DNA from: Nitrospira sp.
Lineage (GTDB): Bacteria > Nitrospirota > Nitrospiria > Nitrospirales > Nitrospiraceae
Direction: 5' to 3'
Assembly (NCBI GenBank): GCA_015709715.1
Contig: CP054184.1
Span: 915,001-979,000, forward strand
Length of the DNA: 64,000 nt
In this document: in pieces, positions 1-64,000 of the stretch
Layout: the number at the start of each line of letters is the position of its first letter
Numbering within the stretch: the stretch's first letter is position 1
Made by a program: the position numbers and the translations under genes
The notes under the pieces: model-generated
The model's database searches: none
What the model saw: the letters and a program-made list of their open reading frames with translations, nothing else
Told to the model about the DNA's origin: nothing

Positions 1-1
1 T

Positions 2-544
2 GTCATGCTCGCGTTCCTGATGAATGGCGAGAAACTCCCGAAGGAGCATGGGTTTCCTCTGCGCCTGCTGGTTCCCGGCCTGTATGGGATCAAGAATGTG
101 AAATGGATTGTGGAGATCGAGGCCTACGCCGGTGACTATAAAGGCTACTGGCAACGCAAAGGCTGGACGGATGACGGCACGATCAAGATTTTTTCCCGCA
201 TCGACTCCCCAGGACACTATCAAACCTTACGCGGCCCCGAGCAACGGTTTCGCGGCATCGCGTTTGGTGGGCCCAATTCGATCAGCCGTGTCGAGATCAG
301 TTTTGATGCGGCGAGAACATGGGACTCGTGCGAAATCGAAACGCCGATGTCACCCTACTCATGGGTCATTTGGAACTATTCCTGGCGTCCGCCGAAACGA
401 GGGAAATATCAGGTCGCAGTCCGTGCGATCGACACTAAAGGTCAACTGCAGATTTCCGAACTGATCCGTCCGCAGCCGGCAGGAGCCAGCGGACTCCATA
501 CGATCATCGCGGACGTGGACACTATCGAGTCAGCGCAAAGCTAA
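2..544 (+). CDS. Sulfite-oxidase-type molybdoenzyme, C-terminal part (5' cut by window edge)
   Basis: The reading frame is open to the left edge, so this is the end of a longer gene. The visible ~180 residues match the Mo-cofactor oxidoreductase dimerisation domain that closes sulfite oxidase/YedY/nitrate-reductase-like proteins: a PLRLLVPGLYG segment near the start, followed by an Ig-like beta domain with the pattern VEISFDAARTWD (family: V-x-V-S-x-D-x-G-x-x-W). That start segment normally follows the Mo-pterin domain, which must lie upstream of the window. The family oxidises or reduces small oxyanions or sulfoxides in the periplasm. The substrate cannot be told from this end. A convergent small gene begins 10 bases downstream of the stop. 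Confidence 0.8.
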   Translation, partial: VMLAFLMNGEKLPKEHGFPLRLLVPGLYGIKNVKWIVEIEAYAGDYKGYWQRKGWTDDGTIKIFSRIDSPGHYQTLRGPEQRFRGIAFGGPNSISRVEISFDAARTWDSCEIETPMSPYSWVIWNYSWRPPKRGKYQVAVRAIDTKGQLQISELIRPQPAGASGLHTIIADVDTIESAQS

Positions 545-554
545 GCGTTTGCGG

Positions 555-1085
555 TCACTGCCCGCCGCTTCCACTTCGCGCTGTTGCAACGGTGGTGGTA
601 AACAACTCGACCATGGCACGCACACCCTTCCGCACGGCTTCCAACACCTCGTCCTTCGGCCCATATCCCAGAATGGCTTGATTCCAAAGACTCCCCGGCG
701 TTTTCTGTGCGGTATAGGCACCTGCGCTGCAATCCACATGGTAAGCCGCGATATACTGCTCGCCCACGGTCCAGACTTCGCAAGTAAAGAATCCCAGCTG
801 ATTGAGTCGTTCCGTCGCTTCCGGGGAGGGGCCCGTTGAACCTTCAAGCGCAATCCCTGGCAATTTATTCAGGAGAGTCGCCCTGGTCACGTCGGTTAGT
901 TCAGCGCCGCTGATACCGAGTTTCTCTGCTGTTCCCTGCGTCTGCACTTCCACCGACACGAACTTCTTGATCTGTCGCAGATCAGCCAAGGCCGCAGGAT
1001 CAAGGTTGGCCGCCAGTGCGGAAACCGCCGATCCACAGATATACAGCAACCACGCCAACACCACCGCTTCTCGCGCCAATCTCAT
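555..1085 (-). CDS. Secreted hypothetical protein
   Basis: A 176-aa protein with a clear N-terminal signal peptide: charged start (MRLAREA), hydrophobic core of ~15 residues and an Ala-rich cleavage region (SALAA) near residue 26. The mature part has no motif I recognise. It is rich in short alpha/beta-like segments and has one Cys in the middle (FFTCEVWTVG). The pattern 'VSVEVQTQGTAEKLGI' followed by 'LTDVTRATLLNKLPGI' resembles small Nitrospira periplasmic proteins of unknown role. It stands alone, convergent with the molybdoenzyme. A weak GGGGGA ribosome site precedes the ATG. Confidence 0.65.
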   Translation of the reverse strand: MRLAREAVVLAWLLYICGSAVSALAANLDPAALADLRQIKKFVSVEVQTQGTAEKLGISGAELTDVTRATLLNKLPGIALEGSTGPSPEATERLNQLGFFTCEVWTVGEQYIAAYHVDCSAGAYTAQKTPGSLWNQAILGYGPKDEVLEAVRKGVRAMVELFTTTVATARSGSGGQ

Positions 1086-1217
1086 GAGCTATCCCCCAAT
1101 CATCATCGGTCGTCCACCTCAACCAAGCTACGCCCACCTATAGTCGCTTCATATACCTCAGGGCGATCATCGAGGTCCAGTTCGGGCGAAGATCGGCAGA
1201 ACGCCCCTAACCGTTCT

Positions 1218-1868
1218 TCAGTAGCGAACTGCACCTACCTGCGCCGCATACTCCTGAAATATGAGGCGAGCCTCCTCCGCCAGCAATTGGACCTCCGGAA
1301 CCGTCCGATCTTGAGGGGCACGGCCCAACTGGCGATAGAACTGGTCGTCGTCAAAGCCGATCGCAGCCGCATCCTTCACGCTATTCCCGTAATAGATCCG
1401 GTCGAGGCGCGCCCAGTAAATGGCACCCAAACACATCGGACAGGGCTGAGCACTCGTATAGATGTCGCAGCCCTTGAGGTTAAAATGCTTCAGCGTTTGG
1501 GTCGCCGCGCGAATCGCCACGATTTCGCCGTGGGCAGTCGGGTCGTTCGTGGCAACTACGCGGTTCCATCCTTCGCCCACGATCATACGGTCTTTCACAA
1601 TCACAGCACCGAATGGGCCGCCATCCCCTGACTCCATGCCTCGACGGCTCAGCTCGATCGCCCGCCGCATGAAGCCTTCAGCTATATCTCGGTCGAGCCG
1701 CTCTCCCGTCGGCACCGCCGAGGCAGTTCGAGTCTCTCCGAGCCGCCAGACACTCTCCATCGCCAACAGTACAACAGCCGCGAGTTCCCGCATCATCCTA
1801 CGACGGCCGATGTCAGGACCACGGCTGACTCGCCCGTTCCTCGGTGTGCCGCCCCTTGCCGGAATCAT
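1218..1868 (-). CDS. Guanine-deaminase-like cytidine/nucleoside deaminase
   Basis: Member of the zinc CDA-fold deaminases, closest by eye to bacterial guanine deaminase, which converts guanine to xanthine. Visible motifs are GGPFGAVIVKD, the zinc-ligand/proton-shuttle motif DPTAHGEIVAIRAA (H and catalytic E present, with G where family members usually have A) and PCPMCLGAIYWAR with both zinc cysteines. The C-terminal segment GFDDDQFYRQLG also fits guanine deaminase. The start at 1868 overlaps the stop of the upstream pseudouridine synthase as ATGA, which suggests translational coupling. An unusual ~70-residue N-terminal extension contains a hydrophobic stretch from residue 25 (MMRELAAVVLLAM) that could be a signal or anchor. 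A start inside this extension is also possible. Confidence 0.8.
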   Translation of the reverse strand: MIPARGGTPRNGRVSRGPDIGRRRMMRELAAVVLLAMESVWRLGETRTASAVPTGERLDRDIAEGFMRRAIELSRRGMESGDGGPFGAVIVKDRMIVGEGWNRVVATNDPTAHGEIVAIRAATQTLKHFNLKGCDIYTSAQPCPMCLGAIYWARLDRIYYGNSVKDAAAIGFDDDQFYRQLGRAPQDRTVPEVQLLAEEARLIFQEYAAQVGAVRY

Positions 1869-2491
1869 GTTCGTACCCTCCTGCCGGATTCGCGCTGCGG
1901 TCCGGACTGGCCGGCCTGAACAATCCCGGTGACCTCCTCCCTGGTCAACTCACGCCATTGTCCTGGCAAAAGCCCCCCCAAGGCGATCGGACCGATGGCG
2001 ACCCTCACCAGCCGTAGCGTCGGATGCCCCACGGCAGCGGTCATACGCCGCACTTGCCGATTCCTTCCTTCGTACAACGTGAGCTGGAGCCAGGCGGTCG
2101 GAACGTGTTTTCGAAACCGGATCGAGACCGGTCGATCAGGTAACCGTGGCTCCGCCGTCAATACATGCGCTTGCGCAGGCCTCGTCCGTCTGCCGTTCAG
2201 CAGGACTCCCTGGCGCAGATGCTCCAATGCCCTGTCATCCGGGATCCGCTCGACTTGAGCCCAATAGACCTTTGGAAGGTAATGCCGAGGATCGGTAATC
2301 GCGCGAGCCAATGCGCCGTCGGATGTCAGCAAGAGCAGACCTTCGCTGTCCCGGTCCAGCCGCCCGGCGGCATACACGCCCCGGACACGGATGAACTCGG
2401 CCAGGGTCGTGCGTCCATCGGAATCGGTAAAACAGGGCAACACGTCGTAGGGCTTGTTGAAGGCAAGGGTCCGGCTCGCTGATCGCATCAT
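1865..2491 (-). CDS. rluE: 23S rRNA pseudouridine synthase, RluE type
   Basis: RsuA/RluB/RluE-family pseudouridine synthase without an S4 domain, as in RluE, which modifies U2457 of E. coli 23S rRNA. The catalytic motif AGRLDRDSEGLLLLTSDG contains the essential Asp. LAFNKPYDVL and the C-terminal EGRNRQVRRM signature are also present. The ATG at 2491 is chosen because GAGGAGG lies about 11 bases upstream and the family normally begins a few residues before the FNKP motif. A GTG at 2539 would add 16 residues. The gene ends in an ATGA overlap with the deaminase gene. Target base inferred from family only. Confidence 0.88.
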   Translation of the reverse strand: MMRSASRTLAFNKPYDVLPCFTDSDGRTTLAEFIRVRGVYAAGRLDRDSEGLLLLTSDGALARAITDPRHYLPKVYWAQVERIPDDRALEHLRQGVLLNGRRTRPAQAHVLTAEPRLPDRPVSIRFRKHVPTAWLQLTLYEGRNRQVRRMTAAVGHPTLRLVRVAIGPIALGGLLPGQWRELTREEVTGIVQAGQSGPQRESGRRVRT

Positions 2492-2614
2492 AGTGACTGC
2501 GCCCTCCTCACGCGCGGTGACGATGAGTGACCGTGGCACAGAAGCGGTGAACCCGGTGGCTGTGTGAATGGATCCGCCGATGATTGAAAGACTCGGCCCT
2601 GCACACTCGTGTTG

Positions 2615-3232
2615 TCAGTCGAGGCGTCTGAAGCGGGCCGCGTACTCTTCAAGGGGAACCGGAGTGGTAAAGAAGGCCGATTTACTCTTGGACCGGATAC
2701 GCATCCACACCAGCAACGTGCCATCCTTCTCTACTGTCAGCTCCTGCGCAATGTCGGAAATGTTCCGCAGCGGTTCTGGAACCTCGCCGCCCTCGAACCG
2801 AGTGCGTCGGATTGAAATGTGGTTGCGGCTGCAGGTCACTCGATCCTCCGGCTGCAGATCCAATTGATGGGCGGCAATCGCCCCTCCATGCCGGTTGACA
2901 AGTTCCAACGTATCGTCCTGAAGCACCTCGACCCGTGCGGCATCCTGCACGAGCTCCGCCGGCGCCGAAACTCCTAACATTGCATTGAGGGTCAGGCGAT
3001 TGCTCCGGTCGCGGTAAAAATCCATCGTGCCCGGTAAGGGCTCCCCCTGCAATTCGTAGATCCCACCGAGTTTCGGACATTCGGGTGCTGCTAGGCTCGG
3101 TTTCAGATTCGCGCTGGGCGGTAAGCCCACCGTCGTAGCCTGGCATCCGGCCAAAGAGAGGGCCAAACTCAGGCCGCTAAAGACCAGCGAGGGCAGATAC
3201 AAGCGGGAGACACGAGACTGAGGCGTGGACAT
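2615..3232 (-). CDS. Putative lipoprotein, unknown function
   Basis: About 205 aa from the ATG at 3232. The N-terminus is a lipoprotein signal: basic start, hydrophobic run (SLVFSGLSLALSL) and lipobox LAGC, so the mature protein is probably anchored by a diacylglyceryl Cys. The mature part includes ECPKLGGIYELQGEPLPG and alternating beta-like segments. I do not recognise the family. No Shine-Dalgarno site precedes the ATG. Instead a promoter-like pair (see 3239-3268) lies immediately upstream, so the message may be leaderless. An upstream in-frame start at 3277 would put residues before the signal and is less likely. Confidence 0.65.
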   Translation of the reverse strand: MSTPQSRVSRLYLPSLVFSGLSLALSLAGCQATTVGLPPSANLKPSLAAPECPKLGGIYELQGEPLPGTMDFYRDRSNRLTLNAMLGVSAPAELVQDAARVEVLQDDTLELVNRHGGAIAAHQLDLQPEDRVTCSRNHISIRRTRFEGGEVPEPLRNISDIAQELTVEKDGTLLVWMRIRSKSKSAFFTTPVPLEEYAARFRRLD

Positions 3233-3238
3233 GGGCGA

Positions 3239-3268
3239 AGTGTAACGAACCATCCTCTCGCCTGTCCA
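3239..3268 (-). promoter_or_regulatory. Candidate leaderless promoter of the lipoprotein gene
   Basis: On the minus strand TGGACA (3268-3263) is separated by 18 bases from TACACT (3244-3239), which ends only 6 bases before the ATG at 3232. No Shine-Dalgarno sequence is present. The geometry places the transcript start almost at the ATG. Confidence 0.4.
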
Positions 3269-3398
3269 GCCTGCCAATGCCGATGGGAGCAGCCGTGCCC
3301 CTCAGCCGATGGCCAAGCGGCGCTGCTTGACTTGGCCTCGCGCATCCATCAGCCTGATCCTACGGAAGGCACCTCATCTCGCACGGAGGAGATCGGTC

Positions 3399-4259
3399 AT
3401 GCGATGGGAAGGCCAACGGCAGAGCGGGAACATCGAAGATCGACGAGGGTGGGGACCGGCAAGGGCTGGAACGGGCATTGGGTTGGGTGGGCTCGTTCTG
3501 GTGCTCGCCATCAGCGCGCTGACCGGCACCAATCCACTGACGCTTCTCAACCTGCTGAGCGGCGTACAGAACATGACCGTCTCCACCGATAGCGACCAGC
3601 GCGGACCGACCGGGCCACCAGGGGACAAGCTCGGAGCCTTCGCGTCGGTTGTTCTCGCGGACACGGAGGACACCTGGCGGGCACTGCTCCCGAAGGTAGG
3701 ACGCCCCTATGGCGATCCGCAGATGGTGCTATTCACCGGTGCGGTTCGATCCGCTTGCGGCACGGCCTCATCCGCTGTCGGCCCGTTTTATTGCCCGGGC
3801 GACCGCAAGGTCTATTTGGACCTTTCTTTTTTCCAAGAACTGGAACAGCGGCTTGGTGCTCCGGGTGACTTTGCTCAGGCCTATGTGATCGCCCATGAGA
3901 TCGGTCACCACGTCCAAAACCTGCTCGGCATCGCAGAGAAAGTCCACCGCCTCCAACAACGGAGTTCCATCGTCGAGCGCAACGCCCTCTCTGTGCAGAT
4001 GGAACTACAAGCCGACTGTTTCGCCGGAGTCTGGGGCTACCATGCACGTCAGGATCGGAACCTCATCGAGCCTGGCGACTTCGAAGAAGGGCTGCGCGCC
4101 GCAGCCGCGATCGGCGACGACCGGCTCCAGAAGCTGGGGCAGGGCTACGTGCAGCCAGAAAGTTGGACCCATGGCTCGTCCGAACAACGCATGACCTGGC
4201 TGCGACGGGGTCTGCAATCCGGCGATCCCGCTGTCTGCGACACCTTTGCCGACAACTAA
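3399..4259 (+). CDS. Neutral zinc metallopeptidase, YpfJ family
   Basis: 286-aa protein of the YpfJ/KPN_00203 putative neutral zinc metallopeptidase family. It starts MRWEGQRQSGNIEDRRG, typical of the family. A single membrane helix follows (GLGGLVLVLAISAL, residues ~25-40), then a C-terminal domain with the zinc motif AHEIGHHVQN. A distal QADCFAGVWGYHA segment supplies the expected third ligand region. The ATG at 3399 is preceded by GGAGGAG at good spacing, so an upstream in-frame ATG at 3309 is rejected. The family is probably periplasmic or membrane-attached, with unknown substrates. Its TAA stop overlaps the opposing TAG stop of the Slp-like gene by four bases (CTAA). Confidence 0.88.
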   Translation: MRWEGQRQSGNIEDRRGWGPARAGTGIGLGGLVLVLAISALTGTNPLTLLNLLSGVQNMTVSTDSDQRGPTGPPGDKLGAFASVVLADTEDTWRALLPKVGRPYGDPQMVLFTGAVRSACGTASSAVGPFYCPGDRKVYLDLSFFQELEQRLGAPGDFAQAYVIAHEIGHHVQNLLGIAEKVHRLQQRSSIVERNALSVQMELQADCFAGVWGYHARQDRNLIEPGDFEEGLRAAAAIGDDRLQKLGQGYVQPESWTHGSSEQRMTWLRRGLQSGDPAVCDTFADN

Positions 4260-4813
4260 AATCCGATGCCGATTCCTTCGCCGCTTCTGATCCCCCCACC
4301 GCCGCCGATCCCGAACCCGCCGAACACACCCCAGTAGGGTCCCGGGATGCGCTGCTCATCGAGCTGATTCGGCTCCCAGCGATGCAGATGTATGACTTCC
4401 AGGGTGGGGTAACGGTAGTCCGCCTCATCCAACTTGTCGACGGCCGCACCTGTCACCTCACCGACGATCGTGACCCTGGTACCGTCGGTGACCGTGGCCG
4501 GATCGAGAAACTCTCGCTGCCAGGCAAAGAACCGCCCCCGCGACGCTGTGCGTTGTGCCGTAGGCGCGTCGCCTTCATCCAAGGGCAACTGCAAGACCTC
4601 AAACTGCGTCCCACCCTGAAGGGCTTTCGTCTTCAACACCTCGCCACCCCACACCACCACCTTGCCTCGATAGGCGTCGGGCGACTCCCATACCGTCGGG
4701 AAGGTGCCGGTTCGATCGATCTGTGGTTGAAGCGCGTCGGGAACGACGGAGGTGGTGGCGCAGCCGGACATGACGACCGGCAGCAACAGGAGCAAGGACA
4801 AGAAGAACGCCAT
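4256..4813 (-). CDS. Slp-family outer membrane lipoprotein
   Basis: 185-aa lipoprotein: hydrophobic signal MAFFLSLLLLLPVVMSGC with the lipobox ending in Cys18. The mature protein fits the Slp family (starvation-inducible outer membrane lipoprotein): an opening DRTGTFPTVWESPDAYRGK, then VVWGGEVLKTK, a VTDGTRVTIVGEVTG segment and YPTLEVIHLHRW. The tail is Gly-rich and low-complexity. The ATG at 4813 is chosen because it starts exactly at the signal peptide; an upstream ATG at 4888 would bury the lipobox. Physiological role in this organism is unknown. Confidence 0.85.
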   Translation of the reverse strand: MAFFLSLLLLLPVVMSGCATTSVVPDALQPQIDRTGTFPTVWESPDAYRGKVVVWGGEVLKTKALQGGTQFEVLQLPLDEGDAPTAQRTASRGRFFAWQREFLDPATVTDGTRVTIVGEVTGAAVDKLDEADYRYPTLEVIHLHRWEPNQLDEQRIPGPYWGVFGGFGIGGGGGIRSGEGIGIGF

Positions 4814-4958
4814 ATCGGGCAGTATAGCCGACGGCAAGATCGGATACCATGACCGCGGAAGCTTGGAGTCTGGATCGCCCATAGGCACGTTCCATCCGAC
4901 CGCACCTCTGGATTATACTGTCGAATCGACGAATCCCTACGAAAGGACCGACGTGCGT

Positions 4959-5993
4959 ATGAGTTGTTCAACAGTCGCGCAACCAGCCGCAATGATCCGC
5001 TGCTCCCTTGCTCTCCTTGCCGGTCTCAATCTAATGTCAGGCCCGTGGGCTACGGATGTAGCGGCCCTCGATGCTGCCGCCCTCGAACGCGCCAAACAGG
5101 CCACCATCGGCGTCCTGGAAGACACTCAGGATCAACGAACCCCCGACAAGCCCGGCAGGATCCTCGTGCGTGGCACCGGGTTTCACCTGCGTGACGGATA
5201 CATCGTCACGGCCCGCCACGCTGCGGAGAAAAACGATCCCACCACCGGCAGCGTCATTCCGAAACAGATTCGGATCCTGACGACCGATCTCCACGAATTA
5301 CCGGCCGATCTAGTCGGAGACAGCGCCTTCATGGATGTGGTGGTCTACCGCGTCGCCGAGGCCCATCGCGCGAAGGTGGCGGTCGGCACGGCTTTCGCGG
5401 CCGGTGACGTCCAACCAGGCCAGGAAGTCTTTACCGTCGGGTATCCCATGGGCTGGGGCCCGACGATGTCGTTCGGCCACCTCGGCAACACCAGCACGTT
5501 CCTGCAAACGGTCGACACAAGACTCCTTCAAGCCGACGTCGCCGCCTGCAGCGGCAACTCTGGCGGCGGGCTCTACAATGAGCGCGGTGAAGTGGTCGGC
5601 ATCATGCATGCGATCATTCAAACCGAACGGGATGACTCCACCGCCCGCTGCAGCCGAATGGCCTTTGCGATTCCCGCACTGCTGGCTGAACGGATCGTGA
5701 ACGCGGCGCTGGAAGGGAAACCCTTGACCTTCTCCAAGATGGGCATTCAAATGGCGGCCGTACGGGACGGCACGAAGTGGCGCATGGCAGTCAAGGATGT
5801 ATCGGAACCGGCCAAGTCGGCGGGGATTCAGAAGCATGATGTCATCATCGCAGTGGATGACACCGAGATCGACGACGCGGCCCATCTGAAGAATTATCTC
5901 ATTGAGCGCACGAGTCCCGGCCAACAGGTCCGCGTCAAGGTCCGTCGTCTCGATGCCGCCCTCACCTTCACCGTCACGCTGGGCGGAGGGTAG
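4959..5993 (+). CDS. Secreted trypsin-like serine protease with PDZ domain (HtrA-like)
   Basis: 344-aa protein from the ATG at 4959, which has GAAAGGA about 11 bases upstream. A TATACT -10-like box lies at 4914-4919. The N-terminus has a signal-like segment (MIRCSLALLAGLNLMSG). The protease domain carries the triad: His in VTARHAAE, Asp in SAFMDVVVYRV and the nucleophile in CSGNSGGGLY. A single C-terminal PDZ domain follows (VSEPAKSAGIQKHDVIIAVD, then VRVKVRR). HtrA/Deg-type proteins degrade damaged envelope proteins. The single PDZ domain and divergent triad surroundings make it HtrA-like rather than a clear DegP or DegQ. The protein is probably periplasmic. Confidence 0.85.
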   Translation: MSCSTVAQPAAMIRCSLALLAGLNLMSGPWATDVAALDAAALERAKQATIGVLEDTQDQRTPDKPGRILVRGTGFHLRDGYIVTARHAAEKNDPTTGSVIPKQIRILTTDLHELPADLVGDSAFMDVVVYRVAEAHRAKVAVGTAFAAGDVQPGQEVFTVGYPMGWGPTMSFGHLGNTSTFLQTVDTRLLQADVAACSGNSGGGLYNERGEVVGIMHAIIQTERDDSTARCSRMAFAIPALLAERIVNAALEGKPLTFSKMGIQMAAVRDGTKWRMAVKDVSEPAKSAGIQKHDVIIAVDDTEIDDAAHLKNYLIERTSPGQQVRVKVRRLDAALTFTVTLGGG

Positions 5994-6004
5994 GCTCTCA
6001 GTTC

Positions 6005-6784
6005 CTACGCAGGCAGGGCCTGGTACCAGCCGCTCGCCTGCACCAGTTGGAGCGGCACGTCGAAGAGTGCGCTCAGCCGCTGCTGTGTCAAGACGTGAGC
6101 CTTGTCACCGTCGGCCATGATACGCCCGGCCTTCAGCAGGATCACCCGCGAAACCTCGGGCGGAATCTCGTGCATGTGGTGGGTGACCAAGATGATGGTC
6201 TTGCCCTGCGCGATCAACCGCCTCAAGAGCGCCAGGTAATGGAAGCAGGCTTGGAGATCGAGTCCGCTGGTGGGCTCATCAAAGACCAGCACTCCCGGGT
6301 CATGCACGAGGGCCCGCGCCAGCAGGACCCTGCGCTGCTCACCCGTAGACATCTCACCGAACGATCGTGCCTTTAGATTCCCGGCACCCAATTCATCCAG
6401 CAACCGCCCGGCCCGCAGCAGATGGGATTCGCTGAACTCCTGGTACCGATAGGTCCCGATACTAGCATAGAACCCGGAGAGCACGACATCCAGCCCCCGC
6501 ACATGGTCCATGTAGCGATGTTGGAGATCATGCGACACCACACCGAGCCGCTTGCGCAGGTCCCACACGTTCCATCGGTCTTCCCCGAACACGCGGAGGG
6601 AGGGGGTCTCTTTGGGAACCGGGTGCAGTTCACCGGCGATCAGTTTGAGGATCGTCGACTTGCCGGCTCCGTTCGGACCGAGGATGACGGTCTGCTGCTT
6701 CTCCTCCAACACCAGCGACAACCCATCGAACACCAGCGCATCCCCACGATATACGGCGGCCTGGTTGAGTTCGAGGATCGTCAT
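6005..6784 (-). CDS. ABC transporter ATP-binding protein
   Basis: 259-aa ATPase subunit. Walker A is GPNGAGKST, the Q-loop region contains LGVVSHDLQHRY, the signature motif is MSTGEQRRVLLARAL and Walker B is VLVFDEPTSGLD, followed by the switch His in ILVTHHMHEI. The ATG at 6784 begins MTILELNQAAVYRG, the expected start of the fold. No permease gene is adjacent, so the substrate is unknown. The overall look (HEIPPEVSRVILLKAGRI) resembles stand-alone ATPases of the YlmA/iron-complex type. It follows aroC by 19 bases and is probably the last gene of that run. Confidence 0.88.
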   Translation of the reverse strand: MTILELNQAAVYRGDALVFDGLSLVLEEKQQTVILGPNGAGKSTILKLIAGELHPVPKETPSLRVFGEDRWNVWDLRKRLGVVSHDLQHRYMDHVRGLDVVLSGFYASIGTYRYQEFSESHLLRAGRLLDELGAGNLKARSFGEMSTGEQRRVLLARALVHDPGVLVFDEPTSGLDLQACFHYLALLRRLIAQGKTIILVTHHMHEIPPEVSRVILLKAGRIMADGDKAHVLTQQRLSALFDVPLQLVQASGWYQALPA

Positions 6785-6803
6785 GGACCGAAGGGAAGCC
6801 GGG

Positions 6804-7904
6804 TCACCGCATTGAGCCGGGAATTTTGGGAGTCGACGTGGACACATCGGCGTTTTGCGCCCGATGCAGCAGCGCATGGTCCATCAGGACGAGGGCCATC
6901 ATGGCTTCAGCGATCGGCGTGGCCCTGATCCCGACGCAGGGATCATGGCGGCCGCTGGTTTCGACCGTCGTGGGACGGCCCTCCTTATCAATCGACCGGC
7001 GTGGAATACGAATGCTCGAGGTGGGCTTGATGCCGATCGTGACGACCACATCCTGGCCCGTAGAAATGCCACCGAGGATCCCGCCGGCATGGTTCGTGAT
7101 GAACCCCTCCGGCGTCAGTTCGTCGCCGTGTTCAGAGCCGCGCTGAGCCACCGAGGCAAAACCCGCGCCGATCTCCACCGCCTTCACGGCGTTGATGCTC
7201 ATCATGGCTCCCGCGAGATCCGCGTCCAATTTCGCATAGACCGGCGCCCCCCACCCCACCGGGACCCCTTCAGCCACGGTCGTGACCTTGGCCCCCACGG
7301 AATCGCCGGCCTTTCTCAGCTCATCCATAAAGGATTCGAGCCGGCCCACCACCTCGGCGTCGGCGGCAAAGAAGGGGTTCCTCCCGACGGCGTCCCAACT
7401 CCGAAACGGTACGTCAATCGGCCCCAGTTGGCTAAGGTATCCGCGGATGAGAACGCCATGCCTCTCTTGCAACCACTTCTTCGCAATCGCGGCGGCCGCT
7501 ACCCGCACCGCCGTTTCCCGCGCCGAGGCCCTCCCACCTCCCCGATGGTCGCGGATGCCGTATTTCTGCCAGTAGGTATAATCGGCATGGCCGGGCCGGA
7601 AGGTGTCGATGAGATTGCCGTAGTCGCGGCTACGCTGGTCTTCGTTACGGATCAACAGGGCGATCGGCGTACCGGTGGTCCGGCCTTCGAAAACCCCTGC
7701 AAGGATTTCGACCGTATCGGATTCTTGCCGTTGCGTGACGTGGCGGGAAGTGCCGGGTTTGCGCCGATCGAGATCCTGCTGGATATCCGCCGCACTAAGG
7801 GCGAGACCAGGCGGGCACCCATCAACCACGCCACCGATCGCCGGGCCGTGACTCTCGCCGAACGAGGTCACGGTAAAGAGCCTACCGAAGGTGTTGCCGG
7901 CCAC
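6804..7904 (-). CDS. aroC: Chorismate synthase
   Basis: 366-aa chorismate synthase, which converts EPSP to chorismate, the last shared step of aromatic amino acid synthesis, using reduced FMN. The GTG at 7904 gives the canonical start [20 protein letters not shown]. Other signatures are [36 protein letters not shown] and the C-terminal [18 protein letters not shown] longer frame reaching upstream into aspS is open but does not look like AroC, which fixes the start. It follows aspS by 14 bases and precedes an ABC ATPase. Confidence 0.96.
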
Positions 7905-7918
7905 GCGCGATGGACTCC

Positions 7919-9682
7919 CTATTCCACGAGGTCGAGCTTGATGCGCAGTTCCTTCAATTGGTCTGACGCCACGCTGGAGGGCGCCTCGGTCAACGGACAT
8001 TGCGCCCGCTGCGTCTTGGGGAAGGCGATCACGTCGCGGATGGAATCGGCTCCGCCCAACAACATGATCAATCGGTCGAGGCCGAACGCGATCCCGCCAT
8101 GGGGCGGGGCGCCATACTCCAACGCTTCCAGCAGGAAGCCGAACTTGGCCTGCGCCTGCTCCTTGCCGATCCCCAGCAGATCCAGAATACGCAGCTGAAT
8201 CTCGCTCCGGTGGTTGCGGATGCTCCCGCCGCCGATTTCGCTCCCGTTCAGCACGAGGTCGTAGGCCTTCGCCCGTGCCCTCAATGGGTCCGTATCGAGG
8301 AACGGCAGGTCTTCGTCCATGGGGGCGGCAAAAGGATTGTGCATGAAGACGTAGCGCTTCTCCTCCGGAGAATAATCCAGCAAGGGAAACTCCGTCACCC
8401 ACAGGGGCTTCCAGGCCTGTTTGTCGATCAGATTCAATTCCTCGCCCAGAAGCAGCCTGATCCGGCCCAACACATCGTGCACGATCGCCGGCTTGTCTGC
8501 GCCGAACAGGACCAAGTCGCCCGGTTTCGCCTCTGGCAGCGCGGCCGCGAAGGCCTTGGCGTCGAGGAACTTGGCGATCACCGACTCCAGTTGGCCTTCC
8601 GGCGTGAGCTTCAACCAGGCCAGCCCTTTGGCGCCGAAACTCTTGGCGGTCTCGCCCAGCGCATCAATGCGGCTCCGCGCAATGGAAGCCCCGCCGGTCA
8701 CGATCAACGCCTTGACGAGCCCTCCCTTGGTAGCGGCGTCCTTGAACACCTTGAACTCGCTCGCAGCGGCAAAGGCCGTCACGTCATACAGCGGCATGCC
8801 GAACCGGAGGTCAGGCTTATCGGACCCATAACGCCCCATCGCCTCCGCGTAGGTCATGCGAGGGAACGGCGTGGGTAGCTCCACCCCCCCGGCCTGCGTG
8901 AACACCGAAACGATCATCCGCTCCATCAAGGCCATGACCTGTTCGCGGTCGACGAAGGACATTTCCAGATCGATCTGGGTAAATTCCGGCTGGCGATCGT
9001 TGCGTAGGTCCTCATCCCGGAAGCAGCGGGCAATCTGGTAGTAGCGGTCGACCCCACTGACCATCAGCACCTGTTTGAAGAGCTGCGGCGACTGGGGCAA
9101 CGCGAAGAACATTCCTGGATTCACCCGGCTGGGCACCAGGTAATCTCTCGCCCCTTCCGGTGTGCTCTTCGTGAGGACCGGTGTTTCCACCTCCAAGAAC
9201 TGCTCGGCATTCAGAAACGCCCGCACGGCCTGCATGATGCCGTGGCGCAGGCCCAGCAGCCGTTGCATCTTCGGGCGCCGTAGATCGAGGTACCGGTATT
9301 TCAGACGCAGGGCTTCGGTGATCTCGAGGTCGTCCTCGATCATGAAGGGTGGCGTCTTGGCCTCGTTCAGCAGATCAAGGGTGTCGACGAAAATTTCGAT
9401 TTCCCCCGTCGACAGGTTTGGATTGCGCGATTCCTCAGGGCGCGCCATGACCTGTCCGCTGATCGACAGCACGCATTCGCTCCGCAACGTTTGTGCCGCC
9501 TGATGGACCGCCGCATTCCGCTCGGCGTTGAAGACAATCTGCGTCAACCCAGTCCGGTCGCGCAGATCGATGAACAACACCGCCCCGTGATCGCGGCGTC
9601 GCTGTACCCACCCGTTCAATACGACCTGCTGGCCGACGTTGGCCTTGGTCAATTCTCCGCATCGATGCGTCCTGATCTTCAT
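7919..9682 (-). CDS. aspS: Aspartyl-tRNA synthetase
   Basis: 587-aa class II synthetase of bacterial type with the GAD insertion domain. An N-terminal OB-fold anticodon-binding domain begins [20 protein letters not shown]. Motif 2 is [18 protein letters not shown] and motif 3 is [15 protein letters not shown]. The length is normal for bacterial AspRS. Whether it is discriminating or also charges tRNA-Asn cannot be decided here. Its start shares ATGA with the stop of rluB, suggesting coupling, and aroC follows closely. Confidence 0.97.
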
Positions 9683-10668
9683 GGTCGTCTCCGCGTTCCC
9701 TCTCTGGCCCGTCCGCCGGTCGTACGTCGTCCTCGGCTGGCATCCGTCACCCCGCTCCGCTTCGAGCGCAGGCCCGCTGGACCGACTGTCCTCGTCCGTC
9801 TCCCAGGGGCCGGCTGCCCCGACGCTTTCGGCCCCCGCCCGGTCCGCGCCGGTTTTGGCGGTCGAGGAGGGGCCGGCTGCTGAGGGGCCGTCCAGGGAAC
9901 AGGTTTTCCGGATGCATCCAATCCCGGTCGTTCAACTCTCGTGATGCGGTCCTCGACCAGCTCGCGTAGACGGTTGGCCTCACGGTCGGTGAGGAAGCGA
10001 TAGGCCCCTGGCGCCAAGTCGCCTAAGAGAAGAGGCCCCATGCGGATGCGCGTCAACTTGATCACCGAACTGCCGACCGCTTCGATCATGCGTTTGACTT
10101 GGTGCTTGCGTCCCTCATGAATGGTGACCTCCAGCCAGGAGTTACTTTCCGCCTTGCTGACCTTGACCACTTTGGCCGGCGCCGTGTAGCCGTCCTCAAG
10201 TTTGACGCCGCGTTCCAGCGCGTCGATCTTGGCATCGTCGAGGACGCCTTTCACCTTGATCAAGTAGGTCTTGGGCACGTGGTACCGCGGATGAAGCAGC
10301 GCCTGAGCCAGGTCTCCATGATTAGTCAGCAGCATCAGTCCTTCGCTGTCGAAGTCCAATCGGCCGACCGGAAACACCCGCACCGTCACGCCGTGCAGGT
10401 AGTCCTTCACCGTGGGCCTTCCCTCGGGATCATCCAGCGTCGACATGACGTTCTTGGGTTTGTTGAGGATCAGGTAGACATACGGCTGCGCCGCGCGCAG
10501 GTGCTTCCCATCCACTTTCACGTGGTCGCGCTCGGGATCGACCTTCGTCCCCAGCTCACGGACAACCTGCCCGTTGATCGTGACCCGTCCGGCGATAATC
10601 AGCTCTTCCGCCTTACGCCGCGACGCGATTCCGGTTCCCGCGATGAGTTTTTGCAATCGGACGTTCAT
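9679..10668 (-). CDS. rluB: Pseudouridine synthase, RluB/RsuA family with S4 domain
   Basis: 329-aa protein. An N-terminal S4 RNA-binding domain ([20 protein letters not shown]) is followed by the catalytic domain with [19 protein letters not shown], containing the catalytic Asp, and [13 protein letters not shown]. RluB modifies U2605 of E. coli 23S rRNA; the exact target here is inferred from family. The ATG at 10668 is chosen because the S4 domain begins at once after it. The last ~70 residues are Pro/Arg/Lys-rich and disordered, common in RluB homologues. The stop overlaps the aspS start (ATGA). Confidence 0.9.
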
Positions 10669-10703
10669 CGTCTCTTCGTTGCGATCCCTCTTCCCGTCAC
10701 ACC

Positions 10704-12260
10704 CTACTCCCACTCAATGGTTGAAGGCGGTTTCGAGCTGATGTCGTATACGACGCGGTTCACGCCCTTCACTTCGTTGATGATGCGGTTGGACATGCGA
10801 CCCAGCACATCCGCGGGAATCTTGGCCCAATCGGCGGTCATCCCGTCAAGGCTGGTCACGGCGCGAATCGCCACCACATGTTCGTAGGTCCGTTGGTCGC
10901 CCATGACCCCCACGGTGCGGATCGGGAGCAGCACCGCAAAGGCCTGCCAGATCTCGCGGTACAATCCCGCGCTCCGAATCTCTTGATCGACGATGGATTC
11001 CGCCGCCCGGAGAATGGCAAGCCGGTCTTTCGTGACCGCGCCCAGGATACGAATGGCCAGTCCCGGCCCCGGGAAGGGTTGTCGCCAAATGATGGCATCG
11101 GGCAACCCAAGCTCCTGCCCCAACACCCGCACTTCGTCCTTGAACAATTCCCGCAAGGGCTCGACCAGCTTCAGCTTCATCTTGGTCGGCAACCCACCGA
11201 CATTATGATGTGTTTTGATCGTTGCCGAAGGTCCCTTGAAACTCACGCTTTCGATCACGTCGGGATACAGCGTGCCCTGGACCAAATACTTGATGCCGGT
11301 AAGGCCTTTCGCCTCTGCCTCGAACAGCTTGATGAACAGCCGACCGATGATCTTGCGTTTGCGCTCTGGATCCGTGACATTCTTGAGCGCGGCCAAGAAC
11401 TGCGCTGACCCGTTCACGACCCGCAGGTTGAGATGCTCGTGCGCGGCAAAGGTCTTCTCCACCTGTTCCCGTTCGCCGCTCCGCAAGACGCCATTGTCGA
11501 CGAACACACAGGTCAGTTGGTCACCGATCGCGCGATGAGTCAACGCCGCGGCCACAGACGAGTCCACCCCACCGCTCAAGGCGCACAGGACCCGATCCTT
11601 CCCAACCTGTTGGCGGATCTGTTCCACCGCCGTGTCGACATAGGACCGCATGGTCCAAGTCGGCTTGCAGCCGCAAATGCCATAGACGAAGTTCTTGAGG
11701 ATCGCGGCACCTTCAGGGGTATGTGCGACTTCGGGATGGAACTGCAGGCAATAGACCCGCTGTTTGGCGTCGTGCCGCTTCATGGCGGCCACCGGTGAGT
11801 TGTCCGTGTGGGCGATCGACCGGAAACCCGGCGGCATGCGCTCAATGCGATCGCCGTGCGACATCCACACGACCGTCGAGCCGCGAGTCCCGATCCCCTT
11901 GAACAAATCAGACCGATCATCCAGCGTCAGGTCGGCACGGCCGAATTCCCGGTGCGGCGCCTTTCCGACCTCTCCCCCCTCAAGATGCGTCACGAGCTGC
12001 ATTCCGTAACAGATACCGAGAATGGGAATACCCTGCTCGAACAGCTGCTTTGGCACCGACGGGGCCTTCTTGGCATACACACTGGAGGGCCCGCCCGACA
12101 ACACAATCCCCTTGGGGCGATAGGCCAAGATGGTGGCGAGCGACACCGTGCAGGGCAGGATCTGTGAATAGACCTGCACTTCGCGGATGCGCCGTGCGAT
12201 CAATTGGGTATATTGCGAGCCGAAATCCAGAACGAGGATTCTGTCGTGCCAAAGTTCCAT
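10704..12260 (-). CDS. guaA: GMP synthase (glutamine-hydrolysing)
   Basis: 518-aa bifunctional GMP synthase, which converts XMP to GMP with glutamine and ATP. The N-terminal class I glutamine amidotransferase has the nucleophile in [11 protein letters not shown] and His/Glu in [10 protein letters not shown]. The ATP-pyrophosphatase domain has [12 protein letters not shown]. The C-terminal dimerisation domain ends with the typical [10 protein letters not shown]. The ATG at 12260 gives [20 protein letters not shown], the expected start. It lies 92 bases downstream of guaB, giving a guaBA pair that runs from IMP to GMP. Confidence 0.97.
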
Positions 12261-12352
12261 GAGATCGTATCTCGTCAGGCGTGGGTGATCGTTCGTCTCG
12301 TGAGGGGATTTACCGTGCGAGAAACGCTTCGCGAGGAACGCATCACGCGGGA

Positions 12353-13819
12353 TTATTCCCAATCGGTGCGATAATTGGGCGCTTCCTTGGTGATGATCAC
12401 GTCGTGCACGTGCCCTTCGCGCAGCCCGGCCAACGTTTGTCGAATGAAGGTTGCTTTCTGCTGCAGATCGGGAATGGTCTTACAGCCGCAATACCCCATG
12501 CCCGACTTGACGCCCCCGACCAACTGGTAAAGATGGGGGGCCAGCGGGCCCTTGTAGGGAACACGGCCTTCAATCCCCTCCGGCACCAATTTCTTGGCCG
12601 GCCGGCCGCCCTGCCCGTAACGGTCGCCGCCTCCCCGCTCCATGGCGCCGATCGAGCCCATCCCGCGATAGACCTTGTAGGTCCGTGCCTGATAGAGCAC
12701 GGTTTCGCCGGGAGATTCCTCCGTCCCCGCCAACAAGCTCCCCAGCATGACCGAGGACGCACCAGCTGCGAGGGCTTTGGTGATGTCCCCGGAGTACTTG
12801 ATGCCGCCGTCCGCGATCACGGGCACGCCCGTGCCGGCCAGCACCTTGGCGCAGTCTGCAATGGCAGTCAATTGAGGCATGCCCGCACCGGACACGATAC
12901 GCGTGGTGCAGATCGAACCGGGCCCGACTCCCACCTTCACAGCATCTACGCCTGCCTTGACCAAATCTTTTGCCGCCTGCGCGGTGGCAATGTTGCCGGC
13001 GACGACATCGAGTCTGGGATGCGCCTTCTTGACCAGCTTGACGGTCTCCAAGACCGCCTGCGAATGCCCATGCGCGGTATCGACCACGACCAGATCCACC
13101 CCGGCCTTGACCAACAAGGCCACCCGTTCAGGGGTCTCGGGACCGACGCCCAAGGCGGCGCCGACCCGTAACCGACCGTGGGAATCCTTGCAGGCATTCG
13201 GATACTTGATCCGCTTCTCGATGTCCTTGATCGTGATCAGCCCCTTCAGCTCGAACTGCTTGTTCACGACCGGCAACTTTTCAATCCGGTGTTCGTGCAA
13301 AATTTCCCGGGCCTTTTCCAGGCTGGTGCCCTCCGGCGCCGTGATGAGTTTGTCGCGGCGCATGACCTGAGACACCTTCATGTCCATCCTGGTTTCGAAT
13401 CGCAAATCGCGATTGGTCAAGATGCCCACCAACTTGCTGCCCTTGGTGACGGGAATACCGGAAATCCGATACCGAGCCATCAACTCGTGGGCATCACGAA
13501 TGGTCTGATCCGGCGAAATCGTGATGGGATCGAGGATCATCCCGCTTTCGGATTTTTTGACCTTGTCGATTTCGGCCGCCTGGTCGGCAGGAGAGAGCAC
13601 ACGATGGACGATGCCGATGCCGCCCTCCTGGGCCATGGCGATCGCCAATCGAGCTTCGGTCACAGTGTCCATAGCCGCGCTGACGATGGGAATGTTCAGG
13701 ACGATGTTCCGAGATACGCGCGTCCTCGTGTCGACCTCGCTCGGAAGCACATGCGACTTGGCCGGCACGAGCACGACATCGTCATACGTCAAGCCGACCC
13801 GGACCTCCTTTTCCAACAT
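12353..13819 (-). CDS. guaB: IMP dehydrogenase
   Basis: 488-aa NAD-dependent IMP dehydrogenase, rate-limiting in guanine nucleotide synthesis. The barrel starts [17 protein letters not shown]. The tandem CBS (Bateman) domain lies near residues 95-205. The active-site loop [15 protein letters not shown] carries the catalytic Cys. The flap segment GRVPYKGPL and the C-terminal [10 protein letters not shown] are present. Length is standard for bacterial GuaB. It follows the NHL-repeat gene by 39 bases and precedes guaA on the same strand. Confidence 0.97.
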
Positions 13820-13858
13820 CGCTCCCTACCCCCTCCCGGGCTTCCTGCCCGCTGCCTG

Positions 13859-16828
13859 CTAGACCTTCGTGGATTTCTCGACCTGTCCCAGTTCCGCGAC
13901 CGCTTCCGCCTCTTCCTGGAGCCGCTCGCTCCCCTCTTCGGCGGGCATGAACTGCTGCACCCTGGTGTTGCCGCTGTCGACGGCAAAGACGCTGCCCCTT
14001 GCATCCACCGCAATCCCGTAAGGGAAATTGAACTGCCCCTGCGCGGCGCCGAACCCTCCCCACTGCGCGATGAAGTTGCCCTCGCGATCGAACTTTTCGA
14101 TGCGATGGTTGCCGGTATCGGTCACATACACGTCTCCCTGGCCATCGACCGCAATGCCCCACGGTGACCGCAACTGGCCAGCCTCTTGGGCCTGCGGGCT
14201 GCTCGCATGCCCAGCTTCCGAGCTGCCTCCCCACTTGGTCAGCAACTGCGGCAAGACGTTTGTGCTCGTATCGAATTTCTGAATGCGATGGTTGCCCATA
14301 TCGACGACATAGACCGTACCATCGCTCTGATCGACGGCCACGCCGCGCGGGAAGTAGAATTGGCCGTCACCATTGCCGAAGCTCCCCCAGGCCATGATGA
14401 ATTCGCCCTGCATATCGAACTTTTGCACCCGGAAATTGGCGCTATCGACGACATAGACGTACCCGCGCACCCGGTCGATCGCGATCCCCCACGGCGCGTT
14501 GAACTGTCCCTCTCCGTTGCCGCGCGAACCGAACTTCATGAGATAGCCGCCCAACTTGCCGTCGAACTTCTGAACCCGGTGGTTGTTCGTGTCCACCACG
14601 TAGACGTCGCCTTTGGCGTCGCAGGCGATGCCGGTCGGGTTATGGAAGTTGGAGTTGGCCGACCCGAAGCTCCCCCAGAGGATAATGAAATTCCCGTTGG
14701 GATCGAACTTCTGAATGCGGTTGTTGCCGTTGTCGACGACGAAGATGGACCCCTGCTGATCGATCGCCAACCCGTAGATCGGCGCCATGAATTCGCCGCC
14801 GTGCAGGAGGGATGCGCCGCGTCCCGGTTTACCCCACTTCGACACGCAGAGGTAGCCCGACGTATTGACCAGAATGGAAGCGCTGGCCGGCGTAGAAATA
14901 TTGTTGCCGGCATCCTTGAACCACACGATGACGGTCTTCTGGCCGTCGCCCGGCGAGAGGATGAAGGGAATGGTCGCCCCGAACTTAATCGCGGGTTCGA
15001 CCTCGACCCACCCCGGTGTCCCGGCCATCGGCGTCATGGGATTTTCGGAAATGTAGTACGCTGCGACTCCGGTATCGAGGTCGGTGGCGGAAATCGTGAC
15101 TACGACTTCCGGCGAGTTCGTCATGAAGGCGCCGTGATTGACGACCGCATAGGGATTTTGCGGCGCCGTGATGTCGATCAAGACCGGCGTCGCCGACACC
15201 TCTTCGGAGAGGGCACTTTCCGTCTCATCCTCATACACCGCAGTCAAAACGTAGTGATAAGCTTGGTCGTTGGTGAGGCCGGTGTGGTTGTAGGGACTAG
15301 CGACCCCTTCGATTTTCGTGCCTCCTTCCTTGGTCACATTCGGCGACGTGTGGAAGTACAGGTTGTATGACACCGCCCCCGGCACGTCCATCCAGCTCAG
15401 GAAGGTTTCCGTGTCCCCTGCCTTCACCGCCAAGTTGCGCGGAGCCGGATGGTCACCGGCCGCCTGAGCTCGCTCATGCTCGGCCTTGCCCCGATTCAGC
15501 TCTTCTTCGGTCGGGATGTACTTAATGACGCGATGGTTGCCGCTATCGACGACATACACCGCGCCCTCTTTGTCGACCGCGACCCCAGACGGAAAGTTCA
15601 GTTGGCCCTCGGTTTTGCCGCGATTACCCCAGGCGCACAGGAAGGTACCATTGCCGTCGAACTTTTGGATACGATGGTTGCCCTGATCCACGACATACAC
15701 ATTCCCGACGGCGTCGCACGTCACACCCCAGGGGGCCTTGAATTGGCCCGGTCCGCTGCCCTCTCGCCCCCACTTGGTTAGGAAGCTTCCACGCGTATCG
15801 AACTTCTGGATCCGGTTGTTGCCTTCATCGGCCACGAAGATGTTGCCCACGAAGTCCACCGCCACGCCGCGCGGAAAGAAGAATGCGCCGTCGAAACTCC
15901 CGTCCCGCCCCCACTTCAACAGCGGCGTGCCGTCGCCCTTAAACTTTTGAATGCGGGCGTTGTTGGTATCGGTCACGTAGATGTTGCCGTCCTGGTCGGT
16001 CGTGACGCCCCACGGCGCGTCGAACTTGTTCATGTCGGCGCCGCGCCAGGCGAATCCGAATTTGCCCCAGGTCTTCATGGGATTCCCGTCGCCGTCCACC
16101 CGTTGCACGCGATTGTTACCGGTATCTGCGACATAGACATGCCCGTCGGCATTCGTGGTAAGGCCTCGCGGATAGTAATAGCTGCCTTCCGCACTGCTGG
16201 CTTCTCCGCCCCAGCGGCCCAGGAACTTCCCGTCCTTATCGAATTTCTGAATCGAATGGTTGTCCGTATCGGCGACATACATGTTGCCGTCCTTGTCCAG
16301 CGCGATCCCGGTGGGGGAACTGAACTCACCCTCCTCTACCCCTTCCTGGCCGATGATCTTCGCGATGAGATAGGGCGACGGAATCGCCATCACTTCTTGC
16401 GATTCGGGACTTTCACCCTTCTGCGTGACCACCGTGACGACATAGTGATAGCAGGTCCCGTTCGCCAGATCGTCGTGTATGAACGGCGACTGCGCGCCTT
16501 CGATGCAGGTTCCCTTCTCCTTGGTTACACCGATGACGGTCTTGAAATCGTCGACGCTGGCGATCGGTCGGGTGAGCTCGGAAAACTTGATCTGCACACC
16601 CTTCGTAGTCATGAAATAGAGGTTGTAATACATCGCGTCCGGCACCGGGTCCCACGTGATCATGACCCGACCGTTGCCCGGCGTTGCGGCCACTCCGGTC
16701 GGCGCGGGGGGCAGGTCTTCCTCTTCGGCGACCGAGTCCCCGGCACCCCATTCGCTCTGACTTCCATCCACCGTGAGATGATGCCGGTCAAACCGAAACA
16801 TTTCGTCGAGCAGCCAAGCCTTGATCAT
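13859..16828 (-). CDS. Large NHL-repeat double beta-propeller protein with fibronectin-III-like domains
   Basis: 989 aa built from two NHL clusters. The first (about residues 155-445) and the second (about 690-970) each contain six recognisable repeats of the form G-[IV]-A-x-D-x-x-G-x-[VI]-[YF]-V-x-D-x-x-N-x-R-[VI]-Q-K-F. FN3-like modules rich in Val, Tyr and Gly precede each propeller: around residues 45-150 (YYNLYFMTTKGVQIKF) and 460-550 (AVSYNLYFHTSPNVTKEG). A third Ig-like segment lies near 560-670. No signal peptide or membrane helix is visible at the N-terminus (MIKAWLLDEMFRFDRHH). NHL propellers are protein- or ligand-binding scaffolds; no specific function can be assigned. It is immediately upstream of guaB. 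Confidence 0.85.
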   Translation of the reverse strand: MIKAWLLDEMFRFDRHHLTVDGSQSEWGAGDSVAEEEDLPPAPTGVAATPGNGRVMITWDPVPDAMYYNLYFMTTKGVQIKFSELTRPIASVDDFKTVIGVTKEKGTCIEGAQSPFIHDDLANGTCYHYVVTVVTQKGESPESQEVMAIPSPYLIAKIIGQEGVEEGEFSSPTGIALDKDGNMYVADTDNHSIQKFDKDGKFLGRWGGEASSAEGSYYYPRGLTTNADGHVYVADTGNNRVQRVDGDGNPMKTWGKFGFAWRGADMNKFDAPWGVTTDQDGNIYVTDTNNARIQKFKGDGTPLLKWGRDGSFDGAFFFPRGVAVDFVGNIFVADEGNNRIQKFDTRGSFLTKWGREGSGPGQFKAPWGVTCDAVGNVYVVDQGNHRIQKFDGNGTFLCAWGNRGKTEGQLNFPSGVAVDKEGAVYVVDSGNHRVIKYIPTEEELNRGKAEHERAQAAGDHPAPRNLAVKAGDTETFLSWMDVPGAVSYNLYFHTSPNVTKEGGTKIEGVASPYNHTGLTNDQAYHYVLTAVYEDETESALSEEVSATPVLIDITAPQNPYAVVNHGAFMTNSPEVVVTISATDLDTGVAAYYISENPMTPMAGTPGWVEVEPAIKFGATIPFILSPGDGQKTVIVWFKDAGNNISTPASASILVNTSGYLCVSKWGKPGRGASLLHGGEFMAPIYGLAIDQQGSIFVVDNGNNRIQKFDPNGNFIILWGSFGSANSNFHNPTGIACDAKGDVYVVDTNNHRVQKFDGKLGGYLMKFGSRGNGEGQFNAPWGIAIDRVRGYVYVVDSANFRVQKFDMQGEFIMAWGSFGNGDGQFYFPRGVAVDQSDGTVYVVDMGNHRIQKFDTSTNVLPQLLTKWGGSSEAGHASSPQAQEAGQLRSPWGIAVDGQGDVYVTDTGNHRIEKFDREGNFIAQWGGFGAAQGQFNFPYGIAVDARGSVFAVDSGNTRVQQFMPAEEGSERLQEEAEAVAELGQVEKSTKV

Positions 16829-17075
16829 GGTGTTCCTCGTGATACGGGATTGGTGGAGATTTGCGGATGTTTCAACAACTTAGAATGGGGGAGTCTAACA
16901 AAGCGAAAAGAAGAGAGTCAAGGTGAGGTCAACTCGATTTGTCGTCGGTCTTGGCCCCCCTCTTCATCCCTCCAAAGCCGGATGGACGCATTTCCAACGG
17001 ATCGCATAGGCTCGGCACTCTCACGTATGGAACAGCGTGACTTCGCTCAGTACAATGATCAATTGGAGGTGCATT

Positions 17076-17645
17076 ATGTGGCTCCCAAGACTGGCGCTCG
17101 CTACCCTGATGGCAGGTTTCACCTTCAGTTCCGTTGCGCAGGCGAACGACTCGCCCTCCGTGGAAATGTGGGAATGTCCCGGTCCAGACGGCACGACCCT
17201 CTATACTAATAAAGAGCGACCGGGCTGTCAGCCCAAGGTACTTCGAGCCCTGTCCATCGCACCTGCCCTGCCAGACTTGCCCAATACCCCGACACCCGGC
17301 CATCCCTCCTTCCAGCCGAGCCCACGAGGGCGAGATTTTGCTTACGATACCCCCATCGGCGCCTTGCGGAATTTGACACAGGTCCCGGACTCGGGACGAG
17401 ACTGGTTTGCGGGGAACTTGATCGGGGGCTCGGTCCAGGCCGAGGTCTGCAGCATGTACGGGGAATGGATTCAGCTGAACCAGAAAAACCGTGGCGGGTT
17501 CTTCTTCGGAACCGACCCCTCGTACGGCGGGGACCCCACGGCTAGATATCGGAATGCCCCAAGCTACTCGTTTTACGACAACGCCCGGTACGTGGCGCTC
17601 TCGCGGATCTTTGGGGCGGGATTTATTCCTATCGGCTGCTACTGA
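17076..17645 (+). CDS. Secreted protein with small Cys-containing N-terminal domain (DUF4124-like)
   Basis: 189-aa protein with a signal peptide (MWLPRLALATLMAGFTFSSVAQA). The first mature segment, WECPGPDGTTLYTNKERPGC, resembles DUF4124 'X-W-x-D-x-x-G-x-x-x-Y-T-D/N' domains found in many envelope proteins. The remaining C-terminal part (ALRNLTQVPDSGRDW onward) is Gly/Tyr/Asn-rich and unrecognised. The ATG at 17076 has GGAGG 6 bases upstream. TACAAT at 17051-17056 could be its -10 box. It is divergent from the NHL gene and convergent with scpB. Confidence 0.7.
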   Translation: MWLPRLALATLMAGFTFSSVAQANDSPSVEMWECPGPDGTTLYTNKERPGCQPKVLRALSIAPALPDLPNTPTPGHPSFQPSPRGRDFAYDTPIGALRNLTQVPDSGRDWFAGNLIGGSVQAEVCSMYGEWIQLNQKNRGGFFFGTDPSYGGDPTARYRNAPSYSFYDNARYVALSRIFGAGFIPIGCY

Positions 17646-17696
17646 GGACGGCGTGCTGGGGCGGGTGACTGGTCGAAGGATCGGAGCGTGGTTTCG

Positions 17697-18602
17697 TTAC
17701 GATTCTTCTTGGATGTCCGCCACCACAAGAGCCTCCTCAGCGCCGGCCTCCCCCACGGTCTCTGCCGGAATCTCGGTCGGCGCACCGTTGGACGTCTCGA
17801 AATGAGCATCCGATGCGCCGTTTGTGCGCCCGCCTTCCTCCTGGACGGCCAGGGGCGATGGCTCGACAGCGCCGCCGATCGCCACCGACTCCTCGATCGG
17901 CAGCATCGCCTGTTCGGCCTCGCCTAATTCCTTGAATTCCCTCAACGGCGGCAATTGGGACAGGTCGCGCAACCCAAAATGTTCAAGGAAAAATTTCGTG
18001 GTGCCGTACATGATCGGGCGTCCTGGTTCCTCCTTCCGACCGACGATGCGCACCAGCTTACGCTCCAACAACGTACGGATCACCCCCGACGTTTCGACTC
18101 CGCGAATCTGCTCCACCTCGGCACGGACGATCGGCTGTTTATAGGCAATGATCGCCAGGGACTCCAGTGCGGAACGAGACAACTTTGAGGGAGCCTTGGT
18201 TTTCTCCAGGCGCTTGAGCCACGGCGCAAATTCTCCTTTGGTGACCAGCCTATAGCCCCCTGCCACCTCGACCAGCTGGAGTCCTCGTCCTTCTTGCTCA
18301 TAATCTCGGCTCAACTCGGCCAGCGTCCGTTCGACATCCTGCCGGGTGACCGCTCCAAGCAGAGACACGAACTTCGCGGTCGGAATCGGTTCAGTCGTGA
18401 CGAATAGCAGGGCTTCGAGAATGCCTTTCAATGCGCGTACGTCGGACAACACTGAGTCGGAGGCTGTAGACGCCTCTCCGGGGGCGGAAGCGTCCTCAAG
18501 GATCACCGTTCCGCTGGCCTCCTCAGCAGCTGCAGTCACGGACTCGGCCACCACTTTGGCCTCGGCAGACTCCTCCATCGCCCCCTCGATGCCGACAGTC
18601 AT
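17697..18602 (-). CDS. scpB: Segregation and condensation protein B
   Basis: 301-aa ScpB, partner of ScpA and SMC in chromosome condensation. The core two-winged-helix domains lie roughly at residues 50-230 (ALKGILEALLFVTTEPIPTA, then LAIIAYKQPIVRAEVEQIRG and GRPIMYGTTKFFLEHFGL). Flanking N- and C-terminal extensions are acidic and Ala/Glu-rich, longer than in most ScpB proteins. The ATG at 18602 forms an ATGA overlap with the scpA stop, so it is preferred to the ATG at 18614. Confidence 0.94.
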   Translation of the reverse strand: MTVGIEGAMEESAEAKVVAESVTAAAEEASGTVILEDASAPGEASTASDSVLSDVRALKGILEALLFVTTEPIPTAKFVSLLGAVTRQDVERTLAELSRDYEQEGRGLQLVEVAGGYRLVTKGEFAPWLKRLEKTKAPSKLSRSALESLAIIAYKQPIVRAEVEQIRGVETSGVIRTLLERKLVRIVGRKEEPGRPIMYGTTKFFLEHFGLRDLSQLPPLREFKELGEAEQAMLPIEESVAIGGAVEPSPLAVQEEGGRTNGASDAHFETSNGAPTEIPAETVGEAGAEEALVVADIQEES

Positions 18603-19378
18603 AGGTTCTTCCATTCAGAGTCCTCCACCACATCTCCTTCAGTGACGGCCGAAAACGCTCGCGACACGAGAATGTTCCCAAAGGTTTCAGCTTGAAAGAC
18701 CCGCACGACCTTGATGCGAATCAGTTCCAGGAGCGCCAAGAATGTCACGATCACCACCAATCGATGGCTGGACACCTCGAACAGGGCCGTAAAGGGCATG
18801 GACTCCTTCGCTTCCAAGGCCTCGATAATGGCGCTCATGCGGGTCCGCACCGTGAGATTGTCGGGAATGATTTCGATGAGGGGTTTGCCGGGGTGTCTGG
18901 CCAACACCGCCTGCAGCGCGTCGACCAGATCGAAGAGCGACACTTCGTCGAGCAGACTCTCATCCTTCTTGAGATCGGTCGGCGGCCCAGACTCACGCGG
19001 GAAGACATCGCGCCACAAGCGTTCCTTGTAATCCAACTGCGAGGCCGCTTCCTTGAACTGCTTGTATTCGAGCAGTCGACGGACCAATTCCTCTCGTGGA
19101 TCAGGCCCCTCCTCTTCGTCCACCGTCGCTTCTTCCACCGGTAACAACATACGAGATTTGATGTGCAACAGGGTCGCGGCCATGACCAAAAACTCCCCCG
19201 CCACCGCCAGATTCAGCTCCTTCATCACTGAGAGGTAATCCAGATACTGCCGGGCGATCAGCGCGATGGGGATATCGTAGATGTTGATTTCGTTTTTCTT
19301 GATGAGGTGCAGCAGCAGATCGAGCGGACCTTCGAAATTCTCGATCTTGACTTGGTAGGGCAGTTCCGTCTGGTCCAT
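18599..19378 (-). CDS. scpA: Segregation and condensation protein A
   Basis: 259-aa ScpA kleisin that bridges the SMC head domains. The N-terminal signature YQVKIENFEGPLDLLLHLIK and the following INIYDIPIALIARQYLDYL are diagnostic. The C-terminal winged-helix segment contains VIVTFLALLELIRIKVVRVFQ. The length is typical. It is first of the scpAB pair, which overlap by four bases. A TATAAG box lies about 45 bases upstream. Confidence 0.95.
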   Translation of the reverse strand: MDQTELPYQVKIENFEGPLDLLLHLIKKNEINIYDIPIALIARQYLDYLSVMKELNLAVAGEFLVMAATLLHIKSRMLLPVEEATVDEEEGPDPREELVRRLLEYKQFKEAASQLDYKERLWRDVFPRESGPPTDLKKDESLLDEVSLFDLVDALQAVLARHPGKPLIEIIPDNLTVRTRMSAIIEALEAKESMPFTALFEVSSHRLVVIVTFLALLELIRIKVVRVFQAETFGNILVSRAFSAVTEGDVVEDSEWKNL

Positions 19379-19474
19379 CAGGTCCAGGTGCTTTCCTAGA
19401 TAAATTTCGGATCTTATACCAACTTATGGGGTGACGGGCAAGGTCAAAACCATATGTTGTGGTGAGGCAAGTCG

Positions 19475-20545
19475 TTATCGCGATTTCAGAAGGTAGAGCA
19501 GCAGACCCAGGGCGGCCAGAAACAAGGAGACCGTCACGGCTTGCGACGAGGCGGTGCCATTCGATGAGCCGGGCATCGCCGCCGTGGGGCGAATGGTGCG
19601 GGTGAGGAGCGGCGGGCGAGCGAACCAAGCGCCGGCAAGGTCGTCGTTATCCAGGAAGAGCGCATCCGAAAAATCCGCCTGGCCGCCGAAACGCGCCTCG
19701 GCAAACGTTACCGGCCGGTGAAAGCGAGCAAACAAGAAAAACGCTTCGCGATCGAATCGTGCCCCTGAAAAGTCGCACTTGCCCCGACATTCCGCCCCCG
19801 AGAATCCCGTTCCCATGTGGAACGTGGCTCGAGCAAAACTTGCATCCTGCGTGAACACGACCTCCAGAAACTCGCTCAATCCGTTGAAGCTGGCGCCTCG
19901 AAAGACGGCGGGGGCCCCGAACTGGGAACGGTGAAACCGAACGTGAGGACCGAATTTCGTGCCGGAAAAGATGGCGCCCTGGGTGAATTGATCCTGCACA
20001 AAAAAACTTTCCTGGTCGAACGTGGCCCCCGACCCATCCACCACCCCGAGGAACACCGTTCGTGACAGGTCCAGCGCACCGTTGAAGTGGGTGTCGGTCA
20101 ATACGACCGGACCCGTCACCAACAAGAAGCCCTGCTTGAGGCGATTGAGGATATGCCCCTTCACCGACACATGCTTCAGCGCGAACGGACCACGGATGAC
20201 ATGGACCTCCTGCCCCTCCAGCCCTTCCAAGAGCCGTTGATCTTCCGTCGTCAAATCCTTGAGCGACCCCGCCTTTTGCGACGGCAGTTCATCCAAAAAC
20301 AGGTCTCCCTGAATCACCGCCCCGGCGAGATCGATCCCCTTGCCGGAGGCCAGTGCGTGCAGCAACTCCTGCGCCGACACAGCTTGAGCCTCGCGCTCCG
20401 CCTGGGTGCAGGTCTGACTCAAATGCACGGTAAAGGTCGCGGACCCTGCCGACCCCTTCTCGACCCGGCATTCCGCAGATGCCCTCCCCGCGTCCGCCAC
20501 AATGAGTAGCAGGATGCCCCAGGCGATGACGGAAACAATTCTCAC
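19475..20545 (-). CDS. Secreted pentapeptide-repeat protein with C-terminal membrane helix
   Basis: About 356 aa. The N-terminal signal peptide is MRIVSVIAWGILLLIVADAG followed by RASA. A long stretch (residues ~130-300) has quasi-repeats A-x-F-x-x-A/G-x-F typical of pentapeptide-repeat right-handed helices (for example FRGASFNGLSEFLEVVFTQD and ATFHMGTGFSGAECRGKCDF). The C-terminus is a hydrophobic helix followed by Arg (LFLAALGLLLYLLKSR), which should anchor it in the membrane with the repeats outside. The GTG at 20545 has GGAG about 10 bases upstream; a TTG at 20563 adds six residues. Function is unknown. It is divergent from the Lon-like gene 41 bases away. Confidence 0.7.
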   Translation of the reverse strand: MRIVSVIAWGILLLIVADAGRASAECRVEKGSAGSATFTVHLSQTCTQAEREAQAVSAQELLHALASGKGIDLAGAVIQGDLFLDELPSQKAGSLKDLTTEDQRLLEGLEGQEVHVIRGPFALKHVSVKGHILNRLKQGFLLVTGPVVLTDTHFNGALDLSRTVFLGVVDGSGATFDQESFFVQDQFTQGAIFSGTKFGPHVRFHRSQFGAPAVFRGASFNGLSEFLEVVFTQDASFARATFHMGTGFSGAECRGKCDFSGARFDREAFFLFARFHRPVTFAEARFGGQADFSDALFLDNDDLAGAWFARPPLLTRTIRPTAAMPGSSNGTASSQAVTVSLFLAALGLLLYLLKSR

Positions 20546-20551
20546 GGAGAC

Positions 20552-20579
20552 TTTACTCCACAAGGTCGTTTGTTAGACT
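20552..20579 (+). promoter_or_regulatory. Candidate leaderless promoter of the Lon-like protease gene
   Basis: TTTACT (20552-20557), a 16-base spacer, then TAGACT (20574-20579) ends six bases before the ATG at 20586. No Shine-Dalgarno site is present. It lies in the short divergent gap with the pentapeptide-repeat gene. Confidence 0.35.
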
Positions 20580-20585
20580 TGCCCC

Positions 20586-21266
20586 ATGCGAGCCGGAAAC
20601 CGAGCAACCTGGAACGGTCGAGGCCTTCGCCATGCCGGCGCCCTTGCGCTCTGCATCACCCTGCTCCAAGCGGGACCGCCAAGTGCCGCAATGGACACCG
20701 TCGTCGAACTTCCCATCCTCGCCGCAATCCAGTCGAACAATCAGGGCGTGTTCGAAGTGTTGCTCTTACGATGGGATCACTCGCCGACCCCCTCGCCCAT
20801 CGTGCTTCAATGGCAAGGCGGCAACATCCAGCTGGGTCAGGCCAACTTCAGCTCCATGGTCCAGGCATTCCGTTATGCGCTCGAGCAGAGCGAGGCGGTC
20901 GAGCTAACGGGAACAGTCACGGCCACCGGTATCACCTACATTCCCATCAACAGTGACGGGCCAAGCGCCGGCGCCGTCATGACTATCGGGTTTGCGGCGC
21001 TGCTGAAGGGAGATCAGCTCTTGCGCGGCATCGCCCTGACCGGCACAGTCACCGGGGACGGCGATATCGGTCCGGTCGGCGGCATTCCCGACAAGGTACG
21101 CGCCGCCGCCAGGGAAGGATACCGTACCATTTTGATTCCAAGCGGCCAACGATATGGTCCACATTGGAACCTCGACCGACTGGCCATGGATCTCAATGTC
21201 GAGATCGAGGAGGTCGGGACGATCGCTGAGGCCTACCACCTGATGACCGGCGAATCCCTCCGCTAG
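20586..21266 (+). CDS. Secreted stand-alone Lon-type (S16) serine protease domain
   Basis: 226-aa protein containing only the Lon proteolytic domain, with no AAA+ module. The Ser-Lys dyad is visible: Ser in SDGPSAGAVMTIGFAALL and Lys in GPVGGIPDKVRAAAREGY. TGTVTGDGDIGPVGG between them is the conserved Lon segment. The N-terminus has Arg-rich residues and a hydrophobic stretch (LALCITLLQAGPPSAAMD) that looks like a signal peptide, so the domain is probably exported. Without an unfoldase it could only act on accessible peptides or as a processing enzyme. The target is unknown. It is divergent from the pentapeptide-repeat protein. Confidence 0.8.
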   Translation: MRAGNRATWNGRGLRHAGALALCITLLQAGPPSAAMDTVVELPILAAIQSNNQGVFEVLLLRWDHSPTPSPIVLQWQGGNIQLGQANFSSMVQAFRYALEQSEAVELTGTVTATGITYIPINSDGPSAGAVMTIGFAALLKGDQLLRGIALTGTVTGDGDIGPVGGIPDKVRAAAREGYRTILIPSGQRYGPHWNLDRLAMDLNVEIEEVGTIAEAYHLMTGESLR

Positions 21267-21292
21267 CCACCCGCATTCGATCGAAAGCCCGG

Positions 21293-21745
21293 TCAGCCCT
21301 CGCCGTTCAACCCCTCGACGAGTGCTCGGTACTCGTCCTCCGCCAGCCGATGCATGCCGAGACTGAGCCGCCGCGTCAACTCAGCCTGTTCTTGAATGCC
21401 CAAGGTGTTTTGCAGCAGCTGATGCGCGCGTAGCGCGTGCCTCGGCCAACGTCGCACCGGCGTCACCCGCACAAACCCAAAGCGGGCTTCGGTCCTGAAC
21501 TCATCCTTCAGTAAGTCGTCCAGCGCGTGAAAGGGCTGAACCGGCGACACGATCGCGAACTCAGCGCAAATCCCCTCCTTCAGCACGTACACCAACCCTC
21601 GGGAATCCAGCGTGATGAACTTTTGCAGGTTGTCCCGTATCAGAGCCGTACAGAGCCCCCAAATCCCGGCGCCAAGCTGTAACTCCGCACTTTCTTGGGA
21701 GCTTCGTTCGCGCAGAGCGCCGGCGATAAAGAGAAAATGGCTCAT
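21293..21745 (-). CDS. Conserved-looking hypothetical protein
   Basis: 150 aa, soluble, starting MSHFLFIAGALRERSSQES. No signal, membrane segment or motif I recognise. The order of segments (AELQLGAGIWGLCTALIRDN, a beta-like DSRGLVYVLKEGICAEFAIV, a helical C-terminal half with ALRAHQLLQNTLGIQEQAEL) suggests one compact alpha/beta domain. Codon use matches neighbours. It is convergent with the Lon-like gene, with 26 bases between stops. Confidence 0.6.
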   Translation of the reverse strand: MSHFLFIAGALRERSSQESAELQLGAGIWGLCTALIRDNLQKFITLDSRGLVYVLKEGICAEFAIVSPVQPFHALDDLLKDEFRTEARFGFVRVTPVRRWPRHALRAHQLLQNTLGIQEQAELTRRLSLGMHRLAEDEYRALVEGLNGEG

Positions 21746-21911
21746 GAGATCTAGGAAGAAGGGAATTCAGCGGTAGGGGGAGGTGGCGCGGTCAGACTGC
21801 CCACAGCAGTACATCGGCAGGAATTGACGTGTCAGCCCACGAAGGCGCAAACCGCCGCTGATGTCGCACGGCATCTCCCTCACGATCCGGAGACTCTGCC
21901 GCCCCACTCTC

Positions 21912-22490
21912 TCAGTTGTTTCGAAACTCGTCGGTATCGTCGAGCAGATCCTCAGACTTTTCCAGATAATCGACGTCGTCATCTTCGCTGTCGAGATCGA
22001 GTTCTTCATCGAGTTCGTCCTCGATTTCCTCTTCCATCTCGTCTGACATCTCATCCAGGTCCTCGGCCAACTCGTCTTCCTCATCCAATTCCACCGCGCG
22101 CGGCTCCACCTCGACCTTGGGCGGCTTGGAAACTTCGGCCAAAGCAGGTTTCGCCGACTTCTGTTCTGGAGCGGCGGCGACCGGTGCAGCGGCGGCCTTC
22201 TCCTTCACCTTCGCTGCGGGCTTCGGCTGCATTGACGACTTGGCAGGCTTCGCCGCCGGTTTCGGCTTGGACGCACGTGTGGGTTTGGCGGTTGCCCGTT
22301 TCTTGGCTGCGGGCTTGGCAATCTTCTTTGCGGGCTTCTTCGCCGCAACCTTCTTGGCCTTGGCTGGTTTACGAGCCGAGGATTTCTTGGTCGCCGCGGC
22401 CTTCTTGGGTTTCGCAGCCTTTTTCACGGCTTTGGGGACCCGCGCTGCCTTAGCAGGAGCGCTCTTTTTTTTCACGCGTGTCTTCGCCAT
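21912..22490 (-). CDS. Histone-H1-like Lys/Ala-rich protein with acidic C-terminus
   Basis: 192 aa in two halves of opposite charge. Residues 1-110 are Lys/Ala/Pro repeats of the AKKP/AKPA type (MAKTRVKKKSAPAKAARVPK onward), like the H1-type tails of HctB/AlgP-class nucleoid proteins. Residues ~125-192 are almost continuous Asp/Glu with Leu and Met (for example EEEIEDELDEELDLDSEDD). The basic half should bind DNA or RNA. The acidic half could mask it or bind another basic protein. It is preceded by a Shine-Dalgarno-like AGGAGGA. Function is inferred from composition only. Confidence 0.65.
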   Translation of the reverse strand: MAKTRVKKKSAPAKAARVPKAVKKAAKPKKAAATKKSSARKPAKAKKVAAKKPAKKIAKPAAKKRATAKPTRASKPKPAAKPAKSSMQPKPAAKVKEKAAAAPVAAAPEQKSAKPALAEVSKPPKVEVEPRAVELDEEDELAEDLDEMSDEMEEEIEDELDEELDLDSEDDDVDYLEKSEDLLDDTDEFRNN

Positions 22491-22649
22491 TCCACGTCCT
22501 CCTCATCAGGTCTTCAACTTGGCACGTCGGTGGTAAAGCGGCCTCCATCTAGCATGAACCGGCGGGTCGATGCAACCGTATGGGGCCGCACCCGATCACA
22601 GCGGGAAGGAGTCGTCCGCGAATCCTTCCGCCCGCCCCCTGTCTCTATG

Positions 22650-22669
22650 TATAATGAATCCATTATTCA
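22650..22669 (+). promoter_or_regulatory. -10 box with overlapping inverted repeat upstream of the cupredoxin gene
   Basis: A perfect TATAAT (22650-22655) is immediately overlapped by TGAAT-N5-ATTCA (22655-22669), an operator-like inverted repeat. A CACATGTG palindrome follows a few bases on. No good -35 box is visible, which would fit an activated or repressed promoter. Confidence 0.4.
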
Positions 22670-22688
22670 CACATGTGGTGAAGGCTCC

Positions 22689-23063
22689 ATGACTCGTTAT
22701 GCGCTCTCGTTTCTCATTGCGACAGGCGCCTTGGCCGCCTGGCCGACTCACGCGACTCCACCCACCGCCCAGGTGAGCATGGATAGCGGATCTCCTTACT
22801 ATGTGCCTGCTTCCGTGACGGTCACCGCCGGGGCGGCCATTCGGTTCGACAATCCGACTCCCACTCATCACACCGTGACCCACGACGGGTGCTTCGAGGA
22901 GGGAGGCCGATGCGCCTTCGATTCGGGCGCAGTGGAACCGGACGGGAGCTTTACTATTCCCAACCTGCCGCCGGGCCGGTACCCTTACCAATGTCGCATC
23001 CACCCGATCATGCGCGGTATCATCATCGTGACCGACTCCCCTATGTTGCCCTCGCAAACCTAA
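22689..23063 (+). CDS. Secreted type-1 copper protein (plastocyanin/cupredoxin family)
   Basis: 124-aa protein with signal peptide MTRYALSFLIATGALAAWP plus THA. The mature part is one cupredoxin domain: PASVTVTAGAAIRFDNPT, then His in THHTVTHDG, and the C-terminal copper loop YPYQCRIHPIMRG supplying Cys, His and Met. It is probably a periplasmic electron carrier or copper-binding protein. Nitrospira-type nitrite oxidisers carry many such proteins, but the partner here is unknown. The ATG at 22689 directly starts the signal and is preceded by GAAGG. Other in-frame starts upstream are rejected. Confidence 0.85.
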   Translation: MTRYALSFLIATGALAAWPTHATPPTAQVSMDSGSPYYVPASVTVTAGAAIRFDNPTPTHHTVTHDGCFEEGGRCAFDSGAVEPDGSFTIPNLPPGRYPYQCRIHPIMRGIIIVTDSPMLPSQT

Positions 23064-23142
23064 CACCGCCCGGTCCGAGGTTCTTGCAGGTCGCGGCTGC
23101 CGTCGTGTAGGCTGCGGCTTCCATCATGGATCGCCGAGATCG

Positions 23143-24636
23143 ATGAAAGCCGCCGCAGCCGTCCAAGAACCTCTCAGCTTGAGTGGTGATGTCCTTCGCC
23201 TGCTCGCTTGGCGCATTCCCGATCTGGTCGCCTACCAACATGGGTACGACGAATGGTGGCTGGCCCCTCTCGACGACGATGTTCCGTTGGTGCGCCTCAA
23301 TCGGACCGGCATCGAGATGCTGACCTCCATGAACGGTCACATTACGGTCGGTGCGCTCCTTGAAAAGTACGGCAGCCGCGTCTGCGGTCCGGACGGCCAG
23401 CCTGGCTCCTGGCACTTGGCGCGATGGTCCACCCCGAACTATTCGCTCTGTTATTTCGGCACCGAGCCGCCCGGCGGCCATCGCCACAAAGCCAAGTGGG
23501 ATCTCCTCCTGCAGCAGATTCGCGAAGGCTGGTCGGGACAACAAAACTTCGAAGGGGAAGAACATCTCGAGGATTTTCATATCCACGAGTTGAAGGAAAG
23601 CGACCTGGAAGACGGCCACTTCGACCTGATCGAAACGACGGTCTCACACCTTTTCCGGGAACCTTGTGAGGCCCTCGGCGGCACGACGTACGGTCGCCTC
23701 CTCATGCGTCAACTGCGGCGCTTGGGCTGGTTCAAGCCTAAGCCGAAGGTCATTCTCGAAATCGGCGGAGGCCTCGGCTATGTCGCCCGGGAGTTGGGGC
23801 AAGAGCTGCTGCCGTTCGAGCGGCAAGGTATTCATTACGTCTCCCTAGACGTCACCCGTCCGTTCCTGCGGCTCCAAACCAAGCGGGCCTCAAGCGCCGG
23901 CTGGACCTGTACCGGCACCCATGCCAACGGCGAATGCCTGCCCTTCAAGGACAATTCCGTCGACCTCATCATCGACAACGAGAACATGGCGGACATGACG
24001 CCGGTGAAGCTCACCCGAGAGGAACTCACCGACGGGCGCGGGGAGACGGCCCAACATCAGGAAGCACTGGACTGGATCAGGCGACTTCGGCTCCCCCTGG
24101 AAGCCGACCTCCCCGAGGAGGTCATCTTTAACTTGGGACCGATCCGATTTGCCGCCGAAGTGTGGCGCGTGCTCAAGCCAGGCGGGCGGGCGTTTCTGAC
24201 GGAATTCGGCATTGAGGAAGGCTGGCCGGCTGCCGTCAAACTGCCCCACCACACCGAATACGAAGTGCAGTACAGCCACCTCCGACAAGCCGTCCGCTGG
24301 CTCGGCTTTCAGGAACGGTATCTGCCGCTGCCGCAGTTCCTGCAAATCAAGCCTGACACGAAGGTCCTCTGCACGGGCGCAGCCTATACGATTCAGCGTT
24401 TTTGCCAGGGGCTGGGGCGAGATTTTGCCGTACGAGCCTACACGGAAAGCGAGCTGAACAAGGCCCTGGGCGACATGCTTCCCAAACTACAGGGCTGCCA
24501 CTACCACGACATTGCCGATCCCGCTTGGTTCGGACTCGTCGACTTCAAGGTACTCCTGCTGGAAAAGCCGGGCGGCACCCCCCAACCCACCTATACCGAG
24601 CAGAAAAGCGGGCTTCGTTGGTACTCGCAACGGTAA
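23143..24636 (+). CDS. PqqD-like domain fused to a SAM-dependent methyltransferase
   Basis: 497 aa. Residues ~20-85 resemble a PqqD/RRE fold (VRLNRTGIEMLTSMNGHITV, GALLEKYGS). The middle contains a class I methyltransferase with motif I VILEIGGGLGYVARELG near residue 205, an acidic loop GIHYVSLDVTRPF, PFKDNSVDLIIDNENMADM and the late WRVLKPGGRAFLTEFG. Between them is a His/Glu-rich linker (EEHLEDFHIHELKESDLEDG). PqqD-type folds bind leader peptides in RiPP systems, so the protein may modify a peptide, but no precursor is seen next to it. The gene ends 143 bases before the IS element. Confidence 0.75.
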   Translation: MKAAAAVQEPLSLSGDVLRLLAWRIPDLVAYQHGYDEWWLAPLDDDVPLVRLNRTGIEMLTSMNGHITVGALLEKYGSRVCGPDGQPGSWHLARWSTPNYSLCYFGTEPPGGHRHKAKWDLLLQQIREGWSGQQNFEGEEHLEDFHIHELKESDLEDGHFDLIETTVSHLFREPCEALGGTTYGRLLMRQLRRLGWFKPKPKVILEIGGGLGYVARELGQELLPFERQGIHYVSLDVTRPFLRLQTKRASSAGWTCTGTHANGECLPFKDNSVDLIIDNENMADMTPVKLTREELTDGRGETAQHQEALDWIRRLRLPLEADLPEEVIFNLGPIRFAAEVWRVLKPGGRAFLTEFGIEEGWPAAVKLPHHTEYEVQYSHLRQAVRWLGFQERYLPLPQFLQIKPDTKVLCTGAAYTIQRFCQGLGRDFAVRAYTESELNKALGDMLPKLQGCHYHDIADPAWFGLVDFKVLLLEKPGGTPQPTYTEQKSGLRWYSQR

Positions 24637-24779
24637 GAAGCGTTGCTCCATCTAGGGAGACTGCAAACGCATACTCAAGCCCACGCATCGCCCTCGGATC
24701 TGCCTGGCTGCTGCAAGACAGACTGACACCGTAAGCTCCCCCGTCAAGGAGACAGTGGCAAAGGAGAACTTTTGGCTTC

Positions 24780-24793
24780 TGACGTTGACCCCA
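24780..24793 (+). repeat. Left terminal inverted repeat of the IS
   Basis: TGACGTTGACCCCA, matching the right end in 11 of 14 positions. Confidence 0.6.
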
Positions 24794-24807
24794 TTCCGAG
24801 ACAGCTC

Positions 24808-25611
24808 TTAAGGAGAGCAGACGACTTTTTCGGTGTCCTGTTCTTCCTGACGTTGCCTGACGAACTCGCTTGGCGTCAGGTGCCCAAGTGAGCTGTGGGG
24901 ACGGCGGGTATTATAGTCCACGCGCCAGGCTTCGATGATCGCCTGGGCCTCAGCCAGCGAGGCGAACTGATGTACATTCAAACACTCATCCCGCAGCCGT
25001 CCGTTGAATGATTCAATGAAGGCATTTTCGACGGGTTTCCCCGGTCGAATGAAGTCGAGCTGCACGCCCCGTCGATACGCCCACTCCTCGAGCGCACGGG
25101 ACTGGAATTCCGTCCCATGATCGACCGTGATGGAGCGAGGCCGCTGGCCCTCTCCCAGGACGCGATCCAGTACCTGACTCACCAGCGCTCCAGACATCCG
25201 AAATCCGGCCTCTAGGACAGGACTAGAGCGACTCCAGTTATCAACGACGGTCAGAATCCGATAGGGCCGACCTTCACTCAAGGTATCATGCACGAAATCC
25301 ATACTCCACCGTTCCGACGGGCCGACCGGCACGGGAGCTGGCCCACGATGCAGGGCGATATGCTTTCGTCGGCGCACCCGCATGCGCAACTGGAGCCCCT
25401 CTAAGCGATACCAGCGCCGGACCCGCTTCCGGTTGACCGCCCAACCTTCCCGCCGCAGTAAGACCCAGATGCGCAGATAGCCAAACCGAGGCCGCGCATG
25501 CGCCAGATCGCGAATGCGCAGCCGCAGGGCGGTCTGATCCTTGGCCTGACTCTTCCGATACCACGACGCGCGACCAAACTGCGCCAACCGACAGGCCCGC
25601 GCACAGCTCAC
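24808..25611 (-). CDS. IS3-family transposase OrfB (DDE integrase domain)
   Basis: 267 aa as a separate frame; with the -1 frameshift it extends upstream to about 25668 and adds a linker ([21 protein letters not shown]). It carries an HTH_21-like segment ([19 protein letters not shown]) and the rve integrase core with catalytic D in [12 protein letters not shown] in [11 protein letters not shown] and E in [15 protein letters not shown], ending [15 protein letters not shown]. All three acidic residues are present and no stop interrupts it, so the enzyme looks functional. Confidence 0.93.
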
Positions 25612-25661
25612 CTGAAACGTCCCGTGAAACCACTGGGCGAGCTCCCGACGGCGCGCGGGCC

Positions 25662-25928
25662 TTAGACTTTTTTTCGCAACGCCTCCGACAGCATGTGCTT
25701 ATCCAGCGAGAGATCGGCCACCAGTCGTTTGAGCCGGGCATTCTCCTCTTCCACCTGCCGCAGTCGGCGCAGTTCACTCACGCCGAGATGCGCATACTTC
25801 TTTTTCCAGGCGTAGAAGGTTTGCTCGGCGATGCCGAGCTGTCGACAGACATCCCCGATGGGGGTGCCACTCTCGGCTTGCCGGATGGCATAGACGATTT
25901 GCTCTTCCGAGAATCGTGACCGCTTCAT
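25662..25928 (-). CDS. IS3-family transposase OrfA (helix-turn-helix)
   Basis: 88 aa from the ATG at 25928, with AAGGAG about 9 bases upstream. HTH_Tnp_1 domain: [41 protein letters not shown] leucine-zipper-like helix follows ([20 protein letters not shown]) and the chain ends RKKV at the frameshift site. OrfA alone usually regulates; the OrfAB fusion is the transposase. Confidence 0.93.
25667..25674 (-). other. Programmed -1 frameshift site of the IS (A7G)
   Basis: Seven A residues followed by G on the minus strand (A-AAA-AAG in the OrfA frame) just before the OrfA stop at 25664-25662. A -1 slip moves exactly into the OrfB frame, which I checked by codon phase. Confidence 0.75.
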
Positions 25929-25997
25929 CGATCCACTCCTTTCGTCGAGGACCGCCGAAGCCGCCATTCTACTCTCGTTTTAGATTGCCGTCGTTTT

Positions 25998-26011
25998 TGG
26001 GGGAGACGTCA
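25998..26011 (-). repeat. Right terminal inverted repeat of the IS
   Basis: TGACGTCTCCCCCA on the minus strand, partner of the left repeat. Confidence 0.6.
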
Positions 26012-26225
26012 ACACAAGACTAATCCTAACTCCGTCAATTCAATAGTGCGACACAGGTTATCGGCTATCTGTTTGTCGTTGGCAAGACCCTGCCGTGGCA
26101 TAACCGATGGCCCTGAACTTGACGCATCACGCAGAGCGACAAGAGGGAGGCGACAACACCACGCACACACGATCAAGTAGATTTACATCCTAAGGACGAT
26201 GCTCGGTGATATGCGTAGTAGAAAA

Positions 26226-27857
26226 TCAACAAGGTCGTCCGCTGCTCTCTAAACGAAAAAAGACCCTCTGAAATCTCTCCCAACTTTCATTTGATATTTT
26301 ATAGGAAAAGGTCTCCTTGTCTCTTCGGCACTCAATTGAGAAATCTTCCTCGATTTTTTTCACAATGGCCAAAGCAGTCTTTCGTGCATATTGGATTGGA
26401 GCTGTTTCCTTGAGTGGATGGGAAAATCGTCGCCCATCTTCCGGTCGACGATTTTCCGAACGTGGAAATTTTGTATGTATTTTGTCATTTCTTGGAACCG
26501 GATATCGCGCTTCGATGTAGGCTGCCTTTAGGATCCGAATCAATTCATCTTCAGAATAAGGCTCGAACTTCTTATTCTGGCCATGCCCTCGGTCCTGCTT
26601 TGGCGGAGCTATCGGTAGGACGCCTCTCGATCGAAGACAACTCAGCAACTTTTCCAGGTCATGCCCTAAATCTTTGGCTATTTTGTTAATTCTCTTAGAA
26701 CGGCGATCCTCCGGCAAGTGTTCCCAAACTGATGCTGAACGGGCAAGAATATATGCTTTACAGATCTTTTCCAGACCTTGATAGCAAAAAAATGTGCTGT
26801 ATTCAGGCCACTTCCTTGCCGATTCAAATTCAATACTAATGTAAAAATCCTTTATCCCAGAAGTAATCCAATTTTGGATCACTTGGGTCTTGTTCGTGCG
26901 GCTCGACTTCATTCGCTCCGCCAAATCGATCAACACTCCCTCCCGCAAGCCCAAATCACTCACCAAAACCTTCGCCGTTCCCAACGTCTCCATCACCGTC
27001 CTGAGAATGATCGCGCCGGCGACGATGACCTCTTCTCGACCACGCTCCAAGCCTGGAAGCCCCTGCCGTTGAGCCTTGGAGCGGCTCAGAAGCTGCTGCT
27101 CCAACCCGGTCACTGTTTCCAGCGTGAGAATGTAGTTGTGAATCCTGGCCGGCTCATAGGTCGGTAGCTGCTGCGCCATAGCGGCCAGCGCGGTAATCGT
27201 GCCGGCTGTGCCGACAAAGGTGAGCCCCTCCCGCCTCGGTATATCCGCCAGGGCCGCGGCTGTCTCACTCCGCACCCAGTCCCTCGCCTGCGCCACTTCG
27301 TCACCAGTCGGCGGGTCGTGATGCAGCAGCCGTTCGCTCAACCGCACGACCCCGACGTCGATTGAGCGCACCAGTGGAGAGTGGGCCGGCCGATCCAGGA
27401 TGAATTCCGTGCTTCCCCCGCCGATGTCGAGGGCCAACATGTCGTTCACACCAGGGGGCAGGCCCGATCGGATGCCCAACAAGGTCCGGCGCGCTTCCTC
27501 TTCACCGGAGATGATTTCAACGTCAAACCCCACTTCTTGCCGGACGAACCCGAGGAACTCCTCCCGGTTATAGGCATCGCGCACCGCACTGGTCGCGACC
27601 ACGGCGGTCGCCGAGACGTGGTGTTCGTTGATCGCGTGCCGCCATTCCTGCAAGGTCGCGATCACCCGTTGCATGGCGTCTGGCCGGATGACTCGATTCC
27701 GGTCGACACCTTGGCCCAAATGCAGGATGCGACGGTCGGAGCGAAGCTCACGCAGGCCACCCGATGGCTGCCGCTCCGCGATCAGCAGACGACAGGTCAA
27801 CGTGCCGATATCGATTCCCGCCAGGATGAGCGGCGCCGAACTAGAACCGACGGTCAT
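26226..27857 (-). CDS. Ppx/GppA-type phosphatase fused to a HEPN-like C-terminal domain
   Basis: 543 aa from the ATG at 27857, which has GAGGAG 6 bases upstream. Residues ~10-315 are a full Ppx/GppA exopolyphosphatase/pppGpp phosphatase: GIDIGTLTCRLLI, VVATSAVRDAYNR, ISGEEEARRTLLG, ALDIGGGSTEF, GTAGTITALAAM and VLVSDLGLREGVL. Normal short Ppx proteins end just after this. Here ~220 more residues follow, from a visibly AT-richer stretch (about 26226-26900). They resemble a HEPN domain: ESARKWPEYSTFFCYQGLEK, then ICKAYILARS, a GHDLEKLL segment and AAYIEARYPVP. The canonical RNase motif R-x4-6-H is not evident. The junction and nearby IS suggest fusion by recombination. Confidence 0.8.
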   Translation of the reverse strand: MTVGSSSAPLILAGIDIGTLTCRLLIAERQPSGGLRELRSDRRILHLGQGVDRNRVIRPDAMQRVIATLQEWRHAINEHHVSATAVVATSAVRDAYNREEFLGFVRQEVGFDVEIISGEEEARRTLLGIRSGLPPGVNDMLALDIGGGSTEFILDRPAHSPLVRSIDVGVVRLSERLLHHDPPTGDEVAQARDWVRSETAAALADIPRREGLTFVGTAGTITALAAMAQQLPTYEPARIHNYILTLETVTGLEQQLLSRSKAQRQGLPGLERGREEVIVAGAIILRTVMETLGTAKVLVSDLGLREGVLIDLAERMKSSRTNKTQVIQNWITSGIKDFYISIEFESARKWPEYSTFFCYQGLEKICKAYILARSASVWEHLPEDRRSKRINKIAKDLGHDLEKLLSCLRSRGVLPIAPPKQDRGHGQNKKFEPYSEDELIRILKAAYIEARYPVPRNDKIHTKFPRSENRRPEDGRRFSHPLKETAPIQYARKTALAIVKKIEEDFSIECRRDKETFSYKISNESWERFQRVFFRLESSGRPC

Positions 27858-27867
27858 GACGGGCTCC

Positions 27868-28194
27868 TCATGGTCCATCGATTGCGATGTCATTCATTTC
27901 CAACAGGAGCTTCGTGCGTTCCTCCTGCAGCGCCTTCACTTGAGCCAACAGGCGGACGACTTCCCCATCCGTCAGAATGCGGTCCAGTGAATCGCCGCGT
28001 TCGTGCAGTTCGATAGTTCGCTCGCCGATATCGGCATGCAGGTCATCCAATTGTTGATCGAGCTTGCGCAGTTCCAACCGGTACCGGAGCAACTCGCCTT
28101 CTTCCATCGCACGCGTGGCGACCTGAGCCGTGCCCTGGCGCACAGTCACCCACCCAGCACGCAAATCGTGACTCAATCGTTGGAAAAGTCCCAT
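27868..28194 (-). CDS. Small coiled-coil hypothetical protein
   Basis: 108 aa, almost all helical, with heptad-like Leu/Asp spacing (LRYRLELRKLDQQLDDLHAD, then LLAQVKALQEERTKLLLEM). It starts MGLFQRLSHDLRAGWVTVRQ with an amphipathic N-terminal helix. The ATG at 28194 has GGAGGG 6 bases upstream. It sits between recG and the Ppx gene on the same strand, 10 bases before the latter, and is probably cotranscribed. No known function. Confidence 0.7.
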   Translation of the reverse strand: MGLFQRLSHDLRAGWVTVRQGTAQVATRAMEEGELLRYRLELRKLDQQLDDLHADIGERTIELHERGDSLDRILTDGEVVRLLAQVKALQEERTKLLLEMNDIAIDGP

Positions 28195-28231
28195 CACTGA
28201 CCCTCCACGTGAATGGACCGGTTTATGACGG

Positions 28232-30760
28232 TCAACTTACCTCGCCCAAGGCCAGTTTGCCTTGCCAGCGCCGCAACATCGCCGCCTTCAAGGCCTGATG
28301 CTGCGGGGATGCCAACATGGGATCCTGCGCCACCAGCGCCTTGGCTTCCCGCCTGACTTGCTCCAAGAGGTCGACGTCCCGGACGAGATTCGCCGCATGG
28401 AATTCCGGCAGTCCCCACTGTCGCAAGCCCCAGAACTCGCCGGGCCCGCGGATCTTGAGATCTTCCTCCGCAATCACAAACCCGTCGTTCGACGAAACCA
28501 AGGCCTGGAGGCGTTGTTGGGCATTGGAGAGAGTCTGTTCCGGTGCCCCGTGACGCGCCAGTCTGGATCGCCCCTCGCGCGGCAGGTAACTCGCCATCAG
28601 CAGACAGAGGGATTGGTGCGCACCCCGCCCCACACGCCCGCGCAACTGATGCAATTGCGCCAGCCCGAAGCGTTCGGCATGCTCGATCACCATGACGGTC
28701 GCATTGGGCACATCGACGCCTACTTCAATCACGGTGGTGGCGACAAGAATCTGAATGGTGCCCGCCTTGAAGGCCGCCATGGTCTGTTCCTTCTCGGCGG
28801 CCGAGAGTCGTCCATGCAGCAACCCGACGCGTGCCTGGGGAAAGATCTCGCGTTGGAGTTGTTCAGCCCCCTGGATCGCCGCTTTGAGATCGACCTTCTC
28901 CGATTCCTCGACCAGCGGATACACGATATAGGCCTGGCGACCGGCCTGCAGTTCATCGCCGACCGACTGCCAGGCCTTGCGACGCTGCCCCTCGCTATAG
29001 AGCATCGTTCGGACCGGTTTGCGGCCCGGCGGCAATATGTCGATGACCGACACCTCAAGATCGCCATACACGGTCATCGCCAAGGTGCGGGGAATCGGTG
29101 TCGCCGTCATCACGAGCACATCCGAACGATAGCCCTTGTCGAGCAGGGTTTTCCTCTGAAGCACTCCGAACTTGTGTTGCTCATCTACGATGGCCAACGC
29201 AAGATTGGCAAAGGTGACATCCTTTTGAATCAAGGCATGGGTTCCGATCGCAACCTGAGCTTCGCCGTTCGCCAATCGCTTCAGCATCTCCTTCCGATCC
29301 TTTGCCTTGCCGCCGCCCTTCAGCAACACCACCGTCAGTCCCAGGGCCTCAAGCGTCGATTTGAGATTCAGGTAATGCTGTTCGGCCAGAATTTCAGTGG
29401 GGGCCATCAGGGCCGTTTGGTAGCCTGCCCCACAGGCCAGCACCAACGCATGAAGCGCCACGACCGTCTTGCCCGACCCGACATCCCCCTGCACCAGACG
29501 GTTCATGGGCCGGGACGATGCCATGTCGGCCTGAATTTCACGGAACACCCGTTCCTGCGCCGAGGTCAGTTTGAACGGCAGCAGCCGGGCCAGACCGGTC
29601 AGGTGCGGCGGGTGCGGGTTGATGTGAAACGGTTTCCGCTCTTCGTGGATGTTCCGTTGGCGCCAAGCCATGGCCGTTTGTAAGAGGAACAACTCTTCAA
29701 AGGCGAGCCGGCGATGGGCCGGCGAGAGGCCGCGATTGAGCACGTCAAGATCAGATTGTGCCGACGGATAGTGAACCTGCCGCAGTGCCTCTCCGATTGG
29801 CAGCAAGCGATGCCGGGCTCGTAGGGCAATCGGCAGCACCTCTTCCGCATCGGTCTCATGCTCGGCCAGCAACCCATGGACCAGCACACGCATCTGACGT
29901 GAGGTCCAGCCCTTCGTCTCATGATAGATCGGGACAATCCTCCCGACGTGGAGCAACTCATCGTCTTCGCCAAGTAGTTCGAATTGGGTCGCCTCCAGCC
30001 GCAGATCCATCCACCCACGTCGGCCGGCCGCCACACGACCGGTCATCATCACCCGCAGGCCCTCGACCAAGACGTCCGACAGATAAGGCTGATTAAAAAA
30101 AACGGCGTGCGCCACACCGGTCTGATCTTGCACGTCCACTTCGAGAATCGATAACCGGCGAAACCGTGCACGCGTCAATTGAGTATGCACAATGATTCCA
30201 CAGATGGTCTGGGTCGCGCCCGGGACGAGCTTCCCCACAGGAGTCACCACTGATCGATCGTCGTACCGCCAAGGTAGCGTCCAGAGCGCCTGTTCGACGG
30301 TACGAATGCCCAACCGATCCAGCAGGCTGCTGCGTTTCGGGCCGACCCCCTTGACAAACTGAATCGGTACAGCCCAGAGAGGCTGCTGGGAAGGGGACCG
30401 ACGGGCCTGAGGGGCTGATTGCCCCCCTAGCTGTACGCTGTAGGAGCGATGGGGCTCCTCCACGCTCCCTTGCAACCGCCGAAGCAGGACGAGGGCCTGG
30501 GCCAGCCGATCCTGCTGTTCAACCGGAGTCAGCGCCGTATGAAAATCCACAAAAAGATTCCGAAGCACCAGGAGGTCATTTTCGACCGCACGCGGATAGA
30601 CCCGCTCACTCAAGGCGCCGATGACCTGCTCCGAGACAAACCGGTCGAGGTGTTTGACGGTCGCCAGATGGGCACCGGCATCACGGCAGGCGAATTCGAG
30701 GGGTCTGGCGACACGCTGAAGGAAGGCCTGGAAGGGATCGGGCCCATCAGGTCGTGACAT
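28232..30760 (-). CDS. recG: ATP-dependent DNA helicase RecG
   Basis: 842-aa RecG, which reverses stalled replication forks and branch-migrates Holliday junctions. An extended N-terminal helical region (~130 residues) precedes the wedge/OB domain (KGVGPKRSSLLDRLGIRTVE marks its start). Helicase motif I is QGDVGSGKTVVALHAL, motif II is IVDEQHKFGV, motif III is VMTATPIPRTLAM, and the second RecA domain has TTVIEVGVDVPNATVMVIEH and QLHQLRGRVGRG. The long N-terminus is like thermophile RecG. The start is uncertain: ATG at 30760 or GTG at 30781, which has GGGAGG close by. Confidence 0.95.
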   Translation of the reverse strand: MSRPDGPDPFQAFLQRVARPLEFACRDAGAHLATVKHLDRFVSEQVIGALSERVYPRAVENDLLVLRNLFVDFHTALTPVEQQDRLAQALVLLRRLQGSVEEPHRSYSVQLGGQSAPQARRSPSQQPLWAVPIQFVKGVGPKRSSLLDRLGIRTVEQALWTLPWRYDDRSVVTPVGKLVPGATQTICGIIVHTQLTRARFRRLSILEVDVQDQTGVAHAVFFNQPYLSDVLVEGLRVMMTGRVAAGRRGWMDLRLEATQFELLGEDDELLHVGRIVPIYHETKGWTSRQMRVLVHGLLAEHETDAEEVLPIALRARHRLLPIGEALRQVHYPSAQSDLDVLNRGLSPAHRRLAFEELFLLQTAMAWRQRNIHEERKPFHINPHPPHLTGLARLLPFKLTSAQERVFREIQADMASSRPMNRLVQGDVGSGKTVVALHALVLACGAGYQTALMAPTEILAEQHYLNLKSTLEALGLTVVLLKGGGKAKDRKEMLKRLANGEAQVAIGTHALIQKDVTFANLALAIVDEQHKFGVLQRKTLLDKGYRSDVLVMTATPIPRTLAMTVYGDLEVSVIDILPPGRKPVRTMLYSEGQRRKAWQSVGDELQAGRQAYIVYPLVEESEKVDLKAAIQGAEQLQREIFPQARVGLLHGRLSAAEKEQTMAAFKAGTIQILVATTVIEVGVDVPNATVMVIEHAERFGLAQLHQLRGRVGRGAHQSLCLLMASYLPREGRSRLARHGAPEQTLSNAQQRLQALVSSNDGFVIAEEDLKIRGPGEFWGLRQWGLPEFHAANLVRDVDLLEQVRREAKALVAQDPMLASPQHQALKAAMLRRWQGKLALGEVS

Positions 30761-30866
30761 GCTGGGCTCGGATCGTACCACAGCCCTCCCTGCCGCTCAA
30801 CGAGAGGGGCCGGGCGGGAACCTCGCGTTTCGACGCCCCGTCGGTGTCTGGCTTTTCTGACTTTCC

Positions 30867-30895
30867 TTGGCGCTCGTTCTGCTCAATGCTAGAGT
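30867..30895 (+). promoter_or_regulatory. Candidate promoter of the TPR metallopeptidase gene
   Basis: TTGGCG (30867-30872), a 17-base spacer and TAGAGT (30890-30895), about 30 bases before the ATG at 30927, which has its own AGAAGGA ribosome site. Confidence 0.4.
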
Positions 30896-30926
30896 GATTT
30901 TGCGTAGGACGGACAGAAGGAGCACT

Positions 30927-32369
30927 ATGTATCGACGCAACATCAAACACATCCTGGTACCGCTGGCGGTCGTGATCGGCCTGTTCATCTTCTACCAAGT
31001 GAAGGTGAAACCGACGTATTTTCAGGACCCCGCGCCCCTCCCGCCGCACATCGTCGCCGAGGAAAACCCGTCCAACGCCTCCACTCCGGTGGCCTCTCCA
31101 CAGAATACGTCCGAGATAGAACGGAAACGCCCTCGCACAATCGATCCCGTGAGTATTCCGGTTCCCAGACATCTTGAACTGCTGAGCGCCATTCACGAGG
31201 AACTTGAAAAACATAACGTCGTACTGGCAGAAACAAAACTGACGGACCTGCCCTCCTCGATTCTCACGGAGTCCGCAACCAGGCGGCACGTCGCAATTCT
31301 ATGGAACAACCTCGGGATCTTGCAGGAAAAAACCGGCGGGACCGAAGTGTCCGTGAAGGCATTCAAGAAGGCGGTCTCGCTTGATCCGCAAAATCCCGTC
31401 GCCCACCTCAATCTGGCCAATGCGTATTGGGGCCTCCGCGACCCGGCGCTGACGGAAGAGTTCTTGCGGAAGGTGATGACCCTGGCCCCGGACGAGCCGT
31501 TCCCTCACCTGGCTTTGGCCGACTTGCTGCAAGAGAAGGATCAACTCACTGAAGCAGGCAAGCAACTGGCGCAGGCGCAGGCACGCATCAAGAAAGATCC
31601 CGCCTTGCAGTCCTACCTGAAAGCGGTCACCGCGAAGGTCCACCGCGCAGAAAAGGCGGAAGAGCACTTCTCAACGCGCAGCAGCGTGCACTTCACGGTG
31701 AAATACGACGGGACAGCCGATCCGACGACGTGGACCACCGTCTTGGACATTCTCGAAGAGGCCTATCGAGACATCGGGCAGAAGTTTCAATTCCACCCGT
31801 CCCATCCGATCATGGTCGTGCTGCACACCAAAGATCGGTTTCAGCAGGCCTCGGGAAGCCCCGCGTGGGCCGACGGCCTTTTTGATCCTGTGCTGGGACG
31901 GATTCAAATTCCCACCCAGGGCGCCGCCACGGATCATGCTTGGCTGACCCGCGTGTTGCGCCATGAGTTTGTCCACGCCCTCGTGCATGAACAATTGGGA
32001 GGAGCTGGCGAGCCGATCCCCACCTGGCTGAATGAAGGGCTGGCCATGCAGCTGGCGGGAGACCACTGGCAAGACATCACGGGCACGGTCCCAGCCGAAC
32101 GGAGTTTGATTCCGTTAACCGCTTTGGAGGGAAGTTGGGAAACGCTCCCTGCCGAGCACGTCGGCATGGCCTACTACGAGGCCAATGCGGCCACCCACTA
32201 CTTAATCGAACGATATGGCATGCATAAGGTGCACGAGGTGCTTGCCCACCTGAAGGCGCGACAAACTATCGCCGCCGCCATGCAAGACCGACTGTTGGTA
32301 TCGTATGACCACTTTCAGCAGCAATGGGCCGACAGTCTGGCAAACACCCTTGTCCAACCACGGTCATAA
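30927..32369 (+). CDS. Membrane-anchored TPR protein with gluzincin (peptidase MA-like) domain
   Basis: 480 aa. An N-terminal basic patch plus one membrane helix (HILVPLAVVIGLFIFYQV) puts the rest outside the cytoplasm. A Pro/Thr-rich linker follows, then TPR-like helices around residues 110-210 (NNLGILQEKTGGTEVSVKAF, NLANAYWGLRDPALTEEFL). The C-terminal peptidase domain has VLRHEFVHALVHEQ (HExxH) and a downstream Glu in IPTWLNEGLAMQ, the gluzincin pattern. The family is called 'peptidase MA-like'; substrates are unknown. It stops three bases before the opposing gene's stop. Confidence 0.82.
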   Translation: MYRRNIKHILVPLAVVIGLFIFYQVKVKPTYFQDPAPLPPHIVAEENPSNASTPVASPQNTSEIERKRPRTIDPVSIPVPRHLELLSAIHEELEKHNVVLAETKLTDLPSSILTESATRRHVAILWNNLGILQEKTGGTEVSVKAFKKAVSLDPQNPVAHLNLANAYWGLRDPALTEEFLRKVMTLAPDEPFPHLALADLLQEKDQLTEAGKQLAQAQARIKKDPALQSYLKAVTAKVHRAEKAEEHFSTRSSVHFTVKYDGTADPTTWTTVLDILEEAYRDIGQKFQFHPSHPIMVVLHTKDRFQQASGSPAWADGLFDPVLGRIQIPTQGAATDHAWLTRVLRHEFVHALVHEQLGGAGEPIPTWLNEGLAMQLAGDHWQDITGTVPAERSLIPLTALEGSWETLPAEHVGMAYYEANAATHYLIERYGMHKVHEVLAHLKARQTIAAAMQDRLLVSYDHFQQQWADSLANTLVQPRS

Positions 32370-32372
32370 CCC

Positions 32373-33302
32373 CTAGCGCCACCGTACAAAATACGCGTCA
32401 CGACGCGGCTGTCCGAACCCGTTCCAGAGAGGAATGGCGTGAGGATGGGCCTCCTGCTCTGTCACAGTCGGTGGATCCCCAATCCCCTCCAACTGATCGA
32501 ACGAATCCTGCCACAGCAACGCCCCGGACATGGTGTCGTAGGCCTGTACAACCAACTCAAACACAGGTGCCGGCGAAGCATCGACCAGACTAGGCGATGC
32601 CGATCCAAGCGACGACTGGTCCCACCGAACCGGCTTTCCGTTTCCAGGAGCAAAGCGGTCCTGCCACAGGAGGTTCCCGCTTACGGGATTGAGGGCCCGA
32701 ACGGAATACAACGTCTGCAGCGTGTTCTGGCTCCGATCCGCAACGGAGGCGGCTGATGGCGTAGTGGGTCGAAGGACGACATCCGCCCCCATCGCGCCCC
32801 CATCGCCAGGTTTCAAGAGGTTCAATTGTCCTTCCCAGAGAAAGCGACCGGTCTCGGCGTCGTACACGCGCAATAGAAACATGCGGTTTCCCTTGGAGTC
32901 CGTCCCGATCCCGCCGGCAAAGATGCGCCCTCTATTTCCATCCGTTATGGCTGCCCCCTCTTCCTTCACATTTACATCGAAGGAATCTTCCGACAGAATG
33001 GTTCCCTTCCGCGCCTCATACGTTCTCACCGTCAGTAGCGAGGAATCGGCGACCTGAAAGCCAAAACCTGCGGCGACGACCTCTGCATGCTCGCCAGATG
33101 GTTTGGCCGCAGCCGACACCTCCCTGGGCAAAGGCTCGGCTCCGTCCACCGACGAGCCACCCATCCAATAGCCCAGAAGCATGAATCCGAGAAGTAACCG
33201 CAATCTGTGCGGTTCGGCCCCTTGACCGACCTCCCGCGCTCTTGCCAGCCCTTTCGACCCGGAAGCCCCCCCTGTCATGCGTGGAAATGTATAGGACAAC
33301 AC
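32373..33302 (-). CDS. Membrane-anchored PQQ-like repeat protein
   Basis: About 309 aa from a GTG at 33302 that has a strong AAGGAGG 5 bases upstream, which decides this start over several others. An N-terminal hydrophobic segment (LLLGFMLLGYWMGGS) is a signal or anchor. The rest has repeated strand motifs like PQQ/WD-type propeller blades: VYDAETGRFLWEGQL, VRALNPVSGNLLWQDRF and VQAYDTMSGALLWQDSF. Only three to four blades are visible, fewer than a full propeller. No catalytic motif. It may be a scaffold or envelope assembly factor; no better assignment. Confidence 0.65.
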   Translation of the reverse strand: MLSYTFPRMTGGASGSKGLARAREVGQGAEPHRLRLLLGFMLLGYWMGGSSVDGAEPLPREVSAAAKPSGEHAEVVAAGFGFQVADSSLLTVRTYEARKGTILSEDSFDVNVKEEGAAITDGNRGRIFAGGIGTDSKGNRMFLLRVYDAETGRFLWEGQLNLLKPGDGGAMGADVVLRPTTPSAASVADRSQNTLQTLYSVRALNPVSGNLLWQDRFAPGNGKPVRWDQSSLGSASPSLVDASPAPVFELVVQAYDTMSGALLWQDSFDQLEGIGDPPTVTEQEAHPHAIPLWNGFGQPRRDAYFVRWR

Positions 33303-33420
33303 ATCCGCCTCCTTATGTGAGGAGCGGATTGTCACTCGATGTCTTGCTGACGGTAAATCACCCGGCGGAGCACCCTTTCCCCTCCTATGCGGGAGAGGAA
33401 ATGCCGGACGGTAAGGCGCC

Positions 33421-33449
33421 TTGCAGGCGATGAGGGTGGTCGCTATAGT
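33421..33449 (+). promoter_or_regulatory. Candidate leaderless promoter of the small membrane protein gene
   Basis: TTGCAG (33421-33426), a 17-base spacer and TATAGT (33444-33449), ending seven bases before the ATG at 33457. No Shine-Dalgarno site. Confidence 0.45.
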
Positions 33450-33456
33450 ACACCCC

Positions 33457-33867
33457 ATGGTCTCCACCACCCCTCTGGTTCTGCTACTTTGCGCTATCGT
33501 TGCCACAGAGGGGGGACTGCGCTTGGTCGGCTCGCTGCCCTCTCAATCCTCCACGCAGCAGAGTGTGCTTCTGGGGTTTCTCTTTGGCCTTCCGTTGCTC
33601 CTGGTGGCGGGACTGCTGACGAATCGACGGCGATGGATCGGCATGGCCACGGTCATGTATAGCACGGTCGCGCTGGCACTGAACCTTGCCACCATCGTTC
33701 AGGAAGCTGGGCGGCCTTCGCCTGCACCGTTGGTCTTGGGCCTGACCCTGTTGAGCAGCGTACTGAATTTTCTCGTCATGGTCTTCGGCGGGCGCTTCGT
33801 TCTCGCGGACGGATCGGACGCGAGGCCGCTACAATCCCCCCCTCCCAATCCCCGGTTCCCCTCTTGA
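33457..33867 (+). CDS. Small integral membrane protein
   Basis: 136 aa with four predicted hydrophobic segments: TPLVLLLCAIVATEGG, LLGFLFGLPLLLVAGLL, a weaker one around MYSTVALALNLATIV and VLGLTLLSSVLNFLVMVFGG. The C-terminal tail is Pro-rich. Family not recognised. The ATG at 33457 is preferred because a -10 box ends seven bases before it; an ATG at 33430 would add nine residues. Its 3' end overlaps the converging methyltransferase gene by 92 bases, which is unusually long, so the last ~30 residues deserve caution. Confidence 0.6.
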   Translation: MVSTTPLVLLLCAIVATEGGLRLVGSLPSQSSTQQSVLLGFLFGLPLLLVAGLLTNRRRWIGMATVMYSTVALALNLATIVQEAGRPSPAPLVLGLTLLSSVLNFLVMVFGGRFVLADGSDARPLQSPPPNPRFPS

Positions 33868-34819
33868 GGACGATCGGACGGACTTTTACATACCCGGCCT
33901 TTCGCAACCATGCGGCAGTCTCACGGAACGGATAGGTATTGCCCCGCTCGGTGAACAGCAGCATGCTCACCGCGAACAAACTGGCCTCTTCGGAGTGCAG
34001 GTCTTCGCGCCCATGTAAAAAGGCGTCTTGAATGATCAGCGTTCCCCCGGGGGCCAACGCGTTCAGCACGCGGTGGAAGAGCGCCAGATTTTCTTCCGGC
34101 GAGTAGATGTGCAGCACGTTGGAATACCACACCACGTCGAACCGACCGGGAATCGGCTCCGACATGAAATCGAGCGGGAGGTACATAAGGCGCTTCCGCG
34201 CCGGATGATTCGCTGCAATATCCTTTGCGACCTCCAAGGCCGCGGCCCGATCACAGAGCGTCGCCGAGAGGCGAGGATGCCGTTCCATGAACGCCAACGC
34301 ATAAGTTCCCGGGCCGCCGCCCAGATCCAGGATGCTACGAGCCCGCCCCAAGTCCAGCTGCCGAGCAACCCTCGCGGCCACCTCCAGCGACCGATGATGC
34401 ATGGCCCAGGAAAACTGCCTGCGATAGTCCGGAGTCTCCTGCTCATCCCGATCCACGGGATGCCCGCTGCGCACCGCCTCAGTCAACCGAGACCAGTCCT
34501 GCCACTGGCTTTTCAGCAGGTCGAGATACGCTCCCCGGTAGGCTTGATGGCGGGCATTTAACACGGTCGCGGCAAAGCGGCTTGCACGGTACAGCTTCCC
34601 GCGCTTCCGCAACAAGCCACAGACTGCCAGGTTGCGGCAAAGAATATCCAATCCGCGCTCGCTGACTTTAAGTTTGTAGGCGAGCGCCGCGATCGGCCAG
34701 GCCTTAGTCCCCATGGCCGTAAACAGGTCCAATTCCAGCGCCGTCAGCATGACCCGGGGAAGCCGATAGGCAGCTACCAGATCGCGGAAGGTTTCGATCG
34801 AATTGATCGTATGCGGCAT
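33776..34819 (-). CDS. SAM-dependent O-methyltransferase (hydroxyneurosporene/ASMT family)
   Basis: 347 aa with the two-domain layout of CrtF/acetylserotonin-type O-methyltransferases. An N-terminal winged-helix dimerisation domain (LPRVMLTALELDLFTAMGTK) is followed by the Rossmann domain with motif I ARSILDLGGGPGTYALAFME, FDVVWYSNVLHIYSPEENL and LAPGGTLIIQDAFLHG. Small-molecule substrate unknown. It is the last gene of the minus-strand run that starts with the RiPP cassette at 41.2 kb, but a role there is only a possibility. It ends in an Arg-rich tail overlapping the opposing membrane-protein gene. Confidence 0.87.
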   Translation of the reverse strand: MPHTINSIETFRDLVAAYRLPRVMLTALELDLFTAMGTKAWPIAALAYKLKVSERGLDILCRNLAVCGLLRKRGKLYRASRFAATVLNARHQAYRGAYLDLLKSQWQDWSRLTEAVRSGHPVDRDEQETPDYRRQFSWAMHHRSLEVAARVARQLDLGRARSILDLGGGPGTYALAFMERHPRLSATLCDRAAALEVAKDIAANHPARKRLMYLPLDFMSEPIPGRFDVVWYSNVLHIYSPEENLALFHRVLNALAPGGTLIIQDAFLHGREDLHSEEASLFAVSMLLFTERGNTYPFRETAAWLRKAGYVKVRPIVLKRGTGDWEGGIVAASRPIRPRERSARRRP

Positions 34820-34847
34820 GGAGCGTGGAAGTCTCGACGCGACTCGG

Positions 34848-35285
34848 TCAGGAACGACTCACGAAAAGATTACGGCACCAGCGAACGGTCGTCAGCAGCT
34901 CGTCGAGCCGGTGAAAATCACAGAGTTTGAGAAACGTAATGGCGACATACTCGTCATTCATCTCCACCTGTTCAGTAAACCCAGCCTTGAGCAGCATCGG
35001 ACGCATCTTAGATACAGCGGGGCCCAGAAAATACTTCGCTTGTTTCGCTACCTCATCGGTTCCCAAATCCTCTGTCGTTCCATCGCACATGAGACTTTTC
35101 ACATCATCCATGGCCACGCCGTGTTGACAGAGTATGTGCCCGTCCGGTCGCACCTCCAGTAGCCAGCCGTCGTCAGAGAGATCCACAGCCACGGCTCCGC
35201 CGGGCTCCAATTCGTAGAATTGAGGAACTGCCGCTTGGAGACGAGATCGAACTTCATTCCATGAGACCAGCGCAGCACCGCTCAT
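34848..35285 (-). CDS. Hypothetical protein
   Basis: 145 aa, no signal or membrane segment. The N-terminal half is beta-rich (VAVDLSDDGWLLEVRPDGHI) and the C-terminal half helical (EQVEMNDEYVAITFLKLCDF). Family not recognised. Its start overlaps the stop of the upstream TPR gene (ATGA, 35282-35285), so the two are probably translated together. Confidence 0.62.
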   Translation of the reverse strand: MSGAALVSWNEVRSRLQAAVPQFYELEPGGAVAVDLSDDGWLLEVRPDGHILCQHGVAMDDVKSLMCDGTTEDLGTDEVAKQAKYFLGPAVSKMRPMLLKAGFTEQVEMNDEYVAITFLKLCDFHRLDELLTTVRWCRNLFVSRS

Positions 35286-36106
35286 GAGTGGGACTCCCGA
35301 TGTCGAGGCATCGTTCCTTCGGCGGCTACACGCGCCCGAAGTGTCTCCAGACGCCTGGTGTTTTCCTCCAATTTGGGGAGACCGTATTTTCGATCCATAC
35401 GGACCACCTGTTCCAGCAGGTTTACCGCGGTCTGCAGTTGGCCGAGGTCCTCATAACACTGAGCCAGCACGTAACGGGCTCCTCCGGCACGCAACTCGTC
35501 CCGGTGACGCTCCGCGATGGACTGGCTGGTGTGGCAGCAGGCGATGGCATCTTCATATCGTTTTTGAATGGCAAAGGTCCGCCCCATCATTCGCCAGGCA
35601 TCGGCCACGCCACCTTGGTTGTTCAGACGTCGCATCAACACGAGCGATTGTTCATAATGCCGGATGGCCTCGTCAAACTGTCCGGTCTCCCGCGCCACTA
35701 GGCCAAGATCCGAAAAGAGCACCGCCTTCCCCAGCTCATCATGGACTCGGGTCATGATGTCGAGCGCCTCAAGATAATAGGCCCGTGCGCGTTCCCATTC
35801 GCCGGCATCGGCACGAAGGTTCCCGAGGTTCGCTAAAGTCGTGCCGATCCCCTTTTCATCCCCCAACACCTTCTGGATTTCGAGCACTTCTTGATAATAG
35901 ATTTGAGCTGACTCGCGCCGCCCGCTGACGGCACAAATGTTACCGAGATTTCCCAACGTGGCACTGAGGGCTCGCTGGTCGCCGGTCAGACGGTCACATT
36001 CCAAAGCCTTGGCATAGCAGGCATAGGCCTCCGTGTAGAGGCCGCGGGCAAAGTGTTCATTGCCCTGCCGGTTGAGCTCTTCAGAGAGCCCGTTTCGAAG
36101 TGCCAT
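35282..36106 (-). CDS. Tetratricopeptide-repeat protein
   Basis: 274 aa made almost wholly of TPR units of the NB-ARC/LGN type: SATLGNLGNICAVSGRRESA, TLANLGNLRADAGEWERARA, VLFSDLGLVARETGQFDEAI and RMMGRTFAIQKRYEDAIA, about six repeats. No enzymatic domain and no signal, so a cytoplasmic protein-interaction adaptor. The ATG at 36106 starts the first repeat and lies 8 bases after the upstream stop; a longer frame to 36172 lies inside the upstream gene. Confidence 0.8.
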   Translation of the reverse strand: MALRNGLSEELNRQGNEHFARGLYTEAYACYAKALECDRLTGDQRALSATLGNLGNICAVSGRRESAQIYYQEVLEIQKVLGDEKGIGTTLANLGNLRADAGEWERARAYYLEALDIMTRVHDELGKAVLFSDLGLVARETGQFDEAIRHYEQSLVLMRRLNNQGGVADAWRMMGRTFAIQKRYEDAIACCHTSQSIAERHRDELRAGGARYVLAQCYEDLGQLQTAVNLLEQVVRMDRKYGLPKLEENTRRLETLRARVAAEGTMPRHRESHS

Positions 36107-36113
36107 GATTCGC

Positions 36114-36710
36114 CTACGCCTGAAGAGTTTGGGCCAGTGCGTTTTTGGCCCCACCGACGATACTCGCCCCATCGCCTACCAGAATCGAGTCGAAGGTATA
36201 TTTCAATAGTCGCCGGAGCCCTTCTCTGGCTTGACCGACATCCAGATATTTCTCCGGCGGCAAGAGGGTCAATGAGCCAACCGGATTGCCGATCACGGCG
36301 TCCCCGACGATGAGCACACCTTTTCCCTGCTGGATATAGAACGCCGATTCACCGGGAGACTTTTGATCCTTCAATTGGACGACCCAGATACCGCCCGGCA
36401 GCAATTCCCCATCCACGAATGTCTTCGTCGGCGTGACTTCCATCTGCGGCGCGTCAGCCGCCGGAACGTACAACTGGCAGCGAAACTCGGGCTGGTAGGC
36501 GGCTGCCTCGCGCACATGGTCCCGATTGGTGACAAGAATGTAATCGACCGGTCCCTGCCGCTGAATGAAGACTCTGGCTTCGGTGGTCATGGGCGGAGGG
36601 TCCACCAGAATCTTGTGTTCGCCGACATGAAGGAACAGGCCGTTGAAGTCGAGTTTCTTCTCCTCTGAATACCAAGACCACTGCCAGATTCCTGGAAGGA
36701 CCGCCTTCAT
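36114..36710 (-). CDS. Metallo-beta-lactamase-fold protein with degenerate metal site
   Basis: 198 aa from the ATG at 36710, which has GGGAG 8-9 bases upstream; an ATG at 36728 is also possible. The fold is suggested by FNGLFLHVGEHKILVDPPPM, the motif-II position VDYILVTNRDHVREAAAY and the later GKGVLIVGDAVIG. The usual H-x-H-x-D-H is reduced to T-N-R-D-H, so the first two His ligands are missing while Asp-His remains. It may therefore be non-catalytic or bind one metal. It lies in a tight run with the small gene at 36733 and the TPR gene. Confidence 0.68.
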   Translation of the reverse strand: MKAVLPGIWQWSWYSEEKKLDFNGLFLHVGEHKILVDPPPMTTEARVFIQRQGPVDYILVTNRDHVREAAAYQPEFRCQLYVPAADAPQMEVTPTKTFVDGELLPGGIWVVQLKDQKSPGESAFYIQQGKGVLIVGDAVIGNPVGSLTLLPPEKYLDVGQAREGLRRLLKYTFDSILVGDGASIVGGAKNALAQTLQA

Positions 36711-36732
36711 CTCGTCCGCTCCCGGCATTCCA

Positions 36733-36972
36733 TCACAACCCCGCAACCGCATCCTGCACGATCTTCGTCACCTTCGTGCGGATACCGGAGTCGGCCGGAA
36801 GGTCGATGATATCGTCCTCGGAAACCGTCATGAACTTGCGGTTGGGTCCCTTGGTCAAAGAGATGAGGAACATGCTGTTCGTCGGCTTGGTAGGAATGAC
36901 CACCTCCACCGCACCGTTAATCCCCTTGACCACCTCAAGAAACGCCTGTTTCCCCTCTTCCCACTCGTCCAT
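36733..36972 (-). CDS. Small hypothetical protein
   Basis: 79 aa, starting MDEWEEGKQAFLEVVKGING. A beta-hairpin-like centre (MFLISLTKGPNRKFMTVSED) lies between helices. No known motif. It is 17 bases downstream of the thioredoxin-fold gene and probably cotranscribed. Confidence 0.6.
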   Translation of the reverse strand: MDEWEEGKQAFLEVVKGINGAVEVVIPTKPTNSMFLISLTKGPNRKFMTVSEDDIIDLPADSGIRTKVTKIVQDAVAGL

Positions 36973-36989
36973 GCGTCCTCACTTCGCGA

Positions 36990-37535
36990 TTACATCGCCC
37001 CCGCACCTTGAGCAGGTGTCGAGGCCAACAATTTGTCCACCTCTTGGATAATGACCTCTGCACCGGCCAATTCCATATTCCCGACACGTTGCCATCGGAT
37101 CACCCCCTGCTGATCAATGACATAGACGTTGGGAATGAACTTGCCGCCGCCATAGAGTTTGTCGGTGGTCTTATTCGGATCCAGCAGGTACGGATAGGTC
37201 ACTTTGACCGGAAAGGCGCTCAAAAACTCGCCCACATCCCGCTTCGAATTGCCGGATGAGTTCACTCCGACCACGGCGACGTTTTTCCCGCTCAAGGCCT
37301 CGTGCACTTTCTGCAGGTTGGTACCTTGCACCATGCAGGGATCGCAAATGTGGAACAAGCCCAACACCACAACTTTGCCCTTGAGACTCTCGAGGGCAAG
37401 CGGATCACCCGTCACCGACGTGAGAGAAAAAGCTGGAGCCTTTTCGCCGACCTTGAAAAATCCTGCCGCCAAGACAACTTCTGCGACCCAGAGGGGAGTC
37501 AAGAGTATGGCCGCAACGATCAGCAGTCGCTTCAT
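36990..37535 (-). CDS. Secreted thioredoxin-fold protein (TlpA/AhpC-TSA type)
   Basis: 181 aa from the ATG at 37535 with GGGAGG upstream. Signal peptide MKRLLIVAAILLTPLWVAEV, then VLAAG. The mature domain begins VGEKAPAFSLTSVTGDPLAL, typical of TlpA/peroxiredoxin-like proteins, and has the redox motif in FHICDPCMVQG (CxxC). NVYVIDQQGVIRWQRVG matches the conserved cis-Pro and strand region. It probably acts as a periplasmic thiol-disulfide oxidoreductase. It follows the RiPP nucleotidyltransferase by ~190 bases on the same strand. Confidence 0.85.
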   Translation of the reverse strand: MKRLLIVAAILLTPLWVAEVVLAAGFFKVGEKAPAFSLTSVTGDPLALESLKGKVVVLGLFHICDPCMVQGTNLQKVHEALSGKNVAVVGVNSSGNSKRDVGEFLSAFPVKVTYPYLLDPNKTTDKLYGGGKFIPNVYVIDQQGVIRWQRVGNMELAGAEVIIQEVDKLLASTPAQGAGAM

Positions 37536-37727
37536 GAGTGCCTCCCTTTCCGCATCCGGATTGGCCTCTGCCTGCAAACACCCGTGGAGCAGCCGGCCCA
37601 TCTTTGCCGCTCCGCTCGACACCAACAGTAAGGCATCCTAGCACGCGAATTTTTTCGGGAGCAACCGTCTTGGCTCGACGACTGATAGGATTTGGATGCG
37701 AAACAGCCCGGCGCAGGAAATCGACGT

Positions 37728-39023
37728 TTATGCGGAACGCTGCAACCACCGCACGATCACCCGACGCATCCGTGCCGAAGGCAAACACTTGACAGCCAAC
37801 CAGTGGAACGGCCTGAGCCACACCGCCAACTGCCGCAGGGCCGGCTGCGATACGAACCACGGTAACGGTCGTCGAATCACCGCGGCCTCACTGCGGCAGA
37901 GCGAGATCCCGAACTTCCACCGTTCCCACCACGAATCCTTCAGCAGGAAATGCAGCCCCTCCACATTCTGTTCGTCAATGCCGGAGGCGGGAAATTTGAG
38001 CAACTGCTTCGGCATATGGCGGAGCAAGCCGGGAATGGTCCGGTCTGTTTCAATCGCATCGAGCACGGCTCGCGGCAAGACGATGTCGAAGAGCGACTTC
38101 GCCAAGGCCAGTCCCAGCAAAACCATGCGCCGGCACCGCCATTCCTTTGCTAGGAACAGCAGCCGACTCCAATCCAAGGTTTGACGACGAGTGACCAGTT
38201 CCGCCACGTCGCACGCCCACTTCAGCTGCTCCCACCCGTGTTTTGCGCCGTGCACACAGAGGAGCAACAATAATTCTTCAGGACAAAGTCCCGGCACCGA
38301 TTTGGTTGGCAGATCGACGGCTCTCACACGAGCCCATAGCTGGCTTCGATCCAATCGAAACTCAAAGCGAGGCCCGGCCATGGTCCACTGTAGATCGACC
38401 GCGATAATGCCGTTACGCTTCTGAAAGAAATGGTAGGGCTCATCGGAGGATTCGTCGTAGTGCCCGTTCCGACTCGTCAGTTGATAGCCCTGAGACCACA
38501 AGACCTGTCGAGCCTGAGACACCGAGGTCTGATCGACGATCAAATCCAAGTCGGCGCACTCCCGCAACGCAAGGTCTCCATAGGCGAACTGGGCCAAGGT
38601 GACTCCCTTGAACGGAATGGTCCGGACCCCTTTCGCCGCCATGGCCTCGACCACGGACGCCAATTCCTTGGCCAACAGTGAGTTCAACAGAGCATTGGCT
38701 TGAATATGACGTCGGAAGAGTTCATGGACGGTCGCGGGGACCGCAGCAGGACAGATCGCGACCAGATTACGATATACTAGGGGTGCTACTCCGTGAGCCC
38801 TGGCCAACCGCCAAATCAGATCCCACTCCACGCCGTCATCGACCAGGTCCGCCACTTCGACACGGATAAAGTCGTTGATCCTCGTTCGGGCGCACAGCAC
38901 GAGCAAACGCCCTTCCGCGTGCAAATGAGCGAGCCCCGTCGATGGCACAAGCCGCTTTGGCATCGCTCCTCTCCGGCTCGACCGTTTCCAGCCTGTCGTC
39001 GTGGGTGTCACCCCTTGCCCCAT
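37728..39023 (-). CDS. Nucleotidyltransferase family protein of lasso/RiPP clusters
   Basis: 431 aa of the 'uncharacterised nucleotidyltransferase' family (NTP_transf_5 type) often found beside lasso-peptide genes. The catalytic region is IPFKGVTLAQFAYGDLALRE then CADLDLIVDQ with the D-x-D metal pair. A helical C-terminal half (LCPEELLLLLCVHGAKHGWE) is typical. It starts two bases before the end of the kinase gene; GGGAGAG is 8 bases upstream. An ATG at 38963 with GAGAGGAG is an alternative. Members may modify the phosphorylated peptide or another cluster product; function is not established. Confidence 0.82.
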   Translation of the reverse strand: MGQGVTPTTTGWKRSSRRGAMPKRLVPSTGLAHLHAEGRLLVLCARTRINDFIRVEVADLVDDGVEWDLIWRLARAHGVAPLVYRNLVAICPAAVPATVHELFRRHIQANALLNSLLAKELASVVEAMAAKGVRTIPFKGVTLAQFAYGDLALRECADLDLIVDQTSVSQARQVLWSQGYQLTSRNGHYDESSDEPYHFFQKRNGIIAVDLQWTMAGPRFEFRLDRSQLWARVRAVDLPTKSVPGLCPEELLLLLCVHGAKHGWEQLKWACDVAELVTRRQTLDWSRLLFLAKEWRCRRMVLLGLALAKSLFDIVLPRAVLDAIETDRTIPGLLRHMPKQLLKFPASGIDEQNVEGLHFLLKDSWWERWKFGISLCRSEAAVIRRPLPWFVSQPALRQLAVWLRPFHWLAVKCLPSARMRRVIVRWLQRSA

Positions 39024-39024
39024 G

Positions 39025-40062
39025 TCAGATCTCTCCCTTGCCTGTCCGTTCGAGTAATGGCGTCACCAGCCATGGTAGTTCCAACACATCACGGCCGAAA
39101 TGCAGCCGGTACGCATCCGCCTGTTCGACGAGGCGCGTCAACGCCTGAAATTCCCTGCGAGCGATATCCGCGTCATACACCAGCAGCGCGTGCGGAAGTA
39201 TGAGTTGCAGCGCCTGTTTCTTGGACAAGGGCTCCAGGCAACTGTGAGCGGAATCCACAACTTCGGGGAATAGGATCACGGCAGGAAGGCAGGGATCGCC
39301 CAACGGTGCCGGATAGAGATCCTGAACACGGAAGTATCGTTTGGGGATCCCGGGCCGGAGAATGGATGTGGGAGCCTGCTGCAATTCAGGAAAGAAGGCG
39401 ACGGTTTGGTCGGTCACATTGACCTTGAGCGGAAAAGGCAGCAGTTCGACTTGTCCGCCGGACAATCGAAAAAACGGATGATCGTCCGAGAGATACCGGT
39501 ATCCCCCTCGAAGCAAGGAGAGGAACGAAGTCGTTTTGCCACGGCCGCTGAATCCCGGAATCAGCACTCCCCGACCATTCTTTTCGAGAGCAGTGGCATG
39601 GAAGGTATACAGACCGCGCCGCTTGAGCAGTTCCGTCACGCCGAAGTGCACGAAACTCGCACGGATGTCGGCGGTCATGTCATCCGGTCGAACAACGTAG
39701 CCCTGCACGTGCCGCTTCGCTCCGTCGATCACAACCATGCCTTCTTCGTGAAAATCAGCCAGGATCAAGCCACGCGCTTCGTACACATCGCAACGCCAGG
39801 TCATCCGACGTCCCGTACCCACCGTCAGCCCTGAGCTTCCAAATAGTCGACGGGCATCGGCAGGCAGGCGCATTGGAATGTCGGCAGGGCAGGCGGCTGC
39901 CTCAAACTGCATCGTCATCGGCACGTCGCAGAAAGCTGTACACCTGAAAGCATAGAGGAGATCCTCAACCGCGTTCGCCACGGATGGGGACTCGGTCAGG
40001 AAGCGGATCTCTACGCCGTGAATAGAAAAGAGCAGTTCATGTGCGGCGATCGTCATTGCCAT
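39025..40062 (-). CDS. HPr-kinase-like serine kinase of RiPP (lasso-type) cluster
   Basis: 345 aa from the ATG at 40062 (40056 also possible). The C-terminal HprK-like fold has the P-loop PGFSGRGKTTSFLSLL at residues ~170-178 and the paired acidic motif YLSDDHPFF just after, as in HprK. A FHATALEKNGRGVLI strand precedes it. In paeninodin-type lasso clusters, homologues phosphorylate the C-terminal serine of the precursor peptide. The candidate precursor immediately upstream ends in Ser, which fits. It follows that small gene by 70 bases. Confidence 0.85.
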   Translation of the reverse strand: MAMTIAAHELLFSIHGVEIRFLTESPSVANAVEDLLYAFRCTAFCDVPMTMQFEAAACPADIPMRLPADARRLFGSSGLTVGTGRRMTWRCDVYEARGLILADFHEEGMVVIDGAKRHVQGYVVRPDDMTADIRASFVHFGVTELLKRRGLYTFHATALEKNGRGVLIPGFSGRGKTTSFLSLLRGGYRYLSDDHPFFRLSGGQVELLPFPLKVNVTDQTVAFFPELQQAPTSILRPGIPKRYFRVQDLYPAPLGDPCLPAVILFPEVVDSAHSCLEPLSKKQALQLILPHALLVYDADIARREFQALTRLVEQADAYRLHFGRDVLELPWLVTPLLERTGKGEI

Positions 40063-40132
40063 CGCAACCGTTCCCTTCGGGTTGCTGGTCGGCCATCGTC
40101 GCCGACCAGCCCTGACCCTTTGCTCGTGCCGA

Positions 40133-40246
40133 TTACGAAAACTGTTCGTTCTGGACGCGAGAGATGGCAATGGCCGTCACATCACGCAACAACTCATGTG
40201 CCACTAACTCCGGCTTGACATACTGCTGCTTTGGCTGCTCTTCCAT
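40133..40246 (-). CDS. Candidate RiPP precursor peptide (lasso-leader-like), 37 aa
   Basis: A short gene read directly from the sequence. ATG at 40246, TAA at 40135-40133, preceded by the near-perfect ribosome site AAAGGAGGTGA ending six bases before the ATG and overlapping the pqqD stop. Residues 9-24 read YVKPELVAHELLRDVT, fitting the lasso leader motif Y-x2-P-x-L-x3-G-x5-T except that Glu18 replaces Gly. If cleavage follows the residue after Thr24, the core is residues 26-37, IAISRVQNEQFS: 12 residues, Glu at core position 9 (the usual macrolactam acceptor range is 7-9) and a C-terminal Ser. A 12-residue core is short for a lasso. It is surrounded by RRE, protease, kinase and nucleotidyltransferase genes. 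Confidence 0.72.
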   Translation of the reverse strand: MEEQPKQQYVKPELVAHELLRDVTAIAISRVQNEQFS

Positions 40247-40252
40247 GCTGAT

Positions 40253-40570
40253 TCACCTCCTTTCAATGTGAAGTAATCCTTCCTCCTCCAAGTGCCGCAT
40301 CAGCTCCATGAGGTCGCGATGCGCCTGGTCCGCAGGCACATCGAACTCACGGCATACCGACTCCAGAATCTCCGCCAGCGAACGGTCTCCTTGGCACTGA
40401 TTCCAAATCAGGGCTCCCACTGGATTCAGTGTGTAATAGCGACCGGTGCTCAGATTCAGCACGACGCTCTCCCAGTCCAGCATGGTGCTATGCACATCCT
40501 GTCTCTGCTTGGGAACAAGCAGGGAGAGAGACATGAGATCTTCCTTCGAGACTTGGACCGCGTGAGACAT
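40253..40570 (-). CDS. PqqD-family RiPP recognition protein (lasso B1-like)
   Basis: 105 aa from the ATG at 40570, which has AGGAGG 5 bases upstream and so is preferred to the start at 40639. Classical PqqD fold: SVVLNLSTGRYYTLNPVGAL, then IWNQCQGDRSLAEILESVC and DLMELMRHLEEEGLLHI. Such proteins form the RiPP recognition element that binds the leader of the precursor and presents it to the B2 protease and other enzymes. Its stop lies within the ribosome-binding site of the precursor gene. Confidence 0.9.
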   Translation of the reverse strand: MSHAVQVSKEDLMSLSLLVPKQRQDVHSTMLDWESVVLNLSTGRYYTLNPVGALIWNQCQGDRSLAEILESVCREFDVPADQAHRDLMELMRHLEEEGLLHIERR

Positions 40571-40762
40571 GCAGGCCTCCTGATTGGACAGAGTAACGAT
40601 GAAGTCGTCCGCCGCCATGGAGCGGAAAGGTACCGTCACAGCTCAGCATTCTCTATTCCCACTGCGTCTGGACGACGCCCTCTTTTGAGGGAAACCATTG
40701 GGAGGGGATGTGAGGCAGGAACTCAGCTCCAGCGCCCTGCCAGAATTTTCCGCCGTTCGAAA

Positions 40763-41206
40763 CTACGCAGAGACAGGCGGGTGTTCGTGGGATGGACTCG
40801 AAGTAGGCGGACAGGCGACGGTAACGGTGAATGATTGCCAATACGGCGAGGGCTCGAGAAAGGCTCCGCCGTTGAGCATGAGCCAGGCATGACCTTCCAA
40901 ACGCTGATGAAGTTTCATAACGCCGCAGCAGAATTGAACCGGTAAGCCGCGTCGACGTGCGAACCAATAAAGTGCCAACGTACGTGGGAAGCAATTGCCT
41001 TTGGGATTGTAGGGGAACAGCGTCAACCAGCGGTCGACGTAGTACACGATTTTGTCCAGGGGAGCCGGCCTGCCCGCCCCCTCCGCAGGTCGACAGGTCA
41101 ACCAGCGCAACAGGCGCGGCAGTGACACCAGCCGGAGGCTCAACCTGATGACGACCAACGTGATCCCGGTGCCAAAGATCAGCCGATACCGATCAACCAC
41201 AGACAT
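40763..41206 (-). CDS. Lasso-peptide-type B2 leader protease (transglutaminase-like)
   Basis: 147 aa of the transglutaminase-like B2 family that cleaves the leader in lasso biosynthesis. The catalytic Cys72 lies in NCFPRTLALYWFARRRG and His106 in LEGHAWLMLNGGAFLEP. An N-terminal hydrophobic helix-rich segment (LIFGTGITLVVIRLSLRLV) is normal for the family. It is the first gene of the cassette, 78 bases after the purF stop and ~190 bases upstream of pqqD. The C-terminal tail (PPTSSPSHEHPPVSA) is less typical. Confidence 0.88.
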   Translation of the reverse strand: MSVVDRYRLIFGTGITLVVIRLSLRLVSLPRLLRWLTCRPAEGAGRPAPLDKIVYYVDRWLTLFPYNPKGNCFPRTLALYWFARRRGLPVQFCCGVMKLHQRLEGHAWLMLNGGAFLEPSPYWQSFTVTVACPPTSSPSHEHPPVSA

Positions 41207-41284
41207 GCGGGTCAGTGTAACAAGGCATGGAGAGAAGTCCAGACGATCTCAGCTTCGGGTAGCCACGAACGCGAGCAGTGGGGG

Positions 41285-42715
41285 TCAACGAGAGGGTTCG
41301 AACAGTCCTAATTGTAATTCTTCGGCGCGGGTAAAGGAGATGGGGTAGCGTTCGGTGAAGCACGCATTACAGTACTGTTCCGGCCCTCCCGGCGAAGCCT
41401 TCAACATGCCTTCCAAGCTGAGATAGCCTAAACTGTCGGCCGTGATGTATTTCCGAATTTCTTCCGTCGTATGGCTCGACGCGATCAGCTCCTTCTTCGT
41501 AGGCGTATCGATGCCATAGAAACAAGGCGAGAGAATGGGCGGCGAGCTGATCCGCATATGCACTTCCTTCGCCCCGGCGTGACGCAACATCTTCACGATC
41601 TTACGGCTGGTCGTCCCTCGCACCAGCGAGTCGTCTACAACCACGACGCGCTTGCCTTGCAGAACCTCGGGCACGGCATTCAACTTTACCTTCACGCCGA
41701 AGTGGCGGATGGACTGCTCAGGCTCAATGAAGGTGCGCCCCACGTAGTGGTTGCGGATCAGCCCCGTTTCAAACGGTACGCCGGCTCCTTCCGAATAGCC
41801 CAAGGCCGCAGGCACACCGGAATCAGGCACCGGAATGACGATATCAGCCGGCACCCATGATTCCTCCGCCAATTGACGGCCGAAAGCCTTACGGGTAGCG
41901 TACACCGTGCTACCTCCGAAAATCCGACTGTCCGGTCTCGCGAAGTAGACGTACTCAAATACACACATGGCGGGAGTCGTCGCTCCGAACGGCTTGTAAC
42001 TTTTCACCCCGTTATGATCCAGCACGATCAATTCACCCGGCTCGATTTCACGCACATACTCCGCATCCAACAAGTCAAAGGCACAACTCTCCGATGCGAC
42101 GATCCACGCATCTCGAAGCCGGCCCAAACAGAGCGGTCGAAAACCGTGCGGGTCACGGGCCGCCACGATGCCGTGGTCGGTCATCAGCACGACGGAAAAG
42201 GCCCCACGGACCTGCGACAAGGCATCAATGACTCGATCCAGCAACGTATCCGCCCGAGAATGGGCGATAAGGTGGATGATGACTTCGGTGTCGGAGGTCG
42301 ATTGAAAGATCGCCCCATAGGCTTCCAGCTCGCTTCGGAGCATGGTGGCATTAATCAAGTTGCCGTTGTGCGCGACGGCCAGATTTCCGAACGCGAAATT
42401 GACGCTCAGGGGTTGCACGTTCTTCAGACCAGCCCCGCCGGCCGTCGAGTAGCGGTTGTGGCCGATTGCCATCGTTCCCGGCAACCTCGCCAATGCCTGC
42501 TGCGAAAAGATGTCCGCCACCAACCCCTGGCCCTTCTCGATGTAAAAATGCTCACCGTCGTTCGAAACGATGCCGGAGGCTTCCTGTCCGCGATGTTGGA
42601 GCGCATAGAGCCCCAGATACGCAAGATTGGACGCTTCTTTATGGCCGTAAATGCCGAAGACGGCGCACTCGTCGTGAAATTTATCCGATGAGAGGAGCGG
42701 CAGTTCTTTCGCCAT
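41285..42715 (-). CDS. purF: Amidophosphoribosyltransferase
   Basis: 476-aa first enzyme of de novo purine synthesis (PRPP and glutamine to phosphoribosylamine). An 11-residue propeptide-like start precedes the Ntn nucleophile region ([20 protein letters not shown], Cys after Glu). The glutaminase domain continues with [13 protein letters not shown]. The PRPP-binding motif is [19 protein letters not shown]. The C-terminal Cys-containing region ([15 protein letters not shown]) resembles the Fe-S-associated Cys of Bacillus-type PurF. It follows purL by nine bases. Confidence 0.97.
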
Positions 42716-42723
42716 ACCGAAAT

Positions 42724-44970
42724 CTATTCCTGTTCCAACGCCCGGGGAATCGCCTTAGACCACTTCTCGTGCAACCGCGCGACGTCGAGGTCGACGATGC
42801 ACCCGGCCGTGCGCTGATCGCCCGCGACTCGTATCACCAAGCGGTCGCCTCCCACCATTCCGATCCGTGCAGCGGGCACCCCGGCTTCCTGAGCCAGACG
42901 AAGCACACGGTCTTCCGCCTCGGCCTTGACGGAAAGCAGCACGCGCGATTGGCTCTCTCCAAAGAGCACGGCATCCCGACGAAGGCCGTTGAGGGCTAAT
43001 TCTACCACAGCCCCCAGCCGCCGATCCGAACCCGAGATGCAGCATTCCGCCAACGCCACTGCCAATCCGCCGTCAGAACAGTCGTGCGCCGACTGGACCA
43101 GCCCCTCCCGTATGAGGTGAATCGTGCAAGCCTGCACGGCCCGCTCCGCTTCCAAATTCAGAAAGGGAGGAGAGCCCTGCTCGCGATGGTGCAGCACTTT
43201 CAGATATTCGGTTCCGCCGAGATCTTCGCGGGTCCTCCCCAGCAGAAGAATCACATTTCCATCCTGCTTAAACCACTGGGTGGCTGTACGATCGGCATGT
43301 TCGATCAAGCCGACCATCCCGATCATCGGCGTGGGATATATCGACAACTCATTCGTCTCGTTGTACAGACTGACATTGCCGCTCACGATGGGGACCTGCA
43401 GCGCTTCGCAGGCATCCTTCAGTCCCTCGATCGCCAGAACAAACTGCCACATCACCTCCGGCCGCTGCGGATTCCCGAAATTGAGACAGTCGGTCGCCCC
43501 GATCGGTTCCGCTCCCGAACAAGCCAAATTACGCGCGCATTCCGCAATCGCGATCTTGGCCCCTTCGTAGGGATTCAGCAAGCAATAGCGTCCGTTGCAA
43601 TCCACCGACAGCGCCAGCGCCTTGTCCGTTCCCTTGATGCGCAACACCGCCGCGTCCGATCCCGGCCTCACCACCGTGTTCGTGCGCACCATGTGATCGT
43701 ATTGCTCGTAGACCCAGCGTTTGCTCGCAATCGTGGGGGATTCCAGCAACGCCAGCAGCGCCGCGTCCGCATCCTTCACATCAGGCAGCGCGTCGTAATT
43801 CAACGACTGCAGCATCTCCTGATACGCCGGCGGCGCACTCGGACGGTCATACCGTGGGGCTTCATCGGCCAGAGCCTTGGCCGGCACTTCGGCCACTACC
43901 CGCCCATTCTCCTTCAACACGACCTTGCCCGTCTCGGTCACCCGCCCGATCACCGCCACATCCAAATCCCACTTCCGGCAGATGCGCAGGACTTCCTCTT
44001 CCCTACCGGCCTTGGCCACCATCAGCATGCGCTCCTGCGATTCGGACAGCATGATCTCATAGGGTGTCATGCCCGGTTCCCGCCTCGGCACATGGGCCAG
44101 TTCCAACTCAACACCGGTCCCTTCGCGCGAGGCCATTTCACAGGCAGAACTGGTCAAGCCCGCCGCGCCCATGTCTTGAATGCCGACCAGCACATCCCCC
44201 GACATCAACTCCAAACAGGCCTCGAGCAGCAGCTTCTCCGTGAACGGATCGCCCACCTGGACGGTCGGCCGCTTCTGCATGGCCTGTTCATCGAACGAGT
44301 CCGACGCCATGGTGGCTCCATGGATTCCGTCACGCCCCGTTTTGGATCCGACATAGATGACCGGATTCCCGACGCCCGCCGCCTTGCCGAGAAAAATCTT
44401 GTCCGCCGATGCGATACCCACGCAAAACACATTCACCAAAGGATTCAATGCATAAATGTCGTTGAAGACGATCTCCCCGCCCACCGTGGGTACACCCATG
44501 CAATTGCCGTAACCGGCAATGCCGGCTACCACCCCCTTGAGGAGATGACGCGTATGCGCCTGGTCCAGGCTGCCGAACCGTAACGAATTCAGCAGCGCGA
44601 TCGGTCTCGCGCCCATCGTAAAGATGTCGCGCAGAATCCCGCCCACCCCCGTCGCTGCCCCCTGATAGGGCTCGATGAACGAGGGATGGTTGTGCGACTC
44701 CATCTTGAACACGGCACAGAGGCCGTCCCCGATATCTACAGCCCCGGCGTTTTCACCCGGCCCCTGCACGACGCGCGGTCCGGTCGTGGGCAGTTTCTTC
44801 AGATGAATACGCGAACTCTTGTACGAGCAGTGCTCGCTCCACATGGCCGAGAACATGCCGAGTTCCGTCCAGTTCGGCTCGCGCCCCAGAATCTCCAGGA
44901 TTTTCTTATACTCGTCCTCGCTCAGCTTGTGCTGCTCAAGGACGGCTTTGGTGATGACCGGTGCATTCAT
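42724..44970 (-). CDS. purL: Phosphoribosylformylglycinamidine synthase subunit II
   Basis: 748-aa small-type PurL that works with PurS and PurQ to convert FGAR to FGAM. Visible signatures: [61 protein letters not shown] and [19 protein letters not shown]. The length (~740) shows it lacks fused PurS and PurQ domains, consistent with separate purS and purQ upstream. It is in the purine run, 28 bases after purQ and 8 before purF. Confidence 0.97.
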
Positions 44971-44998
44971 AGCGATTCATTCTCGAAGGTCAGAAAGG

Positions 44999-45724
44999 TC
45001 AGAAATGGTCCGCCAGGGTGAGCTGCGGCGCCGAACCTTTCAGGCTGTCCAGCATCGACAAGAAAATGAGGCGGCCGTCTTCGTTGCCCAAGAGCGCCTC
45101 CGCGCTCCGTTCCGGATGCGGCATCATGCCCAACACGTTACCGTCGGCGTTCATGATCCCGGCGATGTTGTCCATGGAGCCGTTCGGGTTGACTTCAGGC
45201 GTCACCGCACCTTCGGGCGTGCAGTAGCGAAAAATCACCTGTGCGTTCGCCTTGATGCCGGCGAGCGTGACCGGATCGGTGAAGTAGTTGCCGTCGGCGT
45301 GGGCGATGGGGATGCGCAGAACTTGGCCCGACTCGCAACGGCTCGTAAAGCGCGTGGCGGCATTTTCCACCTTCACGCACACGTCTTTGCAGATGAAATT
45401 CAGCGACCGGTTGCGCAGCATCACGCCGGGCAGCAGGCCGGCTTCCAACAAAATCTGGCACCCGTTGCAAATACCGATGACCAACCCGCCCTTGGCCGCA
45501 AACTCCTTCACGCCCGCCATCACGGGAGAAAAGCGTGCGATCGCGCCGGTGCGCAAGTAGTCGCCGTAGGAGAAGCCTCCCGGTAACACCACCGCATGGA
45601 TGTCGGCCGGCAAGAGGTCCTTGTGCCAGACCATCTCCACGTCTTGCCCCAGCACGTCCTGGAAGATGTACCGGCAGTCATGATCACAGTTGCTCCCGGG
45701 AAACACCACCACGCCGATCTTCAT
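44999..45724 (-). CDS. purQ: Phosphoribosylformylglycinamidine synthase subunit I (glutaminase)
   Basis: 241 aa, class I glutamine amidotransferase subunit. Start [20 protein letters not shown], oxyanion strand [18 protein letters not shown], nucleophile Cys in [21 protein letters not shown] and the His-Pro-Glu in [17 protein letters not shown]. The ATG at 45724 has GAGGGTGA upstream. It supplies ammonia to PurL. Confidence 0.97.
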
Positions 45725-45752
45725 TTCACTCACCCTCGCGTCTCCACCGTAC

Positions 45753-45992
45753 TCACTGCAGCTCGTACCGATAATCCTCGATCACCGTGTTCGCCAGGAG
45801 TTTCTCGCACATCTGCTTCACCTGCGCATCAGCCTTGGCGCGATCCGACTCGTTCACGTCCACTTCCATGTATTTGCCCACCCGCACGTTCGTCGCGTTC
45901 TTGAAACCCAGAGAGTCCAACGCGTGCTCAATCGCTTTTCCCTGCGGGTCCAAAATACCTTGCTTCAACGTCACATGAATCTTGGCCTTCAT
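45753..45992 (-). CDS. purS: Phosphoribosylformylglycinamidine synthase subunit PurS
   Basis: 79-aa PurS, structural link between PurQ and PurL. Signature: [20 protein letters not shown], then [19 protein letters not shown] and [17 protein letters not shown]. The ATG at 45992 overlaps the stop of the small membrane-protein gene by ATGA, fixing the start. Confidence 0.94.
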
Positions 45993-46216
45993 TGTGCCTT
46001 CCCCGCTTCCCGCTGCTCTTTGGTAACCCGCTTCACATATTTCCGAATCTGAAAAATCACCCACACCGTGCCCAGCCCCGCAAGGGCCAGCAGCACGAAG
46101 GCCCACCGCCAGGGGGACTCCTTGAGATGGTAGGCCATCAAAGCCACCGTCGCGGCCCATACCAGAATCGCCGCCACCAGGCCGTAGTTCAGGAACAACT
46201 GCAGCAACCGATTCAT
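45989..46216 (-). CDS. Small two-helix membrane protein inside the pur run
   Basis: 75 aa from the ATG at 46216 (GTG at 46234, overlapping the purC stop, is possible). Two membrane helices: NYGLVAAILVWAATVALMAYHL and WRWAFVLLALAGLGTVWVIF (second hydrophobic run), then a basic cytoplasmic tail. No known family. It sits between purC and purS with an ATGA overlap into purS, so it is made with purine enzymes although it is not a purine enzyme. Confidence 0.72.
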   Translation of the reverse strand: MNRLLQLFLNYGLVAAILVWAATVALMAYHLKESPWRWAFVLLALAGLGTVWVIFQIRKYVKRVTKEQREAGKAQ

Positions 46217-46226
46217 CGCCTCTGCC

Positions 46227-46940
46227 CTACTCACAGACCCGCTTCAGCACCTCCTGATACGCCTCCTCCACCTTGCCCAAGTCCTTGCGGAATCGATCCT
46301 TGTCCATCGATTCCTGCGTCGCCTGGTCCCAGAACCGGCAGGTATCGGGCGAAATTTCGTCTGCCAGGATCAGGCGGTTGTGAAACACTCCGAACTCCAG
46401 TTTGAAATCGACGAGAACCATGCGCCGCTCCTTGAAAAAGGGCTGCAGTACCTCGTTGACCTTGCGGCCCAACTCGCGCATTTCCCGCAGCACGGCCGGC
46501 GTCGCCACGTTCAGCAAACGCAGGTGATCGTCGTTCACTAAGGGATCACCGAGCGCATCGTCCTTGTAATAAAACTCGATGATCGGCGGGATGATGGCGG
46601 CCCCTTCCTTGAGGCCCAACCGTTTGGCCAAACTCCCCGCGACGACGTTCCGCACGACCACCTCGACCGGTACGATCGTCACCTTCTTGGTGAGCATCTC
46701 GCGGTCGCTGACGCGCTCGAGGAAATGTGTCTCGATTCCCCGGTCCTCCAGGAGTCGAAACAACCGCTCCGACACCTTGTTGTTGACCACGCCTTTGTCG
46801 GCGATCGTCCCGCGCTTCTGCGCGTTGAACGCCGTAGCGTCGTCTTTGAAGTAGTGCAACACCTGGTCGGGCCGATCGGTCGCAAAAATTTTCTTGGCCT
46901 TGCCCTCGTAGATCATCGTCCCCTTCGATTCGCCAGCCAT
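46227..46940 (-). CDS. purC: SAICAR synthetase
   Basis: 237-aa phosphoribosylaminoimidazole-succinocarboxamide synthase. Start MAGESKGTMIYEGKAKKIFA, with DDATAFNAQKRGTIADKG, PVEVVVRNVVAGSLAKRLG and DFKLEFGVFHNRLILADEIS as family motifs. ATG at 46940 has GGAGG 6 bases upstream and is preferred to the GTG at 46943. It follows cld by 12 bases. Confidence 0.96.
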   Translation of the reverse strand: MAGESKGTMIYEGKAKKIFATDRPDQVLHYFKDDATAFNAQKRGTIADKGVVNNKVSERLFRLLEDRGIETHFLERVSDREMLTKKVTIVPVEVVVRNVVAGSLAKRLGLKEGAAIIPPIIEFYYKDDALGDPLVNDDHLRLLNVATPAVLREMRELGRKVNEVLQPFFKERRMVLVDFKLEFGVFHNRLILADEISPDTCRFWDQATQESMDKDRFRKDLGKVEEAYQEVLKRVCE

Positions 46941-46952
46941 CACCGTCCTCCG

Positions 46953-47747
46953 CTATCGTGCGAACGATTCGAGAATGTCATCCAGCGGGCTGAGGGTTCC
47001 CAACAGTGTGGGGTGCCCGATTCGGCGCACGTGCCGGTATTCCTTTACCTGCTCCAGGGCCCGCATCAAACGCTGGAACTCCTCCAACCGGTCCGTTTCG
47101 AAATAGGTAATGAAGTCGAAATCGTCCAGGCCGGTCGAGTGGTAGAGTTTCCGCTTCACGACGGGCGTATAGGCCAATGCGGCCTGCGTGTGCTCTTGGA
47201 TGAGCGCCTGACGCGCCGTTTGATCCAGCGCCCACCAGTCGGCATCCTTACGGATGGGAATGACGATCACATAGGGCCTCGCCCCCACCTCGGCCTGCCC
47301 CTTCAACGCTGCCTTCAGCTCGTCGGAAAACTCCGACGCATAGGCGGCTGGCTTCGTGACCCCTTGCAGATAGGTCGCGGCTTCCAGATAACGCCCGAAC
47401 CTGGTTCCCAAGAGCGACACCAAGAACTGCTGGTTATCCGAGAGGGACCGGGCATGCAGCCGGAACATGAAGTCCGCGTGGTCCGAGAGCCCGCGCAGCA
47501 AGTAGGTCTCAACCACGATTTTGCTCGAAAACTGCTCGATCAGCCCCTTCACCTCCGACACGGCAATGACCCGCGCCTCCCCCGTGAGGTTCCACCACTC
47601 ATGCTTCATCTGAAACGCGGCAAAGGTTGCGTAAACGCCGGGATCCGACAACAGCTTTTCCCGTTCGGCGGAACCAGCCGCCTGCGCCGTCCCTCCCATC
47701 AGCAGCCCCGTCAGCAATGCCACAGCACATACCCACCGTAGGATCAT
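46953..47747 (-). CDS. cld: Chlorite dismutase, exported long-type
   Basis: 264 aa, heme enzyme converting chlorite to chloride and O2. Signal peptide MILRWVCAVALLTGLLMGGT plus AQAAG. The mature sequence matches the Nitrospira enzyme as I remember it: REKLLSDPGVYATFAAFQMK, YLLRGLSDHADFMFRLHARS, KDADWWALDQTARQALIQEH, then VVKRKLYHSTGLDDFDFITY with the distal Arg and GHPTLLGTLSPLDDILE. The His of the proximal ligand region (LIQEHTQAAL) is present. It is probably periplasmic and active. Its ATG overlaps the purB stop (ATGA). Confidence 0.95.
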   Translation of the reverse strand: MILRWVCAVALLTGLLMGGTAQAAGSAEREKLLSDPGVYATFAAFQMKHEWWNLTGEARVIAVSEVKGLIEQFSSKIVVETYLLRGLSDHADFMFRLHARSLSDNQQFLVSLLGTRFGRYLEAATYLQGVTKPAAYASEFSDELKAALKGQAEVGARPYVIVIPIRKDADWWALDQTARQALIQEHTQAALAYTPVVKRKLYHSTGLDDFDFITYFETDRLEEFQRLMRALEQVKEYRHVRRIGHPTLLGTLSPLDDILESFAR

Positions 47748-49078
47748 GCCCGCCTCCTGCGCTTCCGAGCGGATCGAGCGGCACCCGAACTGAACACGCG
47801 TCGAAATACCTGGTCGAGATGTCGCAGATAGTAGGTGGGATCGAAGCAGGCGGCGATCTCCTTGGCGGTCAGGTGGGTGATAATGAAGGGGTCGCGACTC
47901 ACCAGTTCTTGAAACCCGACGCCGCCCTTCCAGGCCGTCATGGCGTTGCGCTGCACCGCCTCGTACGATTCCTTCCGCTGAGCCCCTTTCTCGATCAAGG
48001 CCAACAGCAGCCGTTGCGAATAGACCAACCCGCCGGTCAATTCCAAATTCCGCTTCATGCGGTCGGGATAGACGATGAGGTGTTTCACCAGGTCGGTCAC
48101 CCGAGCCAACATGTAATCGATCAGGATCGTGCTGTCCGGCATGATGACCCGTTCCACCGACGAATGGCTGATGTCTCGTTCATGCCAGAGCGCCACGTTT
48201 TCCATCGCCGTCAGGCTGTTCGCGCGCACCAGACGGGCCAACCCGCAGAGGTTTTCGGAGGCGATGGGATTCCGCTTGTGCGGCATCGCCGACGATCCCT
48301 TTTGTCCCTCGGCGAAGTATTCTTCCGCCTCCAGCACTTCCGTCCGCTGGAGATGTCGGATCTCCGTCGCGATCTTTTCAATGCTGGCGGCCAACAGGGC
48401 CAAGGCAGCCACGTAGGCGGCATGGCGGTCGCGCTGCACCACTTGATTGGATACCGGATCGGACGTGAGCCCCATCTGGGCACAGACGTACTCTTCGATT
48501 TCCGGCCCCTGGTGTGCAAAGGTGCCCATCGCGCCCGACAGTTTGCCCACGGCAATGTCCTGCCGTACCGCCTGCAATCTGGTCCGGTGGCGACAAGCTT
48601 CTTCGTACCAAATGGCCAACTTGAAGCCGAACGACACCGGCTCCCCGTGAATGCCGTGCGACCGCCCGACCATGACGGTCCGCCGATGTTCGTAGGCCCG
48701 TTTCTTGAGCACGGCGATCAACTCGTCGAGGTCTTCGAGAATCAGATCGAGGGCTTCCGTCATCTGCACCGCGAGCGAGGTGTCGACAATGTCCGACGAG
48801 GTCAACCCCATGTGCAGGAACCGATGTTCCGGGCCCACCGAATCCATGAGCGATTCCAGAAAGGCGATCACGTCGTGTTTGGTGACCTTCTCGATCTCGG
48901 CAATGCGCGCCACGTCGATCCTGGCCTTCTTCCGAATCCTGGCGCTCGTGCCGCGCGGGACCTGGCCGTCGCGCTCGAACGCGGCACAGGCCTGCAGTTC
49001 GACCTCGAGCCAAATCTCATACTTGTGTTTGAGCTCCCAAATGGCGCTCATCTTGGGTCTGGTATACCGATCAATCAT
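47744..49078 (-). CDS. purB: Adenylosuccinate lyase
   Basis: 444-aa fumarase/aspartase-superfamily enzyme acting twice in purine synthesis (SAICAR to AICAR, adenylosuccinate to AMP). Start MIDRYTRPKMSAIWELKHKY, conserved GLTSSDIVDTSLAVQM, active-site His region GRSHGIHGEPVSFG and signature GSSAMPHKRNPIASENL. The ATG at 49078 is the natural start. The in-frame open stretch upstream does not look like the family. The C-terminus ends in a basic RKRRRRA tail overlapping cld. Confidence 0.97.
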   Translation of the reverse strand: MIDRYTRPKMSAIWELKHKYEIWLEVELQACAAFERDGQVPRGTSARIRKKARIDVARIAEIEKVTKHDVIAFLESLMDSVGPEHRFLHMGLTSSDIVDTSLAVQMTEALDLILEDLDELIAVLKKRAYEHRRTVMVGRSHGIHGEPVSFGFKLAIWYEEACRHRTRLQAVRQDIAVGKLSGAMGTFAHQGPEIEEYVCAQMGLTSDPVSNQVVQRDRHAAYVAALALLAASIEKIATEIRHLQRTEVLEAEEYFAEGQKGSSAMPHKRNPIASENLCGLARLVRANSLTAMENVALWHERDISHSSVERVIMPDSTILIDYMLARVTDLVKHLIVYPDRMKRNLELTGGLVYSQRLLLALIEKGAQRKESYEAVQRNAMTAWKGGVGFQELVSRDPFIITHLTAKEIAACFDPTYYLRHLDQVFRRVFSSGAARSARKRRRRA

Positions 49079-49152
49079 GGCGGTCTCTGTTGTTCGCCTC
49101 TCGTGAATCGTCGTTCGTGCGCGCGCCGACGTTACGCAGCCGGACGGCAGTG

Positions 49153-49629
49153 TTACGCCCCTTGCGACACCTCGTTGCTGTCGGCTCCCACCACCGGCAG
49201 TTCGGGGAAAGCCCGTTTCCGCTCCAAGCGGTTGTCCGAACTCAGCACTTTGTCCAGGATGCCGTTGACAAACTTGGAGGCTTCCTCGTCGCCGAAACTC
49301 TTGGCCAATTCGATGGCCTCGTTCAGGGTCACTTTGGCCGGCACTTCCGGCACGTAGAGTAATTCGAAGCAGCCCAGCCGCAGGATATTGCGGTCGATGA
49401 TCGGCATCCGGCTGACCTTCCAATTGGTCGCATGCCGCCCGATCAACGCATCCAGGTCCTGCCTATGCGTGAGCACGCCGGCCACCAACCGATCCGCAAA
49501 GGCACGCAGCTCCTCCGACAAGGGATACTGCACCCAGAAGTCTTCCAACCAGGCCCCGGCCTGGCCGTGGATGTCGTACTGAAAGAGGACCTGTACCGCC
49601 CGTTCACGGGCCTGGTGTCGAGAGGCCAT
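49153..49629 (-). CDS. nusB: Transcription antitermination factor NusB
   Basis: 158-aa NusB, partner of NusE/S10 in antitermination of rRNA operons. The all-helical fold is shown by [20 protein letters not shown] at the start and by [40 protein letters not shown] and [10 protein letters not shown], which are diagnostic. It follows ribH by 13 bases, a common bacterial pairing. Confidence 0.94.
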
Positions 49630-49642
49630 AGGATGTCGCCGG

Positions 49643-50158
49643 TCAGCGCGCGCGCCTCGTCGCGTTCTTCGAGGGTCGCTGCGAAGAAGCAGGCTTTCGA
49701 AGAAGTTTCATGAGATTCGCCATTTCGATCGCCGTGCGAGCGGCATCGGCGCCTCGATTGAGCTTACCGGGATCCGCCCGCTCGGTTGCCTGCGCCACCG
49801 TATCCGTGGTCAGGACGCCGAACACCACCGGCACGTCCGTCTCCAGCGACGCTTGAAGGATGCCCCGGCTGACTTCAGTACTGATGTACTCGAAATGGGG
49901 CGTGTCGCCGCGAATGACCGCTCCCAAGCAGATCACGGCATCCACTCGACCAGACCGGGCCAGTTGGCGGGCGACCAAGGGAATTTCAAAGGCGCCTGGG
50001 ACCCGGACCACCTCGATGGCGCCCTCCACCACCCCTGCCTGCTTCAGCACCGCCACACAGGCAGTGAGCAGACGTCCCGTCACAAACGTATTGAATTTAC
50101 TCGCAACGATGCCGAAGGCCAGCCCCGTCGCGTCATGGGATCCTGTACGGATTTTCAT
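49643..50158 (-). CDS. ribH: 6,7-dimethyl-8-ribityllumazine synthase
   Basis: 171-aa lumazine synthase, penultimate step of riboflavin synthesis. Motifs: [58 protein letters not shown] and [16 protein letters not shown]. The C-terminal ~20 residues are basic and disordered. ATG at 50158 starts MKIRTGSHD. It sits 131 bases after ribBA. Confidence 0.95.
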
Positions 50159-50289
50159 CGCACCGTGTGATGGCTCGCCCGTCTCATCCCGCTGCCTGGG
50201 AGAAGAAGGCGCGATCATACCTGGAATGGGCCTCAAATGGCTATACGTTTCGGGGCGATGATCGGTGGCAAAACCGCGGACGCCGGCCG

Positions 50290-51495
50290 CTACACTTTTT
50301 TCAGGATGTGGCCGAGCTTGGCTTTCTTCGTGCGGAGATAGCGTTCGTTATGGGCACGGGGGGCAATCTCGATCGGGACACGCTCGACGACTTTGAGTCC
50401 GTAGCCTTCGATGCCGACGATCTTGCGTGGGTTGTTGGTAATCAGACGAATGTGATGCAGCCCCAGCTGCACGAGGATTTGAGCCCCGACCCCGTAATCG
50501 CGCAGATCGGCCTTGAAGCCCAACTGCAGATTCGCTTCGACGGTGTCGCTGCCGTGGTCCTGGAGACCGTACGCCTTGATCTTGTTGAGCAGCCCGATGC
50601 CGCGGCCCTCTTGATTCAAGTAGAGCAGGACGCCGCGCCCGTCCTTTTGAATAATCTCCATGGCTCGATGCAATTGGTCGCGGCAATCACAGCGCAGTGA
50701 GCCCAACGCGTCGGCCGTCAGGCAGCCGGAGTGGACGCGAACCAGGGTCGGGTTTTCATCCACCTGTCCCTTGACCAGCGCAATGTGGGTCGCACCGTCG
50801 ATCTCGCTCTGGAAGGCGACGGCCTCGAACTCCCCAAACGACGTGGGCAAGGCGGCGCTCGCCGCCCTGGTCACGAAGGTTTCCCGATGCATGCGGTATT
50901 CGATCAGAGCCTTGATCGTCACCATTTTCAGCTTGTGTCGTTTGGCAAACTTGGTCAATTCCGGCACCCGGGCCATCGTGCCGTCTTCGTTCATGATTTC
51001 GCAGATCACCCCCGCCGGATAGAGCCCTGCCAACCGCGCCAGGTCCACCGACCCTTCGGTCTGACCCGCTCGACGCAGTACGCCTCCCACCTGGGCCTTC
51101 AAGGGAAAGATGTGGCCGGGACGCGCCAGGTCCGCCGGCACCGACTGAGGATCGATGGCCACATGGATGGTCGTCGCCCGGTCGGCGGCGGAAATACCGG
51201 TCGTGATCCCCTTCCTGGCATCGATAGAGACGGTGAAGGCCGTGCCGAAGGTCGCGGTGTTTTCCACCGCTTGTGGCGGCAGCTGCAGTTGTTCCACCCG
51301 CTCCGGCGTCAGCGCCAGACAAATCAGCCCGCGCGCATGCTTAGCCATGAAATTGACGGCCTGCGGCGTCACCTTGCCGGCCGCCATGACCAGGTCGCCT
51401 TCGTTTTCGCGATCCTCGTCGTCGACCAGGATGATGAACTTGCCCTTTTTGATGTCCTTGATTGCGTCTTCGATGGGATCAAACAGTTTCGCCAT
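50290..51495 (-). CDS. ribBA: Bifunctional DHBP synthase / GTP cyclohydrolase II
   Basis: 401 aa. The N-terminal RibB domain (residues ~1-205) has [18 protein letters not shown] and a T-T-G-I-S-A-A-D-R segment. The C-terminal RibA domain has the zinc-binding [18 protein letters not shown] and [19 protein letters not shown]. It makes both riboflavin precursors, from ribulose 5-phosphate and from GTP. It follows the NarK-like gene by six bases. No FMN riboswitch is seen upstream. Confidence 0.96.
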
Positions 51496-51501
51496 GGTGC
51501 C

Positions 51502-52746
51502 TCAGCTAACCCTTTTCGCCCCGCGCCTGTCAATGGGGAACACCTCGGCATCTGCCTCCTGGCCGAGCATCCGTGCCTGACACCGTAAGGCCGAGCAGAC
51601 CGTCAGGGCCGCAGCCACGCTCACCAGGGCCAGCCCCGCAAAGCCGATGGCATAGGTGCCCGCGCTGCCGCGCAACAGACCGAACCAGAGGGGCAGGATG
51701 AATCCGCCGATCCCCCCGGCGGCCCCCACCAATCCCGAAGCCAGACCGATATCCCGGGGAAACCACTCCGAGACGATCTGGAAAACCACCCCGTTGCCGA
51801 ATCCCAACAGCGCCACGGTTCCGACGAGCAACCCGACGGCCCAGCCCAGTGGCGGCAGAAACCCTGTGAGGGTGTTCAACAAAGCAAGCCCGAGAAAGAC
51901 TCCCGCCAGCAGGCGCAGCCCACCATAACGGTCGGCCCACCGTCCACCGAACGGCCGGATCACGCTGCCGATCAACCCGCAGAGCGCAGCCACCGTCCCG
52001 CCAAAGACAGCCTCACTCCCATACTGGTCGTGCAACAACACCGGCAGGAAACTCGTCAGCCCGACGAATCCACCGAACGTGATGCCGTAGACCAGGCAGA
52101 GCCAATACACCGACGGCTGCCGAATCAAGTCCCACGCGGCTTGCCACCAAACTCCGCCCACCGCCGCCTCTCTTGGCCGCTCTTCCCGCACCGCCAGGGC
52201 AAACAGGATGAAGGTCAGGCAGAGCGGAATCAGCATCAGGCCGCAGGCGCCCTGCCAGCCGAGGGTCCCCGCCCAGCGGGGGGTCAGCCAAAAGACCAGC
52301 ACGGTCCCGATATTTCCCGAAGCCACCAGTCCCAACACCAAACCTTGGTGAGCGGGAGGATAGGCCTTGCTCGCCACTGGCAAGGCCACGGCGAAACTCG
52401 CTCCGCCCGCGCCCAGCAATGAGCCAATCGCCAGCAGCTCGGAATAACTGCCGCTACCTGTGGTGGCCCAGATCACCGCGAGGGCTTGGAGCCCCAGCAC
52501 GGCCAGGCCGGTTACTTTCGTGCCGTACCAGTCGCAACTCCAGCCCGCCACAATACGCAGAAGGGCGCCGCTCAGCAACGGAAGCGCGATCAACAACCCC
52601 TGCTGACCCGCCGTCAGCCGCAGCGCGTCGCCGATCGGTACGGCCAACGCACCGAATAGCAACCAAACCATAAAGCTCACGGTCAGGTGCAACCAGGCTC
52701 CCACCAACGTCGGAACATGTCCTGTCCGCAGGGCCGATTTCACCAC
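51502..52746 (-). CDS. MFS transporter, NarK-type nitrate/nitrite porter
   Basis: About 414 aa with twelve hydrophobic segments. NarK/Nas features: NSM-like signature GFGNGVVFQIVSEWFPRDIG followed by LASGLVGAAGGIGGF, and an earlier LGAGGASFAVALPVASKAYP, the paired nitrate-signature regions. GRWADRYGG is the MFS loop motif. It probably exchanges nitrate and nitrite across the inner membrane. The GTG at 52746 is chosen to start just before the first helix (HLTVSFMVWLLFGALAVPI); the start is uncertain. It leads the ribBA-ribH-nusB-pur run. Confidence 0.86.
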   Translation of the reverse strand: MVKSALRTGHVPTLVGAWLHLTVSFMVWLLFGALAVPIGDALRLTAGQQGLLIALPLLSGALLRIVAGWSCDWYGTKVTGLAVLGLQALAVIWATTGSGSYSELLAIGSLLGAGGASFAVALPVASKAYPPAHQGLVLGLVASGNIGTVLVFWLTPRWAGTLGWQGACGLMLIPLCLTFILFALAVREERPREAAVGGVWWQAAWDLIRQPSVYWLCLVYGITFGGFVGLTSFLPVLLHDQYGSEAVFGGTVAALCGLIGSVIRPFGGRWADRYGGLRLLAGVFLGLALLNTLTGFLPPLGWAVGLLVGTVALLGFGNGVVFQIVSEWFPRDIGLASGLVGAAGGIGGFILPLWFGLLRGSAGTYAIGFAGLALVSVAAALTVCSALRCQARMLGQEADAEVFPIDRRGAKRVS

Positions 52747-52903
52747 GACAGGGGCTCTCCTACTCCTTGCATCACAGGACCCGTCGCACCTTGCGACAGC
52801 AGCCCGTGCAGGCTCCACGCACTATACGAGGCACCATTTCGCCGACGCAAGGACTCCTCACATCTGTTATAGTCTCCATTCGTACCAACCGATTCCCGAT
52901 GGC

Positions 52904-53914
52904 ATGAGCGACCGCAAACACATCGACGAAGCCGACGAAGAACTCACCGAAGACCACGTCGAGGCCGAACTCCTGGAGCCCACGGACGATGAAGTCACGG
53001 AGGAGCACGAAGCGGCGGACCGGGAACAACAGAAGGACGCGGAGGAGCCTCCCCTCTCCACGTCGCTGGTACCCGTCACCACCCTGCAACAGTACCTGAC
53101 CGAAATCCGTCGATATCCCTACCTCTCCAAGGAAGAGGAGTTGCTCCTCTTCGAGGAATACCAGAAACGAGGCAGCCGCGAAGCCGCCGTGAAGCTGATC
53201 CTGGCCAACCTGCGGGTGTCGGTCTCGATCGCGTCCGAGTACCTCCATACCGGCGCCGACCACATGGATTTGATCCAGGAAGGCAATGTCGGGCTGCTAC
53301 AGGCCATTAAGAAATTCGACCCGACGAAAAACGTCCGTTTTTACGCCTATGCCGCCTGGTGGGCACGCGCCTACATCCTGCGCTACCTGCTGAACACCTA
53401 TCGCCTTATCAAGGTCGGCACCACGCAAGACCAACGAAAGCTCTTCTACAACCTCAAGAAGGAGAAGGCCAAACTCGAACGGGAAGGCTTCGCGCCTGAC
53501 AGCAAACTGCTGGCCGACCGCTTGAACGTGCGCGAACGCGACGTCATCGAGATGGATCAGCGCCTGGGCAATTGGGAACTGTCGCTCGACCAGCCCATCG
53601 GCCCGGAGCAGGACGGCACCTTGATGGATGTCCTGCCGGCCCATGAACAGCCCGCCGACGAACAACTGGCCGACACGCAACTCAAGGCCCTGTTCCGGCG
53701 GAAACTGGCGGAGTTCATCACCACCCTCGACGAGCGGGAAGAAGATATTCTCCGCAACCGCATCCTGTCGGAAACGCCGCTCACACTCGAAGACATGGGC
53801 GCGAAGTACGGCATTACCAAGGAGCGCACGAGACAGCTGGAGGCGCGGATCATTAAACGGTTGCGCGACTTCATCAAGAAGGACGTGAAGGACTTTGACC
53901 GCCTTCGCATGTAG
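52904..53914 (+). CDS. RNA polymerase sigma factor, RpoH (sigma-32)-like
   Basis: 336 aa. An acidic N-terminal extension (~45 residues, Asp/Glu-rich) precedes region 1.2 (LQQYLTEIRRYPYLSKEEEL), region 2 (GNVGLLQAIKKFDPTKNVRF, YAAWWARAYILRYLL), region 3 and region 4 (TLEDMGAKYGITKERTRQLEARIIKRL). Region 2.4 with AWWARAYILRYLL fits RpoH better than RpoD. GroESL lies just downstream on the same strand, a natural heat-shock target, but that is only context. A TATAGT box is at 52868-52873; no clear Shine-Dalgarno precedes the ATG. Confidence 0.87.
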   Translation: MSDRKHIDEADEELTEDHVEAELLEPTDDEVTEEHEAADREQQKDAEEPPLSTSLVPVTTLQQYLTEIRRYPYLSKEEELLLFEEYQKRGSREAAVKLILANLRVSVSIASEYLHTGADHMDLIQEGNVGLLQAIKKFDPTKNVRFYAYAAWWARAYILRYLLNTYRLIKVGTTQDQRKLFYNLKKEKAKLEREGFAPDSKLLADRLNVRERDVIEMDQRLGNWELSLDQPIGPEQDGTLMDVLPAHEQPADEQLADTQLKALFRRKLAEFITTLDEREEDILRNRILSETPLTLEDMGAKYGITKERTRQLEARIIKRLRDFIKKDVKDFDRLRM

Positions 53915-55415
53915 GGCAAGCTGTCGCTTCCTGGCTTTTGTTCTGAGCCTTCTTGCCCTCACGACCGCCGCTCACGCCGCTTCTCCCATCACGCGGGAAA
54001 ATGCCAGGCCCGGCACGGCCGAATGGGTCCTGACCGACCCTGCCGACCACGAGGTCGAGGGCTACGCATCGGCCACCAGCATCCAACGGGGCGATATCCT
54101 CCGTCTCTTCGTCAGCAGCACGGACCCCAGGGTCTGGCTCACCATCTACCGTATGGGCTGGTATGGGGGGACCGGTGCGCGGCTGGTCCAAGGCGGCATC
54201 GTGATCCCCGGTGCAAGGCAACCGGTGCCCTCGCCCGATCCGGTCACCGGACTCATTGAATGCGACTGGCAGGAGTCCTACCGCCTGTCCACCAGCAGCA
54301 AGGACCAGCTGGAATGGCTGAGCGGCGTCTATCTCATCAAGTTGACCGCTCAGCCCAGCGGCAAGCAGAGCTACATCATCTTCGTCGTGCGTGAGGACAA
54401 TCGAACATCCGACTTTCTGTTCCAATCCAGCGTCACCACCTTCCAGGCCTACAACAACTGGGGCGGGAAATCGACCTACCCCTCCAACAGTGTCGGCGAA
54501 CGTTGGGCCAGAAAGGTCTCCTTCAACCGGCCCTATGCCATGAGCCAGCATCCCCGCGGCGTCAGCGGCACGGGCGCCGGAGAATTCTTGACCGCTCTCT
54601 CCATCCACCCCACCCGCACGATTTCCCCCGCTGGCTGGGAATACAACATGGTTCGCTGGCTGGAGCGTGAGGGCTACGACGTGACTTACAGCACGAATCT
54701 CGACACCCATCGCCAGCCGGATTTCTGGAAGGGCCACAAGGCCTGGCTCTCGGTGGGCCACGACGAATACTGGTCGCTGGAGATGCGGCGACACGTGGAG
54801 GACGCCCGCGACCATGGGGTGGGGCTCGGCTTTTTCTCGGCCAACACCTGCTACTGGCAAATCAGGCTGGAACCCAGTGTCCTCACCGGCGAACCGGACC
54901 GTACGATGGTGAGTTACAAGGAGGTCGCGCCGACGGAGGATCCTTTCGCCCTGGATGCCGACCCGACGAACGACCACCTCATCACCGTCCAATGGCGCGA
55001 CCCTCCGGTCAATCGTCCGGAACAGGCGCTGGTGGGTGTCATGTTCGAAACGGTGCCGGTGGAGGGCGACATCCTCATCACCCTGCCTTCTCACGCGCTG
55101 TTTCGCGGCATAGACCTATCGCCGGACCGTCGCCTACATGGCCTGCTGGGCTACGAGATCGACCGAGCCTTTCCGAACGGCCCGCCAGGACTGACCATCC
55201 TGGCCCATTCCCCCTATCACAAGGACGGGCAGGAGGTGTTTGGCGACATGACGCTGTATCACACGGCTGGGGGTACGCCGGTCTTCGCCGCCGGAACCAT
55301 CCAATGGAGCTGGGGACTCGACGACTACAACGCGCCCCAGTTACGGACGGCCCGGGCCAGCGAGCCGGTGCGGCAGATCACTCGGAATGTTCTGGCATTG
55401 CTGGCAGACCGGTGA
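53895..55415 (+). CDS. Secreted N,N-dimethylformamidase-like (beta subunit) protein
   Basis: 506 aa from a TTG overlapping the sigma-factor end by 20 bases, with GAAGGA just upstream. Signal peptide CRFLAFVLSLLALTTAAHA. The body matches the 'N,N-dimethylformamidase beta subunit-like' family: IYRMGWYGGTGARLVQGG, VTTFQAYNNWGGKSTYP, FLEREGYDV-like VRWLEREGYDVTYST, and WLSVGHDEYWSLEMR. True DMFase needs a small alpha subunit, which is not seen here, and most relatives are of unknown role, so enzymatic activity on DMF is not claimed. Confidence 0.8.
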   Translation: MTAFACRASCRFLAFVLSLLALTTAAHAASPITRENARPGTAEWVLTDPADHEVEGYASATSIQRGDILRLFVSSTDPRVWLTIYRMGWYGGTGARLVQGGIVIPGARQPVPSPDPVTGLIECDWQESYRLSTSSKDQLEWLSGVYLIKLTAQPSGKQSYIIFVVREDNRTSDFLFQSSVTTFQAYNNWGGKSTYPSNSVGERWARKVSFNRPYAMSQHPRGVSGTGAGEFLTALSIHPTRTISPAGWEYNMVRWLEREGYDVTYSTNLDTHRQPDFWKGHKAWLSVGHDEYWSLEMRRHVEDARDHGVGLGFFSANTCYWQIRLEPSVLTGEPDRTMVSYKEVAPTEDPFALDADPTNDHLITVQWRDPPVNRPEQALVGVMFETVPVEGDILITLPSHALFRGIDLSPDRRLHGLLGYEIDRAFPNGPPGLTILAHSPYHKDGQEVFGDMTLYHTAGGTPVFAAGTIQWSWGLDDYNAPQLRTARASEPVRQITRNVLALLADR

Positions 55416-55516
55416 ATCCCAAACAGATATAAGCAAATACGTCTTGTATAATCAAAGAGTTACGCATTGACTGCCAAGTTGAACCGGAACTAAATATTTT
55501 TATGCCACCCATCCTA

Positions 55517-55544
55517 TTGACTTGCCACACTTTGGCACTATCTT
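55517..55544 (+). promoter_or_regulatory. Candidate sigma-70-like promoter of groESL with operator-like repeat
   Basis: TTGACT (55517-55522), 16-base spacer, TATCTT (55539-55544). The spacer holds an inverted repeat TGCCA-N5-TGGCA (55523-55537), which could be a regulator site. No CIRCE element and no clear sigma-32 promoter were seen in the 230-base gap upstream of groES. The leader to groES is ~100 bases. Confidence 0.45.
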
Positions 55545-55648
55545 TCCCAACGAGTTTTCTGCAAGGTACACGTCAGAGCTGAGTTTCCAGCTTTCACACA
55601 CTGTACATCAGGGCCTAGACGCTCATCACTAGTAAGGAGGGAATGGGT

Positions 55649-55951
55649 ATGGCTACGGAAGCGAAGGACAAGAAGTCAACGGCTGCGAAGAACTTCCAAC
55701 CGCTCGGTGACCGGTTGTTCGTCACCTACACCGAGGAAATGGAACGGACCTCGGGCGGCATTTACGTGCCGGACTCCGCCAAGGAGAAGCCGCAACGGGG
55801 CATCGTGCAGGCCATCGGAAAGAAGGTCGAAAACATCAAGGTCGGCGACCAGGTCTTGTTCGACAAATATTCCGGCAGCAAGCTCCGCATCGACGACGAA
55901 GAGTGCCTCATTCTGAAAGAAGAAGACATTCTGGGCATCTTCACCCACTGA
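55649..55951 (+). CDS. groES: Co-chaperonin GroES
   Basis: 100-aa 10-kDa chaperonin that caps GroEL. An N-terminal extension of ~15 residues (MATEAKDKKSTAAKNF) precedes the usual start QPLGDRLFVTYTEEMERTSG. The mobile loop GGIYVPDSAKEKPQRG and the C-terminal strand ILKEEDILGIF are present. ATG at 55649 has AGGAGG 8 bases upstream; an ATG at 55643 would be only 2 bases from it. groEL follows 56 bases on. Confidence 0.96.
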   Translation: MATEAKDKKSTAAKNFQPLGDRLFVTYTEEMERTSGGIYVPDSAKEKPQRGIVQAIGKKVENIKVGDQVLFDKYSGSKLRIDDEECLILKEEDILGIFTH

Positions 55952-55995
55952 ACCTACCTGAACCAACCGACGAGCAGACGATCAGATTAGCTTAA

Positions 55996-59405
<3,410 letters not shown>

Positions 59406-59413
59406 GGCGCCGC

Positions 59414-59442
59414 ATTATACTGGCGCAATTCTTCCGGTACAA
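59414..59442 (-). promoter_or_regulatory. Leaderless promoter of the minus-strand GlnE-like gene
   Basis: Minus strand TTGTAC (59442-59437), 17-base spacer, perfect TATAAT (59419-59414), ending eight bases before the ATG at 59405. Its -35 region shares bases with the opposite promoter (59436-59464). Confidence 0.6.
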
Positions 59443-59464
59443 CGAACGTGGCTTCGGGTATACT
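59436..59464 (+). promoter_or_regulatory. Leaderless promoter of the plus-strand ACT/GlnE-like gene
   Basis: GGTACA (59436-59441), 17-base spacer, TATACT (59459-59464), ending eight bases before the ATG at 59473. No Shine-Dalgarno site. It overlaps the -35 box of the divergent promoter. Confidence 0.5.
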
Positions 59465-59472
59465 CGCAGCCC

Positions 59473-61749
59473 ATGCTGTCCGCGAACGTCGATCGCGAAC
59501 GGATTCTCGCCGCACTCACGCCGCTCTGTCGCGGCGTGGACGCCGATATCTTGCATGACTTCGTCGCGCGGATGGATGCGGACTATTTCACCGCCTTTCC
59601 CCTAAAACTCCTCGCCGAGCACCTCGCGCTGGCGGCACTGCTCACGCCCGACCATCCTTGCGAAGTCCGGTTCGCGAAACTGGATGCCGGGCGCTGGACC
59701 ATCACGATCGTCGCCTACGATTATTTCTCGGAATTCGCGACCATCTGCGGGCTGCTCTCCGCTTTCGGCCTCAACATCGAAGAAGGGCGCATCTTCACTT
59801 CGGCGGAACGCGAGCAGCCTCGCAGCAGCCGGGTACTCGATCCCTATCCGATCCGCATGAAACCGCAGGGGCGCCCCGGCCTCACGCGCAAAAAGATCGT
59901 GGACGTGTTCACCGTCAGTCCCATCGAGGGCCAGACGTTCACCGGCACGGAACAAAAACGTCTCGCCGGCCACCTCTCGCGCATGATCATATTGCTGGAC
60001 GAAGGGCAATTCGACGAAGCCCGGCAGCAGGTCAACCGCCAACTGGTCGAGCACCTCGGCAAACGCCGCAGTTCCTTCAGCGGCCTGCTCCACACCGTCC
60101 AGATCACCTTCGACAACAGCCAGTCACCGACGGACACGATCGTGGACATCCGGTCCGACGACACGCCGGCGTTTCTCTACGCCTTCGCCAACGCGCTCGC
60201 GATGCGCAACGTCTACATCAGCAAGGCGCAGTTCGCGATCGAAGACGGCAAGCTCCATGACCGCTTCTACATCCGGAACCGCTTCGGGCAAAAACTGCTC
60301 GACCCCGGAGACCTCGAACAGCTGCGCCTCACCGCCGTGCTCATCAAGCAGTTCACCCATGCCCTCACCTGGGCGCCCGATCCGGCCAAAGCCTTGGAGG
60401 CCTTCGACCAATTTCTCGACCTCGTCCTCGAAGGCTCGCGCCAGGCAGGGCGCAAACAAGCCTGGGCCTTCGTGAAGGACAAGAAAACGTTTCCGATCCT
60501 GGCCCGGCTGCTGGGAGCCAGTGATTTCTTGTGGGAGGACTTTCTCCGGCGGCAACACATCAACCTGCTGCCGTTGCTGAAGGACTACCGAGACGCGCCG
60601 CTCATCAAGCCCCAGACCACCTTACGCAAGGAATTGAACCGCGTCATCGCCAAGGCCAAAACCGACGAGGCGCGCAAGGAGGCGCTCAATCGCTTCAAGG
60701 ATCAGGAGCTGTTCCGCATCGACATGAAACACATCGTGGAGCCGGACACGAGTCTGCCCGACTTTTCACTGGCCATCTCGGAACTGGCCGAAGTGATCGT
60801 GGAGCGCAGCCTCGTCGACTGTCAGGAGAAGCTGACCAAACGCTACGGCGCGCCGCGTTTGGCCAGCAAGAAACCCTGCCCTATTGCAATCCTGGGCGCA
60901 GGCAAATTCGGCGGCAAGGAGATGGGCTACGCCTCCGACATCGAAGTAATCTTCGTCTATGGCGGACCGGGGCGGACCAGCGGCAAGGAGGTTATCGAGA
61001 ACAGCGAATACTTCGAGCGGCTCGCGCAGGAATTTCTGCAATGGATCGAAGCCAAGCAGGAAGGTATTTTTCACATCGACGTTCGGCTACGACCCCACGG
61101 CGGCAAGGGATCGCTCGCCAACGCCTTCGATGAGGTCTGCAAGTATTACAGCGTCGACGGGCAGGCGGCTCCCTTCGAGCGGCAAGCGCTCATCAAGCTG
61201 CGTCATATTGCGGGGGACGCCGCGCTCGGCAAGAAGGTCGAGGCCCATCGCGACAGCTACGTGTATAGCAGAGAACCTTGGGACCTGACCGTGGCCCTCG
61301 ACCTGCGGCGGCAACAGGTGAAGCAACTCGTCGAGCCGGGGCAGATCAATCTCAAACACAGCCACGGCGGCATCGTCACGCTGGAATATGCCATTCAATA
61401 CCTGCAGGTGATGCACGGACACCGCCACCCGAGCCTGCGCACGCCCAACACGCTCCGGGCCTTGGCCGCCCTCATTGACGTGGGACTCATCCCCCGCGCG
61501 ACCGGCGAGAACCTGCGCAAATCCTACCTCTTCATCCGCATGCTGATCGACGGCCTGCGCATGGTGCGCGGCAACACCAAGGACCTCGTCCTCCCGCCGC
61601 CCGACTCAGACGAGTTCATCTTCCTCGCCCGCCGCGTCGGCTACCAGACCGAAGATTGGCAGACTGGCGCAAGGCACCTGCAGACGGATATCGAAGAACA
61701 CATGAAGCAAAATAGACAGTTCTTCGAAAAGATGTTCGGAAAACTGTGA
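59473..61749 (+). CDS. ACT-domain protein with GlnE-type nucleotidyltransferase half
   Basis: 758 aa from the ATG at 59473. The N-terminal half has ACT-like regions, one near residues 80-110 (ITIVAYDYFSEFATICGLLS) and a second near 220-275 (DDTPAFLYAFANALAMRNVY, then KAQFAIEDGKLHDRFYI), as in GlnD, where they sense glutamine. The nucleotidyltransferase signature GAGKFGGKEMGYASDIEVIF lies at ~474-493, followed by FHIDVRLRPHGGKGSLANAF. Thus it is a GlnE half with a sensor. It stands back to back with the other half, suggesting the pair replaces the usual single two-headed GlnE. Inference from architecture only. Confidence 0.85.
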   Translation: MLSANVDRERILAALTPLCRGVDADILHDFVARMDADYFTAFPLKLLAEHLALAALLTPDHPCEVRFAKLDAGRWTITIVAYDYFSEFATICGLLSAFGLNIEEGRIFTSAEREQPRSSRVLDPYPIRMKPQGRPGLTRKKIVDVFTVSPIEGQTFTGTEQKRLAGHLSRMIILLDEGQFDEARQQVNRQLVEHLGKRRSSFSGLLHTVQITFDNSQSPTDTIVDIRSDDTPAFLYAFANALAMRNVYISKAQFAIEDGKLHDRFYIRNRFGQKLLDPGDLEQLRLTAVLIKQFTHALTWAPDPAKALEAFDQFLDLVLEGSRQAGRKQAWAFVKDKKTFPILARLLGASDFLWEDFLRRQHINLLPLLKDYRDAPLIKPQTTLRKELNRVIAKAKTDEARKEALNRFKDQELFRIDMKHIVEPDTSLPDFSLAISELAEVIVERSLVDCQEKLTKRYGAPRLASKKPCPIAILGAGKFGGKEMGYASDIEVIFVYGGPGRTSGKEVIENSEYFERLAQEFLQWIEAKQEGIFHIDVRLRPHGGKGSLANAFDEVCKYYSVDGQAAPFERQALIKLRHIAGDAALGKKVEAHRDSYVYSREPWDLTVALDLRRQQVKQLVEPGQINLKHSHGGIVTLEYAIQYLQVMHGHRHPSLRTPNTLRALAALIDVGLIPRATGENLRKSYLFIRMLIDGLRMVRGNTKDLVLPPPDSDEFIFLARRVGYQTEDWQTGARHLQTDIEEHMKQNRQFFEKMFGKL

Positions 61750-61790
61750 TGGGAACAGGCTCCCTCCCTGGGAAGAACGGCATGCCGTGA

Positions 61791-61813
61791 GCCGAATAGG
61801 CGCCGCATTCGGC
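61791..61813 (+). terminator. Hairpin downstream of the ACT/GlnE gene (possible terminator)
   Basis: GCCGAAT (61791-61797), nine-base loop, ATTCGGC (61807-61813). A perfect stem but no clear T-run follows, so intrinsic termination is only possible. Confidence 0.35.
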
Positions 61814-61963
61814 GAGGGGGCTTCTCTGTAGACTTCTTGAAGAAATAAAGAAGCTGGAAGTCCTGGCAGGAAACGAGGCCACGGGGTCGCAGGGAGAAGC
61901 GTGCTAGTTATGAGGGAAATGGTCAAAGTCCGCTTACCGGAGCTGGTGACCGCCCAACAGTTT

Positions 61964-62196
61964 CTACTCCACGCAGGCCGTACAGGCCTTAGGGCAAGTT
62001 GTATCGAGCCCGCCCGCCTGACCGCTGGTGGCCGGCAGGCCGTTCAGCATCTCCAACAGCTGGAGATACGATCCCGGCGCGCGCGTCCAGAACAGGTAAA
62101 CCGGTCACGGCCGAACGCGAAGAGCTCTTGGATCGTCGATGCCAGCTGCGCGAGGGCCTGTTCGATGACGGTAAAGTCGTAGCGGCCTCCTCTGGC
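61964..62196 (-). pseudogene. Frameshifted remnant of an unidentified protein gene
   Basis: On the minus strand one frame reads RYDFTVIEQALAQLASTIQE then LFAFGRDRF, after a stop just upstream. A shift of frame near 62100 continues as YLFWTRAPGSYLQLLEMLNG and ends in ACTACVE before a stop at 61966-61964. Both pieces look like real protein (balanced composition, a C-x3-C-x2-C-like tail), yet no single frame holds them. I do not recognise the family. Confidence 0.35.
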
Positions 62197-62452
62197 TCAA
62201 GATCCGGCCATTCCACGCGAAGCTGCAGGCCACGCAGCGCGAATGGCCGGGATGCCACTTCACCGCGTTCGGATCGGGAGAGGAATCCGATGCGTCGGCC
62301 GCTGGAAATCCATTTCACCAGGACAAGAGCAGGCCAACGAGCAGCACGGCTATGGCGCCTCTCGTACGTCCAACTCAGATTTCCTTCTCGCATGAATCGG
62401 ACGCTCGCTGAAGCGTAGCGTCGATGTGAGGCTCAAAGGTCCCTCGATCAGG

Positions 62453-63229
62453 CTACAGTTCCAGAATCCGCTGATAGGCCCGCAACAAATCCCCCACCGA
62501 CAGCACGCCGATGATCGTGCCGTCTTCCGTGACAGGCAAGTGACGGATGCCCTCCTTCTTCATCAAGCGCAAGGCTTCCTTGATCGGTTCACTATCCTCG
62601 ATGGTAACGATCGACTTGCTCATGCAAGCCAGGACGGTGGTGCTGTTGGGATCCAACCCCTTGGCAACGGCCTTCCGGCTCAGGTCGGTGTCGGTGATGA
62701 TGCCGATGTAGCGGGACCCATCATCGACCAGCAGCGACCCGATGCGCCACTTCTGCAGTAGTCGCCCTGCCTCTTTGATCAACGCGCCCTTGTGAACACT
62801 GCGCACATCTTTCGACATGAACTCAGCCACGGTGCGACCGTCGATGCGCTCCCCGACCGTCCGTCGCCAATCACGCCCCACGCGCGCGGCCCGCTTCAAT
62901 TCGAGCTGCGCAAGACAACTCTCCAGCACCTGCTTCCGCTGGTGAAGGCTCTCCCGATCGGTGCTATGCATCCCCGCCTCTTGCGCTTCCTCCGGCAAGA
63001 GTCCCGTCTCCCCCAGCTTGGCATAGTGATAGGCTTCCAGTTCCTCCGATGCCGCCCCGAACGTGTCGCTCAGCACCTCTTCCGCTCGGTCATCGAAGCC
63101 ATCCAGCGACGCGGTCGCCTTGCGCCGTGACAAGAACGGTTGAAACGCCGACAACGTGGTACGCACCTGTTCGATATGTCGATCGAGAAGCTCGACCGAT
63201 TCTTGCCCGACCTTCCCCCTCTTGGCCAT
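62453..63229 (-). CDS. CBS-domain protein with helical N-terminal region
   Basis: 258 aa from the ATG at 63229, preceded by a strong AAGGAGG. The N-terminal ~120 residues are helical and charged (ELLDRHIEQVRTTLSAFQPF, ESLHQRKQVLESCLAQLELK), with no known motif. The C-terminal ~125 residues form a CBS pair: AEFMSKDVRSVHKGALIKEA, IGSLLVDDGSRYIGIITDTD, then VLACMSKSIVTIEDSEPIKE and IRHLPVTEDGTIIGVLSVGD. CBS pairs bind adenine nucleotides; the regulated target is unknown. It is next to the nitrite/sulfite reductase gene, 63 bases away on the same strand. Confidence 0.85.
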   Translation of the reverse strand: MAKRGKVGQESVELLDRHIEQVRTTLSAFQPFLSRRKATASLDGFDDRAEEVLSDTFGAASEELEAYHYAKLGETGLLPEEAQEAGMHSTDRESLHQRKQVLESCLAQLELKRAARVGRDWRRTVGERIDGRTVAEFMSKDVRSVHKGALIKEAGRLLQKWRIGSLLVDDGSRYIGIITDTDLSRKAVAKGLDPNSTTVLACMSKSIVTIEDSEPIKEALRLMKKEGIRHLPVTEDGTIIGVLSVGDLLRAYQRILEL

Positions 63230-63292
63230 GCTACCTCCTTGGTGAGAAGCAGGAGGATATCGCAACTCCGACACCGTCTCAAGCCTATACGC

Positions 63293-64000
63293 TTACAGAG
63301 AAGAGGGTTGCGGCGTGAGGCTGGCCGGCGCCGCAGCTGTCTCACTCCCAGGAGCCGAAGCCTTACTCGCCTTGGGCGCCGCCTTGCCGCGCACACGGTG
63401 CATTTTTTCCCGCGTGTGGTAGGGCATGAGCATCTCCAGCACGAACGGCAACCGGTCGCAGGGTACGTCTTCCATGATCTTGATCGCGGCCTTCGGATCG
63501 GGCCCGGAACGCCCCCCGACGAAGACATCGACCGCATCCACCACCTTGCCCCCCACCTTCGCCTTCTTTCCCAATAACCCCACATCGGCTACGAGATGGT
63601 TCCCGCAACCTGCAGGGCAGCCCGACCAATGGACGGTGATCGGCTTGAGCCCCTCCCCAAGCCTCCGCTCCAACGCGCGCGCTGTCTCGACGGCGCGGCT
63701 CTTGGTCTCGATGACGGCCAGGTCACAATAGTCGCTGCCCACACAACTGACGAGCCCCTTATACAGCGGCGAGGGGTTATAGGCGAATTGTTTGACCAGG
63801 GGCTCCTCGGCCAATTCGCCCACGAGCCGGTCGCTGACATGGGGAATGACGAAGGCTTGCCCCGGCGACAGCCGCACCTCGCCCGTGCCATATCGTTCAG
63901 CTAAGGCGGCAATGCCGAGCAAGTCGTTCGCCTTCACGCGACCGACCAGAATCTTGAGGCCGATGTAGTTCAGCCCCCGTTGTTTTTGCCGGAAGATTCC
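63293..64000 (-). CDS. Nitrite/sulfite reductase (siroheme, ferredoxin type), C-terminal part
   Basis: The frame is open to the right edge, so the N-terminus is outside. The visible ~235 residues contain the Fe4S4-siroheme site: VSCVGSDYCDLAVIETK then HWSGCPAGCGNHLVADVGLL, the four-cysteine pattern of NirA/CysI. A poorly conserved Ala/Pro-rich tail follows. In this organism an assimilatory ferredoxin-dependent nitrite reductase (NirA) is likely, but sulfite reductase cannot be excluded from this end. Confidence 0.87.
   Translation of the reverse strand, partial: GIFRQKQRGLNYIGLKILVGRVKANDLLGIAALAERYGTGEVRLSPGQAFVIPHVSDRLVGELAEEPLVKQFAYNPSPLYKGLVSCVGSDYCDLAVIETKSRAVETARALERRLGEGLKPITVHWSGCPAGCGNHLVADVGLLGKKAKVGGKVVDAVDVFVGGRSGPDPKAAIKIMEDVPCDRLPFVLEMLMPYHTREKMHRVRGKAAPKASKASAPGSETAAAPASLTPQPSSL

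Follow-up and report, generated by a model that had tools for sequence, protein, structure and literature searches.

A five-gene cassette at one chromosomal site in Nitrospira probably encodes a cyclase-free pathway to a linear modified peptide

Five conserved genes beside purF in Nitrospira sp. probably form a RiPP pathway that works without a cyclase and yields a linear modified peptide, in the manner of the linear polyphosphorylated peptides (LPPs) but with a lasso-type B2 protease. The window, meaning the whole stretch of DNA analyzed, is 64,000 nucleotides long (assembly GCA_015709715.1, contig CP054184.1, positions 915,001 to 979,000), and all coordinates refer to it.

Conservation of the cassette

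The genes for B2, B1, the precursor, a kinase, and a nucleotidyltransferase-like protein (NTase) lie in that order on the minus strand at 37728-41206. The initial annotation had described this region as a five-gene lasso-like cassette on one strand that lacks a cyclase and an exporter. Profile matches and open reading frames recovered all the genes, and neither a cyclase nor an exporter was found at the locus. Two neighbors on the same strand are fixed and were used as synteny markers: purF upstream (41285..42715) and a gene for a TlpA/ResA-like thioredoxin protein downstream (36990..37625). Throughout the genus the cassette occupies this site between purF and TlpA, as it does in G405, a sister genus that has all five genes and a second precursor. 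N. defluvii, which is in culture, carries the cassette as well (L092). All five genes, including the 37-aa ORF, are under purifying selection as measured by dN/dS. Since the order and place are the same genus-wide and every gene is under purifying selection, the cassette is more than a chance arrangement; it is real and under selection. A scan for promoters and terminators gave no signal above chance, and PADLOC found no match to a defence family.

Leader peptidase and leader-binding protein

B2 (40763..41206, minus strand; 147 aa) is a leader peptidase of the lasso type, a transglutaminase-like Cys protease. It scores 54.8 bits against NCBIfam lasso_biosyn_B2 (cutoff 33) and matches Pfam Transglut_core3 with an E-value of 4e-18. 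Residues C72, H106, and E118 are kept in 17/17 relatives. B1 (40253..40639, minus strand) is a PqqD-fold RRE that matches Pfam PqqD (E 5e-21) and TbiB1 (E 2e-13). Its true start is likely the ATG at 40570, which lies behind AGGAGG and gives a protein of 105 aa like those of its relatives. D109, in the numbering of the long ORF, aligns with the Tyr-binding Asp70 of LppB, and the RRE of B1 should bind the YxxP leader. A discrete RRE with a B2 leader peptidase, one of the features that mark lasso peptide systems, is thus present at the locus; another such feature, an AsnB macrolactam cyclase with the cluster, is absent.

Precursor peptide

The precursor gene (40133..40246, minus strand) encodes a peptide of 37 aa, MEEQPKQQYVKPELVAHELLRDVTAIAISRVQNEQFS, and is preceded by GAAAGGAGGTG. 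We predict that the peptide divides into the leader MEEQPKQQYVKPELVAHELLRDVTA and the core IAISRVQNEQFS, with a putative cleavage site after Thr24-Ala25. If cleavage after TA is assumed, the leader (YVKPEL...DVTA) fits the lasso pattern YxxPx[L..] with a penultimate Thr, and Ser29 (codon 40160..40162, minus strand) becomes position 4 of the core. This Ser, the candidate phosphorylation site, is invariant in 24/24 precursors of the clade. Outside the clade, core position 3 is Ser or Tyr in 63/63 precursors. Compared to the sister lineages, the Ser of the clade is shifted by one residue toward the C-terminus, and AIQLSR shows leader-like conservation; for these reasons, the real cut site may differ from the one assumed. 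The block from Y to R has a dN/dS of about 0.06, compared to 0.53 for the tail.

For a lasso ring, we asked for Gly, Ala, Ser, or Cys at core position 1 and Asp or Glu at positions 7-9. None of the 24 clade precursors fits this rule, which rules out a lasso ring for the clade cores. Loose precursor searches of the deep Nitrospirota clusters L147-L158 returned nothing convincing except a candidate in the AsnB cluster L153.

Kinase and nucleotidyltransferase

The HprK-like peptide kinase gene lies at about 39025..40062 on the minus strand, with a predicted start codon. Its product matches HprK_rel_A with an E-value of 5e-16, yet falls under the cutoff of that model. Its H-K-D-D catalytic set is intact (HATAL, GFSGRGKT, SDD). 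The last gene (37728..39023, minus strand) encodes a putative nucleotidyltransferase of the NTP_transf_5 family, a family that has long been uncharacterized. It matches PF14907 (E 1e-67), and K139, D158-x-D160, and D210 are intact. When the related loci are compared, the kinase set is intact in all 64 rows that have a precursor and has been lost in 8/22 rows that lack one, while the K-D-D-D set of the NTase is kept in 53/53 and lost in 4/19; these rows are partly redundant and represent few independent losses. The NTase ORF is present in 29/29 genus genomes, including those without the cassette. An enzymatic job for the NTase independent of the pathway was considered from this distribution, but the idea was weakened by the decay of the catalytic residues in four of five older pathway losses. 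AlphaFold models of the kinase and NTase (pLDDT 46.8 and 56.7) were too poor to use, and no useful match came from searching PDB sequences with profiles of B2 and the NTase.

Proposed pathway

In the pathway we propose, B1 would bind the YVKPEL leader and present the precursor to the modifying enzymes. The kinase would then add one or more phosphates to the conserved Ser just past the leader, after which the NTP_transf_5 protein may attach a sugar or a nucleotide to that phosphate. Cleavage after Thr-Ala by the B2 Cys protease would release the modified peptide, linear and about 12 residues long, and in the window's clade all of this would take place with no dedicated exporter at the locus. 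The initial annotation had suggested a linear peptide, phosphorylated or nucleotidylated. We favor a linear phosphopeptide because the cores cannot form a ring, the Ser is invariant, and the active sites are kept along with the precursor; a nucleotide is still one of two candidate groups for the last step. Among NTases of this type, an in vivo product has been reported only for PsmN, which led to hexosylation of phospho-Ser (PMC9266682), and LppN had no visible effect (PMC13381572).

Alternative explanations

It had also been suggested that the cyclase is encoded elsewhere, so that an AsnB-like protein closes the ring of an ordinary lasso peptide made from a split locus. The genome does encode five full-length AsnB-like proteins, and a kinase-bearing cluster in a distant Nitrospirota family (cluster L153) has AsnB adjoining B1/B2. 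However, the genome-wide search that had been recommended placed all five in glycan loci, among glycosyltransferases and epimerases, and genes for B1, B2, the kinase, and the precursor were all absent from the surrounding DNA to a distance of about 5 kb. (purF, a false AsnB match through its glutaminase domain, was set aside.) In the synteny comparison, the other check that had been recommended, no AsnB gene is linked to the cassette at any purF-site locus, and across about 90 related loci a linked asparagine-synthetase cyclase was seen only in one clear lasso cluster from a distant family. AsnB numbers do not track the cassette: five genomes without it (G013, G015, G020, G024, and G027) have the same numbers (4-7). 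The first core residue is Ile, Thr, or Gln, and 14/24 cores lack an acid at positions 7-9. A split-locus lasso was rejected because of the lack of a linked AsnB, the glycan context, and the lack of co-inheritance, and we consider it very improbable. A graspetide-like ring made by ATP-grasp ligases encoded elsewhere is hardly credible either. In sister lineages, homologues of ATP-grasp peptide maturases do occur alongside this leader family, but the window's own genome has no match to such a maturase, good full-length ones occur in only 3/29 genus genomes, and the Thr/Ser/Lys and Asp/Glu pairs that recur in ATP-grasp-linked precursors are missing from the clade cores.

Another explanation is that the cassette is the decaying remnant of a larger cluster with an ABC exporter, two ATP-grasp ligases, and a FA-hydroxylase, and that its product is no longer made. 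Sister genera still have the larger cluster at this site, four genus genomes (G008, G014, G020, and G022) have broken or partial cassettes, and others are reduced to the NTase with or without B1. We think this unlikely, since the five genes are intact in most genus genomes with dN/dS of 0.10-0.19, the catalytic residues are all kept, G405 retains the full set and its two precursors, and the kinase tree does not nest the window's clade within the ATP-grasp-linked kinases. A linear peptide might instead be phosphorylated on a C-terminal Ser, as in paeninodin, and then given a hexose by the NTase to form a pseudomycoidin-like tail. PadeK and PsmK modify such a residue (PMC9266682) and Ser is the last residue of the window's peptide, but only 5/24 clade precursors end in it, against an invariant internal Ser, and we doubt that the tail is the target.

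Sister lineages and significance

The absence of an exporter is special to the window's clade. In sister lineages the site also holds two ATP-grasp ligases and an exporter of the MsbA-like kind, as in L159 and L161 from sister genera, where the order is B2-ABC-grasp-grasp-B1-A-K-FAH-N; the ABC gene was undetected in L175 and L176, sister genera with otherwise the same grasp-bearing order. Sister lineages also have the order B1-A-K-N-B2-ABC, which is the LPP gene set with B2 replacing SpI.

Conservation at one site throughout the genus argues for a role in housekeeping or signalling and against a patchy antibiotic. A linear phosphopeptide pathway here would extend the idea of cyclase-free phosphopeptide RiPPs from Bacillota to Nitrospira, a major nitrite-oxidizing and comammox group. 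It also suggests that a B2 protease of the lasso type can work apart from lasso cyclization. Loci with the NTase only, the kinase only, the full set, or the full set with ATP-grasp form a natural record of gains and losses in which the roles of the kinase and the NTP_transf_5 family can be probed. More speculatively, Nitrospirota might have a RiPP superfamily of their own at this fixed site, with one leader/RRE scheme and interchangeable tailoring. Kinase, NTase, and B2 would give linear phospho-glyco- or nucleotidyl-peptides, while kinase, two ATP-grasp ligases, and FA-hydroxylase would give phosphorylated graspetide-like rings. The window's clade would then be the minimal, exporter-free form, with a product acting inside the nitrite-oxidizing cell.

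Comparison with known systems

The literature searched contained no earlier paper on such a system in Nitrospira. The paeninodin and pseudomycoidin lasso systems (PadeK, PsmK, PsmN) share B1, B2, a His-Lys-Asp-Asp HprK-like kinase, and an NTase with the cassette, but the Nitrospira set has no AsnB cyclase, ring-forming core, or conserved C-terminal Ser. The HPr-rel-A system (TIGR04352, TIGR04353) and the SynChlorMet cassette (TIGR04248, TIGR04249) also combine an HprK-related kinase with a PqqD-like protein. However, scores for the former were 58.6 of 200 bits (TIGR04352) and 19.1 of 35 bits (TIGR04353), which do not reach the cutoffs, and those for the latter were far under the curated cutoffs. 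Graspetides (MvdC/MvdD, TIGR04187 ATP-grasp ligases) resemble the sister lineages in which two ATP-grasp ligases at the site go with this leader family, B1, and the kinase; the window's genome has no ATP-grasp maturase match.

The closest systems are the LPPs, which are cyclase-free and have an RRE, an HprK kinase, and an NTase. They were described in May 2026 from the lpp cluster of Paenibacillus alginolyticus and placed by the authors in Bacillota only (Popov et al. 2026, PMC13381572). Because LPPs had already been described, the wholly distinct RiPP type put forward in the initial annotation is too strong a claim. The discrete RRE, HprK-like kinase, NTP transferase, and lack of a cyclase are all found at the window locus, along with a YxxP-leader precursor with Thr and a conserved Ser right after the leader; an MsbA-like exporter like that of the LPP cluster occurs in the Nitrospira sister lineages and is absent at the window locus. 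When the LPP precursor motif YxxPxVLxHQxIxFETxxS is compared to YVKPELVAHELLRDVTAIAIS, the layout is alike, but the Ser lies two residues further on (T+5 in the clade, T+4 in sister lineages, and T+3 in LPPs). Kinase-dependent polyphosphorylation of the leader-proximal Ser is a further mark of LPPs, and one or more phosphates on Ser29 are predicted here. LPPs use a SipW-like SpI peptidase (LppS), whereas the window locus has none and carries the B2 Cys protease instead. The Nitrospira core is short, about 12 aa, and in contrast to the patchy LPPs, the Nitrospirota cassette is held at one fixed chromosomal site and is apparently inherited vertically.

Cassette genes and their chromosomal site

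As in the initial annotation, the five genes lie at 37728-41206 of the minus strand and are arranged as B2 (lasso-type leader cysteine protease), B1 (PqqD-fold RRE), precursor, HprK-like kinase and nucleotidyltransferase (NTase). The true start of B1 is most likely ATG 40570, which has AGGAGG ahead of it and gives 105 aa, equal to the length in relatives. The kinase most likely starts at about 40062, an improvement over the first call. The precursor sequence is MEEQPKQQYVKPELVAHELLRDVTAIAISRVQNEQFS. Ordinary genes flank the set: purL and purF on the upstream side, and one for a TlpA/ResA-like protein on the downstream side.

The genome is complete (4.16 Mb), and the public relatives in its genus bear the name Nitrospira, including Ca. 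Nitrospira defluvii. A B2-family match was found in 24 of 29 genus genomes and was above the family cutoff in 22. In every intact locus examined, the whole set occupies a single site, purL-purF-B2-B1-A-K-N-TlpA (A, precursor; K, kinase; N, NTase). Several genomes have a second precursor, as does the matching five-gene set of a sister genus (G405). The B2 gene is disrupted in G008, G014, G020 and G022, and all that is left in G006, G013, G015, G024 and G027 is the NTase, sometimes together with B1. Where most of the cassette is gone in G006, transposase-like ORFs are seen between purF and B1 (L173:5062-6125). An additional 27-aa copy of the purF C-terminal end within the cluster of L116 (6813-6893) suggests tandem duplication at that site.

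Search for a lasso cyclase

The initial annotation offered a distinct RiPP type as one of two readings, to be abandoned if a lasso cyclase were consistently co-inherited with the five genes. That refutation was not borne out: AsnB, the asparagine-synthetase-like family of that cyclase, is not linked to the cassette at the purF site, and AsnB numbers do not track the cassette. Across all genera, no AsnB-like gene was present in the purF-site loci; what matches ASNB at these sites is purF, through its glutaminase domain. The window's genome has five AsnB genes, none within about 5 kb of a RiPP gene; their neighbours are glycosyltransferases and epimerases. AsnB counts are similar in genomes with and without the cassette. 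Among about 90 related loci, with some places counted twice, L153 (5923-11041) is the only one in which a clear AsnB adjoins B1/B2; it comes from another, distant Nitrospirota family. It contains a true AsnB cyclase, a kinase and NTase as one fused ORF, and a candidate precursor, MKNYEKPIFMKHKAIESAATVYYYYYYY, whose last seven residues are tyrosine. One further AsnB, in L185, is 3.9 kb off with unrelated genes intervening.

Precursor family and selection

We gathered 87 distinct precursors, all sharing YxxP...H(E/Q/K)xLR(D/N)(I/V)T; conservation of the frame residues is partly by construction, because the search pattern itself demanded YxxP...H...R...T, though not Ser. On the assumption that B2 cleaves behind Thr-Ala or Thr-Gly, in line with the rule for lasso precursors that puts Thr at -2, core position 4 is Ser in 24/24 precursors of the window clade, and core position 3 is Ser or Tyr in all 63 precursors from outside it. 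None of the 24 clade precursors follows the lasso ring rule. Only five of them end in Ser, so a C-terminal target of the paeninodin type is not a conserved feature. Cores outside the clade have 10 to 38 residues, and many are Gly-rich. Some B1-A-K-N-B2-ABC clusters away from the purF site (L107, L108, L114, L117, L118, L122 and L129) have cores that are very Gly-rich, aromatic or His-rich, e.g. KRSGHGGGHGHGHGFGHGFGHTGGRR.

Pooled Nei-Gojobori dN/dS ratios, which are rough because synonymous sites are near saturation, were 0.10 (NTase), 0.13 (kinase), 0.14 (B2), 0.17 (precursor) and 0.19 (B1). Within the precursor, the ratio was 0.06 for the Tyr9-Arg30 block compared to 0.53 for the C-terminal tail. 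This pattern indicates that the 37-aa ORF is a real gene, with leader and early core tightly held and a variable tail. At five loci that have lost kinase, precursor and B2 (L169, L170, L172, L173 and L174), the NTase is still an open ORF with dN/dS of about 0.2. The NTase active site has decayed at four of these loci, and three keep B1 with its leader-binding strand altered.

Active sites and precursor presence

By HprK alignment, the catalytic residues of the kinase are His, the P-loop Lys and Asp-Asp, a set named essential in lasso kinases (PMC9266682). All four are kept in 64/64 kinases with a precursor found. In the group without a precursor, which takes in truncated contigs, His is lost in 8/22 kinases (and Lys too in six of those eight), the result of about two events. 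The NTase residues K139-D158-D160-D210 are kept in 53/53 with a precursor and lost in 4/19 without, through about one event. Given the truncated contigs, partly redundant rows and few losses, these sequence counts support, rather than prove, a coupling of both active sites to the precursor. The B1 strand expected to pair with the leader, GRYYTLN, is changed in the same genomes to GQFHRLS or similar. Fusions link the proteins to each other: B2 and NTase domains share a single open frame at L126:1170-2861, as do kinase and NTase in L153. In L177-L179 and L119-L121, an HprK-like kinase stands alone at the purF site, without precursor or B1, with its catalytic His replaced by Tyr and P-loop Lys by Arg; it has probably lost kinase function but is retained as an ORF.

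Related clusters and known systems

Other genera have further genes at the purF site, for an ABC exporter, a pair of ATP-grasp ligases (related to TIGR04187/MvdD) and a fatty acid (FA)-hydroxylase-like protein. Between purF and TlpA in other Nitrospira genera (L132:10833-16519, L159:3425-9989 and L161:3031-9871), genes for an MsbA-like exporter, a PqqD protein, a kinase, the FA-hydroxylase-like protein and two homologues of ATP-grasp peptide maturases lie together; they may be a phospho-graspetide cluster with the same leader family. Away from the purF site, another Nitrospira genus carries a divergent second cluster, ordered B2-kinase-(about 0.9 kb of unassigned sequence)-B1-NTase (L155-L158). 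In the kinase tree, the window clade is strongly supported (100), and the tree does not fix its position with respect to the other two Nitrospira kinase clades.

Phosphorylation, cleavage and NTase chemistry are predicted for the cassette from its protein families; AlphaFold models of the kinase and NTase were of poor quality. The linear polyphosphorylated peptides (LPPs) of Popov et al. (May 2026) are encoded with an RRE (LppB), a kinase (LppK), an NTase (LppN), an MsbA-like LppD and a SipW-like peptidase (LppS), and were said to be confined to Bacillota (PMC13381572). They have the leader YxxPxVLxHQxIxFETxxS and polyphosphate on core Ser3, and are made without a cyclase (PMC13381572). Many Nitrospira lineages have this gene set in the order B1-A-K-N-B2-ABC, with B2 replacing LppS; their exporter is MsbA-like, as is LppD. 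In LppB, Asp70 binds the leader Tyr (PMC13381572); the equivalent position of B1 is an invariant Asp. Sequence comparison places B1 closer to the lasso RREs TbiB1 (E 2e-13) and PbaB1 (8e-12) than to LppB (2.5e-5), so an LPP-like function need not mean common descent.

Follow-up and report, generated by a model that had tools for sequence, protein, structure and literature searches.

A predicted RiPP precursor with a lasso-type leader in a cyclase-less gene cluster of Nitrospira

A 37-codon gene lies between a pqqD gene and a kinase gene in a 64,000-nucleotide stretch of a Nitrospira genome (GCA_015709715.1, contig CP054184.1, positions 915,001 to 979,000; here called the window) and was initially annotated as encoding a lasso-type precursor peptide. 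The locus raises the question of whether such a leader, with its PqqD neighbor, belongs to a lasso peptide and, if not, what the product might be. The reading that we favor, with a probability of roughly two in three, is a short RiPP from a lasso-derived pathway without a cyclase, probably a linear phosphopeptide whose tail is hypervariable.

The precursor gene, its operon, and its homologues

The coordinates, the open reading frame, and the motif spacing of the initial annotation (Y9-P12-L14-x3-E18-x5-T24) were confirmed, as was the placement of the gene between pqqD and an HprK-related kinase gene. Its account of the cluster was incomplete: the operon, which follows purL and purF, has the order B2 peptidase, PqqD/B1, precursor, HprK-like kinase, PF14907 nucleotidyltransferase and contains no cyclase gene (Table 1). 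The ribosome-binding site of the precursor is strong and overlaps the pqqD stop codon, and a promoter and terminator scan of the locus found nothing exceeding shuffled sequence.

Table 1. Features of the cluster, in window coordinates
Feature	Position	Strand	Evidence
Precursor peptide gene, 37 aa, MEEQPKQQYVKPELVAHELLRDVTAIAISRVQNEQFS	40133..40246	(-)	ORF with ribosome-binding site; ATG at 40246, stop at 40133
Leader, residues 1-25, ending T24-A25	40172..40246	(-)	Conserved positions; pN/pS 0.08 (congeners)
Core IAISRVQNEQFS, 12 residues	40136..40171	(-)	pN/pS 0.13 (+1..+5), 0.70 (+6..+12)
Ser29 codon (core +4), predicted phosphorylation site	40160..40162	(-)	Hydroxyl conservation and BsfK/Ser3 precedent
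Ribosome-binding site AAAGGAGGTGA	40253..40263	(-)	Sequence; 6 nt upstream of precursor ATG
PqqD-family B1 protein (RiPP recognition element)	40253..40570	(-)	PF05402, E 3e-21
B2 leader peptidase (transglutaminase-like)	40763..41206	(-)	NF033537, 54.8 bits (cutoff 33); PF13471
HprK-related kinase	39025..40062	(-)	TIGR04352, E 4e-16, below cutoff
PF14907 nucleotidyltransferase	37728..39023	(-)	E 1e-67

When homologous loci in other Nitrospirota were searched, a conserved small gene was found, mostly at the same site. There are 118 distinct homologues of the precursor, all from Nitrospirota and mostly adjoining purL-purF, and the leader and the gene order are kept across genera. A profile built from 59 small ORFs with a common leader, found adjoining kinase genes, matches 49 of 396 Nitrospirota genomes, two of them from a sister family, and finds a single copy in the window genome (E 4.9e-18). 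The seeds were selected by motif, which by itself accounts for some of the conservation seen in their alignment; the later profile search found extra members with altered motif residues. An independent degenerate DNA pattern run against 84,980 species matched 48 stretches, whose titles are all Nitrospira, Nitrospiraceae, or Nitrospirae and which include one from "Candidatus Nitrospira defluvii" (predicted core, IQLSRVLDRTPA). The HprK-related kinase is present in 75 of the 175 genomes of the bacterial family, and in relatives its neighborhood repeatedly contains small ORFs that share the leader. All genes of the cluster are intact in the window genome and in at least 16 congeners. A spurious ORF is ruled out by this conservation and by selection at the codon level.

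Two further kinds of locus were observed. Orphan precursors with the family leader lie distant from biosynthetic genes in L112, L114, L115, L116, and L126, and the purF site of L058, L064, L065, L067, and L068 carries the kinase alone or the kinase with PqqD and no recognizable precursor or B2 gene.

Leader, core, and the question of a cyclase

The leader consensus is Y..P.[LV]..HELLRD[VI]T[AG]. Tyr(-17) and His(-9) are each found in 116 of the 118 precursors, Arg(-5) and Thr(-2) each in 117, and Asp(-4) in 114; as Pro(-14) and Leu(-6) served as alignment anchors, they cannot be counted, and the anchor partly constrained the His (His/Arg) and the Thr (Thr/Ala). For 20 congeneric genes whose cores are 12 residues long, pN/pS (pooled across gene pairs and uncorrected for relatedness) was 0.08 for the leader, 0.13 for core positions +1 to +5, and 0.70 for positions +6 to +12. 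The purifying selection on which the initial annotation had staked its claim is thus present, with the Tyr, Pro, and Thr positions nearly invariant. Purifying selection on the leader together with a nearly free tail marks the gene as encoding a RiPP precursor whose leader is of the B1 type. The conserved leader, the variable core, and the adjoining genes for modifying enzymes are together what generally characterizes such precursors, and this part of the earlier proposal, a RiPP precursor whose leader resembles those that lasso-type PqqD/B1 proteins recognize, holds up.

The attribution to lasso peptides fared differently. The lasso leader motif Y-x2-P-x-L-x3-G-x5-T is matched at Y, P, L/V, and T, and the Glu in place of Gly, taken earlier for an exception, is the rule throughout the precursor family (H-E-L-L-R-D). 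None of the 59 family members matches the NCBI lasso leader model NF033521, which does recognize four true lasso precursors from relatives. The replacement of YG by HE is systematic and accompanies the absence of a cyclase; as far as sequences can tell, it is the mark of a distinct family.

Beyond the T-A or T-G at the end of the leader, the sequence changes fast. Core lengths run from 4 to 38 residues among the 118 precursors, the last seven core residues are hypervariable among congeners, and one congeneric core has just 8 residues (IQLSRTMK). Of the 25 congeneric cores, 23 open with Ile and one each with Leu and Thr, so that none starts with the Gly, Ala, Ser, or Cys of a lasso peptide. The acid at core positions 7 to 9, pointed out earlier in the window copy, is indeed there as Glu9 and is unconserved, being found in 11 of the 25 congeneric cores, absent from 14, and found in 48 of 116 family cores (shuffled expectation, 36.8; standard deviation, 4.4). 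Cleavage after Ala25 is predicted by analogy with the lasso B2 rule; the site could differ in the genus of the window, because the Ser at +4 lies inside a conserved I-x-[LIVY]-S-R block.

No macrolactam synthetase of the asparagine synthetase family is encoded in the window cluster, and the PF00733 proteins of the genome are located elsewhere. In the window genome nothing exceeded the cutoff of the lasso cyclase model NF033535 (best score, 261 bits; cutoff, 525), while the cyclases of relatives' lasso clusters score about 494 to 539 bits. Across 60 related loci no asparagine synthetase was found save one unlinked AsnB, which lies some 4 kb upstream of the B1 gene; as a positive control, the same query set recovered the cyclase in 10 of 10 lasso-type loci. 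A second lasso cluster acting in trans in the same genome is ruled out, since the genome has one B2 gene, that of the window cluster, and no lasso-type cyclase. Five AsnB-type synthetases are encoded elsewhere in the genome, and an unlinked enzyme of this type could in principle act in trans.

Such an enzyme is what a true but variant lasso peptide would call for, with a cyclase encoded elsewhere closing a ring from Ile1 to Glu9. The leader spacing and the B1 and B2 proteins are lasso-like, Glu9 is present in the window core, an acid at 7 to 9 goes with a small first residue, mostly Gly, in 22 relatives, and the acid mildly exceeds its shuffled expectation. We nevertheless regard this reading as unlikely in view of the low cyclase-model scores of the genome's own synthetases, the congeneric cores that lack the acid, the absence of a small first residue from all 25, and the 8-residue core. 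A canonical lasso peptide is rejected: the B1 and B2 proteins are present, and the precursor has no cyclase in its cluster and none of lasso type in its genome, begins its core with Ile, shares no conserved acid at 7 to 9, and does not match the leader model. Some Nitrospiraceae do carry canonical lasso clusters, and certain genomes among them, with two B2 genes, also hold the cyclase-less system; the lasso clusters at L187, L190 to L194, and L196 have a cyclase, the leader Y..P.L.EYG...KLT, and Asp8/9. A full-text literature search for lasso clusters without a cyclase returned no paper.

Modifying enzymes and a proposed pathway

The best solved relatives of the PqqD/B1 protein are the lasso B1 proteins TbiB1 (E 3e-10) and TfuB1. 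In the B2 protein the putative catalytic residues are Cys72, His106, and Glu118; the Cys and His are invariant, and the third residue is Glu in the precursor family versus Asp in lasso B2 proteins. No solved structure was found for B2 by sequence, and its structure model (pLDDT 85) gave weak matches, mostly to Cys-His transglutaminase and protease folds (Z at most 5.4).

The window kinase, only distantly similar to characterized ones, contains the P loop GFSGRGKT and an Asp-Asp pair, and GxSGxGKT and DD are conserved in the Nitrospira kinases. By sequence, everything expected of an HprK-type peptide kinase is present: the His, the P-loop Lys, the Asp-Asp, and, on the core, a hydroxyl residue that could accept the phosphate. 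A Ser, Thr, or Tyr at core +3 or +4 was found in 116 of the 118 homologues, against a shuffled mean of 36.8 (standard deviation, 4.8; maximum, 53), a figure that is no probability, as the sequences are related. Outside the genus of the window, residue +3 is Ser in 73 of 93 precursors and Tyr in 15; +4 is Ser in all 25 members of the genus-like set, which was itself defined by a motif with that Ser. The HprK-like kinase BsfK phosphorylates core Ser3 of BsfA, accepting Thr but not Tyr at that position, and is accelerated by the B1 protein (PMC10368454, Duan and co-workers), whereas the paeninodin kinase targets the C-terminal residue (PMC8498205, PMC9266682). A paeninodin-like C-terminal Ser is ruled out as the kinase site, since the last core residue is unconserved among homologues. 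Given the conserved +3/+4 hydroxyl, the BsfK precedent, the retained kinase motifs, and the unconserved C terminus, phosphorylation of an early core hydroxyl appears to be the best-supported modification.

The part played by the nucleotidyltransferase is less certain. In the pseudomycoidin pathway such an enzyme attaches hexoses to the phosphate group (review, PMC9266682), and the PF14907 gene is usually a member of the operon. In eight congeners (L205 to L212) the purF-site locus is decayed or deleted and the PF14907 gene survives undamaged; in three of these congeners a divergent PqqD is all that remains beside it. B2, precursor, and kinase have been disrupted or lost together in all eight, and PqqD may go either way. 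The gene sequences thus suggest that the precursor, its peptidase, and its kinase stand or fall together, whereas the nucleotidyltransferase fares differently; because it persists in loci whose pathway has decayed, its part in the pathway is uncertain, and it may have a separate function.

We infer the enzyme activities, the order of the steps, the cleavage site, and the linearity of the product as follows. The PqqD/B1 protein would bind the conserved leader, and the HprK-like kinase, assisted by B1, would phosphorylate the early core hydroxyl (Ser29 at +4; Ser or Tyr at +3 in relatives). The PF14907 protein may then add a further group to the phosphate, after which B2 would cut after Thr24-Ala25 and release a 12-residue, probably linear phosphopeptide. 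The main doubts concern the cleavage site in the genus, the possible trans-acting synthetase, and the absence of an exporter. The variability of the tail and the patchy loss of the pathway are the two observations behind our suggestion that the peptides perhaps act in competition or signaling between Nitrospira strains.

The genus of the window has the smallest gene set among the clusters of the precursor family. Its cluster has no exporter, and elsewhere in the window genome no orthologous exporter was found, only generic ABC exporters with 28 to 29% identity. This absence and the eight congeners in which B2, PqqD, precursor, and kinase have decayed or been lost would fit a relic, a genus pathway that has lost its cyclase and exporter and no longer turns the peptide into a product. 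We consider this improbable: the window genome and the congeners with complete clusters have intact genes that retain their catalytic residues, purifying selection on the leader is strong, and the cyclase is equally missing from clusters that have an exporter.

Those richer clusters, in other genera, add an ABC exporter, two graspetide-type ATP-grasp proteins, and a fatty acid hydroxylase, and clusters in the sister family add a GMC oxidoreductase and a Gluconate_2-dh3 subunit. A radical SAM protein occurs in four loci, with a precursor of related leader seen in two of them. No lasso cyclase was found in the exporter, ATP-grasp, hydroxylase, GMC, or radical SAM variants. The relatives' ATP-grasp proteins match TIGR04187 (E 7e-37) and the MvdD and MvdC models, with a weak match to an ATP-grasp structure, and their clusters are possibly hybrids of lasso-type leader handling and graspetide chemistry. 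Tandem ATP-grasp pairs lie directly before PqqD in L049 (10457-12400), L109 (9913-11771), and L113 (8889-10750), and cores in ATP-grasp clusters, which have the same leader family, often contain [Q/V/T]KY[RK]EK. The GMC oxidoreductase adjoins the precursor/ATP-grasp cluster in L109 (6468-8771, with Gluconate_2-dh3) and L057 (4201-5883). The radical SAM version (L060 to L063) has precursors such as FVRPILTRHATLPKVTA / DFFGTFSPRNR, in which Phe replaces Tyr and the leader plan is the same.

The two ATP-grasp proteins beside same-leader precursors suggest a graspetide-like product, with side-chain rings formed by ATP-grasp ligases, for the window peptide as well. This is very improbable here, as the window cluster and its genus lack an ATP-grasp gene and the cores of the genus offer few donor/acceptor pairs or none. 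Returning to the linear phosphopeptide, a wider proposal, for and against which we see the case as evenly balanced, is that a Nitrospirota-wide RiPP family arose from a lasso pathway, lost the cyclase, and kept B1, B2, and kinase for short, phosphorylated, linear peptides with hypervariable tails, with graspetide-type ATP-grasp ligases, a fatty acid hydroxylase, a GMC oxidoreductase, or a radical SAM enzyme taking the cyclase's place in several lineages. A lasso-type leader, reader, and peptidase that work without a cyclase would form a platform attachable to different modifying enzymes, and the 118 precursors with their matching enzymes are a ready test set. Among the papers searched, none describes such peptides in Nitrospira, a genus of major nitrite oxidizers and comammox bacteria. 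A Y-x2-P-x-L leader with B1 and B2 is by itself no proof of a lasso peptide.

Comparison with known systems

The bsf system of Bradymonas sediminis (BsfA, BsfB1, BsfB2, BsfK, BsfN, BsfC, BsfD; PMC10368454) shares with the window the YxxPxL leader, stand-alone B1 and B2 proteins, an HprK-like kinase, and a nucleotidyltransferase; it has a cyclase and an exporter, and the window cluster has neither. The bsf precursor has core Gly1, Asp8, phosphorylated Ser3, and Ile at -2, whereas that of the window has Thr at -2, the HELLRD leader, and Ser at +4. The paeninodin and pseudomycoidin systems (PMC8498205, PMC9266682) likewise share B1, B2, and an HprK-like kinase with the window, and the nucleotidyltransferase that acts after the kinase in pseudomycoidin (PMC9266682, PMC8498205) has its counterpart in the PF14907 protein. 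Their clusters contain a cyclase and their kinases act on a C-terminal Ser, in contrast to the unconserved C-terminal residue of the window family.

The canonical lasso clusters of other Nitrospiraceae (L187 to L196) resemble the window cluster in their B1 and B2 genes and, often, an HprK-like kinase and PF14907. Unlike it, they have a cyclase of 640 to 680 aa, a leader of the form YxxPxL.EYG...KLT that matches NF033521, Asp8/9 and usually Gly1 in the core, and Asp as the third B2 residue. Known graspetide leaders differ from the window-type leader. Graspetide ligases (MvdC/MvdD, TIGR04187), absent from the window cluster, stand in pairs beside the same precursor family in some relatives.
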